Under the pieces are notes generated by a model. That model saw only the letters and a program-made list of their open reading frames with translations, made no database searches and was not told the origin of the DNA. The translations under genes and the position numbers were made by a program. A stretch of DNA of 64,000 nt from Actinomadura sp. J1-007 (GTDB taxonomy: Bacteria > Actinomycetota > Actinomycetes > Streptosporangiales > Streptosporangiaceae). The DNA lies in NCBI RefSeq assembly GCF_009793335.1, contig NZ_WING01000001.1, forward strand, positions 4,588,001 through 4,652,000, given 5' to 3'. Shown here piece after piece: positions 1 to 64,000 of the stretch; the first letter of the stretch is position 1, and each line of letters begins with the position of its first letter.

Positions 1-248
1 GCGGCCTTCTTCCGGCGACGCACCCCCATGGACAGCAGGATCCAGAGCAGTCCGATCGGTACGCTGGGGGACCAGCCGAGATAGCCGAGCCAGCGCAGGG
101 CCCAGATGTCGGCGATCTCCAGGATCAGCCCGTACGACACCCAGGACAGGAGTGACAGGATCCCGGACAGGCGGGTGTACCAGAAGAAGATCGTCGGAGC
201 GGCCTGGATGAGGCGCCGCCACTCGCCCCGTAGGCCGGTCTCAGCCAT
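1..248 (-). CDS. Membrane protein, N-terminal part only (possible DUF2156/lysyl-phosphatidylglycerol synthase family)
   Basis: Reading leftwards from an ATG at 248, the frame stays open to the window edge and gives about 82 residues. It contains two hydrophobic stretches separated by a short loop. After the second comes a basic patch (RRRKKA), followed by the window edge. The pattern 'WYTRL...' followed by membrane segments and RRRK is what I recall from the N-termini of actinobacterial DUF2156 / MprF-like proteins, but only the N-terminus is visible, so the family is a guess. It diverges from the kinase operon across a 168-bp gap. No ribosome-binding site stands out. Confidence 0.5.
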   Translation of the reverse strand, partial: MAETGLRGEWRRLIQAAPTIFFWYTRLSGILSLLSWVSYGLILEIADIWALRWLGYLGWSPSVPIGLLWILLSMGVRRRKKA

Positions 249-416
249 GGTCCCCCGTCGCCGTGCCCTGATGCTCTTTTATTTGTACCGGGTGTCACGT
301 CCATCACGCTTTCGTTGCGGCCCAGGTCGTTCCGGCCGCGAACCTTGGCGTCATGGCGGACGTCCTACCGGTAGGGGACCGTGGCTCGCGGGCCGGGTCC
401 AAGATTGTCAGCAAAA
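249..416. promoter_or_regulatory. Divergent intergenic region, likely promoters for both flanking genes
   Basis: This gap separates the leftward membrane protein gene from the rightward kinase operon. It contains a locally AT-rich patch (about 270-290, including ttttatttgta) that stands out in this GC-rich window and is a plausible core promoter. I cannot pick convincing -35/-10 pairs by eye. Confidence 0.3.
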
Positions 417-2546
417 ATGGATATGGTCGCGGATATGCCGAACGAGACCTCCGGGGAGCGGTTGCTCGCCCGCCGCTACCGCCTGGTGACCCAGGTCGGG
501 CGCGGTGGCATGGGTACGGTCTGGCAGGCTCACGATGAGGTCCTCGGTCGTGACGTAGCGGTGAAAGAGGTCATCCTGCCGCATGGTCTCACCGACGAGG
601 AACGTGCCGTCCAGTACAAGCGGACGTTCCGGGAGGCCCGCACCGCCGCGCGCCTCGGCCACCCCGGCGTCGTCACCGTGTACGACGTGGTGGAGGAGGA
701 CGGGCGGCCGTGGATCATCATGGAGCTCATCAGGTCGCGCTCGCTCGACCAGGTGATCAAGCAGGAGGGCCCGCTGGGGATCCGGCGGGCCGCCGACATC
801 GGCCGGCAGATGCTGGCCGCGCTGCACGCGGCGCACGACGCCGGCGTGCTGCATCGTGACGTCAAGCCGAGCAACGTGCTGGTCACCGGCACGGGGCGGC
901 AGGACGACCGGGCCGTGCTCACCGACTTCGGCATCGCCACCGCCTCCGGCGACGCCACCCTGACCCAGACCGGCCTGGTCATGGGCTCGCCCGCCTACAT
1001 CGCGCCCGAGCGCGCGCGGGGCCGCGTCGCCGGTCCCGCCTCCGACCTGTGGTCGCTCGGCGTCACCCTGTACGCGATGGTGCACGGCAAGTCGCCGTTC
1101 GAGCGGCCCGAGCCGATGGCCGCGCTCGTCGCGGTGATCTCCGAGGAGCCCGACCCGCCGGAGAAGGCGGGCCGGCTCGCGCCGGTCATCGAGGGGCTGC
1201 TCCGCAAGAACCCCGACCAGCGGATGGACGCGATCGAGGCCGGGGCGCTGCTCGACGACATCGTCCGCCAGGAGAGCGTCGACACCCAGCGCACCCTGGC
1301 CGTCGAGGTCTCCCTCGAAGAGCTGATGGGTCAGGCGCCGCCCGCGGAGGACGCGGCGCGCGAGATGCCCGTCCAGGAGCCCGTGCGGGAGGAGCGGCTC
1401 GCCAAGAAGCTGCGCCCGAGCCGCAGGGAACGCTCCCAGGACCGCGCGCCGAAACGCCCGCAGGAACGGCCCCGCTCGCAGTCGCGCGACCAGCCCGCCC
1501 CGGGCCCGTCGGAGACCGTCAGCGACCCGTACGCCGCAGAGGAGGGCCCGCCGCCCGCGCCTCCCGCCCCGCCCGCCGCGGACGGCCGCACGCGCGTCGC
1601 GCCCACGGTCGGCGACGGCGGCGACGGACGGACGGGGCCCGGCGGCGACACCGCGCCCGACCCGGTGACCGACGCCGGCGCGGGCGACGACCCCAACGTG
1701 ACGCGCGTAGACCGCGGCGCGGCGGCGCGCCCGTCCCGCGACCGCGAACGCGACCGCGACACGACGGGCGACATCGCCAACGATCCCGCCCGCGCGACGT
1801 CCTGGCACCAGGGGCCCGCGACCGAGCCCGCGGGCAGCGGCGTGCCCCCGGCGACCGGGCCGTCCGACCGGCCCACGCTCCGGTCGCTCGCCTCCAACCG
1901 CAACGCCGTGCTGATCGGCGTCGCCGTCCTCGTCCTCATCATCGTGATCGCCGCCGTCGCGCTCGCCAACAGCGGCGGCGACGGCGGCAAGCCGGCGAAG
2001 AAGCAGGCCGCGAGCACGCCGCCGAAGTCCCCGGCCCCCGCGACGTCCGCGCCGCCGTCGTCGGCGAAGCCGAACCCGCCGTCCGTCCCCGAGGGGTTCC
2101 GGCTGCACAAGGACAGGACCGGCTACTCGGTGGCCGTCCCCAAGGACTGGTCGGGCCCGAAGCGCAAGAAGTACGGCGACTTCTTCTACTCGCCCGACGA
2201 CCGCTCCTACATCCAGATCGCGCAGACCGACGACCCGGGCCCGAGCGCGCTCACCGACTGGGAGAAGCAGGAGAACGGCGGCAGCGGCTGGAACGGCTAC
2301 CACCGCATCAAGATCGCCAAGACGGGCGACCAGCCGCCGGTGCCCGACACCGGCAGCGGCGCGAAGTCCGCCGACTGGGAGTTCACCCACCAGACCGGCA
2401 AGGGCCGGATGCACATCCTCAACCGGGGCTTCGTCGCCAACGGCCACGGCTACGCGATCCTGCTGTCCGCGCCCCACGACGGATGGGACGGGACGTTCGC
2501 CGAGCTCCAGCCGGTGTACCGCTCGTTCAAGCCCGCGTCCGACTGA
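417..2546 (+). CDS. Serine/threonine protein kinase with one membrane segment and an extracellular sensor-like domain (kinase 1 of 3)
   Basis: This is a PknB-type kinase of 709 residues. It has the glycine loop GRGGMG (about 28-33), VAVKEV with the ATP-binding Lys at about 50, HRDVKPSN (HRD at about 146-148), DFG at about 170 and the GSPAYIAPE activation segment, so it should be active. A Pro/Arg/Asp-rich linker of roughly 200 residues leads to a single membrane helix at about 497-518. The extracellular part (about 550-709) carries a 'GYSVAVPKDW' type fold seen again in the next kinase, resembling PsbP/LpqN-like domains. It has no PASTA repeats. An in-frame GTG lies at 381 and another ATG at 435; none has a clear Shine-Dalgarno, so the start is uncertain by up to 18 residues. 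Confidence 0.9.
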   Translation: MDMVADMPNETSGERLLARRYRLVTQVGRGGMGTVWQAHDEVLGRDVAVKEVILPHGLTDEERAVQYKRTFREARTAARLGHPGVVTVYDVVEEDGRPWIIMELIRSRSLDQVIKQEGPLGIRRAADIGRQMLAALHAAHDAGVLHRDVKPSNVLVTGTGRQDDRAVLTDFGIATASGDATLTQTGLVMGSPAYIAPERARGRVAGPASDLWSLGVTLYAMVHGKSPFERPEPMAALVAVISEEPDPPEKAGRLAPVIEGLLRKNPDQRMDAIEAGALLDDIVRQESVDTQRTLAVEVSLEELMGQAPPAEDAAREMPVQEPVREERLAKKLRPSRRERSQDRAPKRPQERPRSQSRDQPAPGPSETVSDPYAAEEGPPPAPPAPPAADGRTRVAPTVGDGGDGRTGPGGDTAPDPVTDAGAGDDPNVTRVDRGAAARPSRDRERDRDTTGDIANDPARATSWHQGPATEPAGSGVPPATGPSDRPTLRSLASNRNAVLIGVAVLVLIIVIAAVALANSGGDGGKPAKKQAASTPPKSPAPATSAPPSSAKPNPPSVPEGFRLHKDRTGYSVAVPKDWSGPKRKKYGDFFYSPDDRSYIQIAQTDDPGPSALTDWEKQENGGSGWNGYHRIKIAKTGDQPPVPDTGSGAKSADWEFTHQTGKGRMHILNRGFVANGHGYAILLSAPHDGWDGTFAELQPVYRSFKPASD

Positions 2547-2635
2547 GCGCGGCGCCCGGGTCAGCGGTCCGGTCAGGGCATGAAAACGGGGGACGTATGC
2601 CGAACCGTTAGCCAGGGTCGGTAAGGTCCCGACTC

Positions 2636-4459
2636 ATGTCGGACGGGGAGAGCAAGGGGCAGGACAAGGGCCGGCTGCTCGGCGGGCGCTACCGGCTCCT
2701 GTCGGTGGTCGGCAGCGGCGGGATGGGCACCGTGTGGCGGGCCCGCGACGAGACCCTGCACCGCGAGGTCGCGGTGAAGGAGGTCGTGCTGCACCGCGAC
2801 CTCAGCGCCGACGAGCGCGACACCCGCCACCTTCGCACCCTGCGCGAGGCGCGGGCGTCGGCGCGGCTCAACCATCCCGGCGTCGTGACCGTGCACGACG
2901 TGGTGGACGAGGACGGGCGGCCCTGGATCGTCATGGAGCTCGTCCAGGCGAGGTCCCTCCAGGAGATCGTGGACGAGGACGGGCCGCAGCCGCCCGTACG
3001 GGTCGCCGCGTTCGGCCGCCAGATCGTCGCCGCGCTGAACGCCGCGCACGCGATCGGCATCCTGCACCGCGACGTCAAGCCCGCCAACGTGCTGATCACC
3101 TCCGACGACCGGGCGGTGCTCACCGACTTCGGCATCGCGCAGATGGCGGGGGACGCGACGCTCACCCACGCCGGCCTGCTCATGGGGTCGCCCGCCTACA
3201 TGTCGCCCGAACGGGTCAAGGGCGAGAAGGCGGTCCCGGCGTCCGACCTGTGGGCGCTCGGCGCGACCCTGTACGCGGCGGTCGAGGGCAAGCCGCCGCA
3301 CCACCGCACCGACGCCATGGCCGTCCTCGCCGCCGTGATGACGCAGGACGCGCCGCCGCCGCGCAACGCGGGGCTGCTCGGGCCCGTCCTCGGCGGCCTG
3401 CTCGAACGGGACCCGGTGCAGCGGCTCAGCGGCGACCAGGCCGAGGCGGCCCTCGCGCAGGTCGCCGCGAGCGCGTACGCGACGGGGCGGCAGTCGGCCC
3501 CGGCGACCGGCGCCGACGCGGCGAATGGGATGAACGCGGCCCCGGCGACCGGCGCCGACGCGACCTCGGCCGACCCCTCGGCCGGGCCGGAGCCCTCGAC
3601 CAGGGCGTGGACGGCGAGCATGCCAGGGCCGTCCGCCGCGCATCCCGATGCCGGGCCCGTGCCGCCGGACGGCCCGGCCCCGGACCTCACCGACGACTAC
3701 GCGCGGACGGGTCCGTCCGGGCAGGCATGGATGCCGCAGGGCGCCACGGGGACGTCCGCGGAGCCCGCGAGGCGGCACAAGGCGCTCGTGCCCGCGCTCG
3801 CCGGGGCCGCGGTCGCCGCCGTCCTCGCGGTCGCCGTCGCCGTCATGCTCTGGCCCGACGGCGGCAAGGGCGGCAAGGGGGACGACGCGCAGGCGGGGGT
3901 GTCCCCGTCGAAGGGGGCGCCCTCGACCGGCAGAGTCACCGACAACTGGCGGTACAACCCGGGCCCCGGGGCGAGCACCGGGCCGAGCACGATCCCGAGG
4001 GCGGACCCGCCCCCTCCCCTGCCGCCCGGGTTCCACCGCCAGCACGGGTCCGGGTACTCGGTCGCGGTGCCGCTCGGCTGGCAGCGCCGCACCGAGGGCA
4101 ACAGCACGATCTGGCTCGACCCCGTCTCCAAGGCGTACGTGCAGGTCGACAGCACGCCGTGGCGGAACGAGCCGAGCGACCCGGTGCGGCACTGGACGCG
4201 GTGGGAGCAGGACGCCATCGCCGACGGCAAGATGCCGGGCTTCAGGAAGATCGCGATCACGCCGACGAGCGCGGGGGCGCGCCGGGCGGCCGACATCGAG
4301 TTCGTGTGGAACCGGGCGGGCAGCCCGACCCGCGCCAGGGACCGCGGCGTCTACCTCGGCCCGGACCGGGCGTACGCGGTCATGGTCGCCGTTCCGGCCG
4401 CGAGGTGGAACCAGTACGGCCCGACCGTGAACAATGTGCTCGACAGTTTCCGACCTTGA
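2636..4459 (+). CDS. Serine/threonine protein kinase with extracellular sensor-like domain (kinase 2 of 3)
   Basis: A 607-residue paralogue of the preceding kinase. It shows GSGGMG, VAVKEV, HRDVKPAN (about 144-151), DFG (about 164) and GSPAYMSPE. The Ala/Pro-rich linker contains a near-exact internal repeat of 'APATGADA'. A single membrane helix spans about 383-406, followed by an extracellular domain with 'GYSVAVPLGW', homologous to that of kinase 1. The gene follows kinase 1 after 89 bp and precedes kinase 3 by 41 bp, so the three are probably co-transcribed, although the 89-bp gap could hold its own promoter. The kinase lobe is intact; the ligand of the outer domain is unknown. Confidence 0.92.
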   Translation: MSDGESKGQDKGRLLGGRYRLLSVVGSGGMGTVWRARDETLHREVAVKEVVLHRDLSADERDTRHLRTLREARASARLNHPGVVTVHDVVDEDGRPWIVMELVQARSLQEIVDEDGPQPPVRVAAFGRQIVAALNAAHAIGILHRDVKPANVLITSDDRAVLTDFGIAQMAGDATLTHAGLLMGSPAYMSPERVKGEKAVPASDLWALGATLYAAVEGKPPHHRTDAMAVLAAVMTQDAPPPRNAGLLGPVLGGLLERDPVQRLSGDQAEAALAQVAASAYATGRQSAPATGADAANGMNAAPATGADATSADPSAGPEPSTRAWTASMPGPSAAHPDAGPVPPDGPAPDLTDDYARTGPSGQAWMPQGATGTSAEPARRHKALVPALAGAAVAAVLAVAVAVMLWPDGGKGGKGDDAQAGVSPSKGAPSTGRVTDNWRYNPGPGASTGPSTIPRADPPPPLPPGFHRQHGSGYSVAVPLGWQRRTEGNSTIWLDPVSKAYVQVDSTPWRNEPSDPVRHWTRWEQDAIADGKMPGFRKIAITPTSAGARRAADIEFVWNRAGSPTRARDRGVYLGPDRAYAVMVAVPAARWNQYGPTVNNVLDSFRP

Positions 4460-4500
4460 GGGTGCGATGACTTGAGGGTGCGACGGGGGATCGTTTAGCC

Positions 4501-6059
4501 ATGGGAGAGGCACGCCTGCTCGGCAACCGCTACCGGCTGGACGCGGTCGTGGGCCGCGGCGGCATGGGGACCGTGTGGCGGGCCTACGACGTCATGCTCG
4601 ACCGCGACGTGGCGGTCAAGGAGGTCGTGCTGCCGCCGGGGCTCAGCGACTCCGAGCGCGACGTGCTCTACACGCGGACGTTCCGCGAGGCGCGGGCGTC
4701 GGCGCGGCTGAGCCACCCCGGCGTGGTCGTCGTGCACGACGTGGTCGAGGAGGCGGGCCGGCCCTGGATCGTGATGGAGCTCGTCCTCGCCCGCTCGCTC
4801 CAGGACCTGCTGGACGAGGGGCCGGTCGACCACCGCAGGGTCGCCGAGATCGGGCTCCAGATGCTCGCCGCGCTGCGGCACGCGCACGAGAAGGGCATCC
4901 TGCACCGCGACGTCAAGCCCAGCAACGTGCTGATCACCGACGCGGGCCGGGTCGTGCTCACCGACTTCGGCATCGCGCAGGTCGAGGGCGACGCGACGCT
5001 GACCCAGACCGGCCTGGTCATGGGCTCGCCCGCCTACATCCCGCCGGAGCGCGCTCAGGGCGAGCGGGCCGTCCCCGCGTCCGACCTGTGGGCGCTCGGC
5101 GCGACGCTGTACGCCGCGCTGGAGGGCCACTCGCCCTACGAGCGGTCCGACGCGATGTCCTCGCTCCAGGCGGCGCTGACCGAGCCGGTGCCGCCGCCGC
5201 GCAACGCGGGCCCGCTGACGCGCGTGCTGGAGGGGCTGCTCGCGCGCGAGCCGGTGAACCGGATGACGGGCACGCAGGCCCAGCCGCTCCTGGCGCGGGT
5301 CGCGGCCATGCCGCCGCCCCCGCCGCCCGCCCCGCCCCGCCGCCCGCGGCGGAGGAGACGGTGATGGACGAGCCGTCCGGCCGGTACCCCTCCACGGTCA
5401 TCGACGAGGCCGCCGACACCGTGCTGGACCCCGCCGAGCTGGAGGCGATCACCCGCCGCGACCCGCGCGGCGCGCAGGGCCCGCAGGGAGCGCAGGGCGC
5501 GCAGGGCCCGCCGCAGCCGCAGGGAGCACAGGGACCGCCGGGCCGGCGGTTCGCGCCGAACGACCCCGAGTCGCGGACGATCGACGAGACCGAGTGGGCG
5601 CCGCCGCCCTCCCGCCCGCAGGGCAAGGCGCAGCCGCGGGGGACGGCGCGGCCGCAGTCCTACAACGCGCCCCCGGCCGTACGGCCGACGCCGCCCCCGC
5701 AGCCTCCGCAGACGCCGCAGCCGTGGGAGATGCCGCAGCAGCAGTACGGGCAGCAGCAGTGGCAGCAGCCGCCTCCGCCGTCGGACTACCAGGGCGGCGG
5801 GGCGACCCGCGGCGCCTCGCGCGAGCGGCGCAAGACCCTCGTGATCGTCACGGTCGCGGTGATCCTCGTCGTGGCGGCCGTGCTCGGCGGCGCGTACATC
5901 CTGCGCACGCGCCTGCACGACGACGGCGGCGGCTCCAACGGCATGGCCGGCCGCGTGGGCTCCACGGCCCGTCACGTGGTGATGTCGAGTCCGGAGATCT
6001 GCGCGCCGCCGGCCCGTACGGACGGCTGCTCCGACACGACGTCCGTCATCACCATGTAG
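4501..6059 (+). CDS. Serine/threonine protein kinase without a sensor domain (kinase 3 of 3), reading frame broken by one missing base
   Basis: The kinase lobe reads cleanly from ATG 4501: GRGGMG, VAVKEV, HRDVKPSN (about 135), DFG (about 155), GSPAYIPPE. In the C/G-only tract at about 5310-5345 the frame shifts by one missing base. Uncorrected, the protein ends at 5364 in an Arg-rich tail. In the shifted frame it continues with VMDEPSGR, a collagen-like Gly-X-Y stretch, a Gln/Pro-rich linker and one membrane helix (codons about 5832-5904), stopping at 6059. Only some 45 residues follow the helix, so unlike kinases 1 and 2 it has no outer sensor domain. Its last 88 bp overlap the convergent DUF6114 gene. 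The frameshift has the same sign as 13 others in the window and is probably a sequencing error. Confidence 0.85.
5470..5545 (+). repeat. Collagen-like GXY coding repeat in kinase 3 linker
   Basis: The tract is built from units of gcgcagggc / ccgcaggga type and encodes Gly-Ala-Gln and Gly-Pro-Gln triplets (GAQGPQGAQGAQGPP). It lies between the kinase lobe and the membrane helix, i.e. on the cytoplasmic side by the predicted topology, an unusual place for a collagen-like segment. Confidence 0.7.
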
Positions 6060-7187
6060 GGCAGCGTGAGCGGCGGCGGCTGCTCCGGTGTGAACGTCAG
6101 GGGGATGCCGAGCAGCTTCGACGACATCCTGGTCGTGTACATGACCACGTCGCCGTCCAGCGTGAGGTTCCCAGTGCGCAGCCGGGTCCGTCCGCCGCCG
6201 TTCCGGGTCGTCTGGTCGACGTCCTTCAGGACGGCCTTGGACATGCTGAACTTCAGCGCGCGGACCGTTCCCCTGGCCGACGAAAGCTCGGCGACGCCGT
6301 CGTAGCTGAGGCCCGTCATCGTCAGGGACGCGGCGCGGAGCGTCGCGGCGTCGCTGAAGGTGCGCGCCGTTCCCGCGTCCTTGGGCTCGGCCGCGTTCTT
6401 CGCGCAGCCGGCCTCGCCGCCGCCCGTCCCGAGCTTGCGGAGCAGCTCGCGAGCCTGCGCCTGGGAGAGCTTGGACGTGTCGGACGGCACCTCGGGGCAC
6501 CCCTTCCCGCCGTCCGCGGGCTTGGCAGCGGTAGGCGCGACGGACGGCGACGCGGACGGCGACGGCGACGCGGACGGGGATGTGGAAGCGGACGGCGACG
6601 CGGACGCGGACGGGGACGGCGACGGGGCGGACAGGTGCAGGCCGAGCAGCGCCGGGAGCGCGGCGGCAGGGAGGCCGAGCGCCAGCATCCGACCGCCGGG
6701 GACGACGAGCGCTCCGGGCCCGGCGGCACCGCGCCGTACGGCATGGGCCCGTCCACGACCGTGCCGGGGCCCGGATCGGCGGGTTCCGGCGCGTCCCTGC
6801 GGCGCGCGCCCGGCGACCAGGCGAAGCCGAGCGCGCCGCCGACCATCCCGAGCAGCATCCCGACCAGGAACCCGCCGAAGTTGGACGTGAGGAACGACGC
6901 GAGCGACAGCAGCACGGCGAGGATGCCGTAGAAGCCGCGCTGCGCGGGCGAGACCCACATCAGCGCGCCGGCGGCGACGAGCAGGGCGCCGATCAGCCAG
7001 CTCGCGACGCCCGCCATGCCCTGGTGGACCACCAGCGGCATCGGGGCGAGCGGGATCGCGATGAGCTCGATCCCGCCGAGGACGGCGAACACGCCTCCCC
7101 AGAAGGGGCGCGTGCGCCGCCAGCGGCGGAACCCGCGCGGGGCGCGCGGGGCTGGGCGTGGCGGCGCGTCGGGGCGGAGGAGGTCAT
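5972..7187 (-). CDS. DUF6114-family membrane protein with Ser/Pro-rich linker, two apparent frameshifts
   Basis: Three consecutive frames join into one DUF6114-like protein of about 405 residues. The start is an ATG at 7187 (MTSSAPTRR). One missing base at about 7136-7142 leads into FRRWRRTRPFWGG and four hydrophobic segments (GVFAVLGGIELIAIPLAP and following). A second missing base at about 6690-6715 leads into a hydrophobic segment, a low-complexity Ser-Pro/Ser-Ala linker (about 6541-6625) and a C-terminal domain ending LDITT. 'RRWRRTRPFWGG' followed by membrane helices is typical of DUF6114 proteins. It sits directly downstream of a DUF6230 gene, the usual partner, with a 16-bp gap, so they form an operon. 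Function is not established. The C-terminus overlaps kinase 3 by 88 bp on the other strand. Confidence 0.75.
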
Positions 7188-7203
7188 GGACGGCACCGCG
7201 CTG

Positions 7204-7797
7204 TCAGAAGCACTCGCGCCCGAGCTTCATGCTCAGGTCGCTCAGCTTGAACGTGCCCGCGGTGGTGGCCCAGGCGACCTGCCTGACGTTCTTCAGCGCG
7301 ATGCTGGACGCCTGCTGGCCGAACATCCCGGCGGGGCCGTGCGCGCCGTTCGGGCCGCGGTCGAGGGTGCTCGCGTCGCGTCCGATCTCGATGTCGTTGA
7401 ACGTGGCGTCGGCGTTGAGCTGCTCGACGTCCAGCACGAGGTCGCTCGCCTCGACGGGCTTGTCGCCGGTGCCCGCCGTGAGGCGCAGCGTGAACGGCCC
7501 GACCTTGACCGACTGGCACATGTTGCGGATCCGCGCCGACTTGATGCCGGAGATCTGCACCGGGTGCTTGCCGCCGTTCTTGGTGGAGTCGACCCCGCCG
7601 TACTGGACGAAGCCCTGGCCGTCGAGCGAGTCGGCGCTGACCTTGAAGCTGCCCCCGGACACGGCGAACGACGAGGCGATCGCGCCCTGCGCGGTCATGA
7701 AGACGAGGGCCCCGGCCCCGATCGCGGCGGGGGCGGCGATCGCGGCGAAACGCTTCCAGCGGACCCGGCCGAGGGCGTCCTCGGTGGAGTCGGACAT
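7204..7797 (-). CDS. DUF6230-family protein
   Basis: The protein has 197 residues. The N-terminus has basic residues followed by a hydrophobic segment (about 18-38, AAIAAPAAIGAGALVFM), suggesting membrane anchoring or export, then a beta-rich domain with paired Cys (NMCQ and ECF near the end). The family is often annotated in Streptomyces as 'cholesterol esterase', but no GxSxG motif is visible, so I would not call it an esterase. The start ATG 7797 is supported by the upstream CAGGGAG; a longer in-frame extension to 7857 lacks such a site. It is the promoter-proximal gene of the DUF6230-DUF6114 operon. Confidence 0.82.
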   Translation of the reverse strand: MSDSTEDALGRVRWKRFAAIAAPAAIGAGALVFMTAQGAIASSFAVSGGSFKVSADSLDGQGFVQYGGVDSTKNGGKHPVQISGIKSARIRNMCQSVKVGPFTLRLTAGTGDKPVEASDLVLDVEQLNADATFNDIEIGRDASTLDRGPNGAHGPAGMFGQQASSIALKNVRQVAWATTAGTFKLSDLSMKLGRECF

Positions 7798-8071
7798 ATG
7801 CACTCCCTGGGGGATCGGGATCGGGGATCGGGGGGTCGGAACGGGCCCCGGTGACACCGGTCACGTCGTGACGATGTGTGCAAGTTACCCCCAAGTACTT
7901 ACTTCCGACAACCCGGAAGTCGGGGACGTTTGATGGCGAGGTTCAGCGGGTTGACCTGCGAAAGTGCGGAGATCGCCGTCGAGGAAAGGGTTTCCGGTCG
8001 TTCAGAAAGTGTTCACTGACAGTGATCATGGACCGGAAGGCGAGGGCGGCTTCGGTGGGCCGGTGGGAGGG
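7798..8071. promoter_or_regulatory. Promoter region of the DUF6230/DUF6114 operon with three palindromes
   Basis: The region upstream of the DUF6230 gene holds three clustered symmetric sites: GTCACGTCGTGAC (7860-7872, 6-bp arms), AAGTACTT (7893-7900, perfect) and ACTTCCG-N6-CGGAAGT (7901-7920, 7-bp arms). Their spacing, 63-125 bp upstream of the start codon, suits operator sites. The binding protein is unknown. The rest of the gap (to 8071) is downstream of the next leftward gene and holds nothing else I can name. Confidence 0.5.
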
Positions 8072-8722
8072 TCAGCCTCCGGCGGCGAGGGCGTTCAGGG
8101 CCAGGCGGAGGTCGCCGACGTGGGCTTCGAGGTCGTCGAGCGGCTCGCCGCCCTCGCCGCCGCCCTCGCCCGTCTCGCCGCCCGCGGCCGCGGTCGCCGT
8201 GCGGAGCCGGGCCACGTCGTGCTCGACGCGCGCGACCCGTTCGTCGATGGCCTTGAGCAGCCGGTCGCAGCCCGGCGCCTCGGCCTCGTCGCCGAGCGAC
8301 TGCCGCAGCAGCGCGGCCTGCTCGCGGAGCTGGACGTTCTGGCGGTGCAGCTCCACGAAGACCTGCACCTTGGCGCGCAGCAGCCACGGGTCGAACGGCT
8401 TGGTCAGGTAGTCGACGGCGCCCGCCGCGTAGCCGCGGAACGCCTGCTCGCCCGCCTCGCCCGCGGCGGTGAGGAAGATGATCGGGATGTCGCGGGTGCG
8501 GGCGCGGCTCTTGATGTGCCCGGCGGTCTCGAAGCCGTCCATCTCCGGCATCACCACGTCGAGCAGGATCAGCGCGAACTCGTCGTTCAGCAGCTCGCGC
8601 AGCGCGTCGTGGCCGGAGGAGACGGAGACGACCTCCACCGGCAGCGCGTCGAGGACGGCGGCGAGGGCGACCAGGTTCTCCTCGCGGTCGTCCACGGCCA
8701 GGATCCTCGTGGCGTTCGGCAC
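8072..8722 (-). CDS. Single-domain response regulator with C-terminal coiled-coil
   Basis: This 216-residue protein starts with a CheY-type receiver: acidic pair DD (about 11-12), phospho-acceptor Asp at about 55 in LLDVVMPEMDG, Thr in FLTAA and Lys in LTKPF. The C-terminal 80 residues are helical, with heptad-like leucines and a Gly/Glu-rich stretch. There is no DNA-binding or enzymatic output domain. GTG 8722 is chosen because GGAGGAG lies just upstream; a longer frame to 8803 has no such site. It probably works by protein interaction with a kinase encoded elsewhere. The neighbouring two-component system ends 113 bp upstream. Confidence 0.88.
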   Translation of the reverse strand: MPNATRILAVDDREENLVALAAVLDALPVEVVSVSSGHDALRELLNDEFALILLDVVMPEMDGFETAGHIKSRARTRDIPIIFLTAAGEAGEQAFRGYAAGAVDYLTKPFDPWLLRAKVQVFVELHRQNVQLREQAALLRQSLGDEAEAPGCDRLLKAIDERVARVEHDVARLRTATAAAGGETGEGGGEGGEPLDDLEAHVGDLRLALNALAAGG

Positions 8723-8834
8723 CGCACTCCTCCGCGCGTCGGTGACGGCCTGTTCGCACCACCCTGTCACGTCCGCGCCGGGGACGACAGCCGATCGGGG
8801 CACAGTACGGGTTTCCGGACGGGCCGGACCGGCC

Positions 8835-9500
8835 TTACGGCAGCCAGCCGGGCTTGACCAGTCCGGACTCGTAGGCGAACACGACGAGCTGCGCCCGGTC
8901 GCGCGCGCCGAGCTTGACCATCGTGCGGCTGACGTGCGTCTTCGCGGTGGCGGGGCTGACCACCAGGCGGGCGGCGATCTCCTCGTTGCTCAGCCCCTCG
9001 CCGACCAGCGTCATCACCTCGCGCTCGCGGTCGGTGAGGGCGTTCAGCCGGGGCGAGGGGGCCGGCTCCTTGGCCCGCGCGGCGAACTCGGCGATCAGCC
9101 GCCTGGTCACGCTCGGCGACAGCAGCGCGTCGCCCGCCGCGACCGCCCGCACCGCGTGGATCAGCTCGACCGGCTCGGTGTCCTTGACCAGGAACCCGCT
9201 CGCGCCGCCGCGCAGCGCCTCGAAGACGTACTCGTCCAGCTCGAACGTGGTCAAGATCACGATCTTGACGCCGTCCAGCCGGTCGTCCGAGGCGATCCGG
9301 CGGGTGGCCGCGAGCCCGTCCAGGCCCGGCATCCGGATGTCCATGAGGATCACGTCCGGGCGCAGCCGGCGCGCCTGCGCGACCGCCTCCTCGCCGTCGC
9401 CCGCCTCCCCGGCGACCTCGATGTCGGCCTGCGCGTCCAGCAGGGCCCGGAACCCCGCGCGGACCAGCACCTGGTCGTCGGCCAGCAGTACCTTGATCAT
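8835..9500 (-). CDS. NarL/LuxR-family response regulator
   Basis: The protein has 221 residues. The receiver domain has DD at 8-9, phospho-acceptor Asp54 in LMDIRMPG, Thr in LTTF and Lys in VKDT. The C-terminal LuxR helix-turn-helix is LTDREREVMTLVGEG...SNEEIAARL...TAKTHVSR. Its start overlaps the end of the histidine kinase gene by 4 bp, so the two are translationally coupled and form one two-component system. Target genes are unknown; the esterase operon immediately upstream is one possibility by proximity only. Confidence 0.95.
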   Translation of the reverse strand: MIKVLLADDQVLVRAGFRALLDAQADIEVAGEAGDGEEAVAQARRLRPDVILMDIRMPGLDGLAATRRIASDDRLDGVKIVILTTFELDEYVFEALRGGASGFLVKDTEPVELIHAVRAVAAGDALLSPSVTRRLIAEFAARAKEPAPSPRLNALTDREREVMTLVGEGLSNEEIAARLVVSPATAKTHVSRTMVKLGARDRAQLVVFAYESGLVKPGWLP

Positions 9501-10834
9501 CCGGCGCTCCCTCGGTGCTCGGCCTCCCGCTCCGCCCCGGCGGGCGGCCCTTCGGGCCCGTCGGCCAGCGGCAGCGTCGCGCGCACCCGGAAGCCGCCGC
9601 CGGGGCGCGGCCCGGCCTCGAACGTCCCGCCGAGCGCCGCGGCCCGCTCGCGCATGCCGCGGATCCCGGCGCCGCCCGGGCGGTCGTCGAGCAGCGACAC
9701 GCCCTGCCCGTCGTCCTCGACCCGTACCGCGATCTCGTGCTCACCGTAGGCGATGCGGACCCGCGCCGTCACCGGGCCGGAGCCCGCGTGCCTGGTCACG
9801 TTGGTCAGCGACTCCTGCACGATGCGGAACGCGGCGAGGTCGGCCCCGGCGTGCAGCGGCCGCGGCTCCCCGGTGGTCTCGGCCTCCACCCGCAGCCCGG
9901 CCGACCGCGCGCGGGCGAGCAGGTCGTCCAGCCGGTCGAGGCCCGCGGTGGGGGAACGGGGCGCGCTCTCGCCCTGCGAGCGCAGCGCGCCGATCACCGA
10001 CCGCATCTCGGTGAGCGCCTCCTTGCTCGCCTCCTTGATCGCCGCCAGCGCGGTCCTGGCCTGCCCGGGGTCGTCGTCCATGAGGTGCAGCGCCACCCCG
10101 GCCTGCACGTTGATCATCGAGATGTTGTGCGCCAGCACGTCGTGCAGCTCGCGGGCCATCCGCAGCCGCTCCTCGCTCGCCTGCCGCCGCTCCTCCTCGG
10201 CCCGCGACCGCGCCGCCGCCGCGGCCCGCTGCGCCCGCATCCGGATCAGCTCGGCCGTCACCAGCGCCAGCAGCGCCCAGCCGACCAGCAGCGACGCCCC
10301 GGCGAGCGACGGCTCCTCCACGGGGAACGGCCGCCCGCCCCTGCCGCGCTCGTCCCACGGCACGCCGATCACTGCGGTGAGCGCGAGGTAGGCGGCGATC
10401 CCGCCCGCGGCGCCCGCCCAGGCGAACAGGCGGTGGCCCGCCGCGACGGCCGCGACGACCGCGACGAACAGCGACAGGAACGCGGGCCCGTAGGTGTAGG
10501 CCCGCAGGAAGTACAGCCCGGTGATGAGCCCGACCGCCGCGAGCGACACGACCGGATGCCGCCGGCGCAGCAGCAGCACGGCCGGCCCGCCGAGCAGCAG
10601 CGCGAACCCGAGCAGGTCGAGGTCCGTGCTGTGCACGTCGTCGCCGAAGCCGTGCGGTCCGCCGCCGCGGTCCCAGGGCCCGTCGCCGCGCGGCCCGCGC
10701 GGCCCGCCGCCCTGCGCCCCGAGCGACCCCACCACCTGGACGAACGCCAGGAAGATCGGGACGACCCAGACGGGCCATTCGGCGGGCAGCGGCCAGCGGG
10801 GCCGGGCGTGGCCGCGGACCGGGGAAGCGCTCAT
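9497..10834 (-). CDS. Membrane sensor histidine kinase (NarL-partner, HisKA_3 type)
   Basis: The protein has 445 residues. A hydrophobic N-terminal half has about six membrane segments, including one loop rich in Gly/Pro/Asp (about 40-65) facing outside or inside. A cytoplasmic coiled region precedes the HisKA_3 motif ELHDVLAHNIS with His at about 231. The ATPase domain shows the N-box (ESLTNVTRHA), VEDDGQG and GAGIRGMRERA. It belongs to the DesK-like family common in actinobacteria. It is coupled to the response regulator by a 4-bp overlap. The signal cannot be inferred. Confidence 0.93.
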   Translation of the reverse strand: MSASPVRGHARPRWPLPAEWPVWVVPIFLAFVQVVGSLGAQGGGPRGPRGDGPWDRGGGPHGFGDDVHSTDLDLLGFALLLGGPAVLLLRRRHPVVSLAAVGLITGLYFLRAYTYGPAFLSLFVAVVAAVAAGHRLFAWAGAAGGIAAYLALTAVIGVPWDERGRGGRPFPVEEPSLAGASLLVGWALLALVTAELIRMRAQRAAAAARSRAEEERRQASEERLRMARELHDVLAHNISMINVQAGVALHLMDDDPGQARTALAAIKEASKEALTEMRSVIGALRSQGESAPRSPTAGLDRLDDLLARARSAGLRVEAETTGEPRPLHAGADLAAFRIVQESLTNVTRHAGSGPVTARVRIAYGEHEIAVRVEDDGQGVSLLDDRPGGAGIRGMRERAAALGGTFEAGPRPGGGFRVRATLPLADGPEGPPAGAEREAEHRGSAG

Positions 10835-10928
10835 TCCAGCACGTTAAGTCATGGACGCCCGGCGCGGCGTCGGCCGCCGGGAGTGCGCGCGGGTACTCCC
10901 GGAGCGGTACCGGACGGGACGGGAGGAA

Positions 10929-10966
10929 GCCTCCCGGGCGACCCCCCCGAGGGCCGCCCGGGAGGC
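10929..10966 (-). terminator. Hairpin terminator after the esterase operon
   Basis: A perfect 12-bp inverted repeat, GCCTCCCGGGCG (10929-10940) and CGCCCGGGAGGC (10955-10966), with a 14-nt loop, begins 3 bp beyond the stop codon of the leftward esterase gene. There is no T tract, as usual for GC-rich actinobacterial terminators. Confidence 0.75.
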
Positions 10967-10968
10967 GG

Positions 10969-12207
10969 TCACTCGCCCCGGAGGCGGGCGCTCAGCCACT
11001 CCAGGACGTGCGGGACCATCGGCCGCCACTCCTTGAGCGTGGCGGGCGCGGCGGGCTTCAGGAACGTCTCGGCGCGCATGGGCGGCTTGACGAGTCCCCG
11101 GAACCTCTCGGCCGCCTCCGCGCGCCCGCCCGCGGAGCCGTCGGCGAGCAGGACCGAGACCGGGGGAGGCGGGAGGTGCTCCAGCCGCCAGTGAAGGTCG
11201 TTGTCCTGCTCGAAGACCTTGCTGCCGCCGTACAGATCGGGCCGCGGGGCGTTCGACTCGGGCGTGGTCGGCGGGCCCGTCAGCCGCCCGGCGACGGACG
11301 CGCCGACGGCGAAGCGGTCGGAGTGCAGCATCGCGAGCCGCAGGGCGCACTGGCCGCTCGTTCCGAACCCGGCGGCGGCCCAGCCCCCGCGCGCGCGGGG
11401 GAGGCGGTACGTCTGCGCCAGGGCGGTGGGGAGGTCCTGGGCGTAGAAGGTCTCGGCCTGGCCGCCCCCCTGGCCGGGAAGGTCGAGGCAGGCCGAGGGA
11501 CGGATCCCGGTCGTGCCGCCCTTCGGCAGCCCCTGCCCCGCGAGCGAGCCGGCGGGCGGGTGCGGGGACGGCGTCAGGCCCCGTACGGAACGGACCATGC
11601 CGTAGACGGCCGGCTGCGCCCGTCCCGTCCTGACCGCCTCGGCCGCCGCCGCCGGAACGTTCGCGTCCTTGATCCAGGTGAGCTTGCCGTCGGACCGGCC
11701 CCCCGACAGCAGCAGCACCACCGGCAGGCGCTTCTTGGCGTAGGCGGGCTGGAAGTACTGCGGGGGCAGGTAGACGTACGCCTCGGCGTCCAGGCCGCTG
11801 CGCGCGCCGCGGAGCCGCAGGTGGTCGACGCGGCCGTCCTTCGCGGGGTCGTGCGCGCGGCCCCGGCGCACCGGGGCGAGGTCGGTGCCGTTGCGGTGCA
11901 CGAGCCCGGACGGGTCGGCCTCCTTGCCGAGGCTCGGCTGCACCTGCTTGACCTGGACCTTGACGTTGGTGCCGCCGAGCAGGTCGTTCCAGGTGGCGTA
12001 GAAGACGAAGTAGCGGTTGGCGACCAGGACGATGGCGGCGGTGAGCAGCACCTGGCACGTGAGCAGCAGGCCGGACCGGGCGGCGATCGGGCGCAGGCCC
12101 GATCCGGCGGCGCGCGGCCACAGTACGACGGCGGCGCCGAAGGCTGCCGCGGCGAGGACGCAGACGAGGCCGAGCAGGCCCGCGCTGGTGGGCTCCACGT
12201 CACTCAC
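10969..12207 (-). CDS. Membrane-anchored esterase-like protein lacking the catalytic Ser and His (probable pseudoenzyme)
   Basis: This 412-residue paralogue of the next gene has three or so N-terminal membrane helices, then an esterase D-type alpha/beta-hydrolase domain. Against the sibling, the nucleophile elbow GYSTGG reads GFGTSG (the Ser position is Gly) and the C-terminal GGHN reads AAPA (the His is lost). It also carries an extra insertion of about 40 residues (Pro/Gly-rich, around 215-255). The translation is frame-consistent throughout, so this is not a frameshift artefact. The start GTG 12207 overlaps the end of the sibling gene by 8 bp, so it is translated from the same mRNA. It may serve as a binding partner or regulator of the active sibling (inference). 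Confidence 0.85.
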   Translation of the reverse strand: MSDVEPTSAGLLGLVCVLAAAAFGAAVVLWPRAAGSGLRPIAARSGLLLTCQVLLTAAIVLVANRYFVFYATWNDLLGGTNVKVQVKQVQPSLGKEADPSGLVHRNGTDLAPVRRGRAHDPAKDGRVDHLRLRGARSGLDAEAYVYLPPQYFQPAYAKKRLPVVLLLSGGRSDGKLTWIKDANVPAAAAEAVRTGRAQPAVYGMVRSVRGLTPSPHPPAGSLAGQGLPKGGTTGIRPSACLDLPGQGGGQAETFYAQDLPTALAQTYRLPRARGGWAAAGFGTSGQCALRLAMLHSDRFAVGASVAGRLTGPPTTPESNAPRPDLYGGSKVFEQDNDLHWRLEHLPPPPVSVLLADGSAGGRAEAAERFRGLVKPPMRAETFLKPAAPATLKEWRPMVPHVLEWLSARLRGE

Positions 12208-13342
12208 CCCGCAGATGGGCGCTCAGCCACCGGATCACCGGCGGGATGTACTTGCGGAACGTCTTGAAGTTGTGGCCGCCGCTCGGCAGCAGCACCTTGT
12301 CGATCACCAGCGGCGGGCGGGCCGCGGCCATGAACCGCTCGGCCGAGGGGAACGTCTTCTCGCCCACGTCGGCGGACGCGACCAGCACCGAGATCGGCGG
12401 CTGCGGCAGGTGCTTGAGCCGCCAGGTCAGGTTGTTGCCGCGCCGGATGTCGGCGCTGCCGTCGTAGAGGTCGCGGGTGGTGGTGTCGAGCAGGGCGTGG
12501 AAGTGGCCCGCCATGCTCGCCGCCGCGACGAACCGGTCGGAGTGCAGCATGGCGAGCTTGGTGGCGCAGTAGCCGCCGGTCGAGTAGCCCGCGAGGCCCC
12601 AGCCCTCGCGGGTGGGCGCCGTCCGGTAGGTCTGCGAGACCGCCTCGGGGACGTCCTGCGCGAAGAACGTCTCGACCTTGGGGCCGCCCGGGACGTCCGC
12701 GCACTCGGTGTCCCAGCCGTCCTCGACGGTCGGCCGCATCATCACGTAGATCATCGGCTGGATCTGCCCGGCGGCCTCGGCCTTCAGCGCCTCCTCGGGG
12801 ATGTGCCCCTTGTCGATCCAGGTCAGCCGGTCGGACGCGGGGTACCCGGCGATGAACACCGCCACCGGGAACCGCCTGGCCTCGTACGGCTTCTGGAAGT
12901 ACTGCGGGGGCAGGTAGACGTACGCCTCGGACCCGATCCCGCTGCGCACCCCGTGGATCTCCAGGTGCTCGACCTGGCCGTCCTTGGCGGGCTTGCGCCG
13001 CGACCCGTGCCCCGGGCCGAGGCCGGCGGAGACCTTGCGGACGACGCGGGTGGCCGCCGCCGCGTCCGGCAGCGCGGGCGGGCGGCCCTGCTGCGTGCGG
13101 GCCCCGCCGCCGGCGGCGCCCAGCAGGTCGCTCCACGTGCCGTAGAACAGGTAGTACGCGTTGATCGCCGTGATCAGCGTCAGCACGACCGCCACCTGGC
13201 AGCCGAGCAGCAGCCCGGCCCGCGCCGCCACGGCCGCCGGCCTCCCGGCGGCCACCCGCGGCCACAGCCACACCGTCGCCGCGAGGCAGGCGAGCGTGGC
13301 CAGGCTCAGCACGCTGAGCAGCCCCCAGCTCGTCAGTTCCAC
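12200..13342 (-). CDS. Membrane-anchored esterase (alpha/beta hydrolase, esterase D-like)
   Basis: The protein has 380 residues. Three hydrophobic segments occupy roughly the first 75 residues, with the hydrolase domain beyond. It carries the nucleophile motif GYSTGG, LYLPPQYFQ-type early strand residues and a C-terminal GGHNFKTF that supplies the catalytic His. Similar actinobacterial proteins belong to the esterase/mycolyltransferase-like group; the substrate is not predictable. First gene of a two-gene operon with its degenerate copy. It is preceded by four 11-bp direct repeats at 13404-13447, suggesting regulation by a SARP- or OmpR-type activator. Confidence 0.9.
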   Translation of the reverse strand: MELTSWGLLSVLSLATLACLAATVWLWPRVAAGRPAAVAARAGLLLGCQVAVVLTLITAINAYYLFYGTWSDLLGAAGGGARTQQGRPPALPDAAAATRVVRKVSAGLGPGHGSRRKPAKDGQVEHLEIHGVRSGIGSEAYVYLPPQYFQKPYEARRFPVAVFIAGYPASDRLTWIDKGHIPEEALKAEAAGQIQPMIYVMMRPTVEDGWDTECADVPGGPKVETFFAQDVPEAVSQTYRTAPTREGWGLAGYSTGGYCATKLAMLHSDRFVAAASMAGHFHALLDTTTRDLYDGSADIRRGNNLTWRLKHLPQPPISVLVASADVGEKTFPSAERFMAAARPPLVIDKVLLPSGGHNFKTFRKYIPPVIRWLSAHLRGE

Positions 13343-13403
13343 TACCCGGCCCCCTCCGTGCAGGCGGCGCCCGGACGAGCGGGCGCGCGCAGTGACTAAC
13401 TCG

Positions 13404-13447
13404 GCGGACGTCCAGCGGAGTTCCAGCGGACGTCCAGCGAGTGTTCA
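13404..13447 (-). promoter_or_regulatory. Four 11-bp direct repeats upstream of the esterase operon
   Basis: On the plus strand the units are GCGGACGTCCA, GCGGAGTTCCA, GCGGACGTCCA and GCGAGTGTTCA, back to back. Read towards the esterase gene the first bases of each unit are TGGA/TGAA heptamers repeating every 11 bp (one helical turn), the layout of SARP (OmpR-fold) activator sites. A TANNNT-like -10 candidate (TTAGTCAC, about 13392-13400) lies just downstream of the last unit, also as in SARP-dependent promoters. The start codon is 61 bp downstream. Confidence 0.6.
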
Positions 13448-13574
13448 AGAACGCAAAGCGGCGGGTCGCGTCCGGCCGGGCGGCACGGGGACCCGAGAGC
13501 GGCGGCGAGGTGAGGCCGCGGTCATGTGAGATGGCGCACTGGCGCACGGTGCCCGCGTCGTACGGTCCGCGAGG

Positions 13575-14552
13575 TCAGCCGGTCCAGCGGACCGGCAACC
13601 GCTCGAAGCCGCGGCGGGCGCTTGACCGCAACATTACCGGTTCCCCGGTCAAACGTGGACGACCTGGGCGTTCCAAGATCGCGACGAGCAGCGCGCGCAG
13701 ATGGACGCGGGCCAGCCGCGCCCCCACGCACGCGCGCGTGCCGAACCCGAAGCCGAGGTGCGGGCGCGCGCTCGTCAGGAACCGCCCGGCCTGGAAGCTG
13801 TCCGGATCGGGGAACGCCTCGCCGTCGTGGTTGGCCGACGCCAGCCACAGCGCGACCCGCTCGCCCGCCCGCAGCGGGACGCCTCCCATCACGGTCGAGC
13901 GCCGCACCGTCCGCGCGACCTGCGTGACGGGCGTCCACCAGCGCAGCATCTCCTCGACGGCGCTGTCGAGGAGGCGGTCGTCGCCCGGCGCGGCGAGCAG
14001 CCGCTCGTGCTGCGCGGGGTGCCGCAGCAGCGCGTACAGGCCGCCGGCCAGGGTGTTGCGGACGGTCTCGGGCAGCTCCGCGGTGACCTCGGTGACGAAG
14101 TCGACGGTGGCGTCCCGCGGGACGCGGTCGAGCATGGCCCGCGCGGGCGGGTCCATGTCGAGCAGGGCCATGTCCCCGTCGTCCCCGTCCCCTCCGTCGG
14201 CCGCGTCGCCGTCCTCGCCGCGGTCGCCGCGGTCGCCGCCGTCCGGGCGTTCGGCGGAAGCGCGCTCGTCGTCGGAGCCAGGAAAGTGTCCCGCCGGGGT
14301 GAGCGGTCCGTGGAAGACGCCGTCGGGCTCGGAGACGAACAGCTCGGGGTGGCTGAGGGCGCGGCGGACGTCGGCGTACCGCAGGACCGCCCAGGCGCCG
14401 GCGCCGCCGTCGAGCCGCCCGTCCAGCCACACGACCGGGGTTTTGGACCGCAGCCGTTCGAGCCGGTCGAACGGGACGCCGCGGGCATAGGTGGCGGAGG
14501 AGCCGAGGACCTCGGCGTCGGAAACGGGCAGCGCGCCTCGCCTTTGAGGCAT
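13575..14552 (-). CDS. Degenerate cytochrome P450 with internal in-frame deletions
   Basis: The protein has 325 residues, whereas bacterial P450s are usually about 400. The N-terminal part (YARGVPFDRLERL) and the whole C-terminal part, with EEMLRWW (ExxR) and the haem loop FGFGTRACVG, are well conserved. Between them a low-complexity Asp/Gly stretch (about 107-131) is inserted. The MDPP motif then jumps straight to 'DRVPRDATVDFVTEV', and 'VTAELP' jumps straight to 'ETVRNTLAGG'. Thus most of helix C and all of helices F-H, plus the start of helix I with its Ala/Gly-Gly-x-x-Thr, are missing. The frame is unbroken and the start ATG 14552 has a strong GGAGG. It is probably non-functional as an oxygenase. 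No ferredoxin gene is adjacent. Confidence 0.8.
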   Translation of the reverse strand: MPQRRGALPVSDAEVLGSSATYARGVPFDRLERLRSKTPVVWLDGRLDGGAGAWAVLRYADVRRALSHPELFVSEPDGVFHGPLTPAGHFPGSDDERASAERPDGGDRGDRGEDGDAADGGDGDDGDMALLDMDPPARAMLDRVPRDATVDFVTEVTAELPETVRNTLAGGLYALLRHPAQHERLLAAPGDDRLLDSAVEEMLRWWTPVTQVARTVRRSTVMGGVPLRAGERVALWLASANHDGEAFPDPDSFQAGRFLTSARPHLGFGFGTRACVGARLARVHLRALLVAILERPGRPRLTGEPVMLRSSARRGFERLPVRWTG

Positions 14553-14587
14553 GGGAAAACCTCCTCTAGCGGACGCTAACGCGTCGC

Positions 14588-14616
14588 GGCCGAACCCTCT
14601 AGGTCCGGTTTCGGCC
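14588..14616 (-). promoter_or_regulatory. Inverted repeat upstream of the degenerate P450
   Basis: GGCCGAA (14588-14594) and TTCGGCC (14610-14616) form a 7-bp inverted repeat with a 15-nt spacer, 36 bp upstream of the P450 start. It could be an operator. No partner protein is indicated. Confidence 0.3.
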
Positions 14617-14647
14617 TTGCCGCGCCGCTCGGCGCCAGGGGCCGGAA

Positions 14648-14689
14648 GCGGCCGTCCGGCACTCCACCCGCGGTCCACCGGACGGCCGC
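14648..14689 (-). terminator. Hairpin terminator of the two-component operon
   Basis: GCGGCCGTCCGG (14648-14659) and CCGGACGGCCGC (14678-14689) are perfect 12-bp arms with an 18-nt loop. The hairpin starts 6 bp past the response-regulator stop codon. Confidence 0.7.
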
Positions 14690-14694
14690 CCGCC

Positions 14695-15351
14695 TCAGCC
14701 GGCGAGCCACTCCCCGGTCTCGACGCTGACCAGGCCGTGCCGGGCCGCCTCGATCACCGCCTCGCGCTGGGAGTGCACGCCGAGCTTGCTCAGCACGCTC
14801 TGCACGTGGCTGCGCGCGGTGCTGCGCGTCACCCCCATCGCCTTGGCGAGCGCCTGGGTGGACTCGCCGCGGGCGAGCCTGGTGAGCACCTCGCGCTCGC
14901 GCGGGGTGAGGAACCGCGCGAACCGCTGCGCCTGGCTGCGCGGCCGGAGGCTCCCGCCGTCGCCGCGCCGGGCGGCCTGGTCGACGACGACCTCGCCCGC
15001 CGCGACGCGGCCGAGCACCGCGAGGACGTCGCCCGCCTGCTGCCCCTTGTACGCGAAGCCGCTGACGCCGGCCGCGAGGCCCGCCTCCAGGACGGCCCGC
15101 TCCAGGAAGCCGGTGAGGACGACGAAGCGCGTCCGGGGCGCGACCGACCGCAGCCGCGGCATCCACTCCAGCACGGTGCCCGCCGGGAAGTGCAGGTCGA
15201 TCAGGCACACGTCGGCCTCCCTGCCGCCGAGCAGCGGCAGCGCGTCGGCGGGGGAGTAGGCGACGCCCACCACCACGTGCCCGGCGTCGGACAGCACCAG
15301 CGACAGCGAGTCGGCGAACACCGCGTGGTCGTCGCAGATGATCACTCTCAT
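14695..15351 (-). CDS. LuxR-family response regulator
   Basis: The protein has 218 residues. The receiver domain has DD at 7-8 and phospho-acceptor Asp at about 52, but the following loop is atypical (IDLHFPAGTV instead of D-x-x-M-P-G). The C-terminal LuxR helix-turn-helix is LTPREREVLTRLARGE...ALAKAMGV...TARSHVQSVL. ATG 15351 overlaps the upstream kinase gene by 4 bp. The pair forms a compact two-component system unrelated to the NarL pair at 8.8-10.8 kb. Confidence 0.93.
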   Translation of the reverse strand: MRVIICDDHAVFADSLSLVLSDAGHVVVGVAYSPADALPLLGGREADVCLIDLHFPAGTVLEWMPRLRSVAPRTRFVVLTGFLERAVLEAGLAAGVSGFAYKGQQAGDVLAVLGRVAAGEVVVDQAARRGDGGSLRPRSQAQRFARFLTPREREVLTRLARGESTQALAKAMGVTRSTARSHVQSVLSKLGVHSQREAVIEAARHGLVSVETGEWLAG

Positions 15352-16082
15352 GGGTGCGGCCGCCAGTCGTCGGCGGGAGGGGCCGACGGCAGCAGCATGC
15401 GGACCCGGGCGCCTCCCATCTCGCAGGTCCGGATCTCCAGGCTCCCGCCGTACCCCGAGATGAGGTCGTGGACGATGCCGAGCCCGAGCGAGGCGAGGCC
15501 GGCCTTGCCCGAGCCGAACCCGGGGCCGTCGTCGTCCACCTGGATGGCGACCCAGCCCTGGTCGGCGGTGACCAGCACGTCCACCCGGCCCGCCGCGACC
15601 CGGCAGGCGTTGTCGAGCACGTTGCGCAGCGCCCGCCAGAGCGCGACCGCGTCCATGTGCGCCCACGCCTCGCCGCCGCTGAAGCACACCTCGTGCGGGG
15701 TGGCGAGCCGCATGCCCGTGACGACCTCGGCGGTCAGGCCGTCCACCCGGAGCCGCTCGGGGCGGGGCGGCGGCCCGGCGTCGTCGTGCTCGTCGTCCTG
15801 GTCGAGGCGGCGCAGCAGGTGGTCGAGCCAGCGGGTCTCGCCGAGGAGCTGCTCGATCCGCGTGCGGCTGCCGTCGCCGATGTCGTCGGCGACGGCCACG
15901 GCGGAGGCGAGCATGATGATCGTGCCGAGCTCGTGCCGGATGTCGTGCCGGAGCCGCCGCCGCCAGAGGGCCGGGTCTCCCGGCTCCGGCTCCCGGGGGC
16001 GGGTGGCGGTGGCCACCGCGGTGAGCGCCGCGACGTCGGCGAGCGGGGCCGGCGGCGACGACCGAGACTGCCCGTTGTTCAT
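15348..16082 (-). CDS. Cytoplasmic histidine-kinase-like protein
   Basis: The protein has 244 residues with no membrane segment. A short helical region carries 'RHDIRHELGTI', whose His residues (about 46 and 50) are phosphorylation candidates. It is followed by a GHKL ATPase domain with the N-box (RNVLDNACR), VDDDGPGFG and a G2-like LGLGIVHD. It lacks any recognisable sensor domain and is among the smallest kinases of its type. It is coupled to the response regulator by a 4-bp overlap. It could sense a cytoplasmic ligand or bind another sensor (inference). Confidence 0.85.
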   Translation of the reverse strand: MNNGQSRSSPPAPLADVAALTAVATATRPREPEPGDPALWRRRLRHDIRHELGTIIMLASAVAVADDIGDGSRTRIEQLLGETRWLDHLLRRLDQDDEHDDAGPPPRPERLRVDGLTAEVVTGMRLATPHEVCFSGGEAWAHMDAVALWRALRNVLDNACRVAAGRVDVLVTADQGWVAIQVDDDGPGFGSGKAGLASLGLGIVHDLISGYGGSLEIRTCEMGGARVRMLLPSAPPADDWRPHP

Positions 16083-16340
16083 GGAAGGACCCCCGTCCGT
16101 ATTACCAGCACCATCCAGACCGTCACCCCTATGACGACCGGTGTCCAGTCAATTGACCGCAACAGACCAGGACCTGGCCGGAGGTGGCCATGGCAAAATT
16201 GTGGTAAACCCGCTTCATTGTCCTCGCGTCTAAGCCAGGATTGCCGGTGTTCTCCGTGCCATTTATTTCATGCTTACGGCGTAGCCCGCTTGCGCATTCC
16301 GGCGGGTGCGGGGGACCTGTCCCGGAGGGACAGTCCCGGT
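16083..16340. promoter_or_regulatory. Divergent intergenic region between two-component operon and MBL/Rieske gene
   Basis: This 258-bp stretch is markedly less GC-rich than its surroundings (for example about 16190-16290). TTGACT, read leftwards at about 16148-16153, is a candidate -35 for the two-component operon, but its -10 (ATAGGG region) is imperfectly spaced. CGGAGGGA at about 16323 serves the rightward gene as ribosome-binding site. No small gene is convincing here. Confidence 0.4.
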
Positions 16341-17906
16341 ATGCCGACGGTCACCTTTCTCGGACACGCCGGAGTGGCGGTCCACGCAGCCGCGTTCCGC
16401 CTGCTCGCGGACCCGTGGCTCGCTCCCACGGGCGCGTTCCTGGGCGCCTGGCACCAGTACCCGAGAAATGATCACCTGGACGTTCCGGCGTTGCTGGACG
16501 CCGACTGGGTCGCGGTCTCGCACGAGCATCTAGATCATTTCGATCCCTGGGTCGTGGCGCGCCTTCCCGAACGGACCAGAATCCTCATTCCGCGCTATCC
16601 GGGACCCGCCTTCAGGGAACGGATGACGGCCGCCGCCGGCTCCAGGCAGGTAATCGAGATAGCGGCGTGGGAGAAATTCCCGCTCGACAATCGGGGGTCC
16701 TGGATCACCGCGATTCCGGAGCTGTCGCCGATGTGCCACGACGCCGCCTTTCTGGTCGTGGCGGACGGGCGCGCCGTTCTGCACTGCAACGACGCGCGCC
16801 TCACCGCCGCGCAGGCGCGCCGCGCCAAGCACCTGGCGGGCGGCCGGCTCGACCTCATGGCGCTCCAGACCTCGGGCGCGTCCTGGCACCCGATCTGCTA
16901 CGAGTACCCGCCCGAGGAGATGGCCGCGGTCTCCATGGGCAAGCGCATCTCCAAGCTCCGCGCGGCGCAGCGGCTCGTCCGGCAGACCGAGCCGGAGCTC
17001 GCCGTGCCGTTCGCCGGGCCGCCCTGCTTCCTGGACGCGGAGGTCGCGCACCTCAACTGGGTGCTGGACCAGGAGGACGGCGCGTTCTGCGACCCGGACA
17101 CGGCCACCGCGTGGCTGCGCGAGCACCTGCCGCGCCAGCGCTGGGACCACTTCCGCCCCGGCGACGCGATCGACCTGGACACCGGGGACGTCGAGCGCGA
17201 CCCGGTGTCGGCGCGGTTCTCGTTCGCCGACGAGGCCCGGCCCGCCTACCTGGAACGCTACGCCGCCGACCGGGCCGAGGCGATCGCGGGCGTGCTCGCC
17301 GGGCACCCCGAGCCCGGTCCCGACCTGTTCCACCGGTTCGTCGCGCACTTCGAGCACCTCGGCGGCCTCAGCGACTACTTCCTCGGCCAGATCGACATGC
17401 TCGTCCGGTTCGAGGTGACCGGGCCGAACGGCGGGATCTGGGACGTGGACTTCTCCCCGGACGGGCTCAAGGCCGGGGAGGCGTCGCCGGGCGCCCGGCC
17501 GCACTACCGGATCACCACGGCCGGGCGGTGGCTGGAGGGCGTGCTCGGCGGCGGGCTCGCGTGGGAGGACCTGCTGATCTCGTTCCGGCTGAGCCTCTAC
17601 CGCGACCCCGACGTCTACAACGACCACCTCGTCGGGCTGCTCAAGCACGCCAACGCGCCCGCGCTGAACGCCGTCGAGGCGTACGAGACGGGCCGCGACG
17701 AGAGCGAGCGCATCCTCGTGGAGTGGGGCGGGCGGTCGTACGACATCCCGCGCTACTGCCCGCACGCGGGCGAGGACCTGTCGATCGGCGCGGTCGTCCA
17801 CGACGGGCAGGTGCACTGCCTCGCGCACAACTTCGCGTTCGACCTGGCCACCGGCTCGTGCCTCAACGCCCGTTCCGGCAACCTCGGCAGCCGCCTGGTG
17901 TCCTGA
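16341..17906 (+). CDS. Metallo-beta-lactamase-fold hydrolase fused to a C-terminal Rieske [2Fe-2S] domain
   Basis: The protein has 521 residues. The N-terminal half is an MBL fold with the metal motif SHEHLDHF (H61, H63, D65, H66). The middle part is helical. The last 70 residues are a Rieske domain: C-P-H-A-G (C473, H475) and C-L-A-H (C493, H496). MBL plus Rieske in one chain recalls CMP-N-acetylneuraminate hydroxylase-like and related proteins, but the Rieske domain is C-terminal here and the substrate is unknown. The start ATG 16341 follows GGAGGG at 11-nt spacing. It stands alone and is followed by a strong terminator. Confidence 0.88.
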   Translation: MPTVTFLGHAGVAVHAAAFRLLADPWLAPTGAFLGAWHQYPRNDHLDVPALLDADWVAVSHEHLDHFDPWVVARLPERTRILIPRYPGPAFRERMTAAAGSRQVIEIAAWEKFPLDNRGSWITAIPELSPMCHDAAFLVVADGRAVLHCNDARLTAAQARRAKHLAGGRLDLMALQTSGASWHPICYEYPPEEMAAVSMGKRISKLRAAQRLVRQTEPELAVPFAGPPCFLDAEVAHLNWVLDQEDGAFCDPDTATAWLREHLPRQRWDHFRPGDAIDLDTGDVERDPVSARFSFADEARPAYLERYAADRAEAIAGVLAGHPEPGPDLFHRFVAHFEHLGGLSDYFLGQIDMLVRFEVTGPNGGIWDVDFSPDGLKAGEASPGARPHYRITTAGRWLEGVLGGGLAWEDLLISFRLSLYRDPDVYNDHLVGLLKHANAPALNAVEAYETGRDESERILVEWGGRSYDIPRYCPHAGEDLSIGAVVHDGQVHCLAHNFAFDLATGSCLNARSGNLGSRLVS

Positions 17907-17919
17907 CGCACCGGGAAGC

Positions 17920-17950
17920 GCGGCCCGGCCGCGCCTCCCGGCCGGGCCGC
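17920..17950 (+). terminator. Hairpin terminator after the MBL/Rieske gene
   Basis: GCGGCCCGGCCG (17920-17931) and CGGCCGGGCCGC (17939-17950) are perfect 12-bp arms around a 7-nt loop, 13 bp after the stop codon. Confidence 0.8.
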
Positions 17951-18027
17951 GGGTGTACCCAGGTGCACCTCGGTCCGGTATCCAGGGCCATGGTCCGCGC
18001 CCCCGCCGCTTCCTAGCGTCAGGGGGC

Positions 18028-19284
18028 ATGACACCCAGACACCTCCGTACCGGCCTGGCCGCGACCGCCGCGGCCTCCGCCGCCGTCTCCGCCCTGGCGG
18101 CGCCGCCCGCGTCCGCCTCCGCGCCTCCCCGCGCCCACTCCGCTCCGTCCGCTCCGTCCGCCCGGCCCGCGGCGCGCGGCGCCGTCGTCTCGGACGAACG
18201 GATCGAGCGGCTGTCCCGCGCCGCGACCGCGCGCCGCCTCGACGACCTCGGCTTCCGCGGGACCCGGCCGCGCTACGGCGTGGACGTGCACCGCGTCGTC
18301 TACCGCACGGTCACCGGGCGCGGGGCGCCGACGACCGCGAGCGGCCTGGTCGTGCTGCCGCGGGGCGGGCCCCACCGGCTGCGCGCCGTCCAGTACGGGC
18401 ACGGGACGATGGCGTTCCGGGGCGACACCGGGACCATGGACCCGACCAGCAGGGACCGGGGCGCGGCGGCGATGTTCGCGGGCGCGGGGTTCGCGGGCGT
18501 CGCCCCCGACTACCTCGGCCTCGGCCTCGGCCCGGGCCGGCACCCGTACATGGACGTCGCGACGGAGACGAGCGCGTCGGTCGACATGCTGCGCGCCGCG
18601 CGCACGGTGGTGGCGCGGGGGCACCGCGCGCTCGACCGGCGGGTGTTCGTCACGGGGTTCTCGCAGGGCGGGCACGCCGCGATGGCGCTCGGCCGCGCGT
18701 TGCAGGGCGGCGCCGACCGGAACCTCGCGCTCGCGGCGCTGGCCCCGGTCAGCGGCCCGTACGAGCTCGGCCGCGCGCAGATCCCCGACAGCCTGGACGG
18801 CACGTCGCTCGACCCGAAGGAGGTCAACTTCTACTTCGGCTACTGGCTCACCGCCGCGAACCGCACGAACCGCTTCTACCGCGACCCGTCCGAGGTGTTC
18901 CGCGCGCCGTACGACAAGACGATCCCGCGCCTGTTCGACGGGAAGCACCAGGAGGCCGAGATCTTCAAGGGCCTGCCGGACGGCCCGAGCGACATGCTCA
19001 CCCCGCGCGCCGCCCAGTGGATGCGGCATCCGTCCGGCGCGCTGCTGCGCGCGGTGCGCGCGGGCGACGGGGTGTGCGAGGGGTGGACCCCGAAGGCGCC
19101 CGTACGGCTCTACACCGCCCGCCGCGACCGGGACGTGACGACGCGCAACGCCGCGCTGTGCCGCGAGTCGCTGCGGGCGCGCGGCGTGGACGCGCCCATC
19201 GTCGACCTCGGCGACCTCGACCACATGGCGTCCGGGGTCGCGGCCATGCCGGACGTGCTGCGCTGGTTCCAGAGCGTGCGCTGA
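18028..19284 (+). CDS. Secreted lipase-like alpha/beta hydrolase
   Basis: The protein has 418 residues. The N-terminus has RHLRTG followed by an Ala-rich hydrophobic run and an 'ASA' type cleavage region, consistent with a Sec signal peptide. A low-complexity Ala/Pro/Ser spacer follows. The mature domain shows the nucleophile motif GFSQGG (Ser at about 212), a C-terminal Asp candidate in TARRDRDV and the His candidate in GDLDHMASG. It resembles actinobacterial secretory lipases of the LIP family. The start ATG 18028 is supported by AGGGGG. The gene is monocistronic, with terminators on both sides. Confidence 0.87.
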   Translation: MTPRHLRTGLAATAAASAAVSALAAPPASASAPPRAHSAPSAPSARPAARGAVVSDERIERLSRAATARRLDDLGFRGTRPRYGVDVHRVVYRTVTGRGAPTTASGLVVLPRGGPHRLRAVQYGHGTMAFRGDTGTMDPTSRDRGAAAMFAGAGFAGVAPDYLGLGLGPGRHPYMDVATETSASVDMLRAARTVVARGHRALDRRVFVTGFSQGGHAAMALGRALQGGADRNLALAALAPVSGPYELGRAQIPDSLDGTSLDPKEVNFYFGYWLTAANRTNRFYRDPSEVFRAPYDKTIPRLFDGKHQEAEIFKGLPDGPSDMLTPRAAQWMRHPSGALLRAVRAGDGVCEGWTPKAPVRLYTARRDRDVTTRNAALCRESLRARGVDAPIVDLGDLDHMASGVAAMPDVLRWFQSVR

Positions 19285-19292
19285 CGGCGCGT

Positions 19293-19336
19293 CCTGCGGA
19301 ACGGCCCCGCCGGGGAGCGCGGGGCCGTTCCGCAGG
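19293..19336 (+). terminator. Strong hairpin terminator after the secreted hydrolase
   Basis: CCTGCGGAACGGCCCC (19293-19308) and its exact complement (19321-19336) form a 16-bp perfect stem with a 12-nt loop, 8 bp after the stop codon. This is one of the strongest hairpins in the window. Confidence 0.85.
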
Positions 19337-19421
19337 CGGCGGAGCCCCCGGTCCGGTTCTCGGAGCGGTCCGCGCACATGCTACGTTTGCCCTGCTTGTT
19401 CGGGGTTGAAAGGGTCGGTGC

Positions 19422-19577
19422 GTGGACCGCAAGAGGCTCGGCCTGCTGGCCGTCGCGTTCGTACTGATCGTCGGGGTGATGGAGATCCTCGCCCTCAGGC
19501 TGGGGTCGCTGGAGTTCCCGGTGCAGGACGGCAAGGCCGACCGCAGCGCGGTCGCCGACCATCCCGACGGCACCTGA
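19422..19577 (+). CDS. 51-residue single-pass membrane peptide
   Basis: A GTG start at 19422 opens a 51-codon frame: MDRKRLGLLAV, a hydrophobic segment (about 6-27), then a short polar tail rich in Asp ending HPDGT. Positive-inside residues at the N-terminus fit an N-in single-pass protein. Codon use is typical of the genome (third positions G/C). AAGGG lies upstream, and a TANNNT element (TACGTT, about 19382-19387) could be the -10. It lies between two oppositely transcribed genes and points into the end of the exopolysaccharide cluster. I do not recognise a family. Confidence 0.6.
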   Translation: MDRKRLGLLAVAFVLIVGVMEILALRLGSLEFPVQDGKADRSAVADHPDGT

Positions 19578-19629
19578 CCTTCCCCCGCCGGCCCCCTCCG
19601 GCGCCCGTTCCGCCGGAACGCCCGGCGGC

Positions 19630-20529
19630 TCAGCGCGCCCCGTTCCGGGCCTTCATGATCTGCTGGAGGCCGGGCGCGTCCGCGAGGGTCGGGCACGCCC
19701 ACTCGCCCTGGCGGCCCCACGAGTACGAGACGTCCATCATCGGCCGCGGCGTGAGCTTGTCCCAGCGGCTCAGGAGCTGGCGGAGCTGCTCCTCGGTCGG
19801 CAGCCAGTACTGCCGCTCGCCCTTGGAGCAGCCCTGCCCGAACGTCTGGAACACCGGCACCACCGCCTCGCGCGGAATGCCCGCGTCGTCGGCCATCCGC
19901 ACCATCCGGTCGATCGCGTCGATGTCGCAGTCGGGCCGCGCCTTCGCCGCCCCCTTGCACGGGTACGGGTCGAGGCCGACGAGATCGACGTTCACCTTGG
20001 CGGGCGTCACCGGGCCCATCGGCCAGTCGGTCAGCGAGACGAACGAGATCTGGCCGGGCGCGTTCCGCTCGATGTAGTCGGCGCGGCGGCGGATCTCCTG
20101 CGCGACGCGCGGGCACTCGCGCGGGTTGGGCTCGTCGGACAGGTACCAGCCGTACACCTTGGGGTGGCGGGCGAGGCGCCGTACCGCGTCGGTGAACGCG
20201 TCGTAGGGCAGCTCGAACGCGCCGCAGGTGAAGTTGCCGACCCACAGCAGCGCGCGCATCCCGTCGGGGACGCCGTTCACCAGCGCGTCGTCGGGCTTGA
20301 CGTCGACGAGGTCGTAGCCGAGCTCGCGCAGCCTCGGGTAGTCGGACGGCTGCGTGTTCAGCGCGATGTGCAGGGTCGCGCCCTGCTTCGCCGCCGGGCC
20401 GCCCGGCGTGGCGAGCGGCCCGTGGTACGGCTCGTACCCGCCGGAGGAGTCGCGCTGGACATAGAACAGGAACCCCACGACCACGGCGATCGTGACCGCG
20501 ACCGCGGAGATCTTGAAGCGCACGTCCAT
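19630..20529 (-). CDS. Membrane-anchored glycoside-hydrolase-like protein of the exopolysaccharide cluster
   Basis: The protein has 299 residues: an N-terminal membrane anchor (about 6-24), a short Gly/Pro linker, then a TIM-barrel-like domain. Features are consistent with a GH-type fold: WYLSDEP (a Glu/Asp pair where catalytic acids often lie), VDLVGLDPYPC and several paired Cys. It is not clearly any one GH family. Last gene of the leftward exopolysaccharide operon, starting 28 bp after the sugar transferase stop, so it may trim or release the polymer outside the membrane (inference). Confidence 0.7.
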   Translation of the reverse strand: MDVRFKISAVAVTIAVVVGFLFYVQRDSSGGYEPYHGPLATPGGPAAKQGATLHIALNTQPSDYPRLRELGYDLVDVKPDDALVNGVPDGMRALLWVGNFTCGAFELPYDAFTDAVRRLARHPKVYGWYLSDEPNPRECPRVAQEIRRRADYIERNAPGQISFVSLTDWPMGPVTPAKVNVDLVGLDPYPCKGAAKARPDCDIDAIDRMVRMADDAGIPREAVVPVFQTFGQGCSKGERQYWLPTEEQLRQLLSRWDKLTPRPMMDVSYSWGRQGEWACPTLADAPGLQQIMKARNGAR

Positions 20530-20557
20530 CTGTCCCCCGAGGTTGTGTCGCGTGCGG

Positions 20558-21333
20558 TCAGGCGGCCGAGCCCGGCTCCTCCGCCTCGCCCGCGCGCGAG
20601 ACGACGGGCCCGCCGTCGGGCGACCGGGACGCGGCGCCCTCCCGGACGGTGCCGTCCGCGGCGACCTGGAGCGGAGCGACGGGCAGGCCGAGGATGTGCT
20701 TGACGGTGTCCCACAGCGCGCCCAGCGTGGCCCGCGTGGACGGGTCGCGCAGGTAGACGGCGTCGACCGCGACGCGGGCGGGGACGATCCGCTCGATGTA
20801 GGCGACCAGATCGACCTCCTCCCCGGGGCCGAGCACGTCGAAGTCGCGGAACCGCACCTCCGAGACGCCGGTCAGGCCGGGCCGGTGGTCGAAGATCCAG
20901 CGGCTGCGCGCGTCGTAGTGCACGGCAAGATCGTAGGTCTCCGGGCGCGGACCCACCAGCGTCATCTGGCCGCGCAGCACGTTCACCAGTTGCGGCAGCT
21001 CGTCCAGCGACCACCGCCGCAGCAGCTTGCCGACGCGGGTCAGGCGCGGGTCGCAGTTGGCGGTGACGGTGAGGCCGCCGACGCCCTGGCGCATCGTCCG
21101 GAACTTGTACATCGTGAACGGCCGCCCGCCCTGCCCCACCCGCGTCTGCCGGAACACCCCGGGCCCGGGGCTCGACAGCCGGACCAGGAGGTAGACCAGC
21201 AGCAGCGGGACGCTGAGCAGCACGAGCCCGGCGAGCGCCCCGCCACGTCCAGCGCGCGGCGCGCGGCGGACGGGGGGACGCCGTCGGACGGGTCGACCGG
21301 GCGGGTCGGCAGCGCGTCGTCGTGCTCGGGCAC
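20558..21333 (-). CDS. Sugar-phosphate transferase (polyprenyl-phosphate type), one apparent frameshift
   Basis: This enzyme loads the first sugar phosphate onto the lipid carrier. From GTG 21333 the frame reads MPEHDDALPTRPVD to about 21240, where one missing base moves it to the frame with a membrane helix (LVLLSVPLLLVYLLVRL). The conserved bacterial sugar transferase core follows: KFRTMR, TRVGKLLRRWSLDELPQL, VGPRP and RPGLTGVSEV. There is only one membrane helix, so it is the short PglC/WcaJ-C type rather than the five-helix type. The C-terminal tail (about 40 residues) is acidic and disordered. It begins 6 nt after the flippase stop. Confidence 0.88.
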
Positions 21334-21339
21334 GGGAGG

Positions 21340-22659
21340 TCACCCCTTGTCGTTGACGTGCCGGGAGTCCGTGCCGTCCTCCCGGTCCCGGACGTGCCGG
21401 AACCAGGCCAGCAGCGCCGCCGTGGTGGCGACGAACGAGACGGACGTGGCGATCGCGGCGCCGGTCGCGCCGTGCGCGGGGATCAGCAGCGCCCCGGCGA
21501 CCACGACGACCGCGAGCCCGATGCCCTGGCCGGCGGACGCGGCGCCGGGCCGTCCGACGCCGTACAGGTAGGCCATGACCAGCCCGGTGACGCCGAACGT
21601 GACGACGCCCGCGAGCCGGATGTAGGTGGGCACGACCGCGTCGCCGAACACGTCCCCGAACACCCAGGGCAGCGCCGTCCCGGCGATCAGCGCGAGCGGG
21701 AGGGCCGCCGCCGCCGACACCGCGAGGGCGGGCAGGATCAGCCGGGCCGTGCGGCGCGTGGCGGTGGCGCGGTCCTCCTTGGCGAAGTCGGGGTACAGGA
21801 CGTAGTTGACGGCGAGGCCGGGAAGCTGCACCAGCTCGGCGAACTTGCTGGCGACCGTGTAGACGCCGAGCACCTTCGGGCCCGCGAGCGCGCCGAGCAG
21901 CGCCATGTCGAAGCGGAGCTGGAGCAGGTCGATGAGCTGGCCGGCGTACCCGCGGAACCCGTACCCGGTGATGCGCAGGCCGAGCCGCCGGTCGGGCCGG
22001 CCCCACCCGGCGAAGAACCCGCGCCGCGCGAGCCGCCGCGCGATCCACGCGGCGGCGGCGACGTCGGCGAGGACCAGGCCGGTGATCAGCGCGCCGGGCC
22101 CGTACCAGCCGGTGAGGATGACCAGGTAGATCGGCAGGAACACGAACTCCTCGACGGCGATGGCGAGGCTCGCGCCGTGCGGGTCGTCGGTCCCCTGGAG
22201 CAGCCCCTTGCCGACCGACACGAACCCCTGGGTGAACGAGGGGACGGCGGCGGCGAGCGTCACCCAGATCCCGAACGACTTGAAGAACACCACGTACATC
22301 AGGGGGCTGAGGGCGAGCCAGCCGGCGCCTCCGGCGACCGCGCCCGCGACGGTCAGCCAGGCGAGGGTCGGCCGCACGACCGACTGGTCCTCCTCGCCGC
22401 GGGCGAGGAAGTACGGAGCGGCGCCGGGCAGGCCGCCGTTGGAGAGCTGGCAGAGCAGGCCGGGCAGGATCCGCACGAGGGTGAACGCGCCGACGAGCTT
22501 CGGCCCGCCGATCCGCGCCACCATGATCGTCGCGATGCCGAGGGAGGCGAGCGCGCCGACCCGTCCGGCCATGTTGCCGGCGACGAGCGCGAGCAGCCGG
22601 CGGCGCAGCCGCCCGGCGTCGTCGGGCGCGGCGGCGGGCGACTCCCGGGTGCCGGTCAT
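21340..22659 (-). CDS. Polysaccharide flippase (Wzx/MATE-like, oligosaccharide exporter)
   Basis: The protein has 439 residues and about 12-14 hydrophobic segments across its length, starting with GNMAGRVGALASLGIATIMV. This is typical of the polysaccharide biosynthesis / MurJ-Wzx superfamily that flips lipid-linked repeat units across the membrane. The ATG at 22659 is preceded by GGAGGCGG and overlaps the end of the polymerase gene by 4 bp. The frame is intact. Confidence 0.9.
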   Translation of the reverse strand: MTGTRESPAAAPDDAGRLRRRLLALVAGNMAGRVGALASLGIATIMVARIGGPKLVGAFTLVRILPGLLCQLSNGGLPGAAPYFLARGEEDQSVVRPTLAWLTVAGAVAGGAGWLALSPLMYVVFFKSFGIWVTLAAAVPSFTQGFVSVGKGLLQGTDDPHGASLAIAVEEFVFLPIYLVILTGWYGPGALITGLVLADVAAAAWIARRLARRGFFAGWGRPDRRLGLRITGYGFRGYAGQLIDLLQLRFDMALLGALAGPKVLGVYTVASKFAELVQLPGLAVNYVLYPDFAKEDRATATRRTARLILPALAVSAAAALPLALIAGTALPWVFGDVFGDAVVPTYIRLAGVVTFGVTGLVMAYLYGVGRPGAASAGQGIGLAVVVVAGALLIPAHGATGAAIATSVSFVATTAALLAWFRHVRDREDGTDSRHVNDKG

Positions 22660-24014
22660 GCGCCCGCCTCCGCGTCGCGGCGCCCGAACAGGTCCAGCGC
22701 GGCGATCAGCCCGAAGAACGCCCAGCCGTGCCGGTAGTGCAGCGTCTCGTAGAACAGCCCGGAGATGAGGAACACCGCGACGAGCGCCCCGAACAGCTCG
22801 GGCCGGGGGACGAGCCGCGCGTACTCGCCCGTCAGGTTGTCGCGGCGCGCGATCCGCACGCATTTCAGCAGCAGCACGAAGACGAGGACGATGAGCGCGA
22901 CACCGCCGAGGAAGCCGCGTTCGAGGACGGCGGCGATGTAGTCGTTGTGGGCCTCGCGGACGTAGGTCTCCTGGTTCGCGCGCATCGCCGACTCGGTCTG
23001 GCCGGGCCCGATGCCCCACGGGTGCGTCTGCTCCTCGATCATCGTGACGGTGGTGGCGAGGACGGTGCTGCGCGACTCGGTGCTCTCCCCGGTGGTGCGT
23101 CCGATCGAGTCGCGCAGGATCGGCGACGCCTCGCTCGCCCGGTCGAGGTACGGCTGCACGTCGATCTGGCTCAGCGCGGCGACGCCGCCGCCCCCGACGA
23201 CCGCGGCGAGCGCGCCGGCCGCGACCGCGTGGTGGGCCTTGCCCTCGCGGAACAGCCGGAACAGGTAGCCCAGCAGGATCGCCGCGCCGAGCGCGAGCGC
23301 GCCCCCGTTCGACCCGGTGAGGACCTCGGCGGCGAGCAGGATCCCGCACACCGCGTACCGCTGCCAGGCTCTCTCGGGCCAGCGCGTCGCGCGGGTGATG
23401 AAGAAGACGCAGATGAACCAGTTGGACGCGTAGTTGGCGTCGCCGAACGTGAACATCGCGCGCTCGCCGTCGATCTGCTTGCCCGACAGCGTGTCGTTCC
23501 CGGCGACGAACCCGGCGATCATGACCAGGGCGTAGAACGTGCCGACGACCGTCCAGGCGCGCAGCGCGACGCGCAGCAGCCGGGCGTCGCGGCCGAGGTT
23601 GGCGACGCTGACGCCCCACAGCAGCACGAACAGGTCCTTGATCAGGGTCAGCGCGCCCGCGTCGTTGACCAGCGCGGCCACGCCCCCCGCGATGATCGTC
23701 AGCAGTGTCGGGACGAGGAACGGCCAGCGCACGGGCGCCCGCCGCGTCGCCGCCCACAGCAGCGTCACGGTCACGACGGCGACCAGCACGAGGTCGGGCA
23801 GCCCGGTGTTGCCGGGGCCGGGGCCCAGCCCGAACGGCTGGAGCATGGGCAGCGAGGCGATCCCGGCGACCAGCGCGACGGCGGCGACCGGCCACCGGCG
23901 CCGCGGCGCGGGCCCGCCCGGGGCGGGCCCGGCGGACCGTTCCGCGCCGTCGCGCGGGGGCGCGGACGGCCGCGGCGGCGCCTGCGGCGGGACGGCCTTG
24001 GTGGTCGCGGTCAT
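22656..24014 (-). CDS. O-antigen polymerase/ligase family membrane protein
   Basis: The protein has 452 residues. After a Pro-rich cytoplasmic N-terminus (about 40 residues) come 10-12 hydrophobic segments. A long outer loop contains PWGIGPGQTE and the Wzy_C-type signature REAHNDYIAAVLERGFLGG. Such proteins polymerise or transfer lipid-linked glycans outside the membrane. The ATG at 24014 is preceded by AGGGAG. The frame is intact; its position between glycosyltransferase and flippase supports a Wzx/Wzy pathway. Confidence 0.9.
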   Translation of the reverse strand: MTATTKAVPPQAPPRPSAPPRDGAERSAGPAPGGPAPRRRWPVAAVALVAGIASLPMLQPFGLGPGPGNTGLPDLVLVAVVTVTLLWAATRRAPVRWPFLVPTLLTIIAGGVAALVNDAGALTLIKDLFVLLWGVSVANLGRDARLLRVALRAWTVVGTFYALVMIAGFVAGNDTLSGKQIDGERAMFTFGDANYASNWFICVFFITRATRWPERAWQRYAVCGILLAAEVLTGSNGGALALGAAILLGYLFRLFREGKAHHAVAAGALAAVVGGGGVAALSQIDVQPYLDRASEASPILRDSIGRTTGESTESRSTVLATTVTMIEEQTHPWGIGPGQTESAMRANQETYVREAHNDYIAAVLERGFLGGVALIVLVFVLLLKCVRIARRDNLTGEYARLVPRPELFGALVAVFLISGLFYETLHYRHGWAFFGLIAALDLFGRRDAEAGA

Positions 24015-24043
24015 GGGCTCCCTGCTCCCTGCTTCCTGCTCCG

Positions 24044-25323
24044 TCAGCGCCGGTGGGGCCGGTGGGGCCGCTGCGAGTCGCCCCGGTAGGTCTCGTCGAG
24101 CTGGGCGCCGAGGTAGCCGGGCGAGAACCAGTCCCCGACCCGCGCGCGGGCCCGTTCGGCCATGCGGGCGGCGGCGGCCGGGTCGTCCAGCAGGTGCGTG
24201 ATCGCGGTGGCGAGCGCCCGGTCGTCCTGCGGCGGGACGAGCACGCCCGTCTCGCCGGTCAGCACGAGGTCCTGGTTGGACGGGACGGCGGTCGCGACGA
24301 GCGGGATCCCCGCGCCGATCGCCTCGACCAGCACGCACGGCAGCCCCTCCCAGCGGCTCGCCATCGCCATCAGGTCGAACGCGGGCAGCACGTCGGCGAC
24401 GTCGTCGCGGTGGCCGAGCCACCGCATCCGCTCGCCGACGCCGAGCCTGCGCGTCAGCCGCTCCAGCTCCTCCGCCATCGTGCCGCCGCCGACCCACAGC
24501 CCGAACACGTCGTCGGGCAGCCGCGCGATCGCGCGGGCGAAGATCTCCGGGCCCTTCTGGAACGTGAGCCGCCCGATCGAGCCGACGACCTTCACGCCGA
24601 GCGGCAGGTCGAGGCGGCGGCGCGCCTGCGCGCGGGACCCGGGCGCGGTCGCGTACGCGGCGACGTCCACGGCGGGCCACGACAGCCGGACCCGTTCGGG
24701 GAGGCGAGGCCGAGCCGCAGCGCGGTCGTCACCGTCTCCGACCCGATCGCGAGGAACGCGTCGGTGTGCTTGGCGGCGATCCGTTCCAGCCCGATGTAGG
24801 CGCGCCGCCGCGGCCACGACTGGAACTCGTTGAACGGGAACCCGTGCCAGGTGTGCACGATGCGCGGCACGCCCGCGCGCGCGGCGGCGACGCGCCCGAT
24901 GACGCCGCCCTTCGCGCTGTGGGTGTGCACGACGTCGTACCGGCCCTCGGCGAGGACGCGGGTGAGGGCGCGCAGCGCGGCGAGGTCGTCGCGCGGCGAG
25001 ATCTGCGGGACGAGCGGGCGCACCTGGACGATCTCCATCCCCGCCTCGTGCGCGAGGAGGGTGAGGTCGCCGGCCGCGGCGTTCGCGACGGCCTCCTCGC
25101 CGTGCAGCACGTCCGCGCGGGACGGCCCGCCGCCGGAGCCGCCGCTGCCGCCGGAACCGCCGCCGGAGGCGGTGCGGCTGTCGATGCCGACGCCGCCGGT
25201 GATGACGGCCCGCTCGTAGCCGGCGGGCGGCAGGGCGAGCGCGCCGTTCAGCGCGACCTGGCCGGCGCCGCCGTTGAAACGGGTGATCACCGTGGCCACC
25301 CTGAGCTTGCGGGACGGACTCAT
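24044..25323 (-). CDS. Glycosyltransferase family 4, one apparent frameshift
   Basis: The N-terminal GT-B lobe starts at ATG 25323 (RVATVITRFNGGAG). It includes a Gly/Ser-only insertion and HTHSAKGG, VHTWHGFPF. At about 24700-24715 one base is missing; the other frame continues with VDVAAYATAPGS and the donor-binding lobe (GSIGRLTFQKGPEIFARA). It carries the GT4 motif EGLPCVLVEAIGAG and ends at 24044. Corrected length is about 426 residues. It adds a sugar to the lipid-linked repeat unit on the cytoplasmic face. The start lies 7 bp after the epimerase stop. Confidence 0.87.
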
Positions 25324-25330
25324 GAGCACC

Positions 25331-26517
25331 TCACAGGCCGGGCGGTTCGGGGCTGCATCCGGCGTCGCACAGCGACGCCGAGCCGGCCGGCGGGTCGCCG
25401 GACGGGACGGGGCGGCGGACGGGCCGGTACTCGGGCAGCAGCCGCCGCAGCAGCAGCCGCACCCGCTCGGCGTCTCCGGCGTCCGCGGCGGCCGACAGCC
25501 CGTCCAGGAGCTGCGGCAGCCCGGCGGGGGCGGCGCCGGGCGGGTGCCCCAGATCTTCGGATGCGCGGTGCGGATCCGGCGCTCGGAGTCGGCGAAGGTC
25601 TTCTCCGCGAGCTTCTCGCCCGGCCCGAGCCCGCTGAACCGGATCGTCACCTCGGGCAGCCGGAGCTGCTCGGCGTACCGGTGCACCAGCTCGATCACCG
25701 GGACCGGGCTGCCCATGTCCAGCACGAACGTCTCGGCCTCCTCGGCGAGCGCCGCCGCCTCCAGCAGCAGGCCCGCCGCCTCCTCCACCGTCATGAAGTG
25801 CCGCGCGACCTCGGGGTGCGTGATCGTGACGGCCTCGCCGGACGAGATCCGGTGCGCGAGCACGCTCAGCAGCGGGCCCGGCTCGCCGATGACGTTGCCG
25901 ACGCGGACGGCGGCGAAGCACGTCCGGCCGCCCGTCGCGGTCTGGAGCAGCAGCTCGCCGAGCCGCATCGTCGCGCCGAACACCGAGGTCGGGTCGGCGG
26001 CCTTGTCGGAGGAGGCGAGCACGAGCCGTTCCACGTCGTGCCGGACGGCGCTGTCGACCACGTGCCGGGTGCCGAGCACGTTGTCGGCGACGCCCCGGCA
26101 GGGGTCCCGCTCGACCGCGGCCAGCTCGTTCACCGCGGCGGTGTGGAACACCAGATCCGGCCGCGCCGCGCGCACCACGCCGTCGACCGCCGCCGCGTCG
26201 CGCACGTCGGCCGCGGCGAGCGTGACCAGCTCGGCGTCCAGCAGCCCGGCCAGCTCGCCGCCGAGCCGCGCCAGCCGCCCGGCGTCCTTGTCGACCAGGC
26301 ACAGCGCGGCCGGTTCGAGCCGCCTGACCCGGTGGCACAGCGCCGACCCGACCGTCCCGCACGCGCCGGTGACCAGCACCCGCCGGCCCCGCACGAGCCG
26401 CCGCCCGCGCCGGCCCGCGAGCGCCACCTCGTCCCGGCCCATGAGCAGCGCCAGCGGGCTCGCCGGGGCCGGGTCGGGGCGGGCGCTCTGCGGGGCGCGC
26501 GGCGGCGCGGGAGCCAT
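25331..26517 (-). CDS. FlaA1/CapD-like NAD-dependent sugar epimerase/dehydratase, one apparent frameshift; catalytic Lys replaced
   Basis: From ATG 26517 a short Pro/Ala leader precedes the region common to the soluble half of CapD/WbpM enzymes (LLMGRDEVAL...RGRRVLVTG). The Rossmann motif is VTGACGTVGS. The active-site region reads SSDKAADPTSVFGATMRLGE; family members normally have Lys where Met stands in GATMR. SDK is retained. Near 25540-25560 one missing base switches the frame for the last 70 residues (LPQLLDGLSAAADAGDAERV), ending at 25331. Uncorrected, the frame runs on into the glycosyltransferase. Likely role: 4,6-dehydration/epimerisation of a UDP-sugar feeding the aminotransferase. 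Confidence 0.83.
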
Positions 26518-26524
26518 CGCACGG

Positions 26525-27687
26525 TCAGCCCCGCGCCCGCAGGGCCCGGCGAGTGCGGCCGCGACGCGGTCCTGCCCATCCTCGGACAGGCCGGGGTACA
26601 GCGGCAGCGACAGCAGCTCCTCGGCGACCCGGTCGGTGACCGGCACGCTCGCGCACTCGTCCGCGCCGAGGACCGCCCGGTACGCGGTCAGGTGGCTCGC
26701 CGGGATGAAGTGCACCGACGTCGCGACGCCCGCCGCGTCCAGCTCGGCGATGACCCCGTCCCGGTCCGGGACGCGGACCTGGTACAGGTGCCAGGCGTGC
26801 CGTACGCCGTCCAAGTCACGCTGCGGGACGACGAGGCCGGGCAGGCCGTCCAGCAGCTCGTCGTAGCGGGCGACGAGCTCGGCGCGGCGGAGCTGCCAGC
26901 CGGGCAGCGCGGCGAGCTGCGCCCGCCCGATCGTCGCCTGGATGTCGGTCATGTTGGCCTTGAGGCCGACGTCCTTCACGTCGTACCGCCAGCTCCCGCC
27001 GGGCAGGTAGCGGCGCCAGGAGTCCTTGCTCATGCCGTGCAGCCGCGTCGCGCGGATCCGGTCGGCGAGGTCCCGGTCGGTGGTCGCGACCGCCCCGCCC
27101 TCGCCGATCGGCATGTTCTTGGTGGCGTAGAAGCTGAAGCACGCCGCGTACGACGTCGAGCCGACGGGCCGTCCGCCGCGTTCGGCGCCGGGGCCGTGCG
27201 CGGCGTCCTCCACCACGCGCGTGCGGTCGAGCCCGGCGGCCTCGGTGAGCGCGGGCACGTCCACCGGGTAGCCGCCCTGGTTCTGGACGACCATCGCGGC
27301 GGGCGCGACCCGGGCCGCCGCCGCGGCGACCGTCGCCGGGCTCGGCACGAGCGTGCCCGCGTCGATGTCGACGAGGACGGGCCGGTGCCCCGCGTGCAGG
27401 ATCGCGTTGATCGCGCCGCAGAACGTCAGGCTCGGCGTCAGCACCGCCGACCCGGGCGGCAGGTCCATCGCGCGCAGGCACAGCTCCAGCGCCGTCGTGC
27501 AGGACGCGACCGCGACGACGTGGGACGCGCCGAGGTGGTCGGCGAAGTCCTGCTCGAACGCGGCGGTCTCGGGCCCGGTGGTCACCCAGCCGGAGTCCAG
27601 GACCTTCACCACGGCGTCGGACACCTCCCCGGCGAACGACGGGACGGTGAAGGGGACGGTGCTCTGGCCGGTGCCGCTCGTGCTCAT
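26525..27687 (-). CDS. DegT/DnrJ/EryC1-family sugar aminotransferase, apparent frameshift at the very end
   Basis: This PLP enzyme has Lys190 in SFYATKNMPIGEGG as the Schiff-base residue and Asp161 in VEDAAH for the pyridine nitrogen. It would transaminate a keto-sugar nucleotide made by the neighbouring dehydratase. ATG 27687 overlaps the chain-length gene by 4 bp (ATGA). Near the C-terminus (about 26530-26570, G/C-only) one base seems missing. With it restored, a TGA at 26525-26527 ends the protein at about 387 residues, just 7 bp before the epimerase start. As written, the frame continues into the epimerase; I consider that an artefact, though a true fusion cannot be fully excluded. Confidence 0.87.
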
Positions 27688-29159
27688 CTGGTCTTCCCCT
27701 TCGTCGCGCGGGTGGTGGCGATGACCCCGAGCAGCGGCCAGCCGGACGCGGCGACCAGGTCGCGGACCGACTCCAGGCCCGAGACGAGGGTCACCGGACC
27801 GGCCACCGCGACCACGCCGACCTCGTCGTCGGAGCCGGGGTCGATGTCCTCGAACGCGTGCACGTGGCAGACGGCGCGGAACGGGACGGGCTGCGTCACG
27901 TCCGTCGCCGAGACGCCCGCGGGGACGGCCGCCTCGCCGGGCTTCTTGGCCATCACCGCCGTCCCGGGCCCGGCCCGCACGACCGACGCGCCGCGCTTGC
28001 CGCCGGACGGGCCGCTGGAGTTGAGCGCGGGCCCGTCGCCGTCCTTCGCGGGGTCCTTGGCGCCGTCCTTGGCGGTGGCCTTCGCGTCCTCGTCCGCGGT
28101 CCCGCCGTCCGTCCCGTTCCCGTCCCCGCCTCCGGCGGCGGGGCCGGGGCGGCGCCGCGCCGCGCGGGACGCGACGACCTTCGTGGCGTCGCCGTACACC
28201 GCCGCCGCGATCGCGGAGACCAGCTCGGCGGGCAGCGGCCCGTCGCCGGCGGCGACCAGCGTGACCTTCCCGACGCCGTTCCGCTTGGCGGCGAGCCGGA
28301 CCCGCCGGCCGAGGTCGGCCGTCTCCGACGGCGACCGGTCGGCCCAGCCGAGCAGCGGCACCCCGAGCCGCCTGGCGACTCGCCGCTGCCCCGGGACGGT
28401 CGGCCGGAACGTCTCCAGCACGACCGCGACGAGGATGCCCGCGACCAGCCCGACCAGGCCCGCGATCGCCGCCATCATGACGGCCGGGTCGCTCTTCGGC
28501 GCCAGCACCGCGGGCTGCACGACCGACGCCGACCCCGACGCGGAGAGCTGGCCGCGCAGGTCGCTGCGGCTGCTGCGCAGGTCGGTCAGCTCCGCCTGGA
28601 CGCGCTCGCGCTCGTTCGCCGCCCCGATGTCGGGGTTCGGCACCGCGCCGGCGCGCCGCGAGAGCGGGCCGAGCCGCTTCTCCAGCTCCCGGACCCGCCG
28701 GTCGATCTCGGCGATCTGGCCGGTGATCGAGCCCTGGTTGGACTCGTTGATCTCCTTGACCACGGCGGCCGACAGCGCGTCGGCCAGCCCCCGCGCGACC
28801 CGCGGGTCCGCGTCCTTGACCGCCAGCTCCACCACCGTGGAGGTGCCGAGCCCGGTCACCGAGACCGCCTTGGCGAGCTTGTCGGGCGGCGGTCCGCCCG
28901 GCTGCGCCCGCAGCACCCCGTCCATCAGGTTGCGGCTGGTGGCGAACGCCTTGACCTGGCTCACCACGATGCTGACGCCCGCGTCGCCCGGCGCGGCGTC
29001 GGTGGCCTTGCTGCTGGCCTGGATCCGGGTCTTGGCGACTTCCGGCGGGTCCTGCCCGCTCACCACGTACCCGACGAGCAGCAGCGGCAGGACGGTCATG
29101 ACCAGCAGGAGGCCCCAGTAGCTGCGGACCACGCGCGCGGCGACTTCGTCGATCTCCAC
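27684..29159 (-). CDS. Polysaccharide chain-length/co-polymerase protein (Wzz-like) with degenerate BY-kinase domain
   Basis: The protein has 491 residues. The first membrane helix (about 17-35) is followed by an outer domain with coiled coil (IAEIDRRVRELEKRLG) and a second helix (about 228-250). The cytoplasmic C-terminal part aligns in order with CpsD/Wzc-type tyrosine kinases, but the Walker A position reads VAAGDGPLPAELVSAIA, so the P-loop Gly-Lys-Ser/Thr is gone. A Lys/Asp/Ala-rich insert (about 335-390) follows, and there is no Tyr cluster at the end. It is therefore likely structural rather than a kinase. GTG 29159 is chosen because GGAGGG precedes it. First gene of the exopolysaccharide operon. 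Confidence 0.83.
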   Translation of the reverse strand: MEIDEVAARVVRSYWGLLLVMTVLPLLLVGYVVSGQDPPEVAKTRIQASSKATDAAPGDAGVSIVVSQVKAFATSRNLMDGVLRAQPGGPPPDKLAKAVSVTGLGTSTVVELAVKDADPRVARGLADALSAAVVKEINESNQGSITGQIAEIDRRVRELEKRLGPLSRRAGAVPNPDIGAANERERVQAELTDLRSSRSDLRGQLSASGSASVVQPAVLAPKSDPAVMMAAIAGLVGLVAGILVAVVLETFRPTVPGQRRVARRLGVPLLGWADRSPSETADLGRRVRLAAKRNGVGKVTLVAAGDGPLPAELVSAIAAAVYGDATKVVASRAARRRPGPAAGGGDGNGTDGGTADEDAKATAKDGAKDPAKDGDGPALNSSGPSGGKRGASVVRAGPGTAVMAKKPGEAAVPAGVSATDVTQPVPFRAVCHVHAFEDIDPGSDDEVGVVAVAGPVTLVSGLESVRDLVAASGWPLLGVIATTRATKGKTR

Positions 29160-29265
29160 GATCTTCCCTCCGGCTTCGTCAGGCCGAGCGTAAGAACGCG
29201 CATTCCCCAACGAATCGCCCATCGAGACGATGGCCCGCTACGTCGTTTGCAGGGCGGGCCGCGGG

Positions 29266-29931
29266 TCACTCCCGGGCGCCGGGGCGCATGCCCGCGCGCA
29301 TCGCGAGGGTGATCGCCTCCAGGGCGGAGTGCAGGTCGAGCTTCGCCAGCAGGTTCTGGGTGTGGGTGCGGACGGTGTTGGCCGACAGGCCGAGCCGTTC
29401 GGCGATCTCGGCGCGGTTCAGCCCGTCCACCATGCACTGGAGCACCTGGCGCTCGCGCGGCGTCAGCTCGGCGAGCAGCTGCGCGCCGCCCTCCGGCGCG
29501 GCCTCCTCGGCGAGCAGGCGGCGCAGCACCTCGCCGAGCGCCTCCGGCGGGATCCACCCGCCCCGCCGGGCCGCCGAGCGGATCACCTGCGCGACCAGGT
29601 CGGCGCTCTCGGTCTTGGACAGCCAGCCGACCGCGCCGCGCCGCACGGCCTGCACCATCACCTCCACGTCGTCCATCGCGGTGAGCACGACGACGCGGAC
29701 GTCCGGACGGCTCTCGCGGACCCGGTCGAGCACGTCCAGGCCGCTCTCCGCGCCGAGCGTCAGATCCAGGACGATCACGTCCGGCCGCTCGGTCGCGGCC
29801 AGCGCGAGCGCGCGGCGGACGTCGGCGGCGACCGGCAGGATCACGAGGTCGGGCTCGCGCCCGAGCCGGGCCGAGAGCGCCTCGGCGAAGAGCGCGTGAT
29901 CGTCCACGATGAGGACGCGGATGTGCTGCAT
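29266..29931 (-). CDS. Orphan LuxR-family response regulator upstream of the exopolysaccharide operon
   Basis: The protein has 221 residues. The receiver has DD at 10-11, Asp56 in VLDLTLG, Thr in LTAMDD and Lys in SKTES. The C-terminal helix-turn-helix is LTPRERQVLQCMVDG...RAEIAERLGL...TVRTHTQNLL. No kinase gene is adjacent. It is transcribed in the same direction as the exopolysaccharide operon, 106 bp upstream of its first gene. This suggests it controls that operon or the divergent galE-like gene (inference). The start ATG 29931 is preferred over a longer frame because it begins exactly at the receiver domain. Confidence 0.92.
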   Translation of the reverse strand: MQHIRVLIVDDHALFAEALSARLGREPDLVILPVAADVRRALALAATERPDVIVLDLTLGAESGLDVLDRVRESRPDVRVVVLTAMDDVEVMVQAVRRGAVGWLSKTESADLVAQVIRSAARRGGWIPPEALGEVLRRLLAEEAAPEGGAQLLAELTPRERQVLQCMVDGLNRAEIAERLGLSANTVRTHTQNLLAKLDLHSALEAITLAMRAGMRPGARE

Positions 29932-30198
29932 GCCTGAACGATGACCGGTCGCCGCCCCGGGCGGATCCCGCAAACGCTGTACTCGTCCCGCGCCCGCGGA
30001 CGGGCGGAGCCGCGGCGCGCACCCTCATCGGCGCAGGTGGGCGCGCGCGGAGGACTCGGGTGCGGACGCGCGTCCGGCGCGGGAGGTTGACCACCGTCCG
30101 GAGCCGGTCAGTTGTGGAACGCGCCGTTGACCGGCCGGGGAGCCGTGCCGAAGCTGTGCGTGACGATTCACAGGGACTCGAAGGCTCAGGGGATGCCC

Positions 30199-31212
30199 AT
30201 GAAAGTCCTGATCACCGGGGGAGCCGGGTTCATCGGCAGCACCGTCGCGTCGGCGTTCGTCGAACGGGGCGTGACGCCCGTGGTGCTCGACAGCCTGGTC
30301 ACCGGCCGGCAGGAGTTCACCGACGGGAAGATCTTCTACCAGGGGGACATCGGGGACGGCGCGCTGATCGACGGGATCTTCCGCGACCACCCGGACATCG
30401 CGGTGACCGTGCACTGCGCGGCGCTGATCGTGGTGCCCGAGTCGATGGCCGACCCGCAGCGCTACTACCGGGTCAACCTCGCCAAGACGCTGGAGCTCGC
30501 CGGGCACCTGGTGCGCAACCGCTGCGACCGGATGATCTTCGCGTCCACGGCGGGCATGTACCGGCCCGAGGCCGACCTGTCGGTGACCGAGACCTCGGCG
30601 CTGGAGCCGCAGAACCCCTACACCCGCTCCAAGATGATGGCCGAGCTGATGCTGGAGGACCTGTCGGCCGCGTACGGCCTGCGGGTGATCTCGCTGCGCT
30701 ACCTCAACCCGATCGGCGCCGACCCGCGGATGCGCACGGGCCTCCAGCACAGCAGGCCCTCGCACGCCCTCGGCAAGATGATCCAGTCGTACGAGCAGGG
30801 CGTGCCGTTCAGGATCACCGGCGTGGGGTGGGAGACCCGCGACGGCACCGCGATCCGCGACTACATCCACGTGTGGGACATCGCCCGCGCGTTCTACGAG
30901 GCCGCGTCCCGCTTCGACGCGATCCTGCCGCCCGTCCAGGCGGCCGGGCGGCAGCGCGGCTACCAGGTCATCAACCTCGGCACCGGGGACGGCACGACCG
31001 TCCGGGAGCTGGTCGACGCGTTCCGCGAGGTGGTCGGCGACGGCTTCCAGGCGGAGGAGGCCCCTGCCCGCCCCGGCGACGTGGTCGGCGCGTTCGTCGA
31101 TCCGGCCAAGGCGCGCGAGCTGCTCGGCTGGAGGCCCGAGTACACCATCGAGGAGGCGATCAGGCACTCGCTCCAGTGGGCGGCCCGCCGCCGCGAGCTG
31201 GACGTGGCCTGA
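30199..31212 (+). CDS. galE: UDP-glucose 4-epimerase-like NAD-dependent sugar epimerase
   Basis: The protein has 337 residues. The extended-SDR Rossmann motif is ITGGAGFIGS, the catalytic region is STAGMY with Y-T-R-S-K (YxxxK), and the end TDPAKA/LLGWRPEYTIEEAI-type motif is typical of GalE. ATG 30199 is chosen because AGGGGA sits 5 nt upstream; ATG 30193 would add two residues. It would supply UDP-galactose or a related sugar to the adjacent exopolysaccharide cluster, from which it diverges. Substrate specificity within GalE-like epimerases cannot be read from sequence. Confidence 0.82.
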   Translation: MKVLITGGAGFIGSTVASAFVERGVTPVVLDSLVTGRQEFTDGKIFYQGDIGDGALIDGIFRDHPDIAVTVHCAALIVVPESMADPQRYYRVNLAKTLELAGHLVRNRCDRMIFASTAGMYRPEADLSVTETSALEPQNPYTRSKMMAELMLEDLSAAYGLRVISLRYLNPIGADPRMRTGLQHSRPSHALGKMIQSYEQGVPFRITGVGWETRDGTAIRDYIHVWDIARAFYEAASRFDAILPPVQAAGRQRGYQVINLGTGDGTTVRELVDAFREVVGDGFQAEEAPARPGDVVGAFVDPAKARELLGWRPEYTIEEAIRHSLQWAARRRELDVA

Positions 31213-31254
31213 CCCCGACCCGCACGATCCCGCACCCACAGGCCCGCCCGCACG

Positions 31255-31304
31255 GGCCCGTCCGGTCCTTCCGGCCGAACCAGGCCGGGAGGACCGAACG
31301 GGCC
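31255..31304. terminator. Bidirectional hairpin terminator between convergent genes
   Basis: Arms at 31255-31276 and 31283-31304 pair over 22 bp with two mismatches around a 6-nt loop (gaacca). It lies between the rightward galE-like gene and the leftward acyl-CoA synthetase gene and can serve both. Confidence 0.85.
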
Positions 31305-31321
31305 GGGCGCGTCACCCCGCC

Positions 31322-32887
31322 TCACCCGTCCGAGGCGACCTCGCGGGCCCACGCGTAGTCGGGCTTCCCGACGGGCGTCCGCCGCACGGCCTCGACGAAG
31401 CGGAACCCGCGGGGCACCTTGTAGCCCGCGAGCGCGGCCCGGCAGTGCGCGGCCAGCTCGTCCGCCCCGGGCCCGTCCGCCCCTGCGGGGCCGTCCGCCG
31501 CGGCGGGCTGGACGACCGCGGTGACGCGGTGGCCGAGGCGGTCGTCCGGGACGCCCACCACGACCGCGTCCGCGACCGCCGGATGGGTGCGCAGGACCGT
31601 CTCGACCTCCTCGGCGAAGACCTTCTCGCCGCCGGTGTTGACGACGAGCGAGCCGCGCCCGAGGAGGGTGACCGTGCCGTCCTCCTCCAGGCGCGCGTGG
31701 TCGCCCTGCAACGCCCAGCGCCGCCCGTCCGGGCCCGTGACGAACGTGGCGGCGGACTTCTCCGGATCGCCCCAGTAGGCGGACGGGATGTGCCCCGTAC
31801 GGGCGACGACGCCCTCGCACCCCGGCGCCACGGGCTTCAGGTCGCCGTCCAGGACGGCGAACCCGGCGGTGAGGCGGAAGCGGCCGCCGGCCTCGGCCGT
31901 CCCCATCGCGCCGGTCTCCGATCCGCCGAGGTTGTCGGAGACCATCGAGCCGGGAACGGCCGCGGCGAGCCGTTCCTTGACCGAGGCCGACAGGGGCGCG
32001 CCGCCCGAGCCGAACGCGAAGACCTCCAGGCCCGCGCGCGGCTCCCGCTCCAGCTCGTCGGCGATCGGCGCGGCCATGCCGTTGCCGACCACCATCATGA
32101 TCTGCGAGCGTTCGCGCTCCGCGAGGTCGAGGGCCCCGCGGGCGTCGAAGCGGCGGCCCGTCCACAGCACGACCGTCCCGCCGGTGGTGAGCGTGATCCA
32201 GGTGATCCACTGGCCGCCGCCGTGCATGAGCGGCGCGTGGACCTGCGCGCGCAGCGGGTCGCGCTCCGCGCAGGCCGCCAGGTCCTCGGGCGACGCGACG
32301 GGCGTGCCGCCGAAGTTCCCGCCGCCCATCGCGGCGACGAAGATGTCCTCGCACCGCCACAGCACGCCCTTCGGCAGCCCGGTCGTCCCGCCCGTGTAGA
32401 GCAGGTACGGGTCGTCCGACGAGCGCGGCCCGAAGCCGCGCCCGTCCGGCTCGGCCGCCAGCGCCTCCTCGTAGCCGCCGCCGATCGCGAGGACGTGCCG
32501 CAGGTCCGGCAGCCGGTCGCGCTCGACGGCCTCCAGCAGGTCGGCCTCGGCGACGAGCGCGGCGCAGCCGGAGTCGCCGAGCAGGTGCGCCAGCTCCCCG
32601 GCCACGTACCGGTAGTTGACGTTGACCGGGGCCGCGCGCAGCTTGAAGCAGCCGATCATCGTCTCCAGCCACTCCGCCCGGTTGTACGCCAGGACGCCGA
32701 CGCGGTCGCCGGGCCCGACGCCGCGCCCCGCCAGGTGGTGCGCGACGCGGTTGGCGCGGGCGTCCAGCTCCGCGTACGTCAGCCTCGCCGCGGGCGCGCC
32801 CGGCGGCCCGGCCGCGACGAGCGCGGTGCGGTCCGGGCAGGCGTCGGCGACGACCTCGAACAGGTCCGCCAGGTTGAACGATCGCAT
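31322..32887 (-). CDS. AMP-dependent acyl-CoA synthetase (FadD-like)
   Basis: The protein has 521 residues of the ANL superfamily. The P-loop is YTGGTTGLPKGV, with GSGGAPL, DNLGGSETG and GRGSLVVNTGGEKVFAEEVE, and the C-terminal catalytic Lys in TPVGKPDYAW. It resembles the steroid side-chain CoA ligases (FadD17/FadD19 type) of mycobacteria in overall motif content. It is preceded by GAGGAG and starts 9 bp after the P450 stop. Within this operon it probably activates the carboxylate produced by the P450 (inference). Confidence 0.9.
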   Translation of the reverse strand: MRSFNLADLFEVVADACPDRTALVAAGPPGAPAARLTYAELDARANRVAHHLAGRGVGPGDRVGVLAYNRAEWLETMIGCFKLRAAPVNVNYRYVAGELAHLLGDSGCAALVAEADLLEAVERDRLPDLRHVLAIGGGYEEALAAEPDGRGFGPRSSDDPYLLYTGGTTGLPKGVLWRCEDIFVAAMGGGNFGGTPVASPEDLAACAERDPLRAQVHAPLMHGGGQWITWITLTTGGTVVLWTGRRFDARGALDLAERERSQIMMVVGNGMAAPIADELEREPRAGLEVFAFGSGGAPLSASVKERLAAAVPGSMVSDNLGGSETGAMGTAEAGGRFRLTAGFAVLDGDLKPVAPGCEGVVARTGHIPSAYWGDPEKSAATFVTGPDGRRWALQGDHARLEEDGTVTLLGRGSLVVNTGGEKVFAEEVETVLRTHPAVADAVVVGVPDDRLGHRVTAVVQPAAADGPAGADGPGADELAAHCRAALAGYKVPRGFRFVEAVRRTPVGKPDYAWAREVASDG

Positions 32888-32896
32888 CGCCGCTCC

Positions 32897-34060
32897 TCAG
32901 CGCCGGGCCAGGGTGACGGGGAACTCGGTGACGCCCCGCACGAACGCGTTGCGCAGGATCCTGGGGCCCTCGGCGTCCGCCCGTTCCGCGTCGCCCACCC
33001 GCGCCACCCACTCCTCGAAGAAGATCTGGAGTTCGAGGCGGGCGAGGGACGCGCCCAGGCAGAAGTGCGGCCCGAGCCCGAACGCGATGTGGTCGCCGGA
33101 CGGGCGCGTCACGTCGAACTCGTCCGGCCGGTCGAAGACGTCCTCGTCGCGGTTGGCCGAGCCGTACATCAGCAGCACCTGATCGCCCGCCGGGATCGTC
33201 ACGCCCCGGACCTCGGCGTCCACGTTGGGCACGCGGCACATGTTGAGGATCGGGGTCGTCCAGCGCACGAACTCCTCGACCGCGCCCGGGATGAGGGACG
33301 GGTCGTCGCGCAGCCGCCGCCACTGGTCCGGGTGCCGGATCAGCGCGTCGATCGCGGTCGCGATGACCGTGCGGGTCGTCTCCGCGCCGCCGACCAGGAG
33401 CAGCAGCGCCTCGTGCGCCAGCCGCTCGTCGTCGTAGGCGGGATCGTCCGGCCCGGCGTTGGACCAGGTGGACAGCAGGTCCGACGACGGGCAGGCGCGC
33501 CGCTCCTTCGCCATGTCGAGGACGGCCATCGCGAACTCGCCCACGGCGATCGTCGCCTCGTCGGTGACGTACCGCTGCCCGCCGCCCGCGTAGACGGCGG
33601 TCTCCGACCAGTGCACGAGCTGCGGCCACGACTCCTCGGGGAAGCCGAGCAGCCAGCCGATCACGCGGGCGGGCAGCGGCGCCGCGAGCGCCGGGACCGC
33701 GTCGACCGTCCCCGCCTCCAGCGCCGTGTCGATGCAGTCCACGGCGGTGGCGCGGATCCGGTCCGCGTAGCGCGCGACGCCGCGCGGCGTGAACCGCTGG
33801 TAGACCATCCGCCTGCGGCGCAGGTGCTCCGGGTCGTCCAGCCCGATCATGGACGGGTCGGACGGGAGCTGCGGCCGGTAGCCGCCGGAGTTGGTGAAGA
33901 CCCTGGCGTTGCGTTCGATCGCGTAGATGTCGGCGTGCCGGGAGATCCCCCACAGGCCGTTCTCCTCGTCGTGGTAGACGGGGGCCTCGGCGCGCAGCCG
34001 CCGGTACACCGACCAGGGGTCGGTCGCGTACATCTCCCCGTCGAGCAGGTCCACGTTCAC
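32897..34060 (-). CDS. Cytochrome P450 (CYP142/CYP125-like)
   Basis: The protein has 387 residues with all hallmarks: MIGLDDPEHLRRRR (helix C region), oxygen-binding helix LLVGGAETTRT, ExxR in EEFVRW and the haem loop FGLGPHFCLG. The 'WTTPILNMCR' and 'DDPEHLRRR' segments are reminiscent of CYP142, which oxidises the cholesterol side chain in mycobacteria. The start is GTG 34060 with GGAGGCG upstream. It is co-transcribed with the SDR (31 bp) and acyl-CoA synthetase (9 bp) genes. Contrast with the degenerate P450 at 13.6-14.6 kb. Confidence 0.92.
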   Translation of the reverse strand: MNVDLLDGEMYATDPWSVYRRLRAEAPVYHDEENGLWGISRHADIYAIERNARVFTNSGGYRPQLPSDPSMIGLDDPEHLRRRRMVYQRFTPRGVARYADRIRATAVDCIDTALEAGTVDAVPALAAPLPARVIGWLLGFPEESWPQLVHWSETAVYAGGGQRYVTDEATIAVGEFAMAVLDMAKERRACPSSDLLSTWSNAGPDDPAYDDERLAHEALLLLVGGAETTRTVIATAIDALIRHPDQWRRLRDDPSLIPGAVEEFVRWTTPILNMCRVPNVDAEVRGVTIPAGDQVLLMYGSANRDEDVFDRPDEFDVTRPSGDHIAFGLGPHFCLGASLARLELQIFFEEWVARVGDAERADAEGPRILRNAFVRGVTEFPVTLARR

Positions 34061-34091
34061 CGCGCGCCTCCGTTCCTGACGGCCGGGCCGT

Positions 34092-34886
34092 TCACAGCTC
34101 TCCGAACATCGGCTCGAACAGGGACCGGTAGTCGGGGCCGCGCCGCAGGTGGTGGCCGCCGTCCACGTTGACGACCTGGCCGGTGATCCAGGACGACTCG
34201 GGCCCGGCGAGGAAGCGGGCGGCCTCGGCGATGTCGTCCGGCTCGCCCGCGCGGCCGAGCGGCATGCACTCCAGGTAGTCGTCCAGGATCGGGCCGCCGT
34301 CGGCGACGCCCGCGACCAGCTCGGTGCGGACGAGACCGGGCCGGATGCCGTTCACCCGGACCCCGGCGTGGCCCAGCTCGTCCGCGCCGAGCGCGACGAG
34401 ATGGTCCACCGCGGCCTTCGACACCCCGTACGCGCCGAACCAGCGGTGGGTGTTGGACGCGGCGATCGACGAGATGGCGACGAACGCGCCGCCGTCCCCG
34501 GCCGGCCGCGCCATCAGCCGCGCGGAGTGCTTGAGGACGAGCATCGTGCCCGTCGCGTTCAGCTCCAGCGTCGCCCGCCACGCGTCGGTGTCGAGCACGC
34601 GCAGCGGCCCGATCGAGGTGGACCCGCCCGCGCTGTGCACGACCGCGCGCAGCGGCGCGGGCTCGGCCGCGTACCGCACGGCCGCCTCGACCCGCTCCTC
34701 GTCCACGACGTCCGCGACGACGTACCGCGCGCCGATCTCGGCGGCGGCCTTGGCGAGGCGCTCCTCCGTCCGCCCGCAGATCGTGACGGCCGCGCCGTCG
34801 GCCGCCAGCCGCCGCGCGCAGGCGAGGCCGATGCCGCTGCCTCCGCCGGTGACCAGCGCGGACGTTCCGTCCAAGGCCCCGCTCAC
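34092..34886 (-). CDS. Short-chain dehydrogenase/reductase (SDR)
   Basis: The protein has 264 residues of the classical SDR fold. The cofactor motif is TGGGSGIG, with an NNAG-equivalent HSAGG, catalytic Ser in ISSIAAS, and Y-G-V-S-K. It ends with a typical SWITGQVVNVDGG. The GTG at 34886 overlaps the small upstream frame by 4 bp. First enzyme gene of the catabolic operon with P450 and acyl-CoA synthetase. Likely a hydroxy-steroid or hydroxyacyl-CoA dehydrogenase (inference from neighbours). Confidence 0.92.
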   Translation of the reverse strand: MSGALDGTSALVTGGGSGIGLACARRLAADGAAVTICGRTEERLAKAAAEIGARYVVADVVDEERVEAAVRYAAEPAPLRAVVHSAGGSTSIGPLRVLDTDAWRATLELNATGTMLVLKHSARLMARPAGDGGAFVAISSIAASNTHRWFGAYGVSKAAVDHLVALGADELGHAGVRVNGIRPGLVRTELVAGVADGGPILDDYLECMPLGRAGEPDDIAEAARFLAGPESSWITGQVVNVDGGHHLRRGPDYRSLFEPMFGEL

Positions 34887-35092
34887 CGGCCCACCCCGCT
34901 CGTCCCGGCGCGGACGGCCGGCGCGGAGGGGGCGGGCCCGGCCTGACCGCTCGGGGCCGCGCGGCCGGATCCGGACGCGCGGCGCTTGCTAGTGGGGCCG
35001 GGGAACGGGACGCCGCCGCCGGAGCGGCCGGCCGGGGCGGAGGGGTCAGGAGTGGCTGGCAGGGGGAGTTGGGGCGGGTGTGGTGCCGTCAT
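34883..35092 (-). CDS. Small Pro/Ser/Ala-rich hypothetical protein
   Basis: An ATG at 35092 with AGGGAG upstream opens a 69-codon frame of low complexity (MTAPHPPQLPLPATPDP). Its stop overlaps the GTG start of the SDR gene (GTGA). There is no recognisable domain. The good ribosome-binding site and stop/start overlap suggest it is translated, perhaps mainly to couple translation of the SDR gene. Low-complexity composition means it could also be a chance frame. Confidence 0.4.
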   Translation of the reverse strand: MTAPHPPQLPLPATPDPSAPAGRSGGGVPFPGPTSKRRASGSGRAAPSGQAGPAPSAPAVRAGTSGVGR

Positions 35093-35277
35093 CGGGGCTC
35101 CCTGGTGTGAGACTCCGGTCTGAACTAACGTCGCACCCAAGCAAGCGGTAGGGCAAGAGGGCGCGCCCGCGCTCCCCGCCCGGCCGCACCGGCGGCGGGG
35201 TCCCGCTCCCGTCCCCGCTCGCCGGAAACGAATGTGCGAGAGGATGGGGGCCGGTCCAGCGAGGAGGAGACGACACT
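35093..35277. promoter_or_regulatory. Divergent promoter region between TetR gene and catabolic operon
   Basis: This 185-bp gap lies between two divergent units, where TetR repressors usually bind. CCAAGCAAGCGG (about 35139-35150) contains an AGCAAG half-site like those of KstR2-type regulators, but the second half is not conserved. GAGGAGGAGA (35261-35270) is the ribosome-binding site of the TetR gene. Confidence 0.4.
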
Positions 35278-35889
35278 TTGAGCGGCGATATGCGGATCAC
35301 GGTCACGCGCACGCTGACCAAGGATCAGCAGGCCCGCCGGGAACGGCTGATCGACGCGGCGCGGGAGCTGGCCCTGGAGGGCGGCTACGCGGCCGTCACC
35401 ATGCACGACGTCGCGGACCGGGCGGGCGTGGCGCGGGCCACCGTCTACCGCTACTTCGCCACCAAGGACCACCTGCTCACCGAGGTCGCCGCCGACTGGG
35501 CGCACCGGATCACGCACGACATCGACGCGCTCGCCGTCGGCGACACCCCGACCGAGCGGCTCACCGCGCTGCTGGAGCGGATCGTCGCCGTCGCCGCCGA
35601 CGAGCTGACCCTCACCTCGGCCATCATCCAGGGCGTGACGTCCGGCGACTCCAGCGTGGACGACGCCCGCACGGTGCTGTTCCTGTTCGTCCGCGACCGG
35701 CTGTCGGCGGCGATCGGCGACCCGGTCCCCGGCCGCGACGAGGTCGAGATCGTGCTCGGGCACGTCCTGCTCGCCGCGCTCGTCAGCCTGACCTCGCTGC
35801 GCCGCCCCGTCGAGGAGGTCACCGCGATGGTCCGCACGTCCGGACGCCTCGTCCTCGCGGGCGCGCTCGCCGCCGCGGCCCCGTCCTGA
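35278..35889 (+). CDS. TetR-family regulator (KstR-like)
   Basis: The protein has 203 residues. The N-terminal helix-turn-helix is RRERLIDAARELALEGGY...TMHDVADRAGVARATVYRYFATKDHL, close to KstR-type repressors of steroid catabolism. The C-terminal ligand domain is helical and unassigned. The start is TTG 35278, placed by the GGAGGAGA site about 8 nt upstream; ATG 35290 is an alternative. It is divergent from the P450/acyl-CoA synthetase operon, which is its most likely target (inference). Confidence 0.88.
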   Translation: MSGDMRITVTRTLTKDQQARRERLIDAARELALEGGYAAVTMHDVADRAGVARATVYRYFATKDHLLTEVAADWAHRITHDIDALAVGDTPTERLTALLERIVAVAADELTLTSAIIQGVTSGDSSVDDARTVLFLFVRDRLSAAIGDPVPGRDEVEIVLGHVLLAALVSLTSLRRPVEEVTAMVRTSGRLVLAGALAAAAPS

Positions 35890-35974
35890 TCCCGTTGGTC
35901 CCCGGTTTGGTCCGTTCCCGGGAGCGGCGATTGGACCTTCTGGCGCGCGGCGGGTCGGCCGTAGCGTTCGTGCG

Positions 35975-36604
35975 GTGACCAATCCCTTCCTGTTCCTGCT
36001 GGCGGCGCTGACGCTCGTCGCGATCCCGGGGCCCAACCACCTCTACATCACCACGCGCAGCATCGGTGAGGGGCGGCGGGCCGGGCTCGCGTCCGCGCTC
36101 GGCGTCGAGACCGGCACGCTCGTGCACGTGGCCGCGGCGGCGGCCGGGCTGTCGGCGGTCGTCGCGGCGTCCGCGACCGCGTTCGGGTTCCTGCGCTACG
36201 CGGGCGCCGCGTACCTGGTGTACCTCGCCTACCGGACGCTGCGCGCGCGGGGCGGCCACGACGACCTCGACCTCGCCCCGCAGCCGCTGCGCCGCGTCTA
36301 CCTCGACGGCGTCCTGGTGAACCTGCTGAACCCGAAGGTCGTGCTGTTCTTCCTGGCGTTCCTGCCGCAGTTCGTGGACCAGGAGGCGGGGGCGGTGCCG
36401 CTCCAGATCGCCGTCATGGGCCTCGCGACCGCGCTGATCGGGCTGGTCAGCGACTTCGTGTACGCGATCGCGGCGGGCTCGATCGGAGGGTGGCTGCGGG
36501 CCCGGCCGGCGTTCCAGCGCCGCCGGCGGTACGCCACGGCGGTGATCTACCTCGGGCTCGGCGCGGTCGCCGTCTTCGCCGCGCCGAGCACTCGGCGCGC
36601 ATAA
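35975..36604 (+). CDS. LysE/RhtB-family amino-acid or small-metabolite exporter
   Basis: The protein has 209 residues and about six hydrophobic segments. The family signature IPGPNHLYITTRSIGEGRRA is at residues 18-37, and LNPKVVLFFLAFLPQF is in the second half. It starts with GTG 35975, 85 bp after the TetR gene, so it may be read from the same or its own promoter. The substrate is unknown. Confidence 0.9.
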   Translation: MTNPFLFLLAALTLVAIPGPNHLYITTRSIGEGRRAGLASALGVETGTLVHVAAAAAGLSAVVAASATAFGFLRYAGAAYLVYLAYRTLRARGGHDDLDLAPQPLRRVYLDGVLVNLLNPKVVLFFLAFLPQFVDQEAGAVPLQIAVMGLATALIGLVSDFVYAIAAGSIGGWLRARPAFQRRRRYATAVIYLGLGAVAVFAAPSTRRA

Positions 36605-36746
36605 CGGCGCCTCCGGCGCCGCACCGTTTGTCAGCGCGGTGACAAGCACCCGCCCCAGATGTGTCCTCGGTCTTGCAGTGTTCCCCGTCACGCGGCTGTA
36701 ACTTCCGAAATGCCCCTGGATCGCAACGGGGCGGGAGGTGCCAACG

Positions 36747-38036
36747 GTGACCACGACCATCGAGGAACGCTCGCCCCTGAAGCCGTGGGTCGGCGTGCCC
36801 TGTGAGCTGTCCGAGCTGTTCAGGCCGTACCTGGACACGCTCGCCGAGGAGATGATCGACGAGATCCTGGCCGGCGTCCCCGAGTACTCCCGGCCGCAGG
36901 ACGAGGAGTACGCCCGGCTCGTCCGGCTCGCCGTGGAGGGCGCGCTGCGGCAGTTCGTCGACCTCATCATGGACCCCGACTCGTCCTGGGAGACGGTCGC
37001 CGGGGTCTACCGCGAGATCGGCTGGGCCGAGGCGCGCGAGGGCCGCAGCCTCGACGTCCTCCAGACCTCGCTGCGGCTCGGCGCGCGCGTCGCGTGGCGG
37101 CGCCTCGCCGCCGAGTCCGAGCACCTGAACGTCTCGCGCCGCACGCTCGCCAGCATCGCCGAGGCGATCTTCGCGTTCCTGGACGAGATCGCGCGCGCCG
37201 CGACCGAGGGCTACACCAAGGCGCGCGAGCAGGAGGCGGGCGAGCTGGAGCACCGGCGCCGCCGGCTGCTGGACCTGATGCTCGCCGAGCCGCCCGCCGC
37301 GCCGCAGGCGATCGCCGACCTGGCCCGGCTCGCGCAGTGGCGCGTGCCGCGCACGGTCGCCGTCGTCGTGCTGTACGAGCGGGGGCAGCAGCCGTTCTCG
37401 CACCCCTCGCTGCCGCCGGACGTGCTCGCCGACGTCAACCGCCGCGAGCCCTGCCTGATCATCCCGGACCCGGAGGGGCCCGGCCGCGGCCGGATGCTGG
37501 AGTCGGCCCTGCGCAACTGGGTCGCCGCGATGGGCCCGACGGTCCGTACCGAGGACGCCGCCAAGTCGCTGCGCTGGGCGCGCGAGGCGCTGCCCCTCGC
37601 GCGGCGCGGCATCGTGCCGTCCGACCGGCTGATCCGCTGCGCCGAGCACATGCCGACGCTCGTGGTGTTCCGCGACGAGGAGCTGGTGCGCGCCGTCGCC
37701 GACCTGCGGCTCGCGCCGCTCAAGGCCGTACGGCCGCGGCACCGCGAGCGGCTGATGCGCACGCTGCTCGCCTGCCTCCAGAACGGGTTCAACGCGACCG
37801 AGGTCGCCAACCGGCTGCACGTCCACCCGCAGACGGTCCGCTACCGGCTCCACCAGCTGGAGGAGCTGTTCGGGGACGCGCTGTACGAGCCCGAGTCGCG
37901 GCTGGAGATGGAGATGGTGCTGACCGTCTGGCTCACGGCCCCGAAGGACGACCCCCGGCCCGCCGACGTCATCAGGCTGGAAGGCTCCAAGCGGCCCGCC
38001 GCGCCGAAGCCGCTGGCCGTGGGCGACCGGCGCTGA
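36747..38036 (+). CDS. PucR-family transcriptional regulator
   Basis: The protein has 429 residues. The N-terminal and central part is helical and corresponds to the RsbT co-antagonist-like/GGDEF-like region of PucR regulators (FRPYLDTLAEEMIDEILAGV). The C-terminus carries the PucR helix-turn-helix LLACLQNGFNATEVANRL...HPQTVRYRLHQLEELFG. GTG 36747 is chosen because GGGAGG is about 8 nt upstream; GTG 36738 would place the start within that site. No metabolic partner gene is adjacent; it may control distant genes. Confidence 0.88.
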   Translation: MTTTIEERSPLKPWVGVPCELSELFRPYLDTLAEEMIDEILAGVPEYSRPQDEEYARLVRLAVEGALRQFVDLIMDPDSSWETVAGVYREIGWAEAREGRSLDVLQTSLRLGARVAWRRLAAESEHLNVSRRTLASIAEAIFAFLDEIARAATEGYTKAREQEAGELEHRRRRLLDLMLAEPPAAPQAIADLARLAQWRVPRTVAVVVLYERGQQPFSHPSLPPDVLADVNRREPCLIIPDPEGPGRGRMLESALRNWVAAMGPTVRTEDAAKSLRWAREALPLARRGIVPSDRLIRCAEHMPTLVVFRDEELVRAVADLRLAPLKAVRPRHRERLMRTLLACLQNGFNATEVANRLHVHPQTVRYRLHQLEELFGDALYEPESRLEMEMVLTVWLTAPKDDPRPADVIRLEGSKRPAAPKPLAVGDRR

Positions 38037-38040
38037 CGCC

Positions 38041-38086
38041 CGCCGCCCGCCGCCCGCGCCGCGCCGGCGCGCGGCGGGCGGCGGCG
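38041..38086 (+). terminator. GC-only hairpin after the PucR gene
   Basis: The tract consists almost entirely of G and C, with CGCCGCCCGCCG on the left and CGGCGGGCGGCG on the right around a GC-rich loop. It starts 5 bp after the stop. Exact pairing is ambiguous because the arms are themselves repetitive. Confidence 0.55.
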
Positions 38087-38142
38087 ACCGGTCCGGCGGA
38101 CCCGGCCGTCCGGGCCGCCGGGCAGCGGTCGGACCGGTCTCC

Positions 38143-38181
38143 ATCAAACGATTGACGGAGAGCGCGGGCGATGCCTACCGT
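38143..38181 (+). promoter_or_regulatory. Promoter with overlapping palindrome in front of the TetR-MFS-decarboxylase operon
   Basis: TTGACG (38152-38157) and TACCGT (38176-38181) are separated by 18 bp, a good actinobacterial sigma-70-type promoter. The ATG at 38188 is only 6 nt past the -10, so the transcript is probably leaderless. The -35 overlaps TCAA-ACGA-TTGA, a short palindrome suited to autorepression by the TetR protein encoded next. Confidence 0.6.
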
Positions 38182-38187
38182 GGGCGG

Positions 38188-38787
38188 ATGACCAGCGACT
38201 CCGGCCGGGAGCGCGTCCTCGACGTCGCCACCCGGCTGTTCGCCGCCCTCGGCTACGACGGCACGTCCACCCGCCTGATCGCCGAGGCGGCCGGCCTCAA
38301 CATCGCCACCGTCGCCTACCACTTCGGCGGCAAGCGCGACCTGTACCTCGCGGTGATGGAGCGCGCCCACCAGACCGAACGGGCCGCGCTCGAATCCGTG
38401 CTCGCCGGGATCACCCCCGACGCGTCCGGCCTGCGCGCCCTGCTGGACCGCTACCTCGACTTCTGCGTGGAGCGCCCGGAGATCCCGTCGCTGTGGATGC
38501 ACCGCTGGCTGTCGGACGCCGCGGACGTCGCCCACCTGGAGAACCTCTACGTCAAGCCGCTGATGGAGATGGTCGCCGGCGCCGTCCGCGAGGCGGTCGG
38601 ACCCGGCGTGGACGTCGAGTACGCCGTGTGGACGGCCGTGTGGTGCACGCACGGCTTCTGCCGCGGCGGCGTCATCGACGCCGACGGGCGGCGGCGCGGC
38701 CGGGACGACCCGAAGGAGATCGCCCGGTTCCGCGCGTACCTGCACCGGATGACGGGCGCGGCGCTCGGCCTGCCGGACCCCGGATGA
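38188..38787 (+). CDS. TetR-family regulator (CerR/AcrR-like C-terminus)
   Basis: The protein has 199 residues. The helix-turn-helix is RERVLDVATRLFAALGYDGTSTRLIAEAAGLNIATVAYHFGGKRDL. The C-terminal domain is helical with several Trp and Cys residues. Its stop overlaps the MFS start (ATGA), so it probably represses its own operon, consistent with the palindrome over the -35 element. Confidence 0.9.
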   Translation: MTSDSGRERVLDVATRLFAALGYDGTSTRLIAEAAGLNIATVAYHFGGKRDLYLAVMERAHQTERAALESVLAGITPDASGLRALLDRYLDFCVERPEIPSLWMHRWLSDAADVAHLENLYVKPLMEMVAGAVREAVGPGVDVEYAVWTAVWCTHGFCRGGVIDADGRRRGRDDPKEIARFRAYLHRMTGAALGLPDPG

Positions 38788-40166
38788 CCGCCGGCGCGGC
38801 CTCGCCGCCGCTCCCGGACGCGCCCGCGCCGCTCGCCCGGGGCCGCCTGCTCGGGTACGGGATCGGCTCGGTCGGGACGGGCGTGTTCTCGGCCGTCCCC
38901 GGCCTGCTGCTGCTCTACTACCTCACCGACGTGCTCGGGGTGTCGGCGGCGGTCGCGGGCGCGGTCCTCGTCGTCCCGAAGGCGTGGGACGTCCTGCTCA
39001 ACCCGGTCGTCGGCGCGGCGAGCGACCGCGAGGCCGTCCGCACCGGGCGCCGCACGCGGCTGCTGCTGACCGGCGCGATCGCGCTGCCCGTGCTGTTCGC
39101 GCTGATGTTCGCCGTGCCGGCGGGCCCGGCCGGCTTCGCCGCCGGATGGGTGGGCGTGGCGTTCCTGCTGGCCGCGAGCGCGTTCGCCTGCTTCCAGGTG
39201 CCGTACGTCGCGCTGCCCGCGGAGATCTCCCCGGCGGCGGACGAGCGGAGCCGCGCGATGGCGTGGCGCGTCGTGTGCCTCACCGTCGGCATCCTCGTCG
39301 CGGGCGGCCTCGCCCCCGCCGTCGCGGACGCCGGGGGCAAGGACCGCGGCGGGTACGCGCTGATGGGCGCCGTCGTCGGGCTGCTCATGGGCGCGGCGAT
39401 GGTCGCGAGCGCGCTCGCCACCCGCTGGGTCCCCTCGCGCCCCGGGCCGCGCCCGCTCGGCCTCGCCGCCGCGCTGCGCACCGCGCGCGGCAACCGGCCG
39501 TTCTTCGCGCTGCTCGGCGCGTTCGCCGCGCAGTCCCTCGCGGTCGCGGTGATGCTCGCGGGCGCGCCGTACGTCGCGACGTACCGGCTGGACGACTACG
39601 GCCTCACCTCGGCGATGTTCGTGTGCATGGTCGGGCCGAGCGCGGTCGCCGTCCCGCTCTGGCGGATCGCGGCCCGCCGGTACGGGCAGGTCCCGTGCTA
39701 CCTCGCGGCCGTGACCGTCCTCGCCGCCGTCGCCGCCGCGCTCCACCCCGCCGTCTCCAGCGGCTCCACCGCCGCCGTCCTCGCGCTGACCGGCGCGGTC
39801 GGGGTCTGCTACGCCGCCGTCCAGCTCCTGCCGCTGTCGCTGCTGCCCGAGACCGTCCGCGCCGACGCGGGCCGCACCGGGCACGCGCAGTCCGGCGCGT
39901 TCACCGGCCTGTGGACGGCCGCCGAGACCGGCGCGCTCGCCCTCGGCCCCGGCGTGTTCGCGCTGATCCTCGCGGCGGCCTCGTTCCGCTCCGCCGACTT
40001 CGACGACCCCGTACGGCAGCCGGGGTCGGCCCTCACCGGGATCACGGCCGGGTTCACCCTCGTCCCGGCGCTGCTGCTCCTGCTCAGCGTCCCGATGCTG
40101 CTGGCGTACCGCCGCCTGGCCGCCGCCCACCGACGTACCGGAGAACCGAACCCCCATGCAGCCTGA
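38784..40166 (+). CDS. MFS transporter of the glycoside-pentoside-hexuronide (GPH) type
   Basis: The protein has 460 residues and 12 hydrophobic segments. The family-like segments are YGIGSVGTGVFSAVPGLLLL at the start, PKAWDVLLNPVVGAASD, and FACFQVPYVALPAEI, as in GPH symporters. It overlaps the TetR gene by 4 bp and the decarboxylase by 11 bp. Its tight coupling to a PLP decarboxylase suggests it imports the substrate or exports the product (inference). Confidence 0.9.
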   Translation: MTAGAASPPLPDAPAPLARGRLLGYGIGSVGTGVFSAVPGLLLLYYLTDVLGVSAAVAGAVLVVPKAWDVLLNPVVGAASDREAVRTGRRTRLLLTGAIALPVLFALMFAVPAGPAGFAAGWVGVAFLLAASAFACFQVPYVALPAEISPAADERSRAMAWRVVCLTVGILVAGGLAPAVADAGGKDRGGYALMGAVVGLLMGAAMVASALATRWVPSRPGPRPLGLAAALRTARGNRPFFALLGAFAAQSLAVAVMLAGAPYVATYRLDDYGLTSAMFVCMVGPSAVAVPLWRIAARRYGQVPCYLAAVTVLAAVAAALHPAVSSGSTAAVLALTGAVGVCYAAVQLLPLSLLPETVRADAGRTGHAQSGAFTGLWTAAETGALALGPGVFALILAAASFRSADFDDPVRQPGSALTGITAGFTLVPALLLLLSVPMLLAYRRLAAAHRRTGEPNPHAA

Positions 40167-41658
40167 AACACCCCTGAGACCCGACAGCGCCCCGGCGCCC
40201 GGTGGCGTTCCGGACCCCGGGGGCCTGCCCGAGGTCGGGCGCCCGCCCGCCGAGCTGCTCGCCGAGCTGGCGCGGCACCGCGCCGGCGACCTGCCGGTGC
40301 GCGGCGGGCGGGTGACCGCCTACGTGTACGACACCGGCCGCGCCGAGGTGCACGACCTCGCCGCCCGCGCCTACCAGGAGCTGCTGGAGGTCAACTGCCT
40401 CGACCCGACCGCGTTCCCCAGCATCGTCGCGCTGGAGCGGCAGGTCGTCGCCGCCGTCGCCGGACGGCTCGGCGGCGGCGCGGACACCCCGGGGATCTTC
40501 ACCGCCGGCGGCACCGAGTCGATCATGCTCGCGGTCAAGGCCGCGCGCGACGCCCGTCCCGTGGACGGCCGCGCGCGGATCGTGCTGCCCGCGAGCGCGC
40601 ACCCGGCGTTCCACAAGGCCGCGCACTACCTCGGCATGGAGGCCGTCGCGGTGCCGGTCGACCCGGAGACGTTCCGCGCCGACCCGGCCGCGACGCGCGC
40701 CGCCCTCACGCCCCGTACCGTCCTGGTCGTCGCGTCGGCGCCGTCGTACCCGCACGGCGTCATCGACCCGGTCGAGGAGATCGCCGCGCTCGCCGCCGAG
40801 GCGGGGGTGCCCTGCCACGTGGACGCGTGCGTGGGCGGCTGGGTGCTGCCGTGGCTGCGCGAGGGCGGGCGGGACGTCCCGCCGTTCGACCTGTCGGTGC
40901 CCGGCGTCACCTCGCTCTCGTGCGACCTGCACAAGTACGGGTACGCGCCGAAGGGCGCGTCGGTCGTGCTGTTCGCCGACGAGGCGGCGCGCCGCCGCGC
41001 GTACTTCGCGTCGGCGGGCTGGCCCGGCTACACCGTGATCAACGCGACCGTGCAGAGCAGCCGCAGCGCCGGGCCGCTCGCCGCCGCGTGGGCCACGCTC
41101 AACGCCCTCGGCGCGCGCGGCTACCGCGACCTCGCCGCCGAGGCCATGGGCGCCGCCGAACGGCTCGCCGCGGGCGTCGCGGACATCCCCGGCCTGCGCG
41201 TCCTCGGCGCCCCCGACGCGCCGCTCGTCGCCGTCGCCTCGTCCGACCCGGGCCTGGACGTGTTCACGGTCGCGGACGAGGCGCGCACGCGCGGGTGGTT
41301 CTTCCAGCCGCAGCTCTCGTTCCAGGGCATCCCGGCGAACCTGCACTTCACGCTCACCGGCGTGAGCCGCGACCGGGTCGAGCCGCTGCTCGCCGCGCTC
41401 GCCGAGTCGGCCGCTGCGGCCCGCCGGTCCGGTCCGCCGGACGTTCCCGAGGGGCTGGCGGACGCGCTCGCCGGGCTGGACCTGGACGGGCTGGACGACG
41501 CGGGCTTCGCCGGGCTGCTCGGCACCGTCGGCGTGGACCTGGACGGCGGCGCGCCCGAGATGGCCGTGGTCAACGCCGTCCTGGACGTCCTGCCGCCGGA
41601 GACGCGCGAGCGCCTCCTGATCCGCTTCCTCGCCGTCCTCTACTCCCCGCACCGCTGA
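40156..41658 (+). CDS. PLP-dependent group II decarboxylase-like enzyme
   Basis: The protein has 500 residues of the aspartate aminotransferase fold. The PLP Lys is in SLSCDLHKYGYAPKG, with HVDACVGGWVLPW before it and TAGGTESIMLAVKAARD as the phosphate-binding region. This pattern matches sphingosine-1-phosphate lyase-like and aromatic or glutamate decarboxylases. HKYGYAPKG is especially lyase-like, so both amino-acid decarboxylation and a phospholipid-base lyase reaction are possible. Last gene of the TetR-MFS operon. Confidence 0.85.
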   Translation: MQPETPLRPDSAPAPGGVPDPGGLPEVGRPPAELLAELARHRAGDLPVRGGRVTAYVYDTGRAEVHDLAARAYQELLEVNCLDPTAFPSIVALERQVVAAVAGRLGGGADTPGIFTAGGTESIMLAVKAARDARPVDGRARIVLPASAHPAFHKAAHYLGMEAVAVPVDPETFRADPAATRAALTPRTVLVVASAPSYPHGVIDPVEEIAALAAEAGVPCHVDACVGGWVLPWLREGGRDVPPFDLSVPGVTSLSCDLHKYGYAPKGASVVLFADEAARRRAYFASAGWPGYTVINATVQSSRSAGPLAAAWATLNALGARGYRDLAAEAMGAAERLAAGVADIPGLRVLGAPDAPLVAVASSDPGLDVFTVADEARTRGWFFQPQLSFQGIPANLHFTLTGVSRDRVEPLLAALAESAAAARRSGPPDVPEGLADALAGLDLDGLDDAGFAGLLGTVGVDLDGGAPEMAVVNAVLDVLPPETRERLLIRFLAVLYSPHR

Positions 41659-41719
41659 CCCGGCCTGGCCCGGCCCGGCCCGGTCCGCGGCCGCCGCCGG
41701 GCGCGGGGCCCGGCGGGGG

Positions 41720-44335
41720 TCAGCCGAGGCGGGTCAGGCGGGACAGCAGCGACGGAGCGCTGAGCGGGGCCGCCAGGGACAGCGGGATCCTGGCGGCGCC
41801 CGCGGTGACCGTGCCGACCCGTTCGCCCTGGTCGCCCTGGTGCGGCGGGTCGCCCTCGACGCCGACCGGGACGGTGAGGCCCGCCCAGCCGACCACGGTC
41901 ACCGGGGTCGCGGCGCGCAGCGGCGTCGTACCGCCGAGCCCGTCGTCGACCCGCGCCACGCGCGCGCCCGCGGGAGCGAGCGACGCGGACGTGAGCGCGG
42001 ACTCGGCGGACGCGACCAGATGCTGCCCGACGGTGACCGCGCCCATCGCGCTCGGCGACGGCTGCCCCATCACCGCCCCGACGATCAGCGTGGCGACGCC
42101 CGCCACGCGCTTGCGGGCCGCGAACACGTAGTTGCCGCCCGCGGCGTCGGTGTAGCCCGTCTTGCCGCCGACCACGCCGTACTGCCCGAGCAGGATGTTG
42201 CCGCCCGGACGGGACGCGCCGCCGTCGTCCGGGACGTACGCCCGGTTGTTCACGACCTCGGCGAACGTGGGGATGCGCATCGCCGCCCGCAGCAGCTTGA
42301 TCTGGTCGGCGGCCGTGCTGACGGTGCCCTTGTCGTACCCGCTCGGGTCGGTGTAGGTCGTGCTCGCCATGCCGAGCTCGCGCGCCGCCGCGTTCATCTT
42401 CGCGACGAACGGCGCGTCGCCGCCCGCGTCCCACCGGGCCAGCTCGTGCGCGACGTCGTTCGCCGAGATGATCATCATGGCCTCCAGCGCCTTGCGCTGG
42501 GTGAGGCGCTGCCCGGCCGTCACGCCGAGCAGGGACTCGCCCCGCCGCTTGCGTGCGGGGATCTGCGCGGCGGCCTCCGGGGACACCGTCAGCGTCGGAC
42601 CCGCCTGGCCCGTCCGCAACGGGTGGGCGCGCAGGAACACGTACGCCGTCATCACCTTGGCGACGCTCGCCGTGGGCGTCGGCGCGGAACCCCCGGACGC
42701 CCCCATCGTGCCCAGCCCGTCCACGTACACCGCCGACTGGCCCTGCTGCGGCAGCGGGAGCCGGGGCGCGGTCCCGGGGAACGTGTGGCTCGACTTCGAC
42801 AGCGTCAGATCCACCGTCGGCTCGGGCACGGGGCGTACGAGCTGACCCGTCACGACTCCGGCGACCAGCACGAGGGCCGCGATGACGGCGATCAGCGTCC
42901 GCCGCCCGCGTCCACGTCCGCGTCCGCGTCCGTGCTCGTCCTGCGCCTCGTCACCGCCGGTCGGGGGTGCGCCTGGCGCGTCGTAGGCGGGCGTCTCCTG
43001 GAGCGGTGCGTACGCGGGGTAGGACTGCGCCGCGGCTTGGTGCACCGGCGCCGCCGGGGCCGGATGCTGCTGCGGCGGCGCGGGCTGCGCGGACGGCTGA
43101 TGCGTCGGCGCGGGAGCCGGTGCGAGGGCGTGATGCTGCCCTTCGTACTGGCCTTCGTACTGCCCTTCGTACTGGTGCGCGGGCGGGGTCGGCGCCTGCT
43201 GCTGTCGCTCTGGCGTAGCGTGCCGCGGCGCTGCCTGCTGGGGTGCGGCGTGACGGGGCGCGGCTTGCTGCGGCGGCGCTTGCTGGGACGGTGCCTGCTG
43301 CGGCGGTGCCTGTTGGGGGGCGTCTTGTTGGGGCGCTGGCTGCTGGAACGCCTCCTGCTGGTACGGCTGCTGAGGAGGAGCTTGTGAAGCCGGCTGCGGG
43401 GCCGCTTGGGGCTGCGGCTGTGGCTGGGGTTGTGGGGCCGCTTGGGGTTCTGGGGCCGCTGGCGGCTGGGGGTGGGGGGCCGTTGGCGGGGCGGGAGGGG
43501 GTTCCGGCGGCGGGGACTGCCGTTCCTGCGTTTCAGGGCGAGGCGTTTCAGGAGCGGGCGCGTTGTTCCACGAGACGATCCACTGGCCGGACGAGTTGGC
43601 CGACGGGACCTTCTTCTGAGGGCGCTCGATAGAGATATCGGGGCGTGTCAGAGAAGCGTTCCCGGTGTCCGGCTTCCGTTCCGGCTCGGGCTCCGGGTCC
43701 GGGGTCGCCTCTTCCTCGGCCGGAGGCTCGGCGGAGGCGGCAGGGGTGTCGGGTACATCGGCCTGCGGCTCTTCCGGCGGCAGTTCTTGGGCCCGCGTTT
43801 CCTGCGCCTGTGCTTCCTGAACGTTGCGTTCTTCATCCTGCGAGGCCGAAGGACGCGATTCCTCGTTCTGCGGCTTCTCGGCCTGGGAGTTCTCGCTTTG
43901 CGGCGCTTCTGCCTGCGGGTGCTCAGCCTGGGGCGCTTCGGGACCCGATTCCTCTGTCTGCGCCTTTTCGGCCTGCGGTTCCGCAGGCGGGGGCTCTTCG
44001 GCCTGCGGCTCCTCTGGCTCTGGCTTTTCGGAACGCGGTTCTTCCGGCTCCGGCACGGCCTCGGCATCTGTCTCAGCATCGGAAACCGGCTCGGACTTCG
44101 CCTCGGACTCGGTTTCCGGCTCGGTTTCCGGCTCCGGCTCCGTTTCGGACTCCGGCTCGGCGGCGGGTTCCGCCTTCGTCTCCGCTTCGGGCCGAGACTC
44201 GGGCTCGCGGGGCGAAAGGGCGCGGAACTCGGTGGTGGCCGTACGGGACGGCTCCTCGGGCGCCTTCTCCGCGAGCTCCTCGGGGTTCTCCGCCGGGTCG
44301 GACGCTTGCGGCTCCTGCTGTGCGTCGTCGTTCAA
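41720..44335 (-). CDS. D-alanyl-D-alanine carboxypeptidase with a very long disordered N-terminal region
   Basis: The protein has 871 residues. The last 370 form a penicillin-binding DacA-type domain: SVAK (S557, K560), SAND and GKTG. One membrane helix lies at about 479-500. In front of it are some 480 residues of low complexity: an acidic Glu/Pro/Ala part (about 1-220, runs of PEAEPE, EEPQAE type), then a Gln/Pro/Ala part (about 270-450, QQAPPQQ type), predicted cytoplasmic. Usual family members are 300-450 residues. The start is TTG 44335, with AGGAGG 8 nt upstream. The enzyme trims pentapeptides in the cell wall; the N-terminal part could anchor it to a cytoplasmic partner (inference). 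Confidence 0.88.
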   Translation of the reverse strand: MNDDAQQEPQASDPAENPEELAEKAPEEPSRTATTEFRALSPREPESRPEAETKAEPAAEPESETEPEPETEPETESEAKSEPVSDAETDAEAVPEPEEPRSEKPEPEEPQAEEPPPAEPQAEKAQTEESGPEAPQAEHPQAEAPQSENSQAEKPQNEESRPSASQDEERNVQEAQAQETRAQELPPEEPQADVPDTPAASAEPPAEEEATPDPEPEPERKPDTGNASLTRPDISIERPQKKVPSANSSGQWIVSWNNAPAPETPRPETQERQSPPPEPPPAPPTAPHPQPPAAPEPQAAPQPQPQPQPQAAPQPASQAPPQQPYQQEAFQQPAPQQDAPQQAPPQQAPSQQAPPQQAAPRHAAPQQAAPRHATPERQQQAPTPPAHQYEGQYEGQYEGQHHALAPAPAPTHQPSAQPAPPQQHPAPAAPVHQAAAQSYPAYAPLQETPAYDAPGAPPTGGDEAQDEHGRGRGRGRGRRTLIAVIAALVLVAGVVTGQLVRPVPEPTVDLTLSKSSHTFPGTAPRLPLPQQGQSAVYVDGLGTMGASGGSAPTPTASVAKVMTAYVFLRAHPLRTGQAGPTLTVSPEAAAQIPARKRRGESLLGVTAGQRLTQRKALEAMMIISANDVAHELARWDAGGDAPFVAKMNAAARELGMASTTYTDPSGYDKGTVSTAADQIKLLRAAMRIPTFAEVVNNRAYVPDDGGASRPGGNILLGQYGVVGGKTGYTDAAGGNYVFAARKRVAGVATLIVGAVMGQPSPSAMGAVTVGQHLVASAESALTSASLAPAGARVARVDDGLGGTTPLRAATPVTVVGWAGLTVPVGVEGDPPHQGDQGERVGTVTAGAARIPLSLAAPLSAPSLLSRLTRLG

Positions 44336-44477
44336 CGGCGCGACCTCCTCGACTGAGTCCCCCTACGCAGACGGAGCGGCCACGCGCCGGTAAGCCCCGT
44401 GCACCCTGGTGAGGATGGGCAGTCTATCCGGAAGGTTCACTTCGTTATGAATTATTGATCAAGGTGGCGGGCGTCTC
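44336..44477 (-). promoter_or_regulatory. Promoter region of the carboxypeptidase gene
   Basis: Read leftwards, an AT-rich block (CAATAATTCATAACGAAG, about 44437-44454) precedes TAGACT (about 44430-44435), a reasonable -10. The -35 is not clear. The long leader (about 95 nt) to the TTG start contains AGGAGG immediately before the gene. Confidence 0.4.
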
Positions 44478-45269
44478 TTAAGGACGCTTTCTCGCCCACA
44501 GCGCGTCGATGTCGCCGTATCCGTCCCAGGTCGCCTGAAAGGCCGTCGGCGGGACCTGGACGCTGCCGCCGAAAGGCTCGTCCAGGTGGTACAGCAGGAA
44601 GAGGACGAACGCGATCGTCGAGGCGACCACGAACGCCAGGACGGCCCGCACGGCGGTGCGCGGGTTGCCGCGGACGATCGGCAGCGCGGCGACGAGCAGC
44701 CCGCAGGCGACGACCGCGGCCCACATCAGGCCGGGGACCCGGTCGGCCGCGACCGTGGCGCGGTCCCTGCGCGCGCGCACGAGGCGCTCGGCGGATTCGA
44801 GGGCCTCCTGGTAGCGCTCGGCCTCGCCGCCCGGCTTCGGCTGGAGCAGCTCCATGTCGTACCGGATCAGGTTGACGAGCCGCCAGCCGCGGTCGCCGAG
44901 GCCGCCGCCCGCGTTCATCGCCGGCCACTCCGCCCGGACGACCTCGGTGGTGTAGTCGCGGATCTCGGTGCGCAGCCGGACGCCGTCGGCCCCGCCGACC
45001 ACGTGCGAGTACCAGTACAGGTCGTCCAGCGCCCCGGCCTCGGCGAACGTGCTGCGCCCCGCCCGGCCGAGGTCGAGCCAGGTGTAGGTCATCATCGCCC
45101 CGACCGACAGCACGAACGCGCCGACGGCCACCAGCGCCACCATCCCGCCGGACGCGCCGAGGTCGTGCCGGACGGCCGGCGGCAGCACCCGCTGCGCCAC
45201 CAGCGCCACCAGCACCGACGCGGCGCCCGCGCCGAAGACGGTCAGGCACGCGGCGAGCACGGTGGTCAT
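44478..45269 (-). CDS. DUF4239-family membrane protein
   Basis: The protein has 263 residues with four hydrophobic segments: two near the N-terminus (about 1-22 and 45-65) and two near the C-terminus (about 180-200 and 208-230). Between them is a soluble helical part (RTEIRDYTTEVVRAEWPAMN) that resembles the DUF4239 / bestrophin-like family. Function is unknown. It is divergent from the ECF sigma gene. ATG 45269 is the start that precedes the first hydrophobic segment. Confidence 0.75.
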   Translation of the reverse strand: MTTVLAACLTVFGAGAASVLVALVAQRVLPPAVRHDLGASGGMVALVAVGAFVLSVGAMMTYTWLDLGRAGRSTFAEAGALDDLYWYSHVVGGADGVRLRTEIRDYTTEVVRAEWPAMNAGGGLGDRGWRLVNLIRYDMELLQPKPGGEAERYQEALESAERLVRARRDRATVAADRVPGLMWAAVVACGLLVAALPIVRGNPRTAVRAVLAFVVASTIAFVLFLLYHLDEPFGGSVQVPPTAFQATWDGYGDIDALWARKRP

Positions 45270-45405
45270 GCCCGGTGATCTTCCCTGCGGGCCCGCGCGG
45301 GTCCCCGCGGGCGCGCAGAGTTTGCCAAGTCCGGGAGCGCCGCCGACGCCCGCGTGGCCGTCGGCGTGAACCCGTCCGGGGGCTTGCGGAGATACATCGC
45401 TGACA

Positions 45406-46134
45406 ATGTCCCCGCACGGGAAGGCCGGTCCGAATGCCATGGTGTCCGCGATGACCGCACCCCCGGCCGATGGCGCGGAACGGTTCGCGCCCTCCGCCGC
45501 CGCGCCACCCCCCGCCGCCGCGCCGCCGTCCGCTGGTGCGTCGCCGCTCCACGCCGCTTCGGTGGCTGGAGGGGCGGTGCCCGACGGCGATCTGATCGCC
45601 CGGTCCCTGGACGATCCGGAGGCGTTCGCGGCGCTGTTCGACCGGTACGCGCCGATGCTGTACCGGTACGTGTCGCGGCGGCTCGGGCCCGAGCAGGCCG
45701 AGGACGTCGTCGGCGACACGTTCCTCGCCGCGTTCGGCAGGCGCCGCCGCTACGACCTCGCGCAGCCGGACGCGCGGCCGTGGCTGTTCGGGATCGCGAC
45801 CAAGCTCGTGGCCCGGCACCACCGCGCCGAGGCCGCCCGGTACCGGGCGCTGCGCCGCAGCCCGGTGGACGGGCCCGTCGAGGGGCCCGCCGACCGGGTC
45901 GCCGCCGGGGTGACCGCACGGGCGTCCCGGCCGCTGCTGACCGAGGCCCTCGCCGGGCTGAACCGCCGCGACCTGGACGTGCTGCTGCTGGTGGCCTGGG
46001 GCGACCTGGCGTACGAGGAGGTGGCGCGGGCGCTCGGCATCCCTGTCGGGACGGTCCGCTCCCGCCTCAACCGGGCCCGCCGCAAGGTGCGCGCCGCGCT
46101 CGGCGGCGCCGACCCGACGCGTGAGGAGGCGTAG
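45406..46134 (+). CDS. ECF-type RNA polymerase sigma factor
   Basis: The protein has 242 residues. A long Ala/Pro leader of about 55 residues precedes region 2 (DPEAFAALFDRYAPMLYRYV...AEDVVGDTFLAAF) and region 4 (LAGLNRRDLDVLLLVAWGDL...TVRSRLNRARRKVRAAL). There is no clear region 3. ATGs at 45406, 45439 and 45451 are all possible starts; none has a decisive ribosome-binding site, so the leader may be shorter. The next gene follows after 2 bp. Confidence 0.9.
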   Translation: MSPHGKAGPNAMVSAMTAPPADGAERFAPSAAAPPPAAAPPSAGASPLHAASVAGGAVPDGDLIARSLDDPEAFAALFDRYAPMLYRYVSRRLGPEQAEDVVGDTFLAAFGRRRRYDLAQPDARPWLFGIATKLVARHHRAEAARYRALRRSPVDGPVEGPADRVAAGVTARASRPLLTEALAGLNRRDLDVLLLVAWGDLAYEEVARALGIPVGTVRSRLNRARRKVRAALGGADPTREEA

Positions 46135-46136
46135 CC

Positions 46137-47189
46137 GTGGACGATCTGAGGATGCTCCGCGACCTCGGCCGCGAGCTGGAGGACGACCCGCCCGCGTCGC
46201 TCGCCCGGCAGCGGGCGAGGCTCGCCGACGCCGCAGCGGGCGCGGGCCGCGCGGCCCGCTCGCCGGGACGGCCGCCGCGCCCCGGCCGGTGGACGCTGCT
46301 CGGCGTCGTCGCGGCGGCCACGGCGGCGCTGATCCTGGTGCCCGCCGTACTGCTGCGCGGCGGCGAGGACCGGAGCCGCCCGGGACGCCCCGCGTCCGGC
46401 GCCGACGGCCCCGACACCACCATGAACGTCCTGCTCATCGGCTCCGACGCCCGGGGGAACGGGGAGGCCGCGCGATCCGACAGCATCGTGCTCGCGCACC
46501 TGCCGAAGGGGCGGGGGAGCGCGCTCGCGGCCAGCCTGCCGCGCGACTCGCAGGTCCGCATCCCGGCCTGCCGCACCCGCACGGGCGGGCACGCGCCCGC
46601 GCACCGGGGCAGGCTCGGCGAGGCGTTCGCCATCGGCGGGACGGCCTGCACGGTCAAGACCGTGGAGTCCGCCACCGGCGTCCAGGTGGACCTGGCCCTC
46701 ACCGTCGATTTCGGCGGGTTCCGGTCGATGGTGGACGCGCTCGGGGGCGTGCCGTTCACGGTGCCGCAGGCGATCGACGACCCGTCGTCCGGCTTCCGGA
46801 TCTCCGCCGGGACACACCGCCTGAACGGCGCGCAGGCGCTCGGGTACGTCCGCGTGCGGCACGGGGTCGGCGACGGTTCCGACCTGATGCGCGTCGAACG
46901 GCAGCAGCGGTTCCTGGCCGCCCTCGCGAAGCGCGCGAAGGACGTGCAGACGGGGAACCCGGTGCGGTTCCTGGCGTTCCTCAAGGCGGCGTCCGGGTCG
47001 GTCGAGATGGCGCCCCGGCTCGATCTCAAGGGGCTCCAGGAGGTCGCGCGCAGCCTCGGGCGGACGAAGCCCGGGACCGTCCGCTACACGACGGTGAAGG
47101 TGCGTCCGGACCCGTCCGACCTCGCGCGCCTGGTGTGGGACCAGGCGGCGGCCGCGCGCCTGTTCGCCCACTTCAAGACCAGGGACTGA
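46137..47189 (+). CDS. LytR-CpsA-Psr (LCP) family protein with anti-sigma-like cytoplasmic N-terminus
   Basis: The protein has 350 residues. The first 50 (DDLRMLRDLGRELEDDPPASLARQR) look like the cytoplasmic part of CU044_5270-type proteins that usually follow ECF sigma genes. One membrane helix lies at about 52-74. The outer LCP domain shows MNVLLIGSDAR, RSDSIVLAHL, LPRDSQV, FGGFRSMVDALGGVPF and YVRVRHGVGDGSDLMRVERQQ, the polyprenyl-phosphate-binding residues of glycopolymer transferases. It may both tune the sigma factor and attach polymers to the wall (inference). Confidence 0.85.
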   Translation: MDDLRMLRDLGRELEDDPPASLARQRARLADAAAGAGRAARSPGRPPRPGRWTLLGVVAAATAALILVPAVLLRGGEDRSRPGRPASGADGPDTTMNVLLIGSDARGNGEAARSDSIVLAHLPKGRGSALAASLPRDSQVRIPACRTRTGGHAPAHRGRLGEAFAIGGTACTVKTVESATGVQVDLALTVDFGGFRSMVDALGGVPFTVPQAIDDPSSGFRISAGTHRLNGAQALGYVRVRHGVGDGSDLMRVERQQRFLAALAKRAKDVQTGNPVRFLAFLKAASGSVEMAPRLDLKGLQEVARSLGRTKPGTVRYTTVKVRPDPSDLARLVWDQAAAARLFAHFKTRD

Positions 47190-47217
47190 CGCCGCGCGCC
47201 CCGCCGGACCGGGGCGG

Positions 47218-47251
47218 CCCCCGGACCGCCGTCCGCGCGGCGGTCCGGGGG
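47218..47251 (+). terminator. Hairpin terminator after the sigma/LCP operon
   Basis: CCCCCGGACCGCCG (47218-47231) and CGGCGGTCCGGGGG (47238-47251) are perfect 14-bp arms around a 6-nt loop, 28 bp after the stop codon. Confidence 0.8.
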
Positions 47252-47305
47252 CGCCCCGCCGCGCGCCGGTGGATGATCACGCTTCTGGCGGGCAGAGCGT
47301 TCCCC

Positions 47306-48835
47306 ATGAGTGAAGCGATGGAGAGCCTGGGGCCGCACGGAGAGGGATCGTTCTGGATCGAGTCCAGCGGGACGACGTCGTACCCGAGGCTGGAGGGGGA
47401 CCTGACCGCCGACGTCGCGGTCGTCGGCGGCGGGATCGCCGGGCTGTGCGCGGCCTGGGAGCTGCTCCGGGCGGGCCGCTCGGTCGTGCTCCTCGAAGCC
47501 CGCCGGATCGTCACCGGCGTGACGGGGCACACCACGGGACGGGTGTCCGCGCTCCACCCGTACCTGTACCGGCCGCTGGTCAAGTCGCTCGGCACGGACG
47601 GGGCGCGGCTGTACGCGCGGTCGCAGCAGGACGCGGTCGAGCACCTGGTGCGGACGACCACCGAGCTCGGCATCGACTGCGCGCTGGAACGCCGCCCGTC
47701 CCACCTGTTCGTGGAGGCGGACGACGAGGTCGCGGACCTGCGCGACGAGGGGGAGGCCGCGCGCGAGGCGGGCCTGGAGGCGAAGTTCGTCGACCGCATC
47801 GGCCTGCCGTTCGAGACGGCCGGGGCGCTGCGGCTGGAGGGGCAGATCCAGTTCCACCCGCGCCGCTACCTGCTGGGCCTCGCGGAGGCGTTCGTACGGG
47901 AGGGCGGGCGGATCTACGAGCAGACCCGCGTCGTGGACCTGGACGAGGACGGCCCGTGCACGCTCACGACCGACGGCGACGCGCGCGTGCGCGCAGACGA
48001 CGTGGTGCTCGCGACGCTCTTCCCGGTCTTCGGCCGCCCCACCCTGGACACGCGGCTGTCCGCGCTGCGGGAACTCGTCGTCACCGCGCCCATGCCCCCG
48101 GACCAGGACCTGGACGGCATGTACATCACGCGCGAGCACGGCACCCGCTCGGTCCGTACGGCCCCGTACCGCGACGGGCGGCTGCTGCTCGTCACCGGCG
48201 AGTCGTTCTCGCCGGGGTCGGGCGACGCGGCCGAACGGTACGCGCGGCTGGCGGGCTGGGCGCGCGACGCGTTCGGCGTGACGGAGTTCACACACCGCTG
48301 GTCGGCGCAGGACACCAAGACGACCGACCAGATCCCGTTCGTCGGCCGCCGGCCCGGCGGCTCGGACCACGTCTACGTGACCACCGGGTACGCGCGGTCG
48401 GGCATGAGCCACGCGATCATGTCGAGCCGCCTCATCGCCGGGCTCGTGGCGGGCCGGAGCCCCGAGTGGGCCGAGCTGTACGACCCGCGCCGCGTCCATC
48501 CGGCGCGGGAGGCGCGCCCCCTGCTCGGCGCCGCCGCGTCCGTCGCCCGGCACCTGGTCGCCGACCGCGCGGTCACCGGATCGGCCGCCGACATACCGCC
48601 CGGCGGGGGCGGGGTCGTGCGGATGGGCGGGGAGCCCTGCGCCGTCTACCGCGGCGAGGACGGCGTGGCGCGGGCGGTCTCGGCGGTGTGCCCCCACATG
48701 CGCTGCGTGGTGGCGTTCAACGACGTGGACCGCACCTGGGAGTGCCCCTGCCACGGCTCGCGGTTCGCGCTCGACGGGACCGTTCTGGACGGCCCGGCCA
48801 GGCGTCCTCTGGAAAAGCGCCCCATCGATGAGTGA
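47306..48835 (+). CDS. FAD-dependent oxidoreductase with C-terminal Rieske [2Fe-2S] domain
   Basis: The protein has 509 residues. A DAO-type FAD fold (VVGGGIAGLCAAWELL, about 34-49) covers the first 400 residues, followed by DQIPFVGRRPGG and TTGYARSGMSHA near the end of the FAD domain. The last 80 residues hold a Rieske cluster, C-P-H in VCPHMRC and C-x-x-H in CPCHGSRF. This DadA-Rieske architecture recurs in many bacteria, often in stress or osmolyte contexts; substrate unknown. ATG 47306 is chosen; ATG 47272 would add about 11 residues. It lies 85 bp upstream of the CBS-domain gene. Confidence 0.9.
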   Translation: MSEAMESLGPHGEGSFWIESSGTTSYPRLEGDLTADVAVVGGGIAGLCAAWELLRAGRSVVLLEARRIVTGVTGHTTGRVSALHPYLYRPLVKSLGTDGARLYARSQQDAVEHLVRTTTELGIDCALERRPSHLFVEADDEVADLRDEGEAAREAGLEAKFVDRIGLPFETAGALRLEGQIQFHPRRYLLGLAEAFVREGGRIYEQTRVVDLDEDGPCTLTTDGDARVRADDVVLATLFPVFGRPTLDTRLSALRELVVTAPMPPDQDLDGMYITREHGTRSVRTAPYRDGRLLLVTGESFSPGSGDAAERYARLAGWARDAFGVTEFTHRWSAQDTKTTDQIPFVGRRPGGSDHVYVTTGYARSGMSHAIMSSRLIAGLVAGRSPEWAELYDPRRVHPAREARPLLGAAASVARHLVADRAVTGSAADIPPGGGGVVRMGGEPCAVYRGEDGVARAVSAVCPHMRCVVAFNDVDRTWECPCHGSRFALDGTVLDGPARRPLEKRPIDE

Positions 48836-48919
48836 CTTCGATTTCGCCGGGTAGGGCCGGAACCATCCCCGGGGCCAACGGCGAACTCGATATCAGCGAA
48901 CAGCGAGGAGTGAACGACG

Positions 48920-49339
48920 ATGGCCACCAAGGTCCGCGACATCATGACCGGTTCCCCGACCTCCTTCAAACCGGAGATCGACATCGTCACCGTGGCGCGA
49001 TCCATGCGCGACGAGGACATCGGCGCGGTGCTCGTCCAGGACGACGACCGGCTGCACGGCCTGGTCACGGACCGGGACCTGGTCGTCCGCGGTCTCGCCG
49101 CCGGAGGCGACCCGGCCCAGGCGAAGGTCGGCGACGTGTGCAGCGACGTGACCGCGAGCGTCGGCCCGGACGACTCCACGGACGCGGCCGCCCGGACCAT
49201 GCGGGAGCGCGCCGTACGGCGCCTGCCCGTGATCGAGAACGGCAACGTGGTCGGGATCGTCTCCCTGGGCGACCTCGCGATCGAGAAGGACGAGCGGTCG
49301 GCGCTGGCCGACATCAGCGCCTCCACCGGCAACCGCTGA
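48920..49339 (+). CDS. Two-CBS-domain protein
   Basis: The protein has 139 residues with two CBS motifs, about 8-60 (IGAVLVQDDDRLHGLVTDRDL) and about 72-130 (RLPVIENGNVVGIVSLGDL). Such stand-alone CBS pairs bind adenine nucleotides and are typically stress-related (hypoxia or SigB-type regulons). The start ATG 48920 is preceded by GAGGAG. Followed by a 17-bp repeat block and a strong bidirectional terminator. Confidence 0.93.
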   Translation: MATKVRDIMTGSPTSFKPEIDIVTVARSMRDEDIGAVLVQDDDRLHGLVTDRDLVVRGLAAGGDPAQAKVGDVCSDVTASVGPDDSTDAAARTMRERAVRRLPVIENGNVVGIVSLGDLAIEKDERSALADISASTGNR

Positions 49340-49342
49340 GGC

Positions 49343-49422
49343 GGCTCAGGCTGCTGAACGGCTCAGGTTGCTGAACGGCTCGGCGTGCTGAACGGCCCGC
49401 TGAGCGGCTCGGGCTGCTGAAC
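49343..49422. repeat. 17-bp imperfect tandem repeats (about 4.7 units)
   Basis: Units GGCTCAGGCTGCTGAAC (49343-49359), GGCTCAGGTTGCTGAAC (49360-49376), GGCTCGGCGTGCTGAAC (49377-49393), a 12-bp partial unit (49394-49405) and GGCTCGGGCTGCTGAAC (49406-49422) lie directly behind the CBS gene stop. They are non-coding and could be a variable-number locus. Confidence 0.85.
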
Positions 49423-49517
49423 GGACGGGAACGGTCGCGGAGCGCGGCACCCGCATGGCGCGGGGAGCCGCCCGACCGGAATCCCGTCGGAAAGACCCTC
49501 CAAGGGGTGGTGGGAAA

Positions 49518-49553
49518 AGGCTCGGGGCCCGTCGAAAGGCGGGTCCCGAGCCT
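49518..49553. terminator. Bidirectional hairpin terminator
   Basis: Arms AGGCTCGGGGCCCG (49518-49531) and CGGGTCCCGAGCCT (49540-49553) pair over 14 bp with one G-T pair and an 8-nt loop. There is an A run on the left (aaaa, 49515-49518) and ATTTA on the right, so it fits a terminator for both the rightward CBS gene and the leftward aminotransferase gene. Confidence 0.9.
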
Positions 49554-49581
49554 ATTTACGTGCCCGCGTGCCTTTACGGGT

Positions 49582-50757
49582 CTACGCGCGTCGGGGGAGG
49601 GCGTCGAGGAGCCGTTCCAGCTCCTCTTCGGTGTTGTAGTAGTGCGTGGACGCCCGGACCGCCGCCGGAACGGCGTGCGGGTCGTACTGCGAATTGGCGC
49701 CCGTCGTCACGCTGACGTTGACGCCGCGCTCGCGGAGGGCCGCCTTCACGGCGGCGGACTCGTACCCCTCGACGGTGAACGTGACGATCGCCGCCCGGCG
49801 TTCGCCCCGGTCGAGGACCGTGACGCCGGGACGGGCGGCCAGTTCGGCGCGCAGCCGCGCGGCGAGGCCGGTCGCGCGCTCCTCGATCGCGTCCATGCCG
49901 AGCGCGGCGGCGTAGTCGGCGGCGACGCCGAGACCGATCTGGCCCGCCACGTACCGCTCCCACGTCTCGAAGCGCCGCGCGTCGTCCCTGACCGTGTACG
50001 TGTCGGGCGCCGTCCACTCCGCCGAGTGCAGATCGAGGAACGGCGGCTCCAGCGTCCGCAGGATCGAGCGGCGGACGTACAGGAACCCGGTCCCGCGCGG
50101 ACCGCGCAGGAACTTGCGGCCCGTCGCCGACAGCATGTCGCAGCCGATCTCCGCCACGTCCACGGGGAGGTGCCCGACGGACTGGCAGGCGTCCAGCAGG
50201 TAGAGCGTCCCGTGCTCCCGGCACAGCCGTCCCACCTCGGCGGCCGGGTTGACGAGGCCGTTGTGCGTCGGGACGTGGTTGAGCGAGACGAGCCGCACGT
50301 CGCCCTCGGCCAGCTCGGCCGCCAGCGCGTCCAGCGACACCTGCCCGTGCCCGTCGTCCGGCACCACCGTCACCCGGACGCCCCGGGCCGCGGCGACCTG
50401 CCGGTAGGCGATCGCGTTGCTGGCGTACTCGCTGGTGGTGGTCAGGACGCGGTCGCCCTCCGCGAACGGGATCGCGTAGAACGCCATGTCCCACGCACGG
50501 GTGGCGTTCTCCACGTAGGCGATCTCGTCGGGGTCCGCGCCGATCAGCCCGGCGACCGCGGCGTAGAACCGCTCGATCGCCGCCTCGCCGCGTTCGGCCG
50601 CCTCGTAGCCGCCGGTCTCCGCCTCCAGCGTGAAGTGCTCCGCGACCGCGTCGATCACGGGCCGCGGCGGCAGCGCGGCGCCCGCGTTGTTGAGGTGCGC
50701 CACGTTCGCGCAGCCCGGCGTCTCGGCCCGCAGCCTCTCGATGTCCACCCTGGTCAC
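49582..50757 (-). CDS. Class V aminotransferase (cysteine desulfurase/selenocysteine lyase-like)
   Basis: The protein has 391 residues and the class V fold: [11 protein letters not shown] at the N-terminus, [15 protein letters not shown], and the PLP Lys in [16 protein letters not shown]. This is the EgtE/desulfurase-like branch with a late Thr/Tyr motif [16 protein letters not shown] 50757 is preferred (GAAGGGC just upstream); ATG 50790 would add 11 residues but has no ribosome-binding site. No sulfur-acceptor genes are adjacent. It is transcribed away from the SoxR-type promoter. Confidence 0.85.
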
Positions 50758-50857
50758 GCGCCCTTCGTCCGGTACGGTCCGGCCGCCCATTCAAGCCGGG
50801 GCGGCGGCGCGGGCGCAAAGTGTCGTACCCCGGCGCGAAGCTGGTGGAGCCGGGTAC

Positions 50858-50888
50858 TTGACCTCAAGGATCGTTGAGGTTCGAGGAT
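50858..50888 (+). promoter_or_regulatory. SoxR-type promoter of the ABC exporter
   Basis: TTGACC (-35, 50858-50863) and GAGGAT (-10, 50883-50888) are separated by 19 bp, the over-long spacing of MerR/SoxR-activated promoters. The spacer holds CCTCAA-GGATCG-TTGAGG (50862-50879), an 18-bp palindrome that matches the SoxR box (CCTCAA-N6-TTGAGG) in both arms. The -10 is 45 bp upstream of the exporter start. No soxR gene is in the window. Confidence 0.85.
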
Positions 50889-50933
50889 GCCCGTACGAGC
50901 TGCGAGCATTCCCTACCGAGTTGGCGGTACCCG

Positions 50934-52885
50934 ATGGACATGGAAGTGACCGCGTGGATGTCGCTGCACCACGCGATGAACGCCGAGGACGACCGCAGGC
51001 CGTTCTCCAAGGTGACCCTGCGGCGGATCGCCCGGTTCGCCCGGCCGCACCGGCGGCGCCTCGCCGCGTTCCTGGGCTTCAGCGTGGTGATGGCGGTCGT
51101 CGCGGTCGCCACGCCCGTGCTGGCCGGGCGGGTGGTCGACGCGATCGTCGACGGCAAGGCCACCGCGACCGTGGTGGGGCTGGCCGTGGTGATCGCCGGG
51201 CTGGCGCTCGCCGAGGGCGGCCTCGGCCTCGCCAACCGGTGGCTGTCGGCCCGCATCGGCGAGGGCCTGATCCTCGACCTGCGCACCGCCGTGTTCGACC
51301 ACGTGCAGCGCATGCCCGTGGCGTTCTTCACCCGCACCCGCACCGGCGCGCTGGTCAGCCGCCTCAACAACGACGTGATCGGCGCGCAGCGGGCGTTCAG
51401 CGACACCCTGTCCGGCGTGGTCAGCAACCTGGTCACGCTGCTGCTGACGCTGGCCGTGATGATCGGGATCTCCTGGCAGATCACCCTGCTCGCGCTGGTG
51501 CTGCTGCCGGTGTTCGTGCTGCCCGCCCGCCGGATGGGCACGCGCCTCGCCCGGCTCCAGCGCGAGGCCGCCGCGCACGACGCCGCGATGAGCACGCAGA
51601 TGACCGAGCGGTTCTCCGCGCCCGGCGCGACGCTGGTCAAGCTGTTCGGGCGGCCCGACCGCGAGTCCGCCGAGTTCGCCGCGCGCGCCCGGCGCGTCCG
51701 CGACATCGGCGTCCGCGCCGCGATGGTGCAGCACGTGTTCATCACCGCCCTCACGGTCGTGTCGGCGCTCGCCCTCGCCCTGGTCTACGGGCTCGGCGGG
51801 TTCCTCTCCCTGCGCGGCCAACTCGACGCCGGGGCCGTGGTGTCCCTCGCCCTCCTGCTGACCCGCCTGTACGCGCCGCTCACGGCCCTCGCCAGCGCCC
51901 GCGTCGAGGTGATGAGCGCGCTGGTCAGCTTCGAGCGCGTCTTCGAGGTGCTCGACCTGACGCCGCTGGTCGCCGAGCGTCCCGCGCCGCGCACCGTTCC
52001 CGACGGGCCGGTGGCGGTCGAGTTCGAGCACGTCCGCTTCGCGTACCCGTCCGCCGACAAGGTGTCCCTCGCCTCCCTCGAAGAGGTCGCGGGCCTCGAC
52101 ACCCGCGGCGGCGAGGAGGTGCTGCACGACGTGTCGTTCCGCGCCGAGCCCGGCCAGATGGTCGCGCTCGTCGGCTCGTCCGGGGCGGGCAAGTCCACCA
52201 TCGCGCAACTGCTCCCGCGGCTGTACGACACCGACGAGGGCACCGTCCGGCTCGGCGGCGAGGACGTCCGCGACCTGTCGTTCGCCTCGATCCGCGAGAC
52301 GCTCGGCATGGTCACCCAGGACGGCCACCTGTTCCACGAGTCGATCCGCGCCAACCTGCTGCTCGCCCGCCCCGAGGCCACCGAGGACGAGCTGTGGGAC
52401 GTCCTGCGCCGGGCCCGCCTCGACGCGCTGATCCGGAGCCTGCCGGACGGGCTCGACACGATCGTCGGCGAGCGCGGCTACCGGCTGTCGGGCGGCGAGC
52501 GCCAGCGCCTGACCATCGCCCGGCTCCTGCTCGCCCGCCCCGCGTGGTGATCCTCGACGAGGCCACCGCGCACCTCGACTCCACGTCCGAGGCCGCCGTG
52601 CAGGAGGCCCTCTCCGAGGCCCTCGACGGCCGCACCGCCGTGGTGATCGCGCACCGGCTGTCCACCGTCCGCGCCGCCGACGTCATCCTCGTCGTCGAGG
52701 CGGGCCGCATCGTCGAGCGCGGCACCCACGACGAACTGCTCGCCGCCGGCGGCCGCTACGCCGAACTCCACCGCACCCAGTTCGACCAGCACCCCGCCGA
52801 CCCGTCCGACCCGTCCCACGCCCCGACGCCCCGGACGCCCCGGACGCCCCGGCAAAGGACGCCCCCCCTGGAACCGGTCGCCTGA
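50934..52885 (+). CDS. ABC transporter, fused permease and ATPase (exporter), one apparent frameshift before Walker B
   Basis: The six-helix permease (about residues 35-300) and NBD are in one chain of about 650 residues. Walker A (GSSGAGKS, about nt 52174-52197) and the signature LSGGERQR are in the first frame, which stops at 52548. One base is missing in the G/C run at about 52535-52548; the next frame continues with [12 protein letters not shown] (Walker B), the H-loop AHRLSTV and a Pro/Thr-rich tail to 52885. Uncorrected, the ATPase would be dead. With the SoxR box upstream, it resembles SoxR-controlled exporters of redox-active compounds in Streptomyces. Start ATG 50934; ATG 50940 possible. 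Confidence 0.88.
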
Positions 52886-52991
52886 TCCACCCCCGCCAAG
52901 GTGCCCCGCCCCCCACCGGGCCGGGGCACCTGGCCATCCCGCAACCTCCAGCCCAACGCGAGACACGGGCCCCCGATGCCCGACCCCCACA

Positions 52992-53098
52992 TGCGCGACG
53001 CCCGGTACCCGATGCGCGATGCGACGCCCGGTACCCGGTGCCCGGTGCGCGATGCGATGCCCGGTGCCCGGTGCGCGATGCGATGCCCGGTGCCTCGG
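52992..53098. repeat. Tandem GC-rich repeats, about 26-bp unit
   Basis: Two copies of a 26-bp unit (gcgcgatgcgatgcccggtg and following, 53047-53072 and 53073-53098) and about one and a half diverged copies upstream share GATGC, CCCGGT and GCGCGATG blocks. They lie in the 265-bp gap between two convergent genes, so they may affect termination or simply be a variable-number repeat. The remainder of the gap holds nothing recognisable. Confidence 0.75.
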
Positions 53099-53150
53099 GC
53101 CCGGGTTTGCGCGGTGGTGTCGCGGTCGCCCGGGCCCGAGGGGGCGGGGG

Positions 53151-53710
53151 TCAGGAGGGCTTGGGGGTGTAGGTGGCGATGATGACGCCGTTGGAGTGGA
53201 CGGCGGTGTCGGTCAGGTCGAACTTCGCGGCGAAGCCCTCCCTGGTCAGCAGCTCGGCGGGGTCGCCGGTGCCGACGACGACCGGGTGGATCCACAGGCG
53301 CAGCTCGTCCAGCAGGCCGTTGTCCATGAGCGTGCGGGAGACGGGCCGAAGCCGTACTGGAGGATGTCCTGGCCGTCCTGCTCCTTCAGCTTCGCGATCT
53401 CCGCGACGGCGTCGGCGCGCCGGATGATGACGGTGTTGTTCCACTCGCCCTTCTCCAGGGAGTCCGACACCACGTAGTGGGGCAGGTTGTTCATCCGGGC
53501 GCCGAAGTCGCCGGTCTGCTCCTCCATGGCCGGCCACGCCTGGGAGAAGCCGTCGTAGGTCGCGCGGCCCATCAGGAGGGCGTCCGACGCGAAGAGCTGC
53601 TCGCGGGCGAAGCCCTGGGCCTCCTCGCCGAAGTAGTCCATGGTCCAGTTCTGCGGGTTCTCGATGACGCCGTCGAGCGAGATGTAGGTCGAGTTGACGA
53701 TCTTGCGCAT
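53151..53710 (-). CDS. RibD C-terminal-type dihydrofolate-reductase-fold protein, one apparent frameshift
   Basis: From ATG 53710 (GGAGG just upstream) the frame reads MRKIVNSTYISLDGVIENP, then LLMGRATYDGF and VVSDSLEKGEW, until about 53345-53355. One missing base there moves it to the frame with ...TLMDNGLLDELRLWIHPVVVGTG, ending at 53151. The corrected length of 186 residues matches the 'dihydrofolate reductase family' proteins (RibD C-terminal domain, YyaP/YwjB-like). These are NADPH-dependent reductases of unknown substrate. The next gene upstream encodes an FMN reductase and is separated by 14 bp, so the two are co-transcribed. Confidence 0.82.
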
Positions 53711-53724
53711 GGGGTTCCTCCGTG

Positions 53725-54300
53725 TCAGTCGGTGTACGGGTGGGCGGACCTGGCGTCGCGGAGGGCGCGGGCCCACCAGCAGAGCCGGTCCAGGGTCGTC
53801 GCGGCGTCGGCGTCGCAGGTCGCGCCGGGCTTCGGCCAGGAGCCGTCCGCCGCGAACAGCTCCCAGTAGCACGGCAGGCTGACGCCGTCCCGGATCGGGA
53901 CCGCGTGCAGCTCGCCGAACACCTCCCGGAGCTGCGCGGCGGCGTGCAGGCCGCCCGACTCCCGGCCGTACGTGACGAGCGCGACCGGCTTGGCCCGCCA
54001 CTCGTCGTAGTACCAGTCGAGCGCCGTCTTCAGCGGCGCCGGGAAGCCGCGGTTGTACTCGGGGGCGACCACCACGAACGCGTCCGCGGCGGCCAGCCGG
54101 GGCGCGAGCGCCCGGACCGGCTCGGGGAGCGGCTCGTCCTGGTCGGTGAGCACGTCCGGCAGCCCGGCCTCGGCCAGGTCGAGGAGGTCGACGTCCAGTC
54201 CGGGACGCCTGCGGGCGTGACCGGCGAACCAGCCCGCCACGGTCGGCCCGAACCGGCCCGAGCGGGTGCTGCCGATGATGATCACGACGCGCAGTCCCAT
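53725..54300 (-). CDS. NADPH-dependent FMN reductase-like flavoprotein
   Basis: The protein has 191 residues. The flavodoxin-like nucleotide motif is GSTRSGRFGP at 10-19, and VVVAPEYNRGFPAPLKTALDW is the family's second signature. It reduces flavins or quinones in the cytoplasm. It is divergent from the SARP/AfsR-like regulator across 137 bp and co-transcribed with the dihydrofolate-reductase-like gene, suggesting a redox or detoxification unit. Confidence 0.9.
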   Translation of the reverse strand: MGLRVVIIIGSTRSGRFGPTVAGWFAGHARRRPGLDVDLLDLAEAGLPDVLTDQDEPLPEPVRALAPRLAAADAFVVVAPEYNRGFPAPLKTALDWYYDEWRAKPVALVTYGRESGGLHAAAQLREVFGELHAVPIRDGVSLPCYWELFAADGSWPKPGATCDADAATTLDRLCWWARALRDARSAHPYTD

Positions 54301-54437
54301 CCGTCCCGCCTCCTCGTTCCCTCGGCTCCGATGGCCCCTACTGTGCGGGAGGCGGTTTACGGGATTCTTACGGTTGCTTTCTGGGGATTTGCGGACCCTG
54401 CTGACCTGGGGGTACGCGGGCGGCTAGGGTGCGGGCC
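54301..54437. promoter_or_regulatory. Divergent promoter region with TTACGG direct repeats
   Basis: TTACGG occurs at 54357-54362 and 54368-54373, exactly 11 bp apart, the spacing of SARP sites. A third weak copy follows. TAGGGT (54425-54430) directly before the ATG (54438) is a good -10, implying a leaderless mRNA for the regulator. Autoregulation by the SARP protein, or control of the divergent flavoprotein, is possible (inference). Confidence 0.5.
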
Positions 54438-57400
54438 ATGCGTTTCGGGGTGCTCGGCCCGCTCGCCGTCCGGACGGGCGGCGGCGCGGCCGTGCCGGTG
54501 CCCGGCCTGAAGGTCCGCGCCGTGCTCGCGGTCCTGCTGCTGAACGAGGGCCGTCCGGTCCCCGCCGACCGGCTGATCGACGACCTGTGGGGCGGGTCCG
54601 CCGCGCCGCCCGGCAACCCGGCGGGCGCCCTGTCGGCGAAGGTGTCGCAGCTCCGCCGCGTCCTGGAGGACGCCGAGCCGGGGCCCGCGCGCTCGTCGTC
54701 TCGCGTCCCGCCGGGTACGCACTGGAGTGCGGCGAGGTGGACGCCCTCCGGTTCCAGCGCCTGGTCGCGCGCGCCCGCGCCGAGGGGGAGCCCGGCCTGC
54801 TCGCGGACGCGCTGGCCCTGTGGCGGGGGCCCGCGTACGCCGACTTCGCGGACGAGCCGTTCGCGCGCGCGGAGATCGCCCGGCTGGAGGAGCTGCGGCT
54901 GACCGCCCTGGAGGACCACGCCGAGCACCGCCTCGCGCTCGGCGACCACGCGGCGCTGGCGGGCGAGCTGGCCGACCTGCTGACCGTCCACCCCCTGCGC
55001 GAACGGCTCCGCGCCGCCCACCTGCTCGCCCTCTACCGGACGGGCCGCCAGAGCGAGGCCCTCGACGCGTACGAGGCGCACCGCGCCCGCCTCGCGGACG
55101 AGCTCGGCCTGGACCCCGGCACCGAGCTGACGGCGCTCCATCAGGCGATCCTGCGCCAGGACCCGTCGCTGAACGCCCCGCCCCGCAGGGCCGAGGCCGT
55201 CACGCGGCCCGGGACCCGCGCGGCCCGCGCGGCGGTCCGGGGCAACCTGCGGGAGCCGGCGTCCGGGCTGATCGGCCGGGACGAGGCGGTCGCCGAGATC
55301 GGGGACCGGCTCGCCGAGGAACGGCTCGTCACGCTCACCGGCCCCGGCGGCGTCGGCAAGACCCGGCTCGCGCTCGCGACCGCCGCCGGGCTCGCGGGCG
55401 ACGCGTTCCCCGACGGGGTGTGGCTGGTGGAGCTGGCCGCGTTCGAACGGTCGGCCACGGCCGTGCCCGAGGCCGTCGCGCACGTGCTCGACCTGCGCGA
55501 CGACCCCGGCGACGACGGCTCCGGCGGGCCGTCCGGACCGGCGGGACGGCTCGCGGACGCGCTGGCCGGACGGCGGCTGCTGCTCGTCCTCGACAACTGC
55601 GAGCACCTGATCGACGAGGCCGCGGACCTCGCCGGGCGGCTGCTCGGCGCCGCGCCCGGCCTGCGGATCCTCGCGACCAGCCGGGAGCCGCTCGCGCTGC
55701 CCGGCGAGGTGGTGTGGAGCGTCCCGCCGCTCGACGTGCCCGCACCCGGCGCCGCCGACCCGGGCGTGCTCGAACGGTCGAGCGCCGTGCGGCTGTTCGT
55801 GGCGCGGGCGTCCGCCGCGGCCCGGGACTTCCGGCTCGACGCCGGCACCGCGGAGGCCGTCGCGGTGCTGTGCCGCCGCCTGGACGGCATCCCGCTCGCC
55901 CTCGAACTCGCCGCCACGCGCGTGCGGGCGCTCGGCGCGCACGGCCTCGTGGACCGGCTGGACGACCGGTTCCGGCTGCTCGCGACCGGGCACCGGGGCG
56001 CGCCTCCGCGCCAGCGCACGCTCACCGCGATGATCGACTGGAGCTGGGAGCTGCTGTCCGATCCGGAACGGGCCGTGCTGCGGCGGCTGTCCGTCCACGC
56101 CGACGGCTGCACCCTCGACGCCGCCGAGGCCGTCTGCGCGGACCCGGACGGCGGCGACGGCGCGCTGGACGTGCTCGACCTGCTCGTACGGCTCGTGGAC
56201 CGTTCACTGGTCGTCATGGAGGACCGCGGCGGCGACGGCCCCCGCTACCGGCTGCTGGAGTCGGTCGCCGCGTACTGCGCCGACCGGCTGGACGAGGCGG
56301 GCGAGCGGGCGCGGGTCCGCGCGCGGCACCGCGACTACTACACCGGCCTCGCCGAACGCGCCGAGCCGTACCTCTACGGCCCCGGCCAGGCCCGCCGCCT
56401 CCGGCTCCTCGACGGCGAGGCCGCCAACCTCCGCGCCGCGCTGGACGGCGCGGTCGCGGACGGCGACCGGGACGGCGCGCTGCGGCTCGCGAACGCGCTG
56501 ACCTGGTACTGGTACCTGCGGGGCCGGCTGGCCGAGGCGGACCGTTCGCTCCGCGCCGCGCTCGCGCTCCCCGCCGGACCCGAGCCCGCCCCGGCGGCGC
56601 GGGTGGCGCGGGCGAAGGCGGCGGCGTGGCTGGCGGCCATCGGCGTGCTGCGCGGCGACGAGGCCGGATGGCCCGCCGCCCGCGACGAGGCCCTGCGCCT
56701 GTTCGCCGGGGAGGACGAGGGCGAACGGGCCCGCGCGCAGTGGCTGCTGGCGTGGGCGGGCAGCGAGAACGACCACGTCGCCGACGGCGGGGCACGCGTC
56801 GCCGAGGCGTTCGCGACGTTCGAGAGGCTCGGCGACCGGTGGGGGATGGCCGCCGCGCACGTTCTGATGGCCAAGCTGGCGCACGCGCGCGGGGAGACGG
56901 ACGCCCTCGAACGCGAGGGACGGCGCGCCGCGCGGCTGTTCGGGAGGTCGGCGACCGGTGGGGGCAGCTCCAGGCCGCCGAATGGCTCGGCGCGCACGCC
57001 GAGCTGACCGGCGACTACGAGCGCGCGGCCCGCCTCCAGCGCGACGGCCTGCACCTCGCCGAGGAACTGCACCTGTGGCCCAACCTCGCCATGCGCCTCG
57101 GCTGGCTCGCGTGGATCTCGCTCCAGCGCGGCCTGTACGCGGAGGCCCGCGAGTACGGCGAACGGGTCCTCGCGCTCGCCGCCGAACGGGGCCGCCAGCC
57201 CGCCGCGCTGATGGCCGAGATCGTCCTCGGCCTCACCGACCGCCGCACCGGCGACCTCGACGCGGCCGAGGCGCGCCTGCGCCCCATCCTGGTCAGCGTG
57301 GACGGCGACGCCACCCCGCCGCTGTTCCTGCCGCTCGTCCAGGTGGGCCTGGGCCACGTCGCCGAGCTGCGCGGGGACGCCCCGGGAGCCCTGCGGCTCC

Positions 57401-57693
57401 ACCGCGAGGCGCTGGACGTGGCGCTGCGCATCGACGCGCCCCGCGACGAGGCGTTCTCCCTGGAGGGCATGGCCGCCGCGCTGTGCCTGGCGGGCCGCCA
57501 CGCCGAGGCCGCCCGCTGCCTCGGCACGGCCGCGCACCTGCGCGCGTCCCGCAACCTGTCGCCCGGCCCGGCCGAACGCGCCGACATCGACCGCGCCGCG
57601 ACCGCCGCCCGCGACGCCCTCGGCCCGGCCGCGTACAAGGCCGAGCACGAACGCGGCGCCCGGCAGACCCCCGCCGACCACCTGCCCTCCTGA
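54438..57693 (+). CDS. SARP/AfsR-like transcriptional regulator with NTPase and TPR domains, two apparent frameshifts
   Basis: The corrected protein is about 1085 residues. The OmpR-like DNA-binding domain ([16 protein letters not shown]...[15 protein letters not shown]) reads from ATG 54438. One missing base at about 54685-54695 moves to the frame with the bacterial transcriptional activator domain ([13 protein letters not shown]..., about 90-250). The NB-ARC-type NTPase follows (P-loop [24 protein letters not shown]), then a helical TPR-like region. A second missing base at about 56945-56960 leads to [15 protein letters not shown] and the last TPRs to 57693. Such proteins often activate secondary metabolism or stress genes. 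It is followed after 34 bp by the hydrolase gene. Confidence 0.87.
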
Positions 57694-57727
57694 GGACCCG
57701 CGCTCCCCGAACGGCGATAGTGGGGAG

Positions 57728-58988
57728 ATGACGATCTCCTTCCGCCGTCCCGGTTACGCCTGCACCGACCACTTCCTGGACGTCCCGCTCGACCACGCCG
57801 ACCCCGGCGGCCCCACGATCCGGCTGTACGCGCGGGAGGTCGTCGCGCCCGGCAGGCAGGACGACGACCTGCCCTGGCTGCTCTACCTCCAGGGCGGGCC
57901 GGGCAACAAGGCGCCCCGGCCGGGCGCGTCGCCCGCCGCGTGGCTCGGGCGCGCCCTGCGCGACTACCGGGTGCTGCTGCTCGACCAGCGCGGAACGGGC
58001 CGCAGCACGCCCGCCAACCGGCAGACGCTCCCGCGGCCCCGGCGGACGCCGCCGCGTACCTGCGGCACTTCCGCGCCGACTCGATCGTCCGGGACGCCGA
58101 GCTGCTGCGCCGCCACCTCATCGGCGACCGGCCGTGGAGCGTGCTCGGGCAGAGCTTCGGCGGGTTCTGCACCGTGACGTACCTGTCGCTGGCGCCCGAG
58201 GGGCTCCGCGAGGCGTTCATCACCGGCGGGCTGCCGAGCCTCACCGCGAGCCCGGACGAGTGGTACCGCACCGCGTACCTGCGCGTCCTCGCCGCGAACG
58301 ACCGCTACTTCGCGCGCTATCCCGGCGACCGCGACGTCGCCGCCCGCATCGCCGGCCACCTCGCCGAACGCGACGAACGGCTCCCCACCGGCGAGCGCCT
58401 CACGCCCCGCCGGTTCCAGACGCTCGGCCTCGGCCTCGGCGCCTCCGGCCGGTTCGACGACCTGCACTACCTGCTGGAGGAGGCGTTCGTCGCGGGCCGG
58501 GAGGGCGCGGCGCTGTCGGACACGTTCCTCCAGTCCGCCGGCGCGACGGTGTCGTACGCCGCGCAGCCGCTGTACGCGCTGATCCACGAGGCGTGCGTGT
58601 GCGACGGCACGGCGTCGAACTGGTCGGCGCAGCGCGTGCGGGAGGAGTTCCCGGAGTTCGACGCGGAGCCGTTCACCTTCGTCGGCGAGATGATCTACCC
58701 GTGGTTCTTCGAGGAGGACCCGGCGCTCACCCCGCTGCGCGAGACCGCCGACCTGCTCGCCTCGTACGAGTGGCCCGCCCTGTACGACCCCGACACCCTC
58801 GCCGCGAACACCGTCCCGGTAGCGGCGGCCGTCTACTACGACGACATGTACGTCGACCGCGACTTCTCGCTGGAGACCGCCCGCGTCATCCCCGGCTGCC
58901 GCACCTGGATCACCAGCGAGCACGCCCACAACGGCCTCTCAGCCGACCCCGAGTCCTCGACCACCTCCTCACCCTCATCCACATCTGA
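57728..58988 (+). CDS. Alpha/beta hydrolase (prolyl iminopeptidase/S33-like), two apparent frameshifts
   Basis: The corrected length is about 420 residues. The start ATG 57728 reads TDHFLDVPLDHADPGGP, the oxyanion region YLQGGPGNKA and LLLDQRGTGRST. One missing base at about 58020-58040 leads to the frame with DAAAYLRHFRADSIVRDAE and the nucleophile GQSFGGFC. Family-typical residues follow (FVGEMIYPWFF, an Asp near VAAAVYYDDMYVD). A second missing base at about 58935-58955 leads to the end RVLDHLLTLIHI at 58988; the catalytic His lies in SEHAHNGL. It resembles proline iminopeptidases and related aminopeptidases. Probably co-transcribed with the SARP-like gene (34-bp gap). Confidence 0.83.
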
Positions 58989-59016
58989 ACCCCGAGCTGG
59001 GTGTGGTGGAGGTCAC

Positions 59017-59037
59017 GGGGGTGGGGTGGGGTGGGGG
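59017..59037 (+). repeat. G-quadruplex motif upstream of the MMPL transporter
   Basis: Four G runs of 4-5 bases separated by single T residues (5G, T, 4G, T, 4G, T, 5G) form an ideal G-quadruplex motif on the coding strand, about 80-100 bp upstream of the transporter start. A further G5 run lies at about 59051. It could influence transcription or polymerase passage. Confidence 0.8.
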
Positions 59038-59118
59038 TGTCACTTTCTGTGGGGGTGGTCGCGTCTCCGGGTCAGGTGGGCGCCGTTCGGGCGCGCTTGA
59101 TGGGGAGGCGGTGCGGAC

Positions 59119-61280
59119 GTGCTGGGGAGACTGGCGGGGTTCGTGGTGCGGCGGCGGCGGGCGGTGCTCGTCGTGGCGCTGCTGCTGGCGCTGGTGGGCG
59201 GCGCGGGGGCGCGACGCTGTTCGACCGGGTCAAGGGCGGCGGGTTCGACGATCCGGGGTCGGAGTCGGGGCGCGCGGCGGAGATCCTGCGGGACGGGTTC
59301 GGGCAGGGGCCGCCGAACCTCGTGCTGCTGGTGGACGCGCCGAAGGGGGTGGACGATCCGGCGGCGGCGCGGGCCGGGGCCGGGCTCGGGAAGCGGCTCG
59401 CGGGCGAGGAGGGCGTCGTCAACGTCGCCTCGTACTGGGACGGGCGCGCGCCGCAGCTCAAGGGGAAGCGCGGGGACAAGGCGCTCGTCGTCGCGACGAT
59501 CCGGGGGGACGACACCGCCGTCGAGAAACGGCTCGAACGGCTCGCCGGGGCGTACGAGGGGAAGCGCGACGGGCTGGAGGTGAGCGTCGGCGGGTACGCG
59601 ATGCTCCAGCACGAGATGGTCGAGCAGTCGCAGAAGGACGTGCAGCTCGGCGAGGCGATCGTCTTCCCGGTGACGCTGGTGGCGCTGGTGCTGCTGTTCG
59701 GGAGCGTGGTCGCGGCGTCGCTGCCGCTGGCGGTGGCGCTGCTGACCGTGCTGCTCGGCATGGCGACGATGTGGGCGCTGACGCAGGTCACCGACCTGTC
59801 GGTGTTCGCGATCAACGTGATCACGCTGCTCGGGCTGGGCCTGGCGATCGACTACAGCCTGCTGGTCGTCAACCGGTACCGGGAGGAGCTGCGCGCGGGC
59901 AACGCGGGGCCCGAGGCCATCGCGGCGACGATGCGGACGGCGGGCCGGACCGTGGTCTTCTCGGCGGTGACGGTCGCGGTCGCGCTGTCGGGGCTCGGGC
60001 TGTTCCCGATGCTGGCGCTGCGGTCCATGGCGTACGGGGGGATCGTGACGGCGGGGCTGTCGGCGCTGGTGTCGCTGACGGTGCTGCCGGCGCTGCTGGC
60101 GGTGCTCGGCGACCGGGTCGGGCGCGGGCGGGAACGGGCCACGGGGTTCTGGCACCGGGTGGCGTCGTTCGTGATGCGGCGGCCGGTCGGGGTCGCGGCG
60201 CCGGCGGTGCTGGTGCTGCTGGTGCTCGGCGCGCCGTTCCTCGGGATCAAGCTCGGGATGCCGGACGAGCGCGTCATGCCGGAGTCGTCGGGGGCGCGGC
60301 ACGTCGCGACGGTCGTCCGGGGAGAGTTCTCGTCCGGTGAGCAGAACGCGTTGCAGGTCGTGGCGCCCGAGGCGGACGGGCGGCTCGGCGCGTACGCCGA
60401 ACGGCTGTCCAGGCTGGACGGCGTCGCGCGGGTCGACACGTCCACGGGCAGCTACGCCGACGGCGCGCGGCGGGACGTCAGGGGCGCGTTCGCCCAGGGG
60501 CGGGCCGCGTACCTGTCGGTCGTGCCGGAGGGCGACGCGGGACGGGTCGTCAAGCGGGTGCGGGCCGAGCCCGCGCCGTTCCGGGTGCTGGTCGGCGGGA
60601 CGGCGGCGGTCAACGAGGACGGGACGGCGTCGCTGAAGCACCGCCTGCCGTACGCGCTGGCGGCGGTCGTCGGGATGATGCTCGTGCTGCTGTTCCTGCT
60701 GACCGGGAGCGTGCTGCTGCCGGTGATCGCGCTGGTGCTGAGCGGGCTCAGCCTCACCGCGGCGTTCGGGGCGCTGGTGTGGATCTTCCAGGACGGGCAC
60801 CTGTCCGGGGCGCTCGGGTTCACGGTGACGGGGACGACGATCGCGACGGTCCCGGTGATGCTGTTCGGCGTCGCGTTCGGGCTGGCCATGGACTACCAGG
60901 TGTTCATGCTCGCCCGGATCCGCGAGGAGTACGAGCTGACCGGGGACGGGACGCGGGCGGTCGCGATGGGCCTGGAGCGGGTCGGGCGGATCGTGAGCGC
61001 GGCGGCGGTGCTGATGGCGATCGTGTTCCTGGCGTTCCTGGTGTCGGGGATGACGTTCATGAAGGCGTTCGGGATCGGGCTGCCGCTCGCGGTGCTGATG
61101 GACGCGACGCTGATCCGGGGCGCGCTGCTGCCGGCGGCGATGCGGCTCGGCGGGCGGGCGACCTGGTGGGCGCCGGGGCCGCTGCGGCGGCTGCACGCCC
61201 GGTTCGGGCTGCGCGAGGCGGACGCGGCCGAGGCCCCTTCCTTTTCAGGTGACTTTTCCGGGTTCGACAGGGTTCGCTGA
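59119..61280 (+). CDS. MMPL/RND-type membrane transporter, one apparent frameshift
   Basis: The corrected protein is about 721 residues. It starts at GTG 59119 (MLGRLAGFVVRRRRAVLVVALLL, first membrane helix). One missing base at about 59205-59215, in a G-rich run, leads to the main frame. That frame shows the outer domain (TLFDRVKGGGFDDPGSES), then clusters of hydrophobic helices with AIDYSLLVVNRYREE and, in the second half, AMDYQVFMLARIREE. These are the proton-relay-type motifs of actinobacterial MmpL proteins. There are 11-12 membrane segments in all. Substrates of this family are typically lipids or hydrophobic natural products. Confidence 0.9.
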
Positions 61281-61457
61281 CCGGCCAACGGAGCATCCCG
61301 TTAGGGGCCCTAAGGTCTGCCCCTCGCGATCTTGTGGGTGATATGCGGGGTATGTGATACTTATGAGCAAGATCATTAATAATGCGCCTGGTGTTCCATC
61401 TGTGCTGTATCGGCCGATCGCCGAGACGGACGCGCGAGACAAGCGAGGGAACCGTTC
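61281..61457 (+). promoter_or_regulatory. Intergenic region upstream of the P450/conservon, with palindrome and AT-rich block
   Basis: TTAGGG-G-CCCTAA (61301-61313) is a perfect 6-bp palindrome around one central base, 20 bp behind the MMPL stop; it could be an operator or part of a terminator. A notably AT-rich block (about 61355-61382) precedes the P450 gene and probably contains its promoter. GAGGGAA lies about 8 nt before the start codon. Confidence 0.5.
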
Positions 61458-62831
61458 ATGTCGACCGCCATCGGGACCGGATCCGCCGTCGAAGGGCCGC
61501 GCGAGCGGCTCAGCGTCATGCCGCTGCGCCGCGTTCTCGGAGAGGTGCGCAGGGGCGGCCCCCTCGGTTTCCTCGACTCGGCCGGACGGCGCGCGCGGGG
61601 CTCCATCACCCGGCTGAACCTCGGCCCGTTCCGCCCGTTCCTCGTCACCCACCCCCGGCACCTGGAGCACATCCTCCGCACGCATGCGGGCAACTACCCG
61701 CGCGGCGCCGCGATGTGGGCGGCGCTCGGCCGGCTGACCGGCGACGGCATCGGCGGCGAGGGCGCGCAGTGGCAGGCGAGCCGCGAGATCCTCCAGCCCG
61801 CGTTCTCCGCCCGCTACCTCACCGCGATGAGCGAGCAGATGATCACCTCGATCGCCGGCGCGGTCGACGACCTGGACGCGCGGGTCGGGCCGGGCCGGCC
61901 GGTCGACGCGGGGCTGGAGATGACGCGGCTCGTGCAGCGGGTCATCAACCCGGTCTTCTTCGGCAACCTCGTCCCCGACGAGGAGGGCGACCGGCTCGGC
62001 GCGGCGATCGCGACCGCGATGGGCTCGCTGCTGTGGCGGATGGCGATGCCGTTCGTCCCGCACCGCGTGCCGCTGCCGGGCGACCGCGCGTTCCACCGCT
62101 CCACCCGCACGGTGAACGAGATCCTGCGGCCCGTCATCACGGCGGCGCGCGTCGGCGACCGCGAGGGCCAGGACGTCGTCACCCGCCTGCTGAACGGCGC
62201 GGGCCCGGACGGGACGCCGCTCACCGACGAGCAGATCTGCGACGACATCGTGGCACTGTTCGTCGCGGGCAGCGAGTCGAGCGCGATCGCGCTGACGTGG
62301 GTGTGGGTGGCGATGCTCCAGAACCCGCACGTCGCCGAGCGCGTCCGCGAGGAGGTCGACCGCGTCGTCGGCGGCGGACGGCCCGAGCGCGAGCACATCC
62401 GGCGGCTCACCTACACCCACCAGGTGCTGAACGAGGTCCTGCGCGTGTACTCGGTCGGCTGGGCGGTGCCGCGCATGGCGATCGAGGACGACGTGATCGA
62501 CGGCGTCCCGATCCCCGGCGGCTCGACCCTGGTCATCTCGCCGTACCTCACCCACCGGCTGGAGGACGTCTGGGAGCGGCCCGAGGAGTTCGACCCGGAC
62601 CGCTTCACGCGCGAACGGGTCCGGGCCCGGCACCCGCTCGCCTACCTGCCGTTCGGGGACGGCGGGCACCAGTGCATCGGCCAGCATTTCTTCAGCCAGG
62701 AGGCGTCGCTGATCGTCGCGACCATTCTGAGCAGGTACGAGGTCACGTTGCGCAACGCGCCGGTCGAGCCCAAGCTGTCCCTGACGTTGCAGCCGAGGAC
62801 TCCGGTGGAATTGGAGTTCACGCCCCGCTGA
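61458..62831 (+). CDS. Cytochrome P450 (class II-like, eukaryote-type length)
   Basis: The protein has 457 residues, longer than the usual 400 of bacterial class I enzymes. The oxygen-binding helix is LFVAGSESSAIALTW (a Ser pair in place of the usual Thr), ExxR is in EVLRVYS, the PERF-like segment is FDPDRF, and the haem loop FGDGGHQCIGQ. The pattern is like terpene/fatty-acid hydroxylases of the pentalenene-oxidase type rather than the CYP142-like P450 above. It lies 167 bp upstream of a conservon sensor-kinase gene, in the same direction. Conservons often include a P450. Confidence 0.92.
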   Translation: MSTAIGTGSAVEGPRERLSVMPLRRVLGEVRRGGPLGFLDSAGRRARGSITRLNLGPFRPFLVTHPRHLEHILRTHAGNYPRGAAMWAALGRLTGDGIGGEGAQWQASREILQPAFSARYLTAMSEQMITSIAGAVDDLDARVGPGRPVDAGLEMTRLVQRVINPVFFGNLVPDEEGDRLGAAIATAMGSLLWRMAMPFVPHRVPLPGDRAFHRSTRTVNEILRPVITAARVGDREGQDVVTRLLNGAGPDGTPLTDEQICDDIVALFVAGSESSAIALTWVWVAMLQNPHVAERVREEVDRVVGGGRPEREHIRRLTYTHQVLNEVLRVYSVGWAVPRMAIEDDVIDGVPIPGGSTLVISPYLTHRLEDVWERPEEFDPDRFTRERVRARHPLAYLPFGDGGHQCIGQHFFSQEASLIVATILSRYEVTLRNAPVEPKLSLTLQPRTPVELEFTPR

Positions 62832-62998
62832 ACGAAGCCGGTATTACCCGATCGCAAGGAAAGCGGCGTTGCTAGGGTGCTTTGCGTGCAAACAGGGGCC
62901 TGAGAGGTCTCGCCCGGGACGCCACCTCATCCTCCGAGGGCGCGCGGGTCCCCTCTCGGGCCGCCTGCCCCCGCTCTGGATGGTTTGAGGACTGCTCG

Positions 62999-64000
62999 AT
63001 GCGCCTGCGCAAGTCGCCCGGCGCCCGCAACACGCGCGTGCGGGCGAAGATCACGGCCATGCTGTTGTCCCTGGTCGCGCTGTGGGGGTTCGCGGCGTGG
63101 GTCACGGTGCGGGACGGCTGGAACCTGCTGGAGGCCGGCCAGATCGACGAGACCGCGGGCCGCCCGACCAAGTCCCTGATCAACATGCTCCAGGACGAGC
63201 GGCGGCTGTCGCTGGTCCAGCTCGGCCGCCCGCGCGGCGCGGTCGTGCCCGGCCTGGCCGACCAGCGCGAGCGCACCGACCGGCTGGTCACGAGCTGGCG
63301 CAGGTCCGCGAAGGACGCGCCCGGGAAGATCACCAAGAACGTCGCCGACACCCGCAAGCGGCTCGACGCGCTCGACGCGGTGCGCGCCTCGATCGACGCG
63401 GGCACCGCCGACCGCTCGTCCGCCGCGCAGGTCTACAACCAGGCGATCGACGCGGCGTTCGGCATCCTGGTCATCAACGCCCAGCTCGACGACCAGGAGG
63501 TCGCCGCCGACGGCCGCGCGCTGATCGCCCTCACCCGGGGCCGCGAGCTGCTCGCCCGCGAGGACGCGTTCCTGTCCGGGGTGATCGCCGAGGGCCGGTT
63601 CGGGCCCGGCGACCTGAACCGGTTCGCGCAGGCGGTGGGCGTCCAGCGGTACGGCCTGGAGGAGGCGTACGCGCAGCTCGCGCCGGGCGACCGCAAGCAC
63701 TACGAGGAGGTCACGCGCGGCGCGGCGTACTCCGCCGTCCGCTCGATGGAGGACCGGATCCTCGCGCAGCGGCCCCGCGCGCTCCAGCGGCCGGGCGTGA
63801 CCGCCACGCAGTGGCAGGCCGCGTCCAAACCGCTGCTGAACCAGCTCGACCAGGCCATCGACAAGGGCGGCGACGCGGTCGTCGAGCGCGCCGAGCCGGT
63901 CGGCTACGGCGTGCTGCTGCGGCTGGTGCTGGTCGCCGGCCTCGGGCTGGTCGCGGTCGTCGCGTCCATCGTCCTCGCGTTCACCACCGCCCGCGCGATC
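62999..64000 (+). CDS. Nitrate/nitrite-sensing-domain histidine kinase, N-terminal part (start of a conservon?)
   Basis: The frame is open from ATG 62999 (GAGG about 9 nt upstream) to the window edge, giving 334 residues without the kinase domain. It contains a first membrane helix (about 19-37), a four-helix-bundle outer domain of about 240 residues with INMLQDERRLSLVQL and VINAQLDDQEVAADGRALIAL (typical of NIT domains), and a second membrane helix (about 306-330). In actinobacteria this is the first gene of conservons: kinase, roadblock, DUF742, Ras-like GTPase. The remaining genes would lie just beyond the window. Confidence 0.88.
   Translation, partial: MRLRKSPGARNTRVRAKITAMLLSLVALWGFAAWVTVRDGWNLLEAGQIDETAGRPTKSLINMLQDERRLSLVQLGRPRGAVVPGLADQRERTDRLVTSWRRSAKDAPGKITKNVADTRKRLDALDAVRASIDAGTADRSSAAQVYNQAIDAAFGILVINAQLDDQEVAADGRALIALTRGRELLAREDAFLSGVIAEGRFGPGDLNRFAQAVGVQRYGLEEAYAQLAPGDRKHYEEVTRGAAYSAVRSMEDRILAQRPRALQRPGVTATQWQAASKPLLNQLDQAIDKGGDAVVERAEPVGYGVLLRLVLVAGLGLVAVVASIVLAFTTARAI

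Follow-up and report, generated by a model that had tools for sequence, protein, structure and literature searches.

A SoxR-type promoter predicted to drive a probable EcaA-type ABC half-exporter in Actinomadura sp. J1-007

A promoter in the genome of Actinomadura sp. J1-007, at positions 50858-50888 of an analysed stretch of 64,000 nucleotides (the window, C1:4588001-4652000), can be assigned with high confidence as a SoxR-activated promoter that drives an EcaA-type (SCO7008-type) ABC half-exporter, for which we infer binding, induction and the export substrate here. Judging from the sequences compared, this export pump is very probably switched on by a SoxR whose gene lies in another part of the genome. 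The SoxR reading is supported by the anatomy of the promoter, the presence of a SoxR with its Cys cluster, the conservation of the operator, its co-occurrence with SoxR, and the redox enzymes found as co-targets.

SoxR belongs to the MerR family and works as a dimer, each subunit of which holds one [2Fe-2S] cluster; its switching by cluster oxidation and DNA distortion is established. At this locus, the host SoxR would be bound to a dyad inside a spacer that, at 19 bp, is overlong for RNA polymerase, and a redox-active compound, such as a quinone or a phenazine, would oxidise its cluster. The oxidised SoxR would then distort the DNA, bringing the -35 and -10 hexamers into alignment, so that the exporter is made and may pump out the redox compound or its product.

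Anatomy of the promoter and its operator

The -35 hexamer TTGACC (50858..50863, + strand) is separated from the -10 hexamer GAGGAT (50883..50888, +), which fits NANNNT, by a spacer of 19 bp (50864..50882, +). The usual spacer optimum for sigma-70 is 17 bp, and in the E. coli soxS promoter the dyad lies within a 19-bp spacer. The dyad CCTCAA-GGATCG-TTGAGG (CCTCAAGGATCGTTGAGG; 50862..50879, strandless), predicted from direct reading and conservation to be a SoxR-type operator, lies within the spacer and shares the last two bases of the -35 hexamer. CCTCAA-N6-TTGAGG is the dyad of SoxR-dependent promoters, and its arms are the SoxR core of E. coli soxS. This layout, with the dyad inside the long spacer, had been described in an earlier sequence-only reading, and direct reading bears it out to the base. 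The first ATG of the exporter (50934) lies 54 bp 3' of the dyad.

The exact core has a single match in the 64-kb window. When up to three mismatches are allowed, eight matches are found against 9.9 expected from shuffles, and since such matches are no commoner than in shuffled sequence, they are not counted as evidence. Activation of the divergent gene by the same geometry finds no support, as the opposite strand has CGAACC, and not TTGA, before the dyad.

The exporter gene and its neighbours

The exporter combines an ABC_membrane (PF00664) and an ABC_tran (PF00005) domain in one chain. Its first part (50934..52550, +), recognised by these two families and by its orthologues, harbors the membrane domain, Walker A and the signature, and runs for 538 amino acids to a premature stop, while the C-terminal part, from Walker B (VVILDEAT) onward, is read directly in another frame (52544..52885, +). 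The nucleotide-binding domain is therefore not complete in one frame, the break falling near 52,545, ahead of Walker B; the sequence-only reading had passed over it. If this break is real, the pump would be dead in this strain, and the promoter would stand intact in front of a pseudogene. Two comparisons point that way: at 109/109 other exporter loci one frame runs through both parts, making this copy the sole exception of 110, and its stop-to-stop frame measures 562 amino acids, where each of the 55 other genus orthologues sampled has at least 627. However, an adjoining RibD_C/DHFR-like gene (within 53151-54001) and a BTAD regulator gene (within 54429-57007) are likewise split between frames, with breaks near 53,345 and 54,700, and the estimated completeness of the assembly, 90.9%, is low for the genus, in which 58 of 59 other genomes reach 93-100% and one 88%. 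Neighbouring split genes and low completeness fit indel errors in the assembly better than the decay of one gene. The frame break is thus probably an assembly indel error, and a pseudogene is unlikely.

A GC-rich tandem repeat array, whose periods include 7, 26 and 33 bases, occupies 52972-53094, just 3' of the exporter. On the other side of the exporter, divergently oriented, lies a gene (49582..50790, -) assigned by family match to the PLP-dependent class-V aminotransferases or cysteine-desulfurase-like (EgtE-like) proteins. It stands beside the exporter at 29/30 genus loci, this one included, and at 2 of the best 80 named loci, both from close relatives.

SoxR of the host

The window had been said to lack soxR, and accordingly no match to PF13411 (MerR_1) is found within C1:4588001-4652000; the whole genome has 39. 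The soxR gene lies on the same contig, 2.16 Mb from the exporter (C1:6797589-6798008). Its product scores 229.1 bits against TIGR01950, for which the curated cut-off is 116.9, and it is the one protein above that cut-off among 23 matches to the model, the second best reaching 57.7 bits. It carries the [2Fe-2S] ligand motif C-x2-C-x-C-x5-C (CIGCGCLSINKC), so that the genome does hold the soxR gene with a Cys cluster that the sequence-only reading had proposed to look for. In a phmmer search against solved structures the best match is E. coli SoxR (2zhg, 3e-51), in which the segment RSGVAVSALHFYESKGLI is identical. The reading segment and the Cys cluster are thus common to the host protein and E. 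coli SoxR (2zhg, 2zhh); the difference from the E. coli SoxR/soxS system is that the host SoxR would control the exporter directly.

The host soxR is itself preceded by a core box with one mismatch, which ends 19 bp 5' of the ATG and has no TTGA ahead of it. Out of 18 soxR loci taken, ten, all from the genus, were judged in this respect, the other eight (L212-L219) falling outside the count; one of the ten (L252) had been chosen because of its box. An upstream core box with 0 or 1 mismatch is present at five of the ten (the host, L175, L176, L178 and L252), and no such box was found at the other five. By contrast, the S. coelicolor regulon study reports that soxR is not autoregulated in that species, and that a potential box accompanies about 13 percent of the soxR genes of other Streptomyces (PMC4146615).

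Other sites in the host genome

Across the 10.33-Mb genome the exact core occurs twice, each occurrence being scored on both strands because the core is palindromic, where about 0.12 would be expected from the base composition of the window; a reversed-pattern control for the exact core gave 0 matches genome-wide. The extended form TTGACCTCAA-N6-TTGAGGT, with 17 fixed bases, is also found at two places, about 2e-5 being expected. The second exact site (C3:61549) repeats the 19-bp spacer and the GAGGAT of the window site, and lies 5' of a zinc-binding, quinone-oxidoreductase-like gene with a TetR-family gene divergent from it. A quinone-oxidoreductase-like target beside a TetR-family gene is likewise seen in the Streptomyces SoxR regulon, where boxes are reported at SAV_4018 (quinone oxidoreductase) and SAV_4017 (TetR) (PMC4146615).

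With up to three mismatches to the extended box, the whole genome yields 23 rows (8 forward, 15 reverse), several of them being the two strands of one site, against 1 for the reversed-pattern control. Candidate targets were restricted to the six sites with 0 or 1 mismatch, which lie upstream of the exporter, two zinc-binding quinone-oxidoreductase-like genes, an NADPH-dependent FMN reductase gene, an ABM-like gene (23.5 bits; cut-off 23.1) and an MFS transporter gene that starts about 200 bp downstream of its box. A more specific name, PIG3-type quinone oxidoreductase, comes from a match below its cut-off (138.5 vs 296.8 bits). The genome-wide scan that had been suggested thus finds the exact box to be rare, with candidate sites 5' of redox genes and transporters. 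A paralogue of the exporter (C2:816919, 59%) has no site nearby at up to three mismatches to the extended pattern.

Within the window, 0.8 kb past the exporter, lies a further NADPH-dependent FMN reductase gene (53725-54300, -) of the same Pfam family as the box-bearing gene elsewhere in the genome, and no core box with up to three mismatches was found near it. MFS genes and some others in the genome stand behind boxes with CCTCGA arms, which possibly bind further MerR proteins, one of which could share the exporter site. A MerR-type dyad that differs in its arms (TTGACTTCAAGCATACTTGAAGC, C2:211126-211148) adjoins the start of a MerR-family gene, and is perhaps the autoregulated promoter of that non-SoxR gene.

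Conservation within the genus

Sixty genus genomes, drawn evenly and including that of the host, were compared. SoxR scores above the cut-off in 60/60, and an orthologue of the exporter (at least 85% identity) is present in 56/60. The exact extended box lies 39-78 bp 5' of the aligned start at 48/56 of these orthologues, and at the remaining eight a core box occupies this position, with no mismatch in three, one in three and two in two. The core box is therefore kept, with at most two mismatches, at 56/56 orthologues, which speaks for the interpretation of the site as SoxR-controlled. Of thirty exporter loci read over their whole length, 29 carry the exact core and one a core with a single mismatch, and both the TTGA ahead of the dyad and NANNNT at the 19-bp spacing are found in 30/30. 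The inner N6 of the box varies, whereas TTGA, the arms and NANNNT at 19 bp are constant, which is the mark of a protein-binding site. These counts rely on a search for the best core with no preset TTGACCT or TTGAGG; a position table covering 29 of the 30 loci (L158 is absent from it) had TTGACCT and TTGAGG fixed, so that constancy at those positions is there by construction.

Exact extended boxes are found at 113 sites in 57 genus genomes: 48 belong to the exporter, one to the host's own oxidoreductase gene, and 64 to other genes. The gene behind each of these 64 was picked automatically by codon composition among open frames starting within 90 bp, a procedure in which single picks are fallible (L221 is an example). 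The genes were grouped by clustering, with Pfam names checked on ten representatives and the FMN reductase and ABM names given by clustering with the scanned proteins of the host. On this basis, 20 resemble the host's own quinone-oxidoreductase-like genes, 11 are FMN reductases and 10 PNPOx-like; SnoaL/DUF4440-like and NAD-binding 6PGDH-like genes account for five each, NmrA-like genes for three, ABM-like and DUF6506 genes for two each, an MFS gene and a soxR gene (G015) for one each, and four are singles. The boxes thus precede redox enzymes of classes described for the S. coelicolor SoxR regulon (PMC4146615).

Other genera and co-occurrence of the box with SoxR

The named comparison set consists of the best 80 named exporter loci, that is, the closest relatives rather than a census, and it includes Streptomyces, Streptosporangium, Micromonospora, Rhodococcus, Nocardia and Kribbella. 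The closest loci among these 80 are those of Actinomadura montaniterrae (92%) and Spirillospora albida (88%), and both (L064, L065) are apparently from the genus genomes G044 and G042, with identical SoxR coordinates, so that there is a slight overlap between named set and genus sample. Within 350 bp upstream, a core box with no more than two mismatches lies at 73 of the best 80 (31 exact, 32 with one mismatch, 10 with two). TTGA precedes the dyad at 70 of these 73 and NANNNT follows at 19 bp at all 73. In control tiles taken downstream of the exporter at the same loci, a box is found in 4/461; this control is used instead of an earlier one (7/480) that included promoters of a few short loci.

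SoxR was sought in 50 of the 80 named genomes, including all seven without a box; the 30 others are all boxed. It is found above the cut-off in 45: 42 are boxed, two unboxed (L071 and L112), and one (L074), with 95 bp of upstream sequence only, was set aside from the box judgement. In both unboxed genomes the statement refers to the 350 bp upstream, and in L112 an exact box lies about 1.6 kb upstream of the exporter. SoxR stays below the cut-off in the other five, four of which have no box: Frankia sp. CIT1 (L085), Streptacidiphilus jeojiense (L090, where a match of 101.5 bits falls short of the cut-off), a Chloroflexia MAG (L124) and Pseudarthrobacter sp. NamB4 (L136). The fifth, Streptomyces sp. 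GQFP (L082), has an exact box 5' of the exporter, and a second search with the host's own SoxR protein found no SoxR in it either (best 33 bits); this strain may have lost soxR recently, a replicon may be missing, or a different regulator may be at work. Some of the SoxR-less genomes, one of them being a MAG, may be incomplete assemblies. Box and SoxR agree in 46/49 judged genomes, L071, L112 and L082 being the exceptions, and the association gives a Fisher p of 3e-4, uncorrected for kinship.

It could be argued that another MerR-family activator uses the box and that the presence of SoxR is incidental. The 39 MerR_1 matches of the host, the similarly shaped boxes with other arms in its genome, and Streptomyces sp. 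GQFP, which keeps an exact box without SoxR, are all in line with such an activator. However, the arms are those of the SoxR core of E. coli soxS. The absence of the box from four of the five SoxR-less named genomes likewise favours SoxR control. In addition, the co-targets (quinone-oxidoreductase-like genes, FMN reductases, ABM-like and NmrA-like genes and one soxR) resemble the S. coelicolor SoxR regulon (PMC4146615). Another MerR activator is thus rated as quite improbable, slightly below the pseudogene. A chance inverted repeat 5' of an unrelated gene is hardly credible: near matches with three mismatches are indeed as frequent as in shuffles, but the match is exact and rare in the whole genome, and the conservation of the box at all 56 genus orthologues in practice already refutes it.

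A possible source of redox-active compounds

The sequence-only reading had added that SoxR-type control suggests a host that makes or meets a redox-cycling compound. That the host makes one finds no support as a deduction from this control, as the box-exporter pair spans genera from Streptomyces to Rhodococcus and occurs, within the genus, in members both with and without an aromatic polyketide cyclase gene. The PF04673 cyclase is present in 36/60 genus genomes irrespective of the exporter, and all four genomes without an exporter orthologue (G003, G011, G017 and G027) have it, so that the presence of the exporter is not tied to this marker.

A candidate aromatic polyketide cluster of about 19 kb (C1:5117000-5136000) is nevertheless present in the host, 0.49 Mb from the window site, with genes for a ketosynthase, a polyketide cyclase, an anthrone-oxygenase-like protein, a flavin-dependent aromatic hydroxylase, an O-methyltransferase, an EryCIII-like glycosyltransferase and a DrrA-like ATPase. 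This cluster is a plausible source of a quinone, but none of the results links it to the promoter, and no extended-box row with up to three mismatches falls within C1:5105000-5136000. That so many genera carry the box argues for a response to redox-active compounds in general. S. coelicolor SoxR is reported to be activated by actinorhodin, phenazine methosulfate, benzoquinone and plumbagin, and not by paraquat (PMC5288332).

Relation to known systems and meaning

The ABC transporter that the sequence-only reading had mentioned from the S. coelicolor SoxR regulon is SCO7008. According to the regulon study, SoxR (SCO1697) binds and activates this gene together with a set of redox enzymes, its targets being SCO7008/ecaA, SCO1178, SCO1909, SCO2478, SCO4266 and SCO0320ext, which comprise the ABC transporter, oxidoreductases, a monooxygenase, an epimerase/dehydratase and a quinone oxidoreductase (PMC4146615). 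The text of that study gives the conservation of ecaA as 100 percent over 55 Streptomyces species, although no ecaA is entered for S. venezuelae in its Table 4 (PMC4146615).

The host exporter is very likely of the EcaA (SCO7008) type. Like EcaA it is an ABC transporter under a SoxR box, and unlike EcaA the host copy is frame-broken in the assembly. The orthologue in S. scabiei 87.22 (L135; 79%, one-mismatch box), at about 1.37 Mb, would, by the map position expected from its gene number, be SCAB_12171, the ecaA homologue of Table 4 in PMC4146615. Both regulons share a SoxR with C-x2-C-x-C-x5-C, and the combination of an ABC transporter with targets of the oxidoreductase, flavin reductase and monooxygenase type. 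They differ in that the host belongs to another genus, the target lists overlap partly, and the host exporter stands beside a divergent desulfurase-like gene. The locus is thus the known Streptomyces circuit in another genus, with the exporter as a new member; a limited literature search found no earlier description of a SoxR circuit for Actinomadura.

More tentatively, and with rather less than even confidence, exporter and SoxR may form an old core detoxification unit of Actinomycetota that is untied to one home-made pigment, in which the exporter is fixed and the redox enzymes under SoxR rotate by species. In the genus, the box may also serve the divergent desulfurase-like gene, and soxR may in some species be under its own weak box.

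A circuit worked out in Streptomyces would in this way be extended to another antibiotic-producing genus, the exporter being the member that varies least across the sampled genomes. The SoxR-less genomes that keep the exporter offer natural cases for the fate of the operator, and the promoter is a ready reporter for redox-active natural products of such strains.
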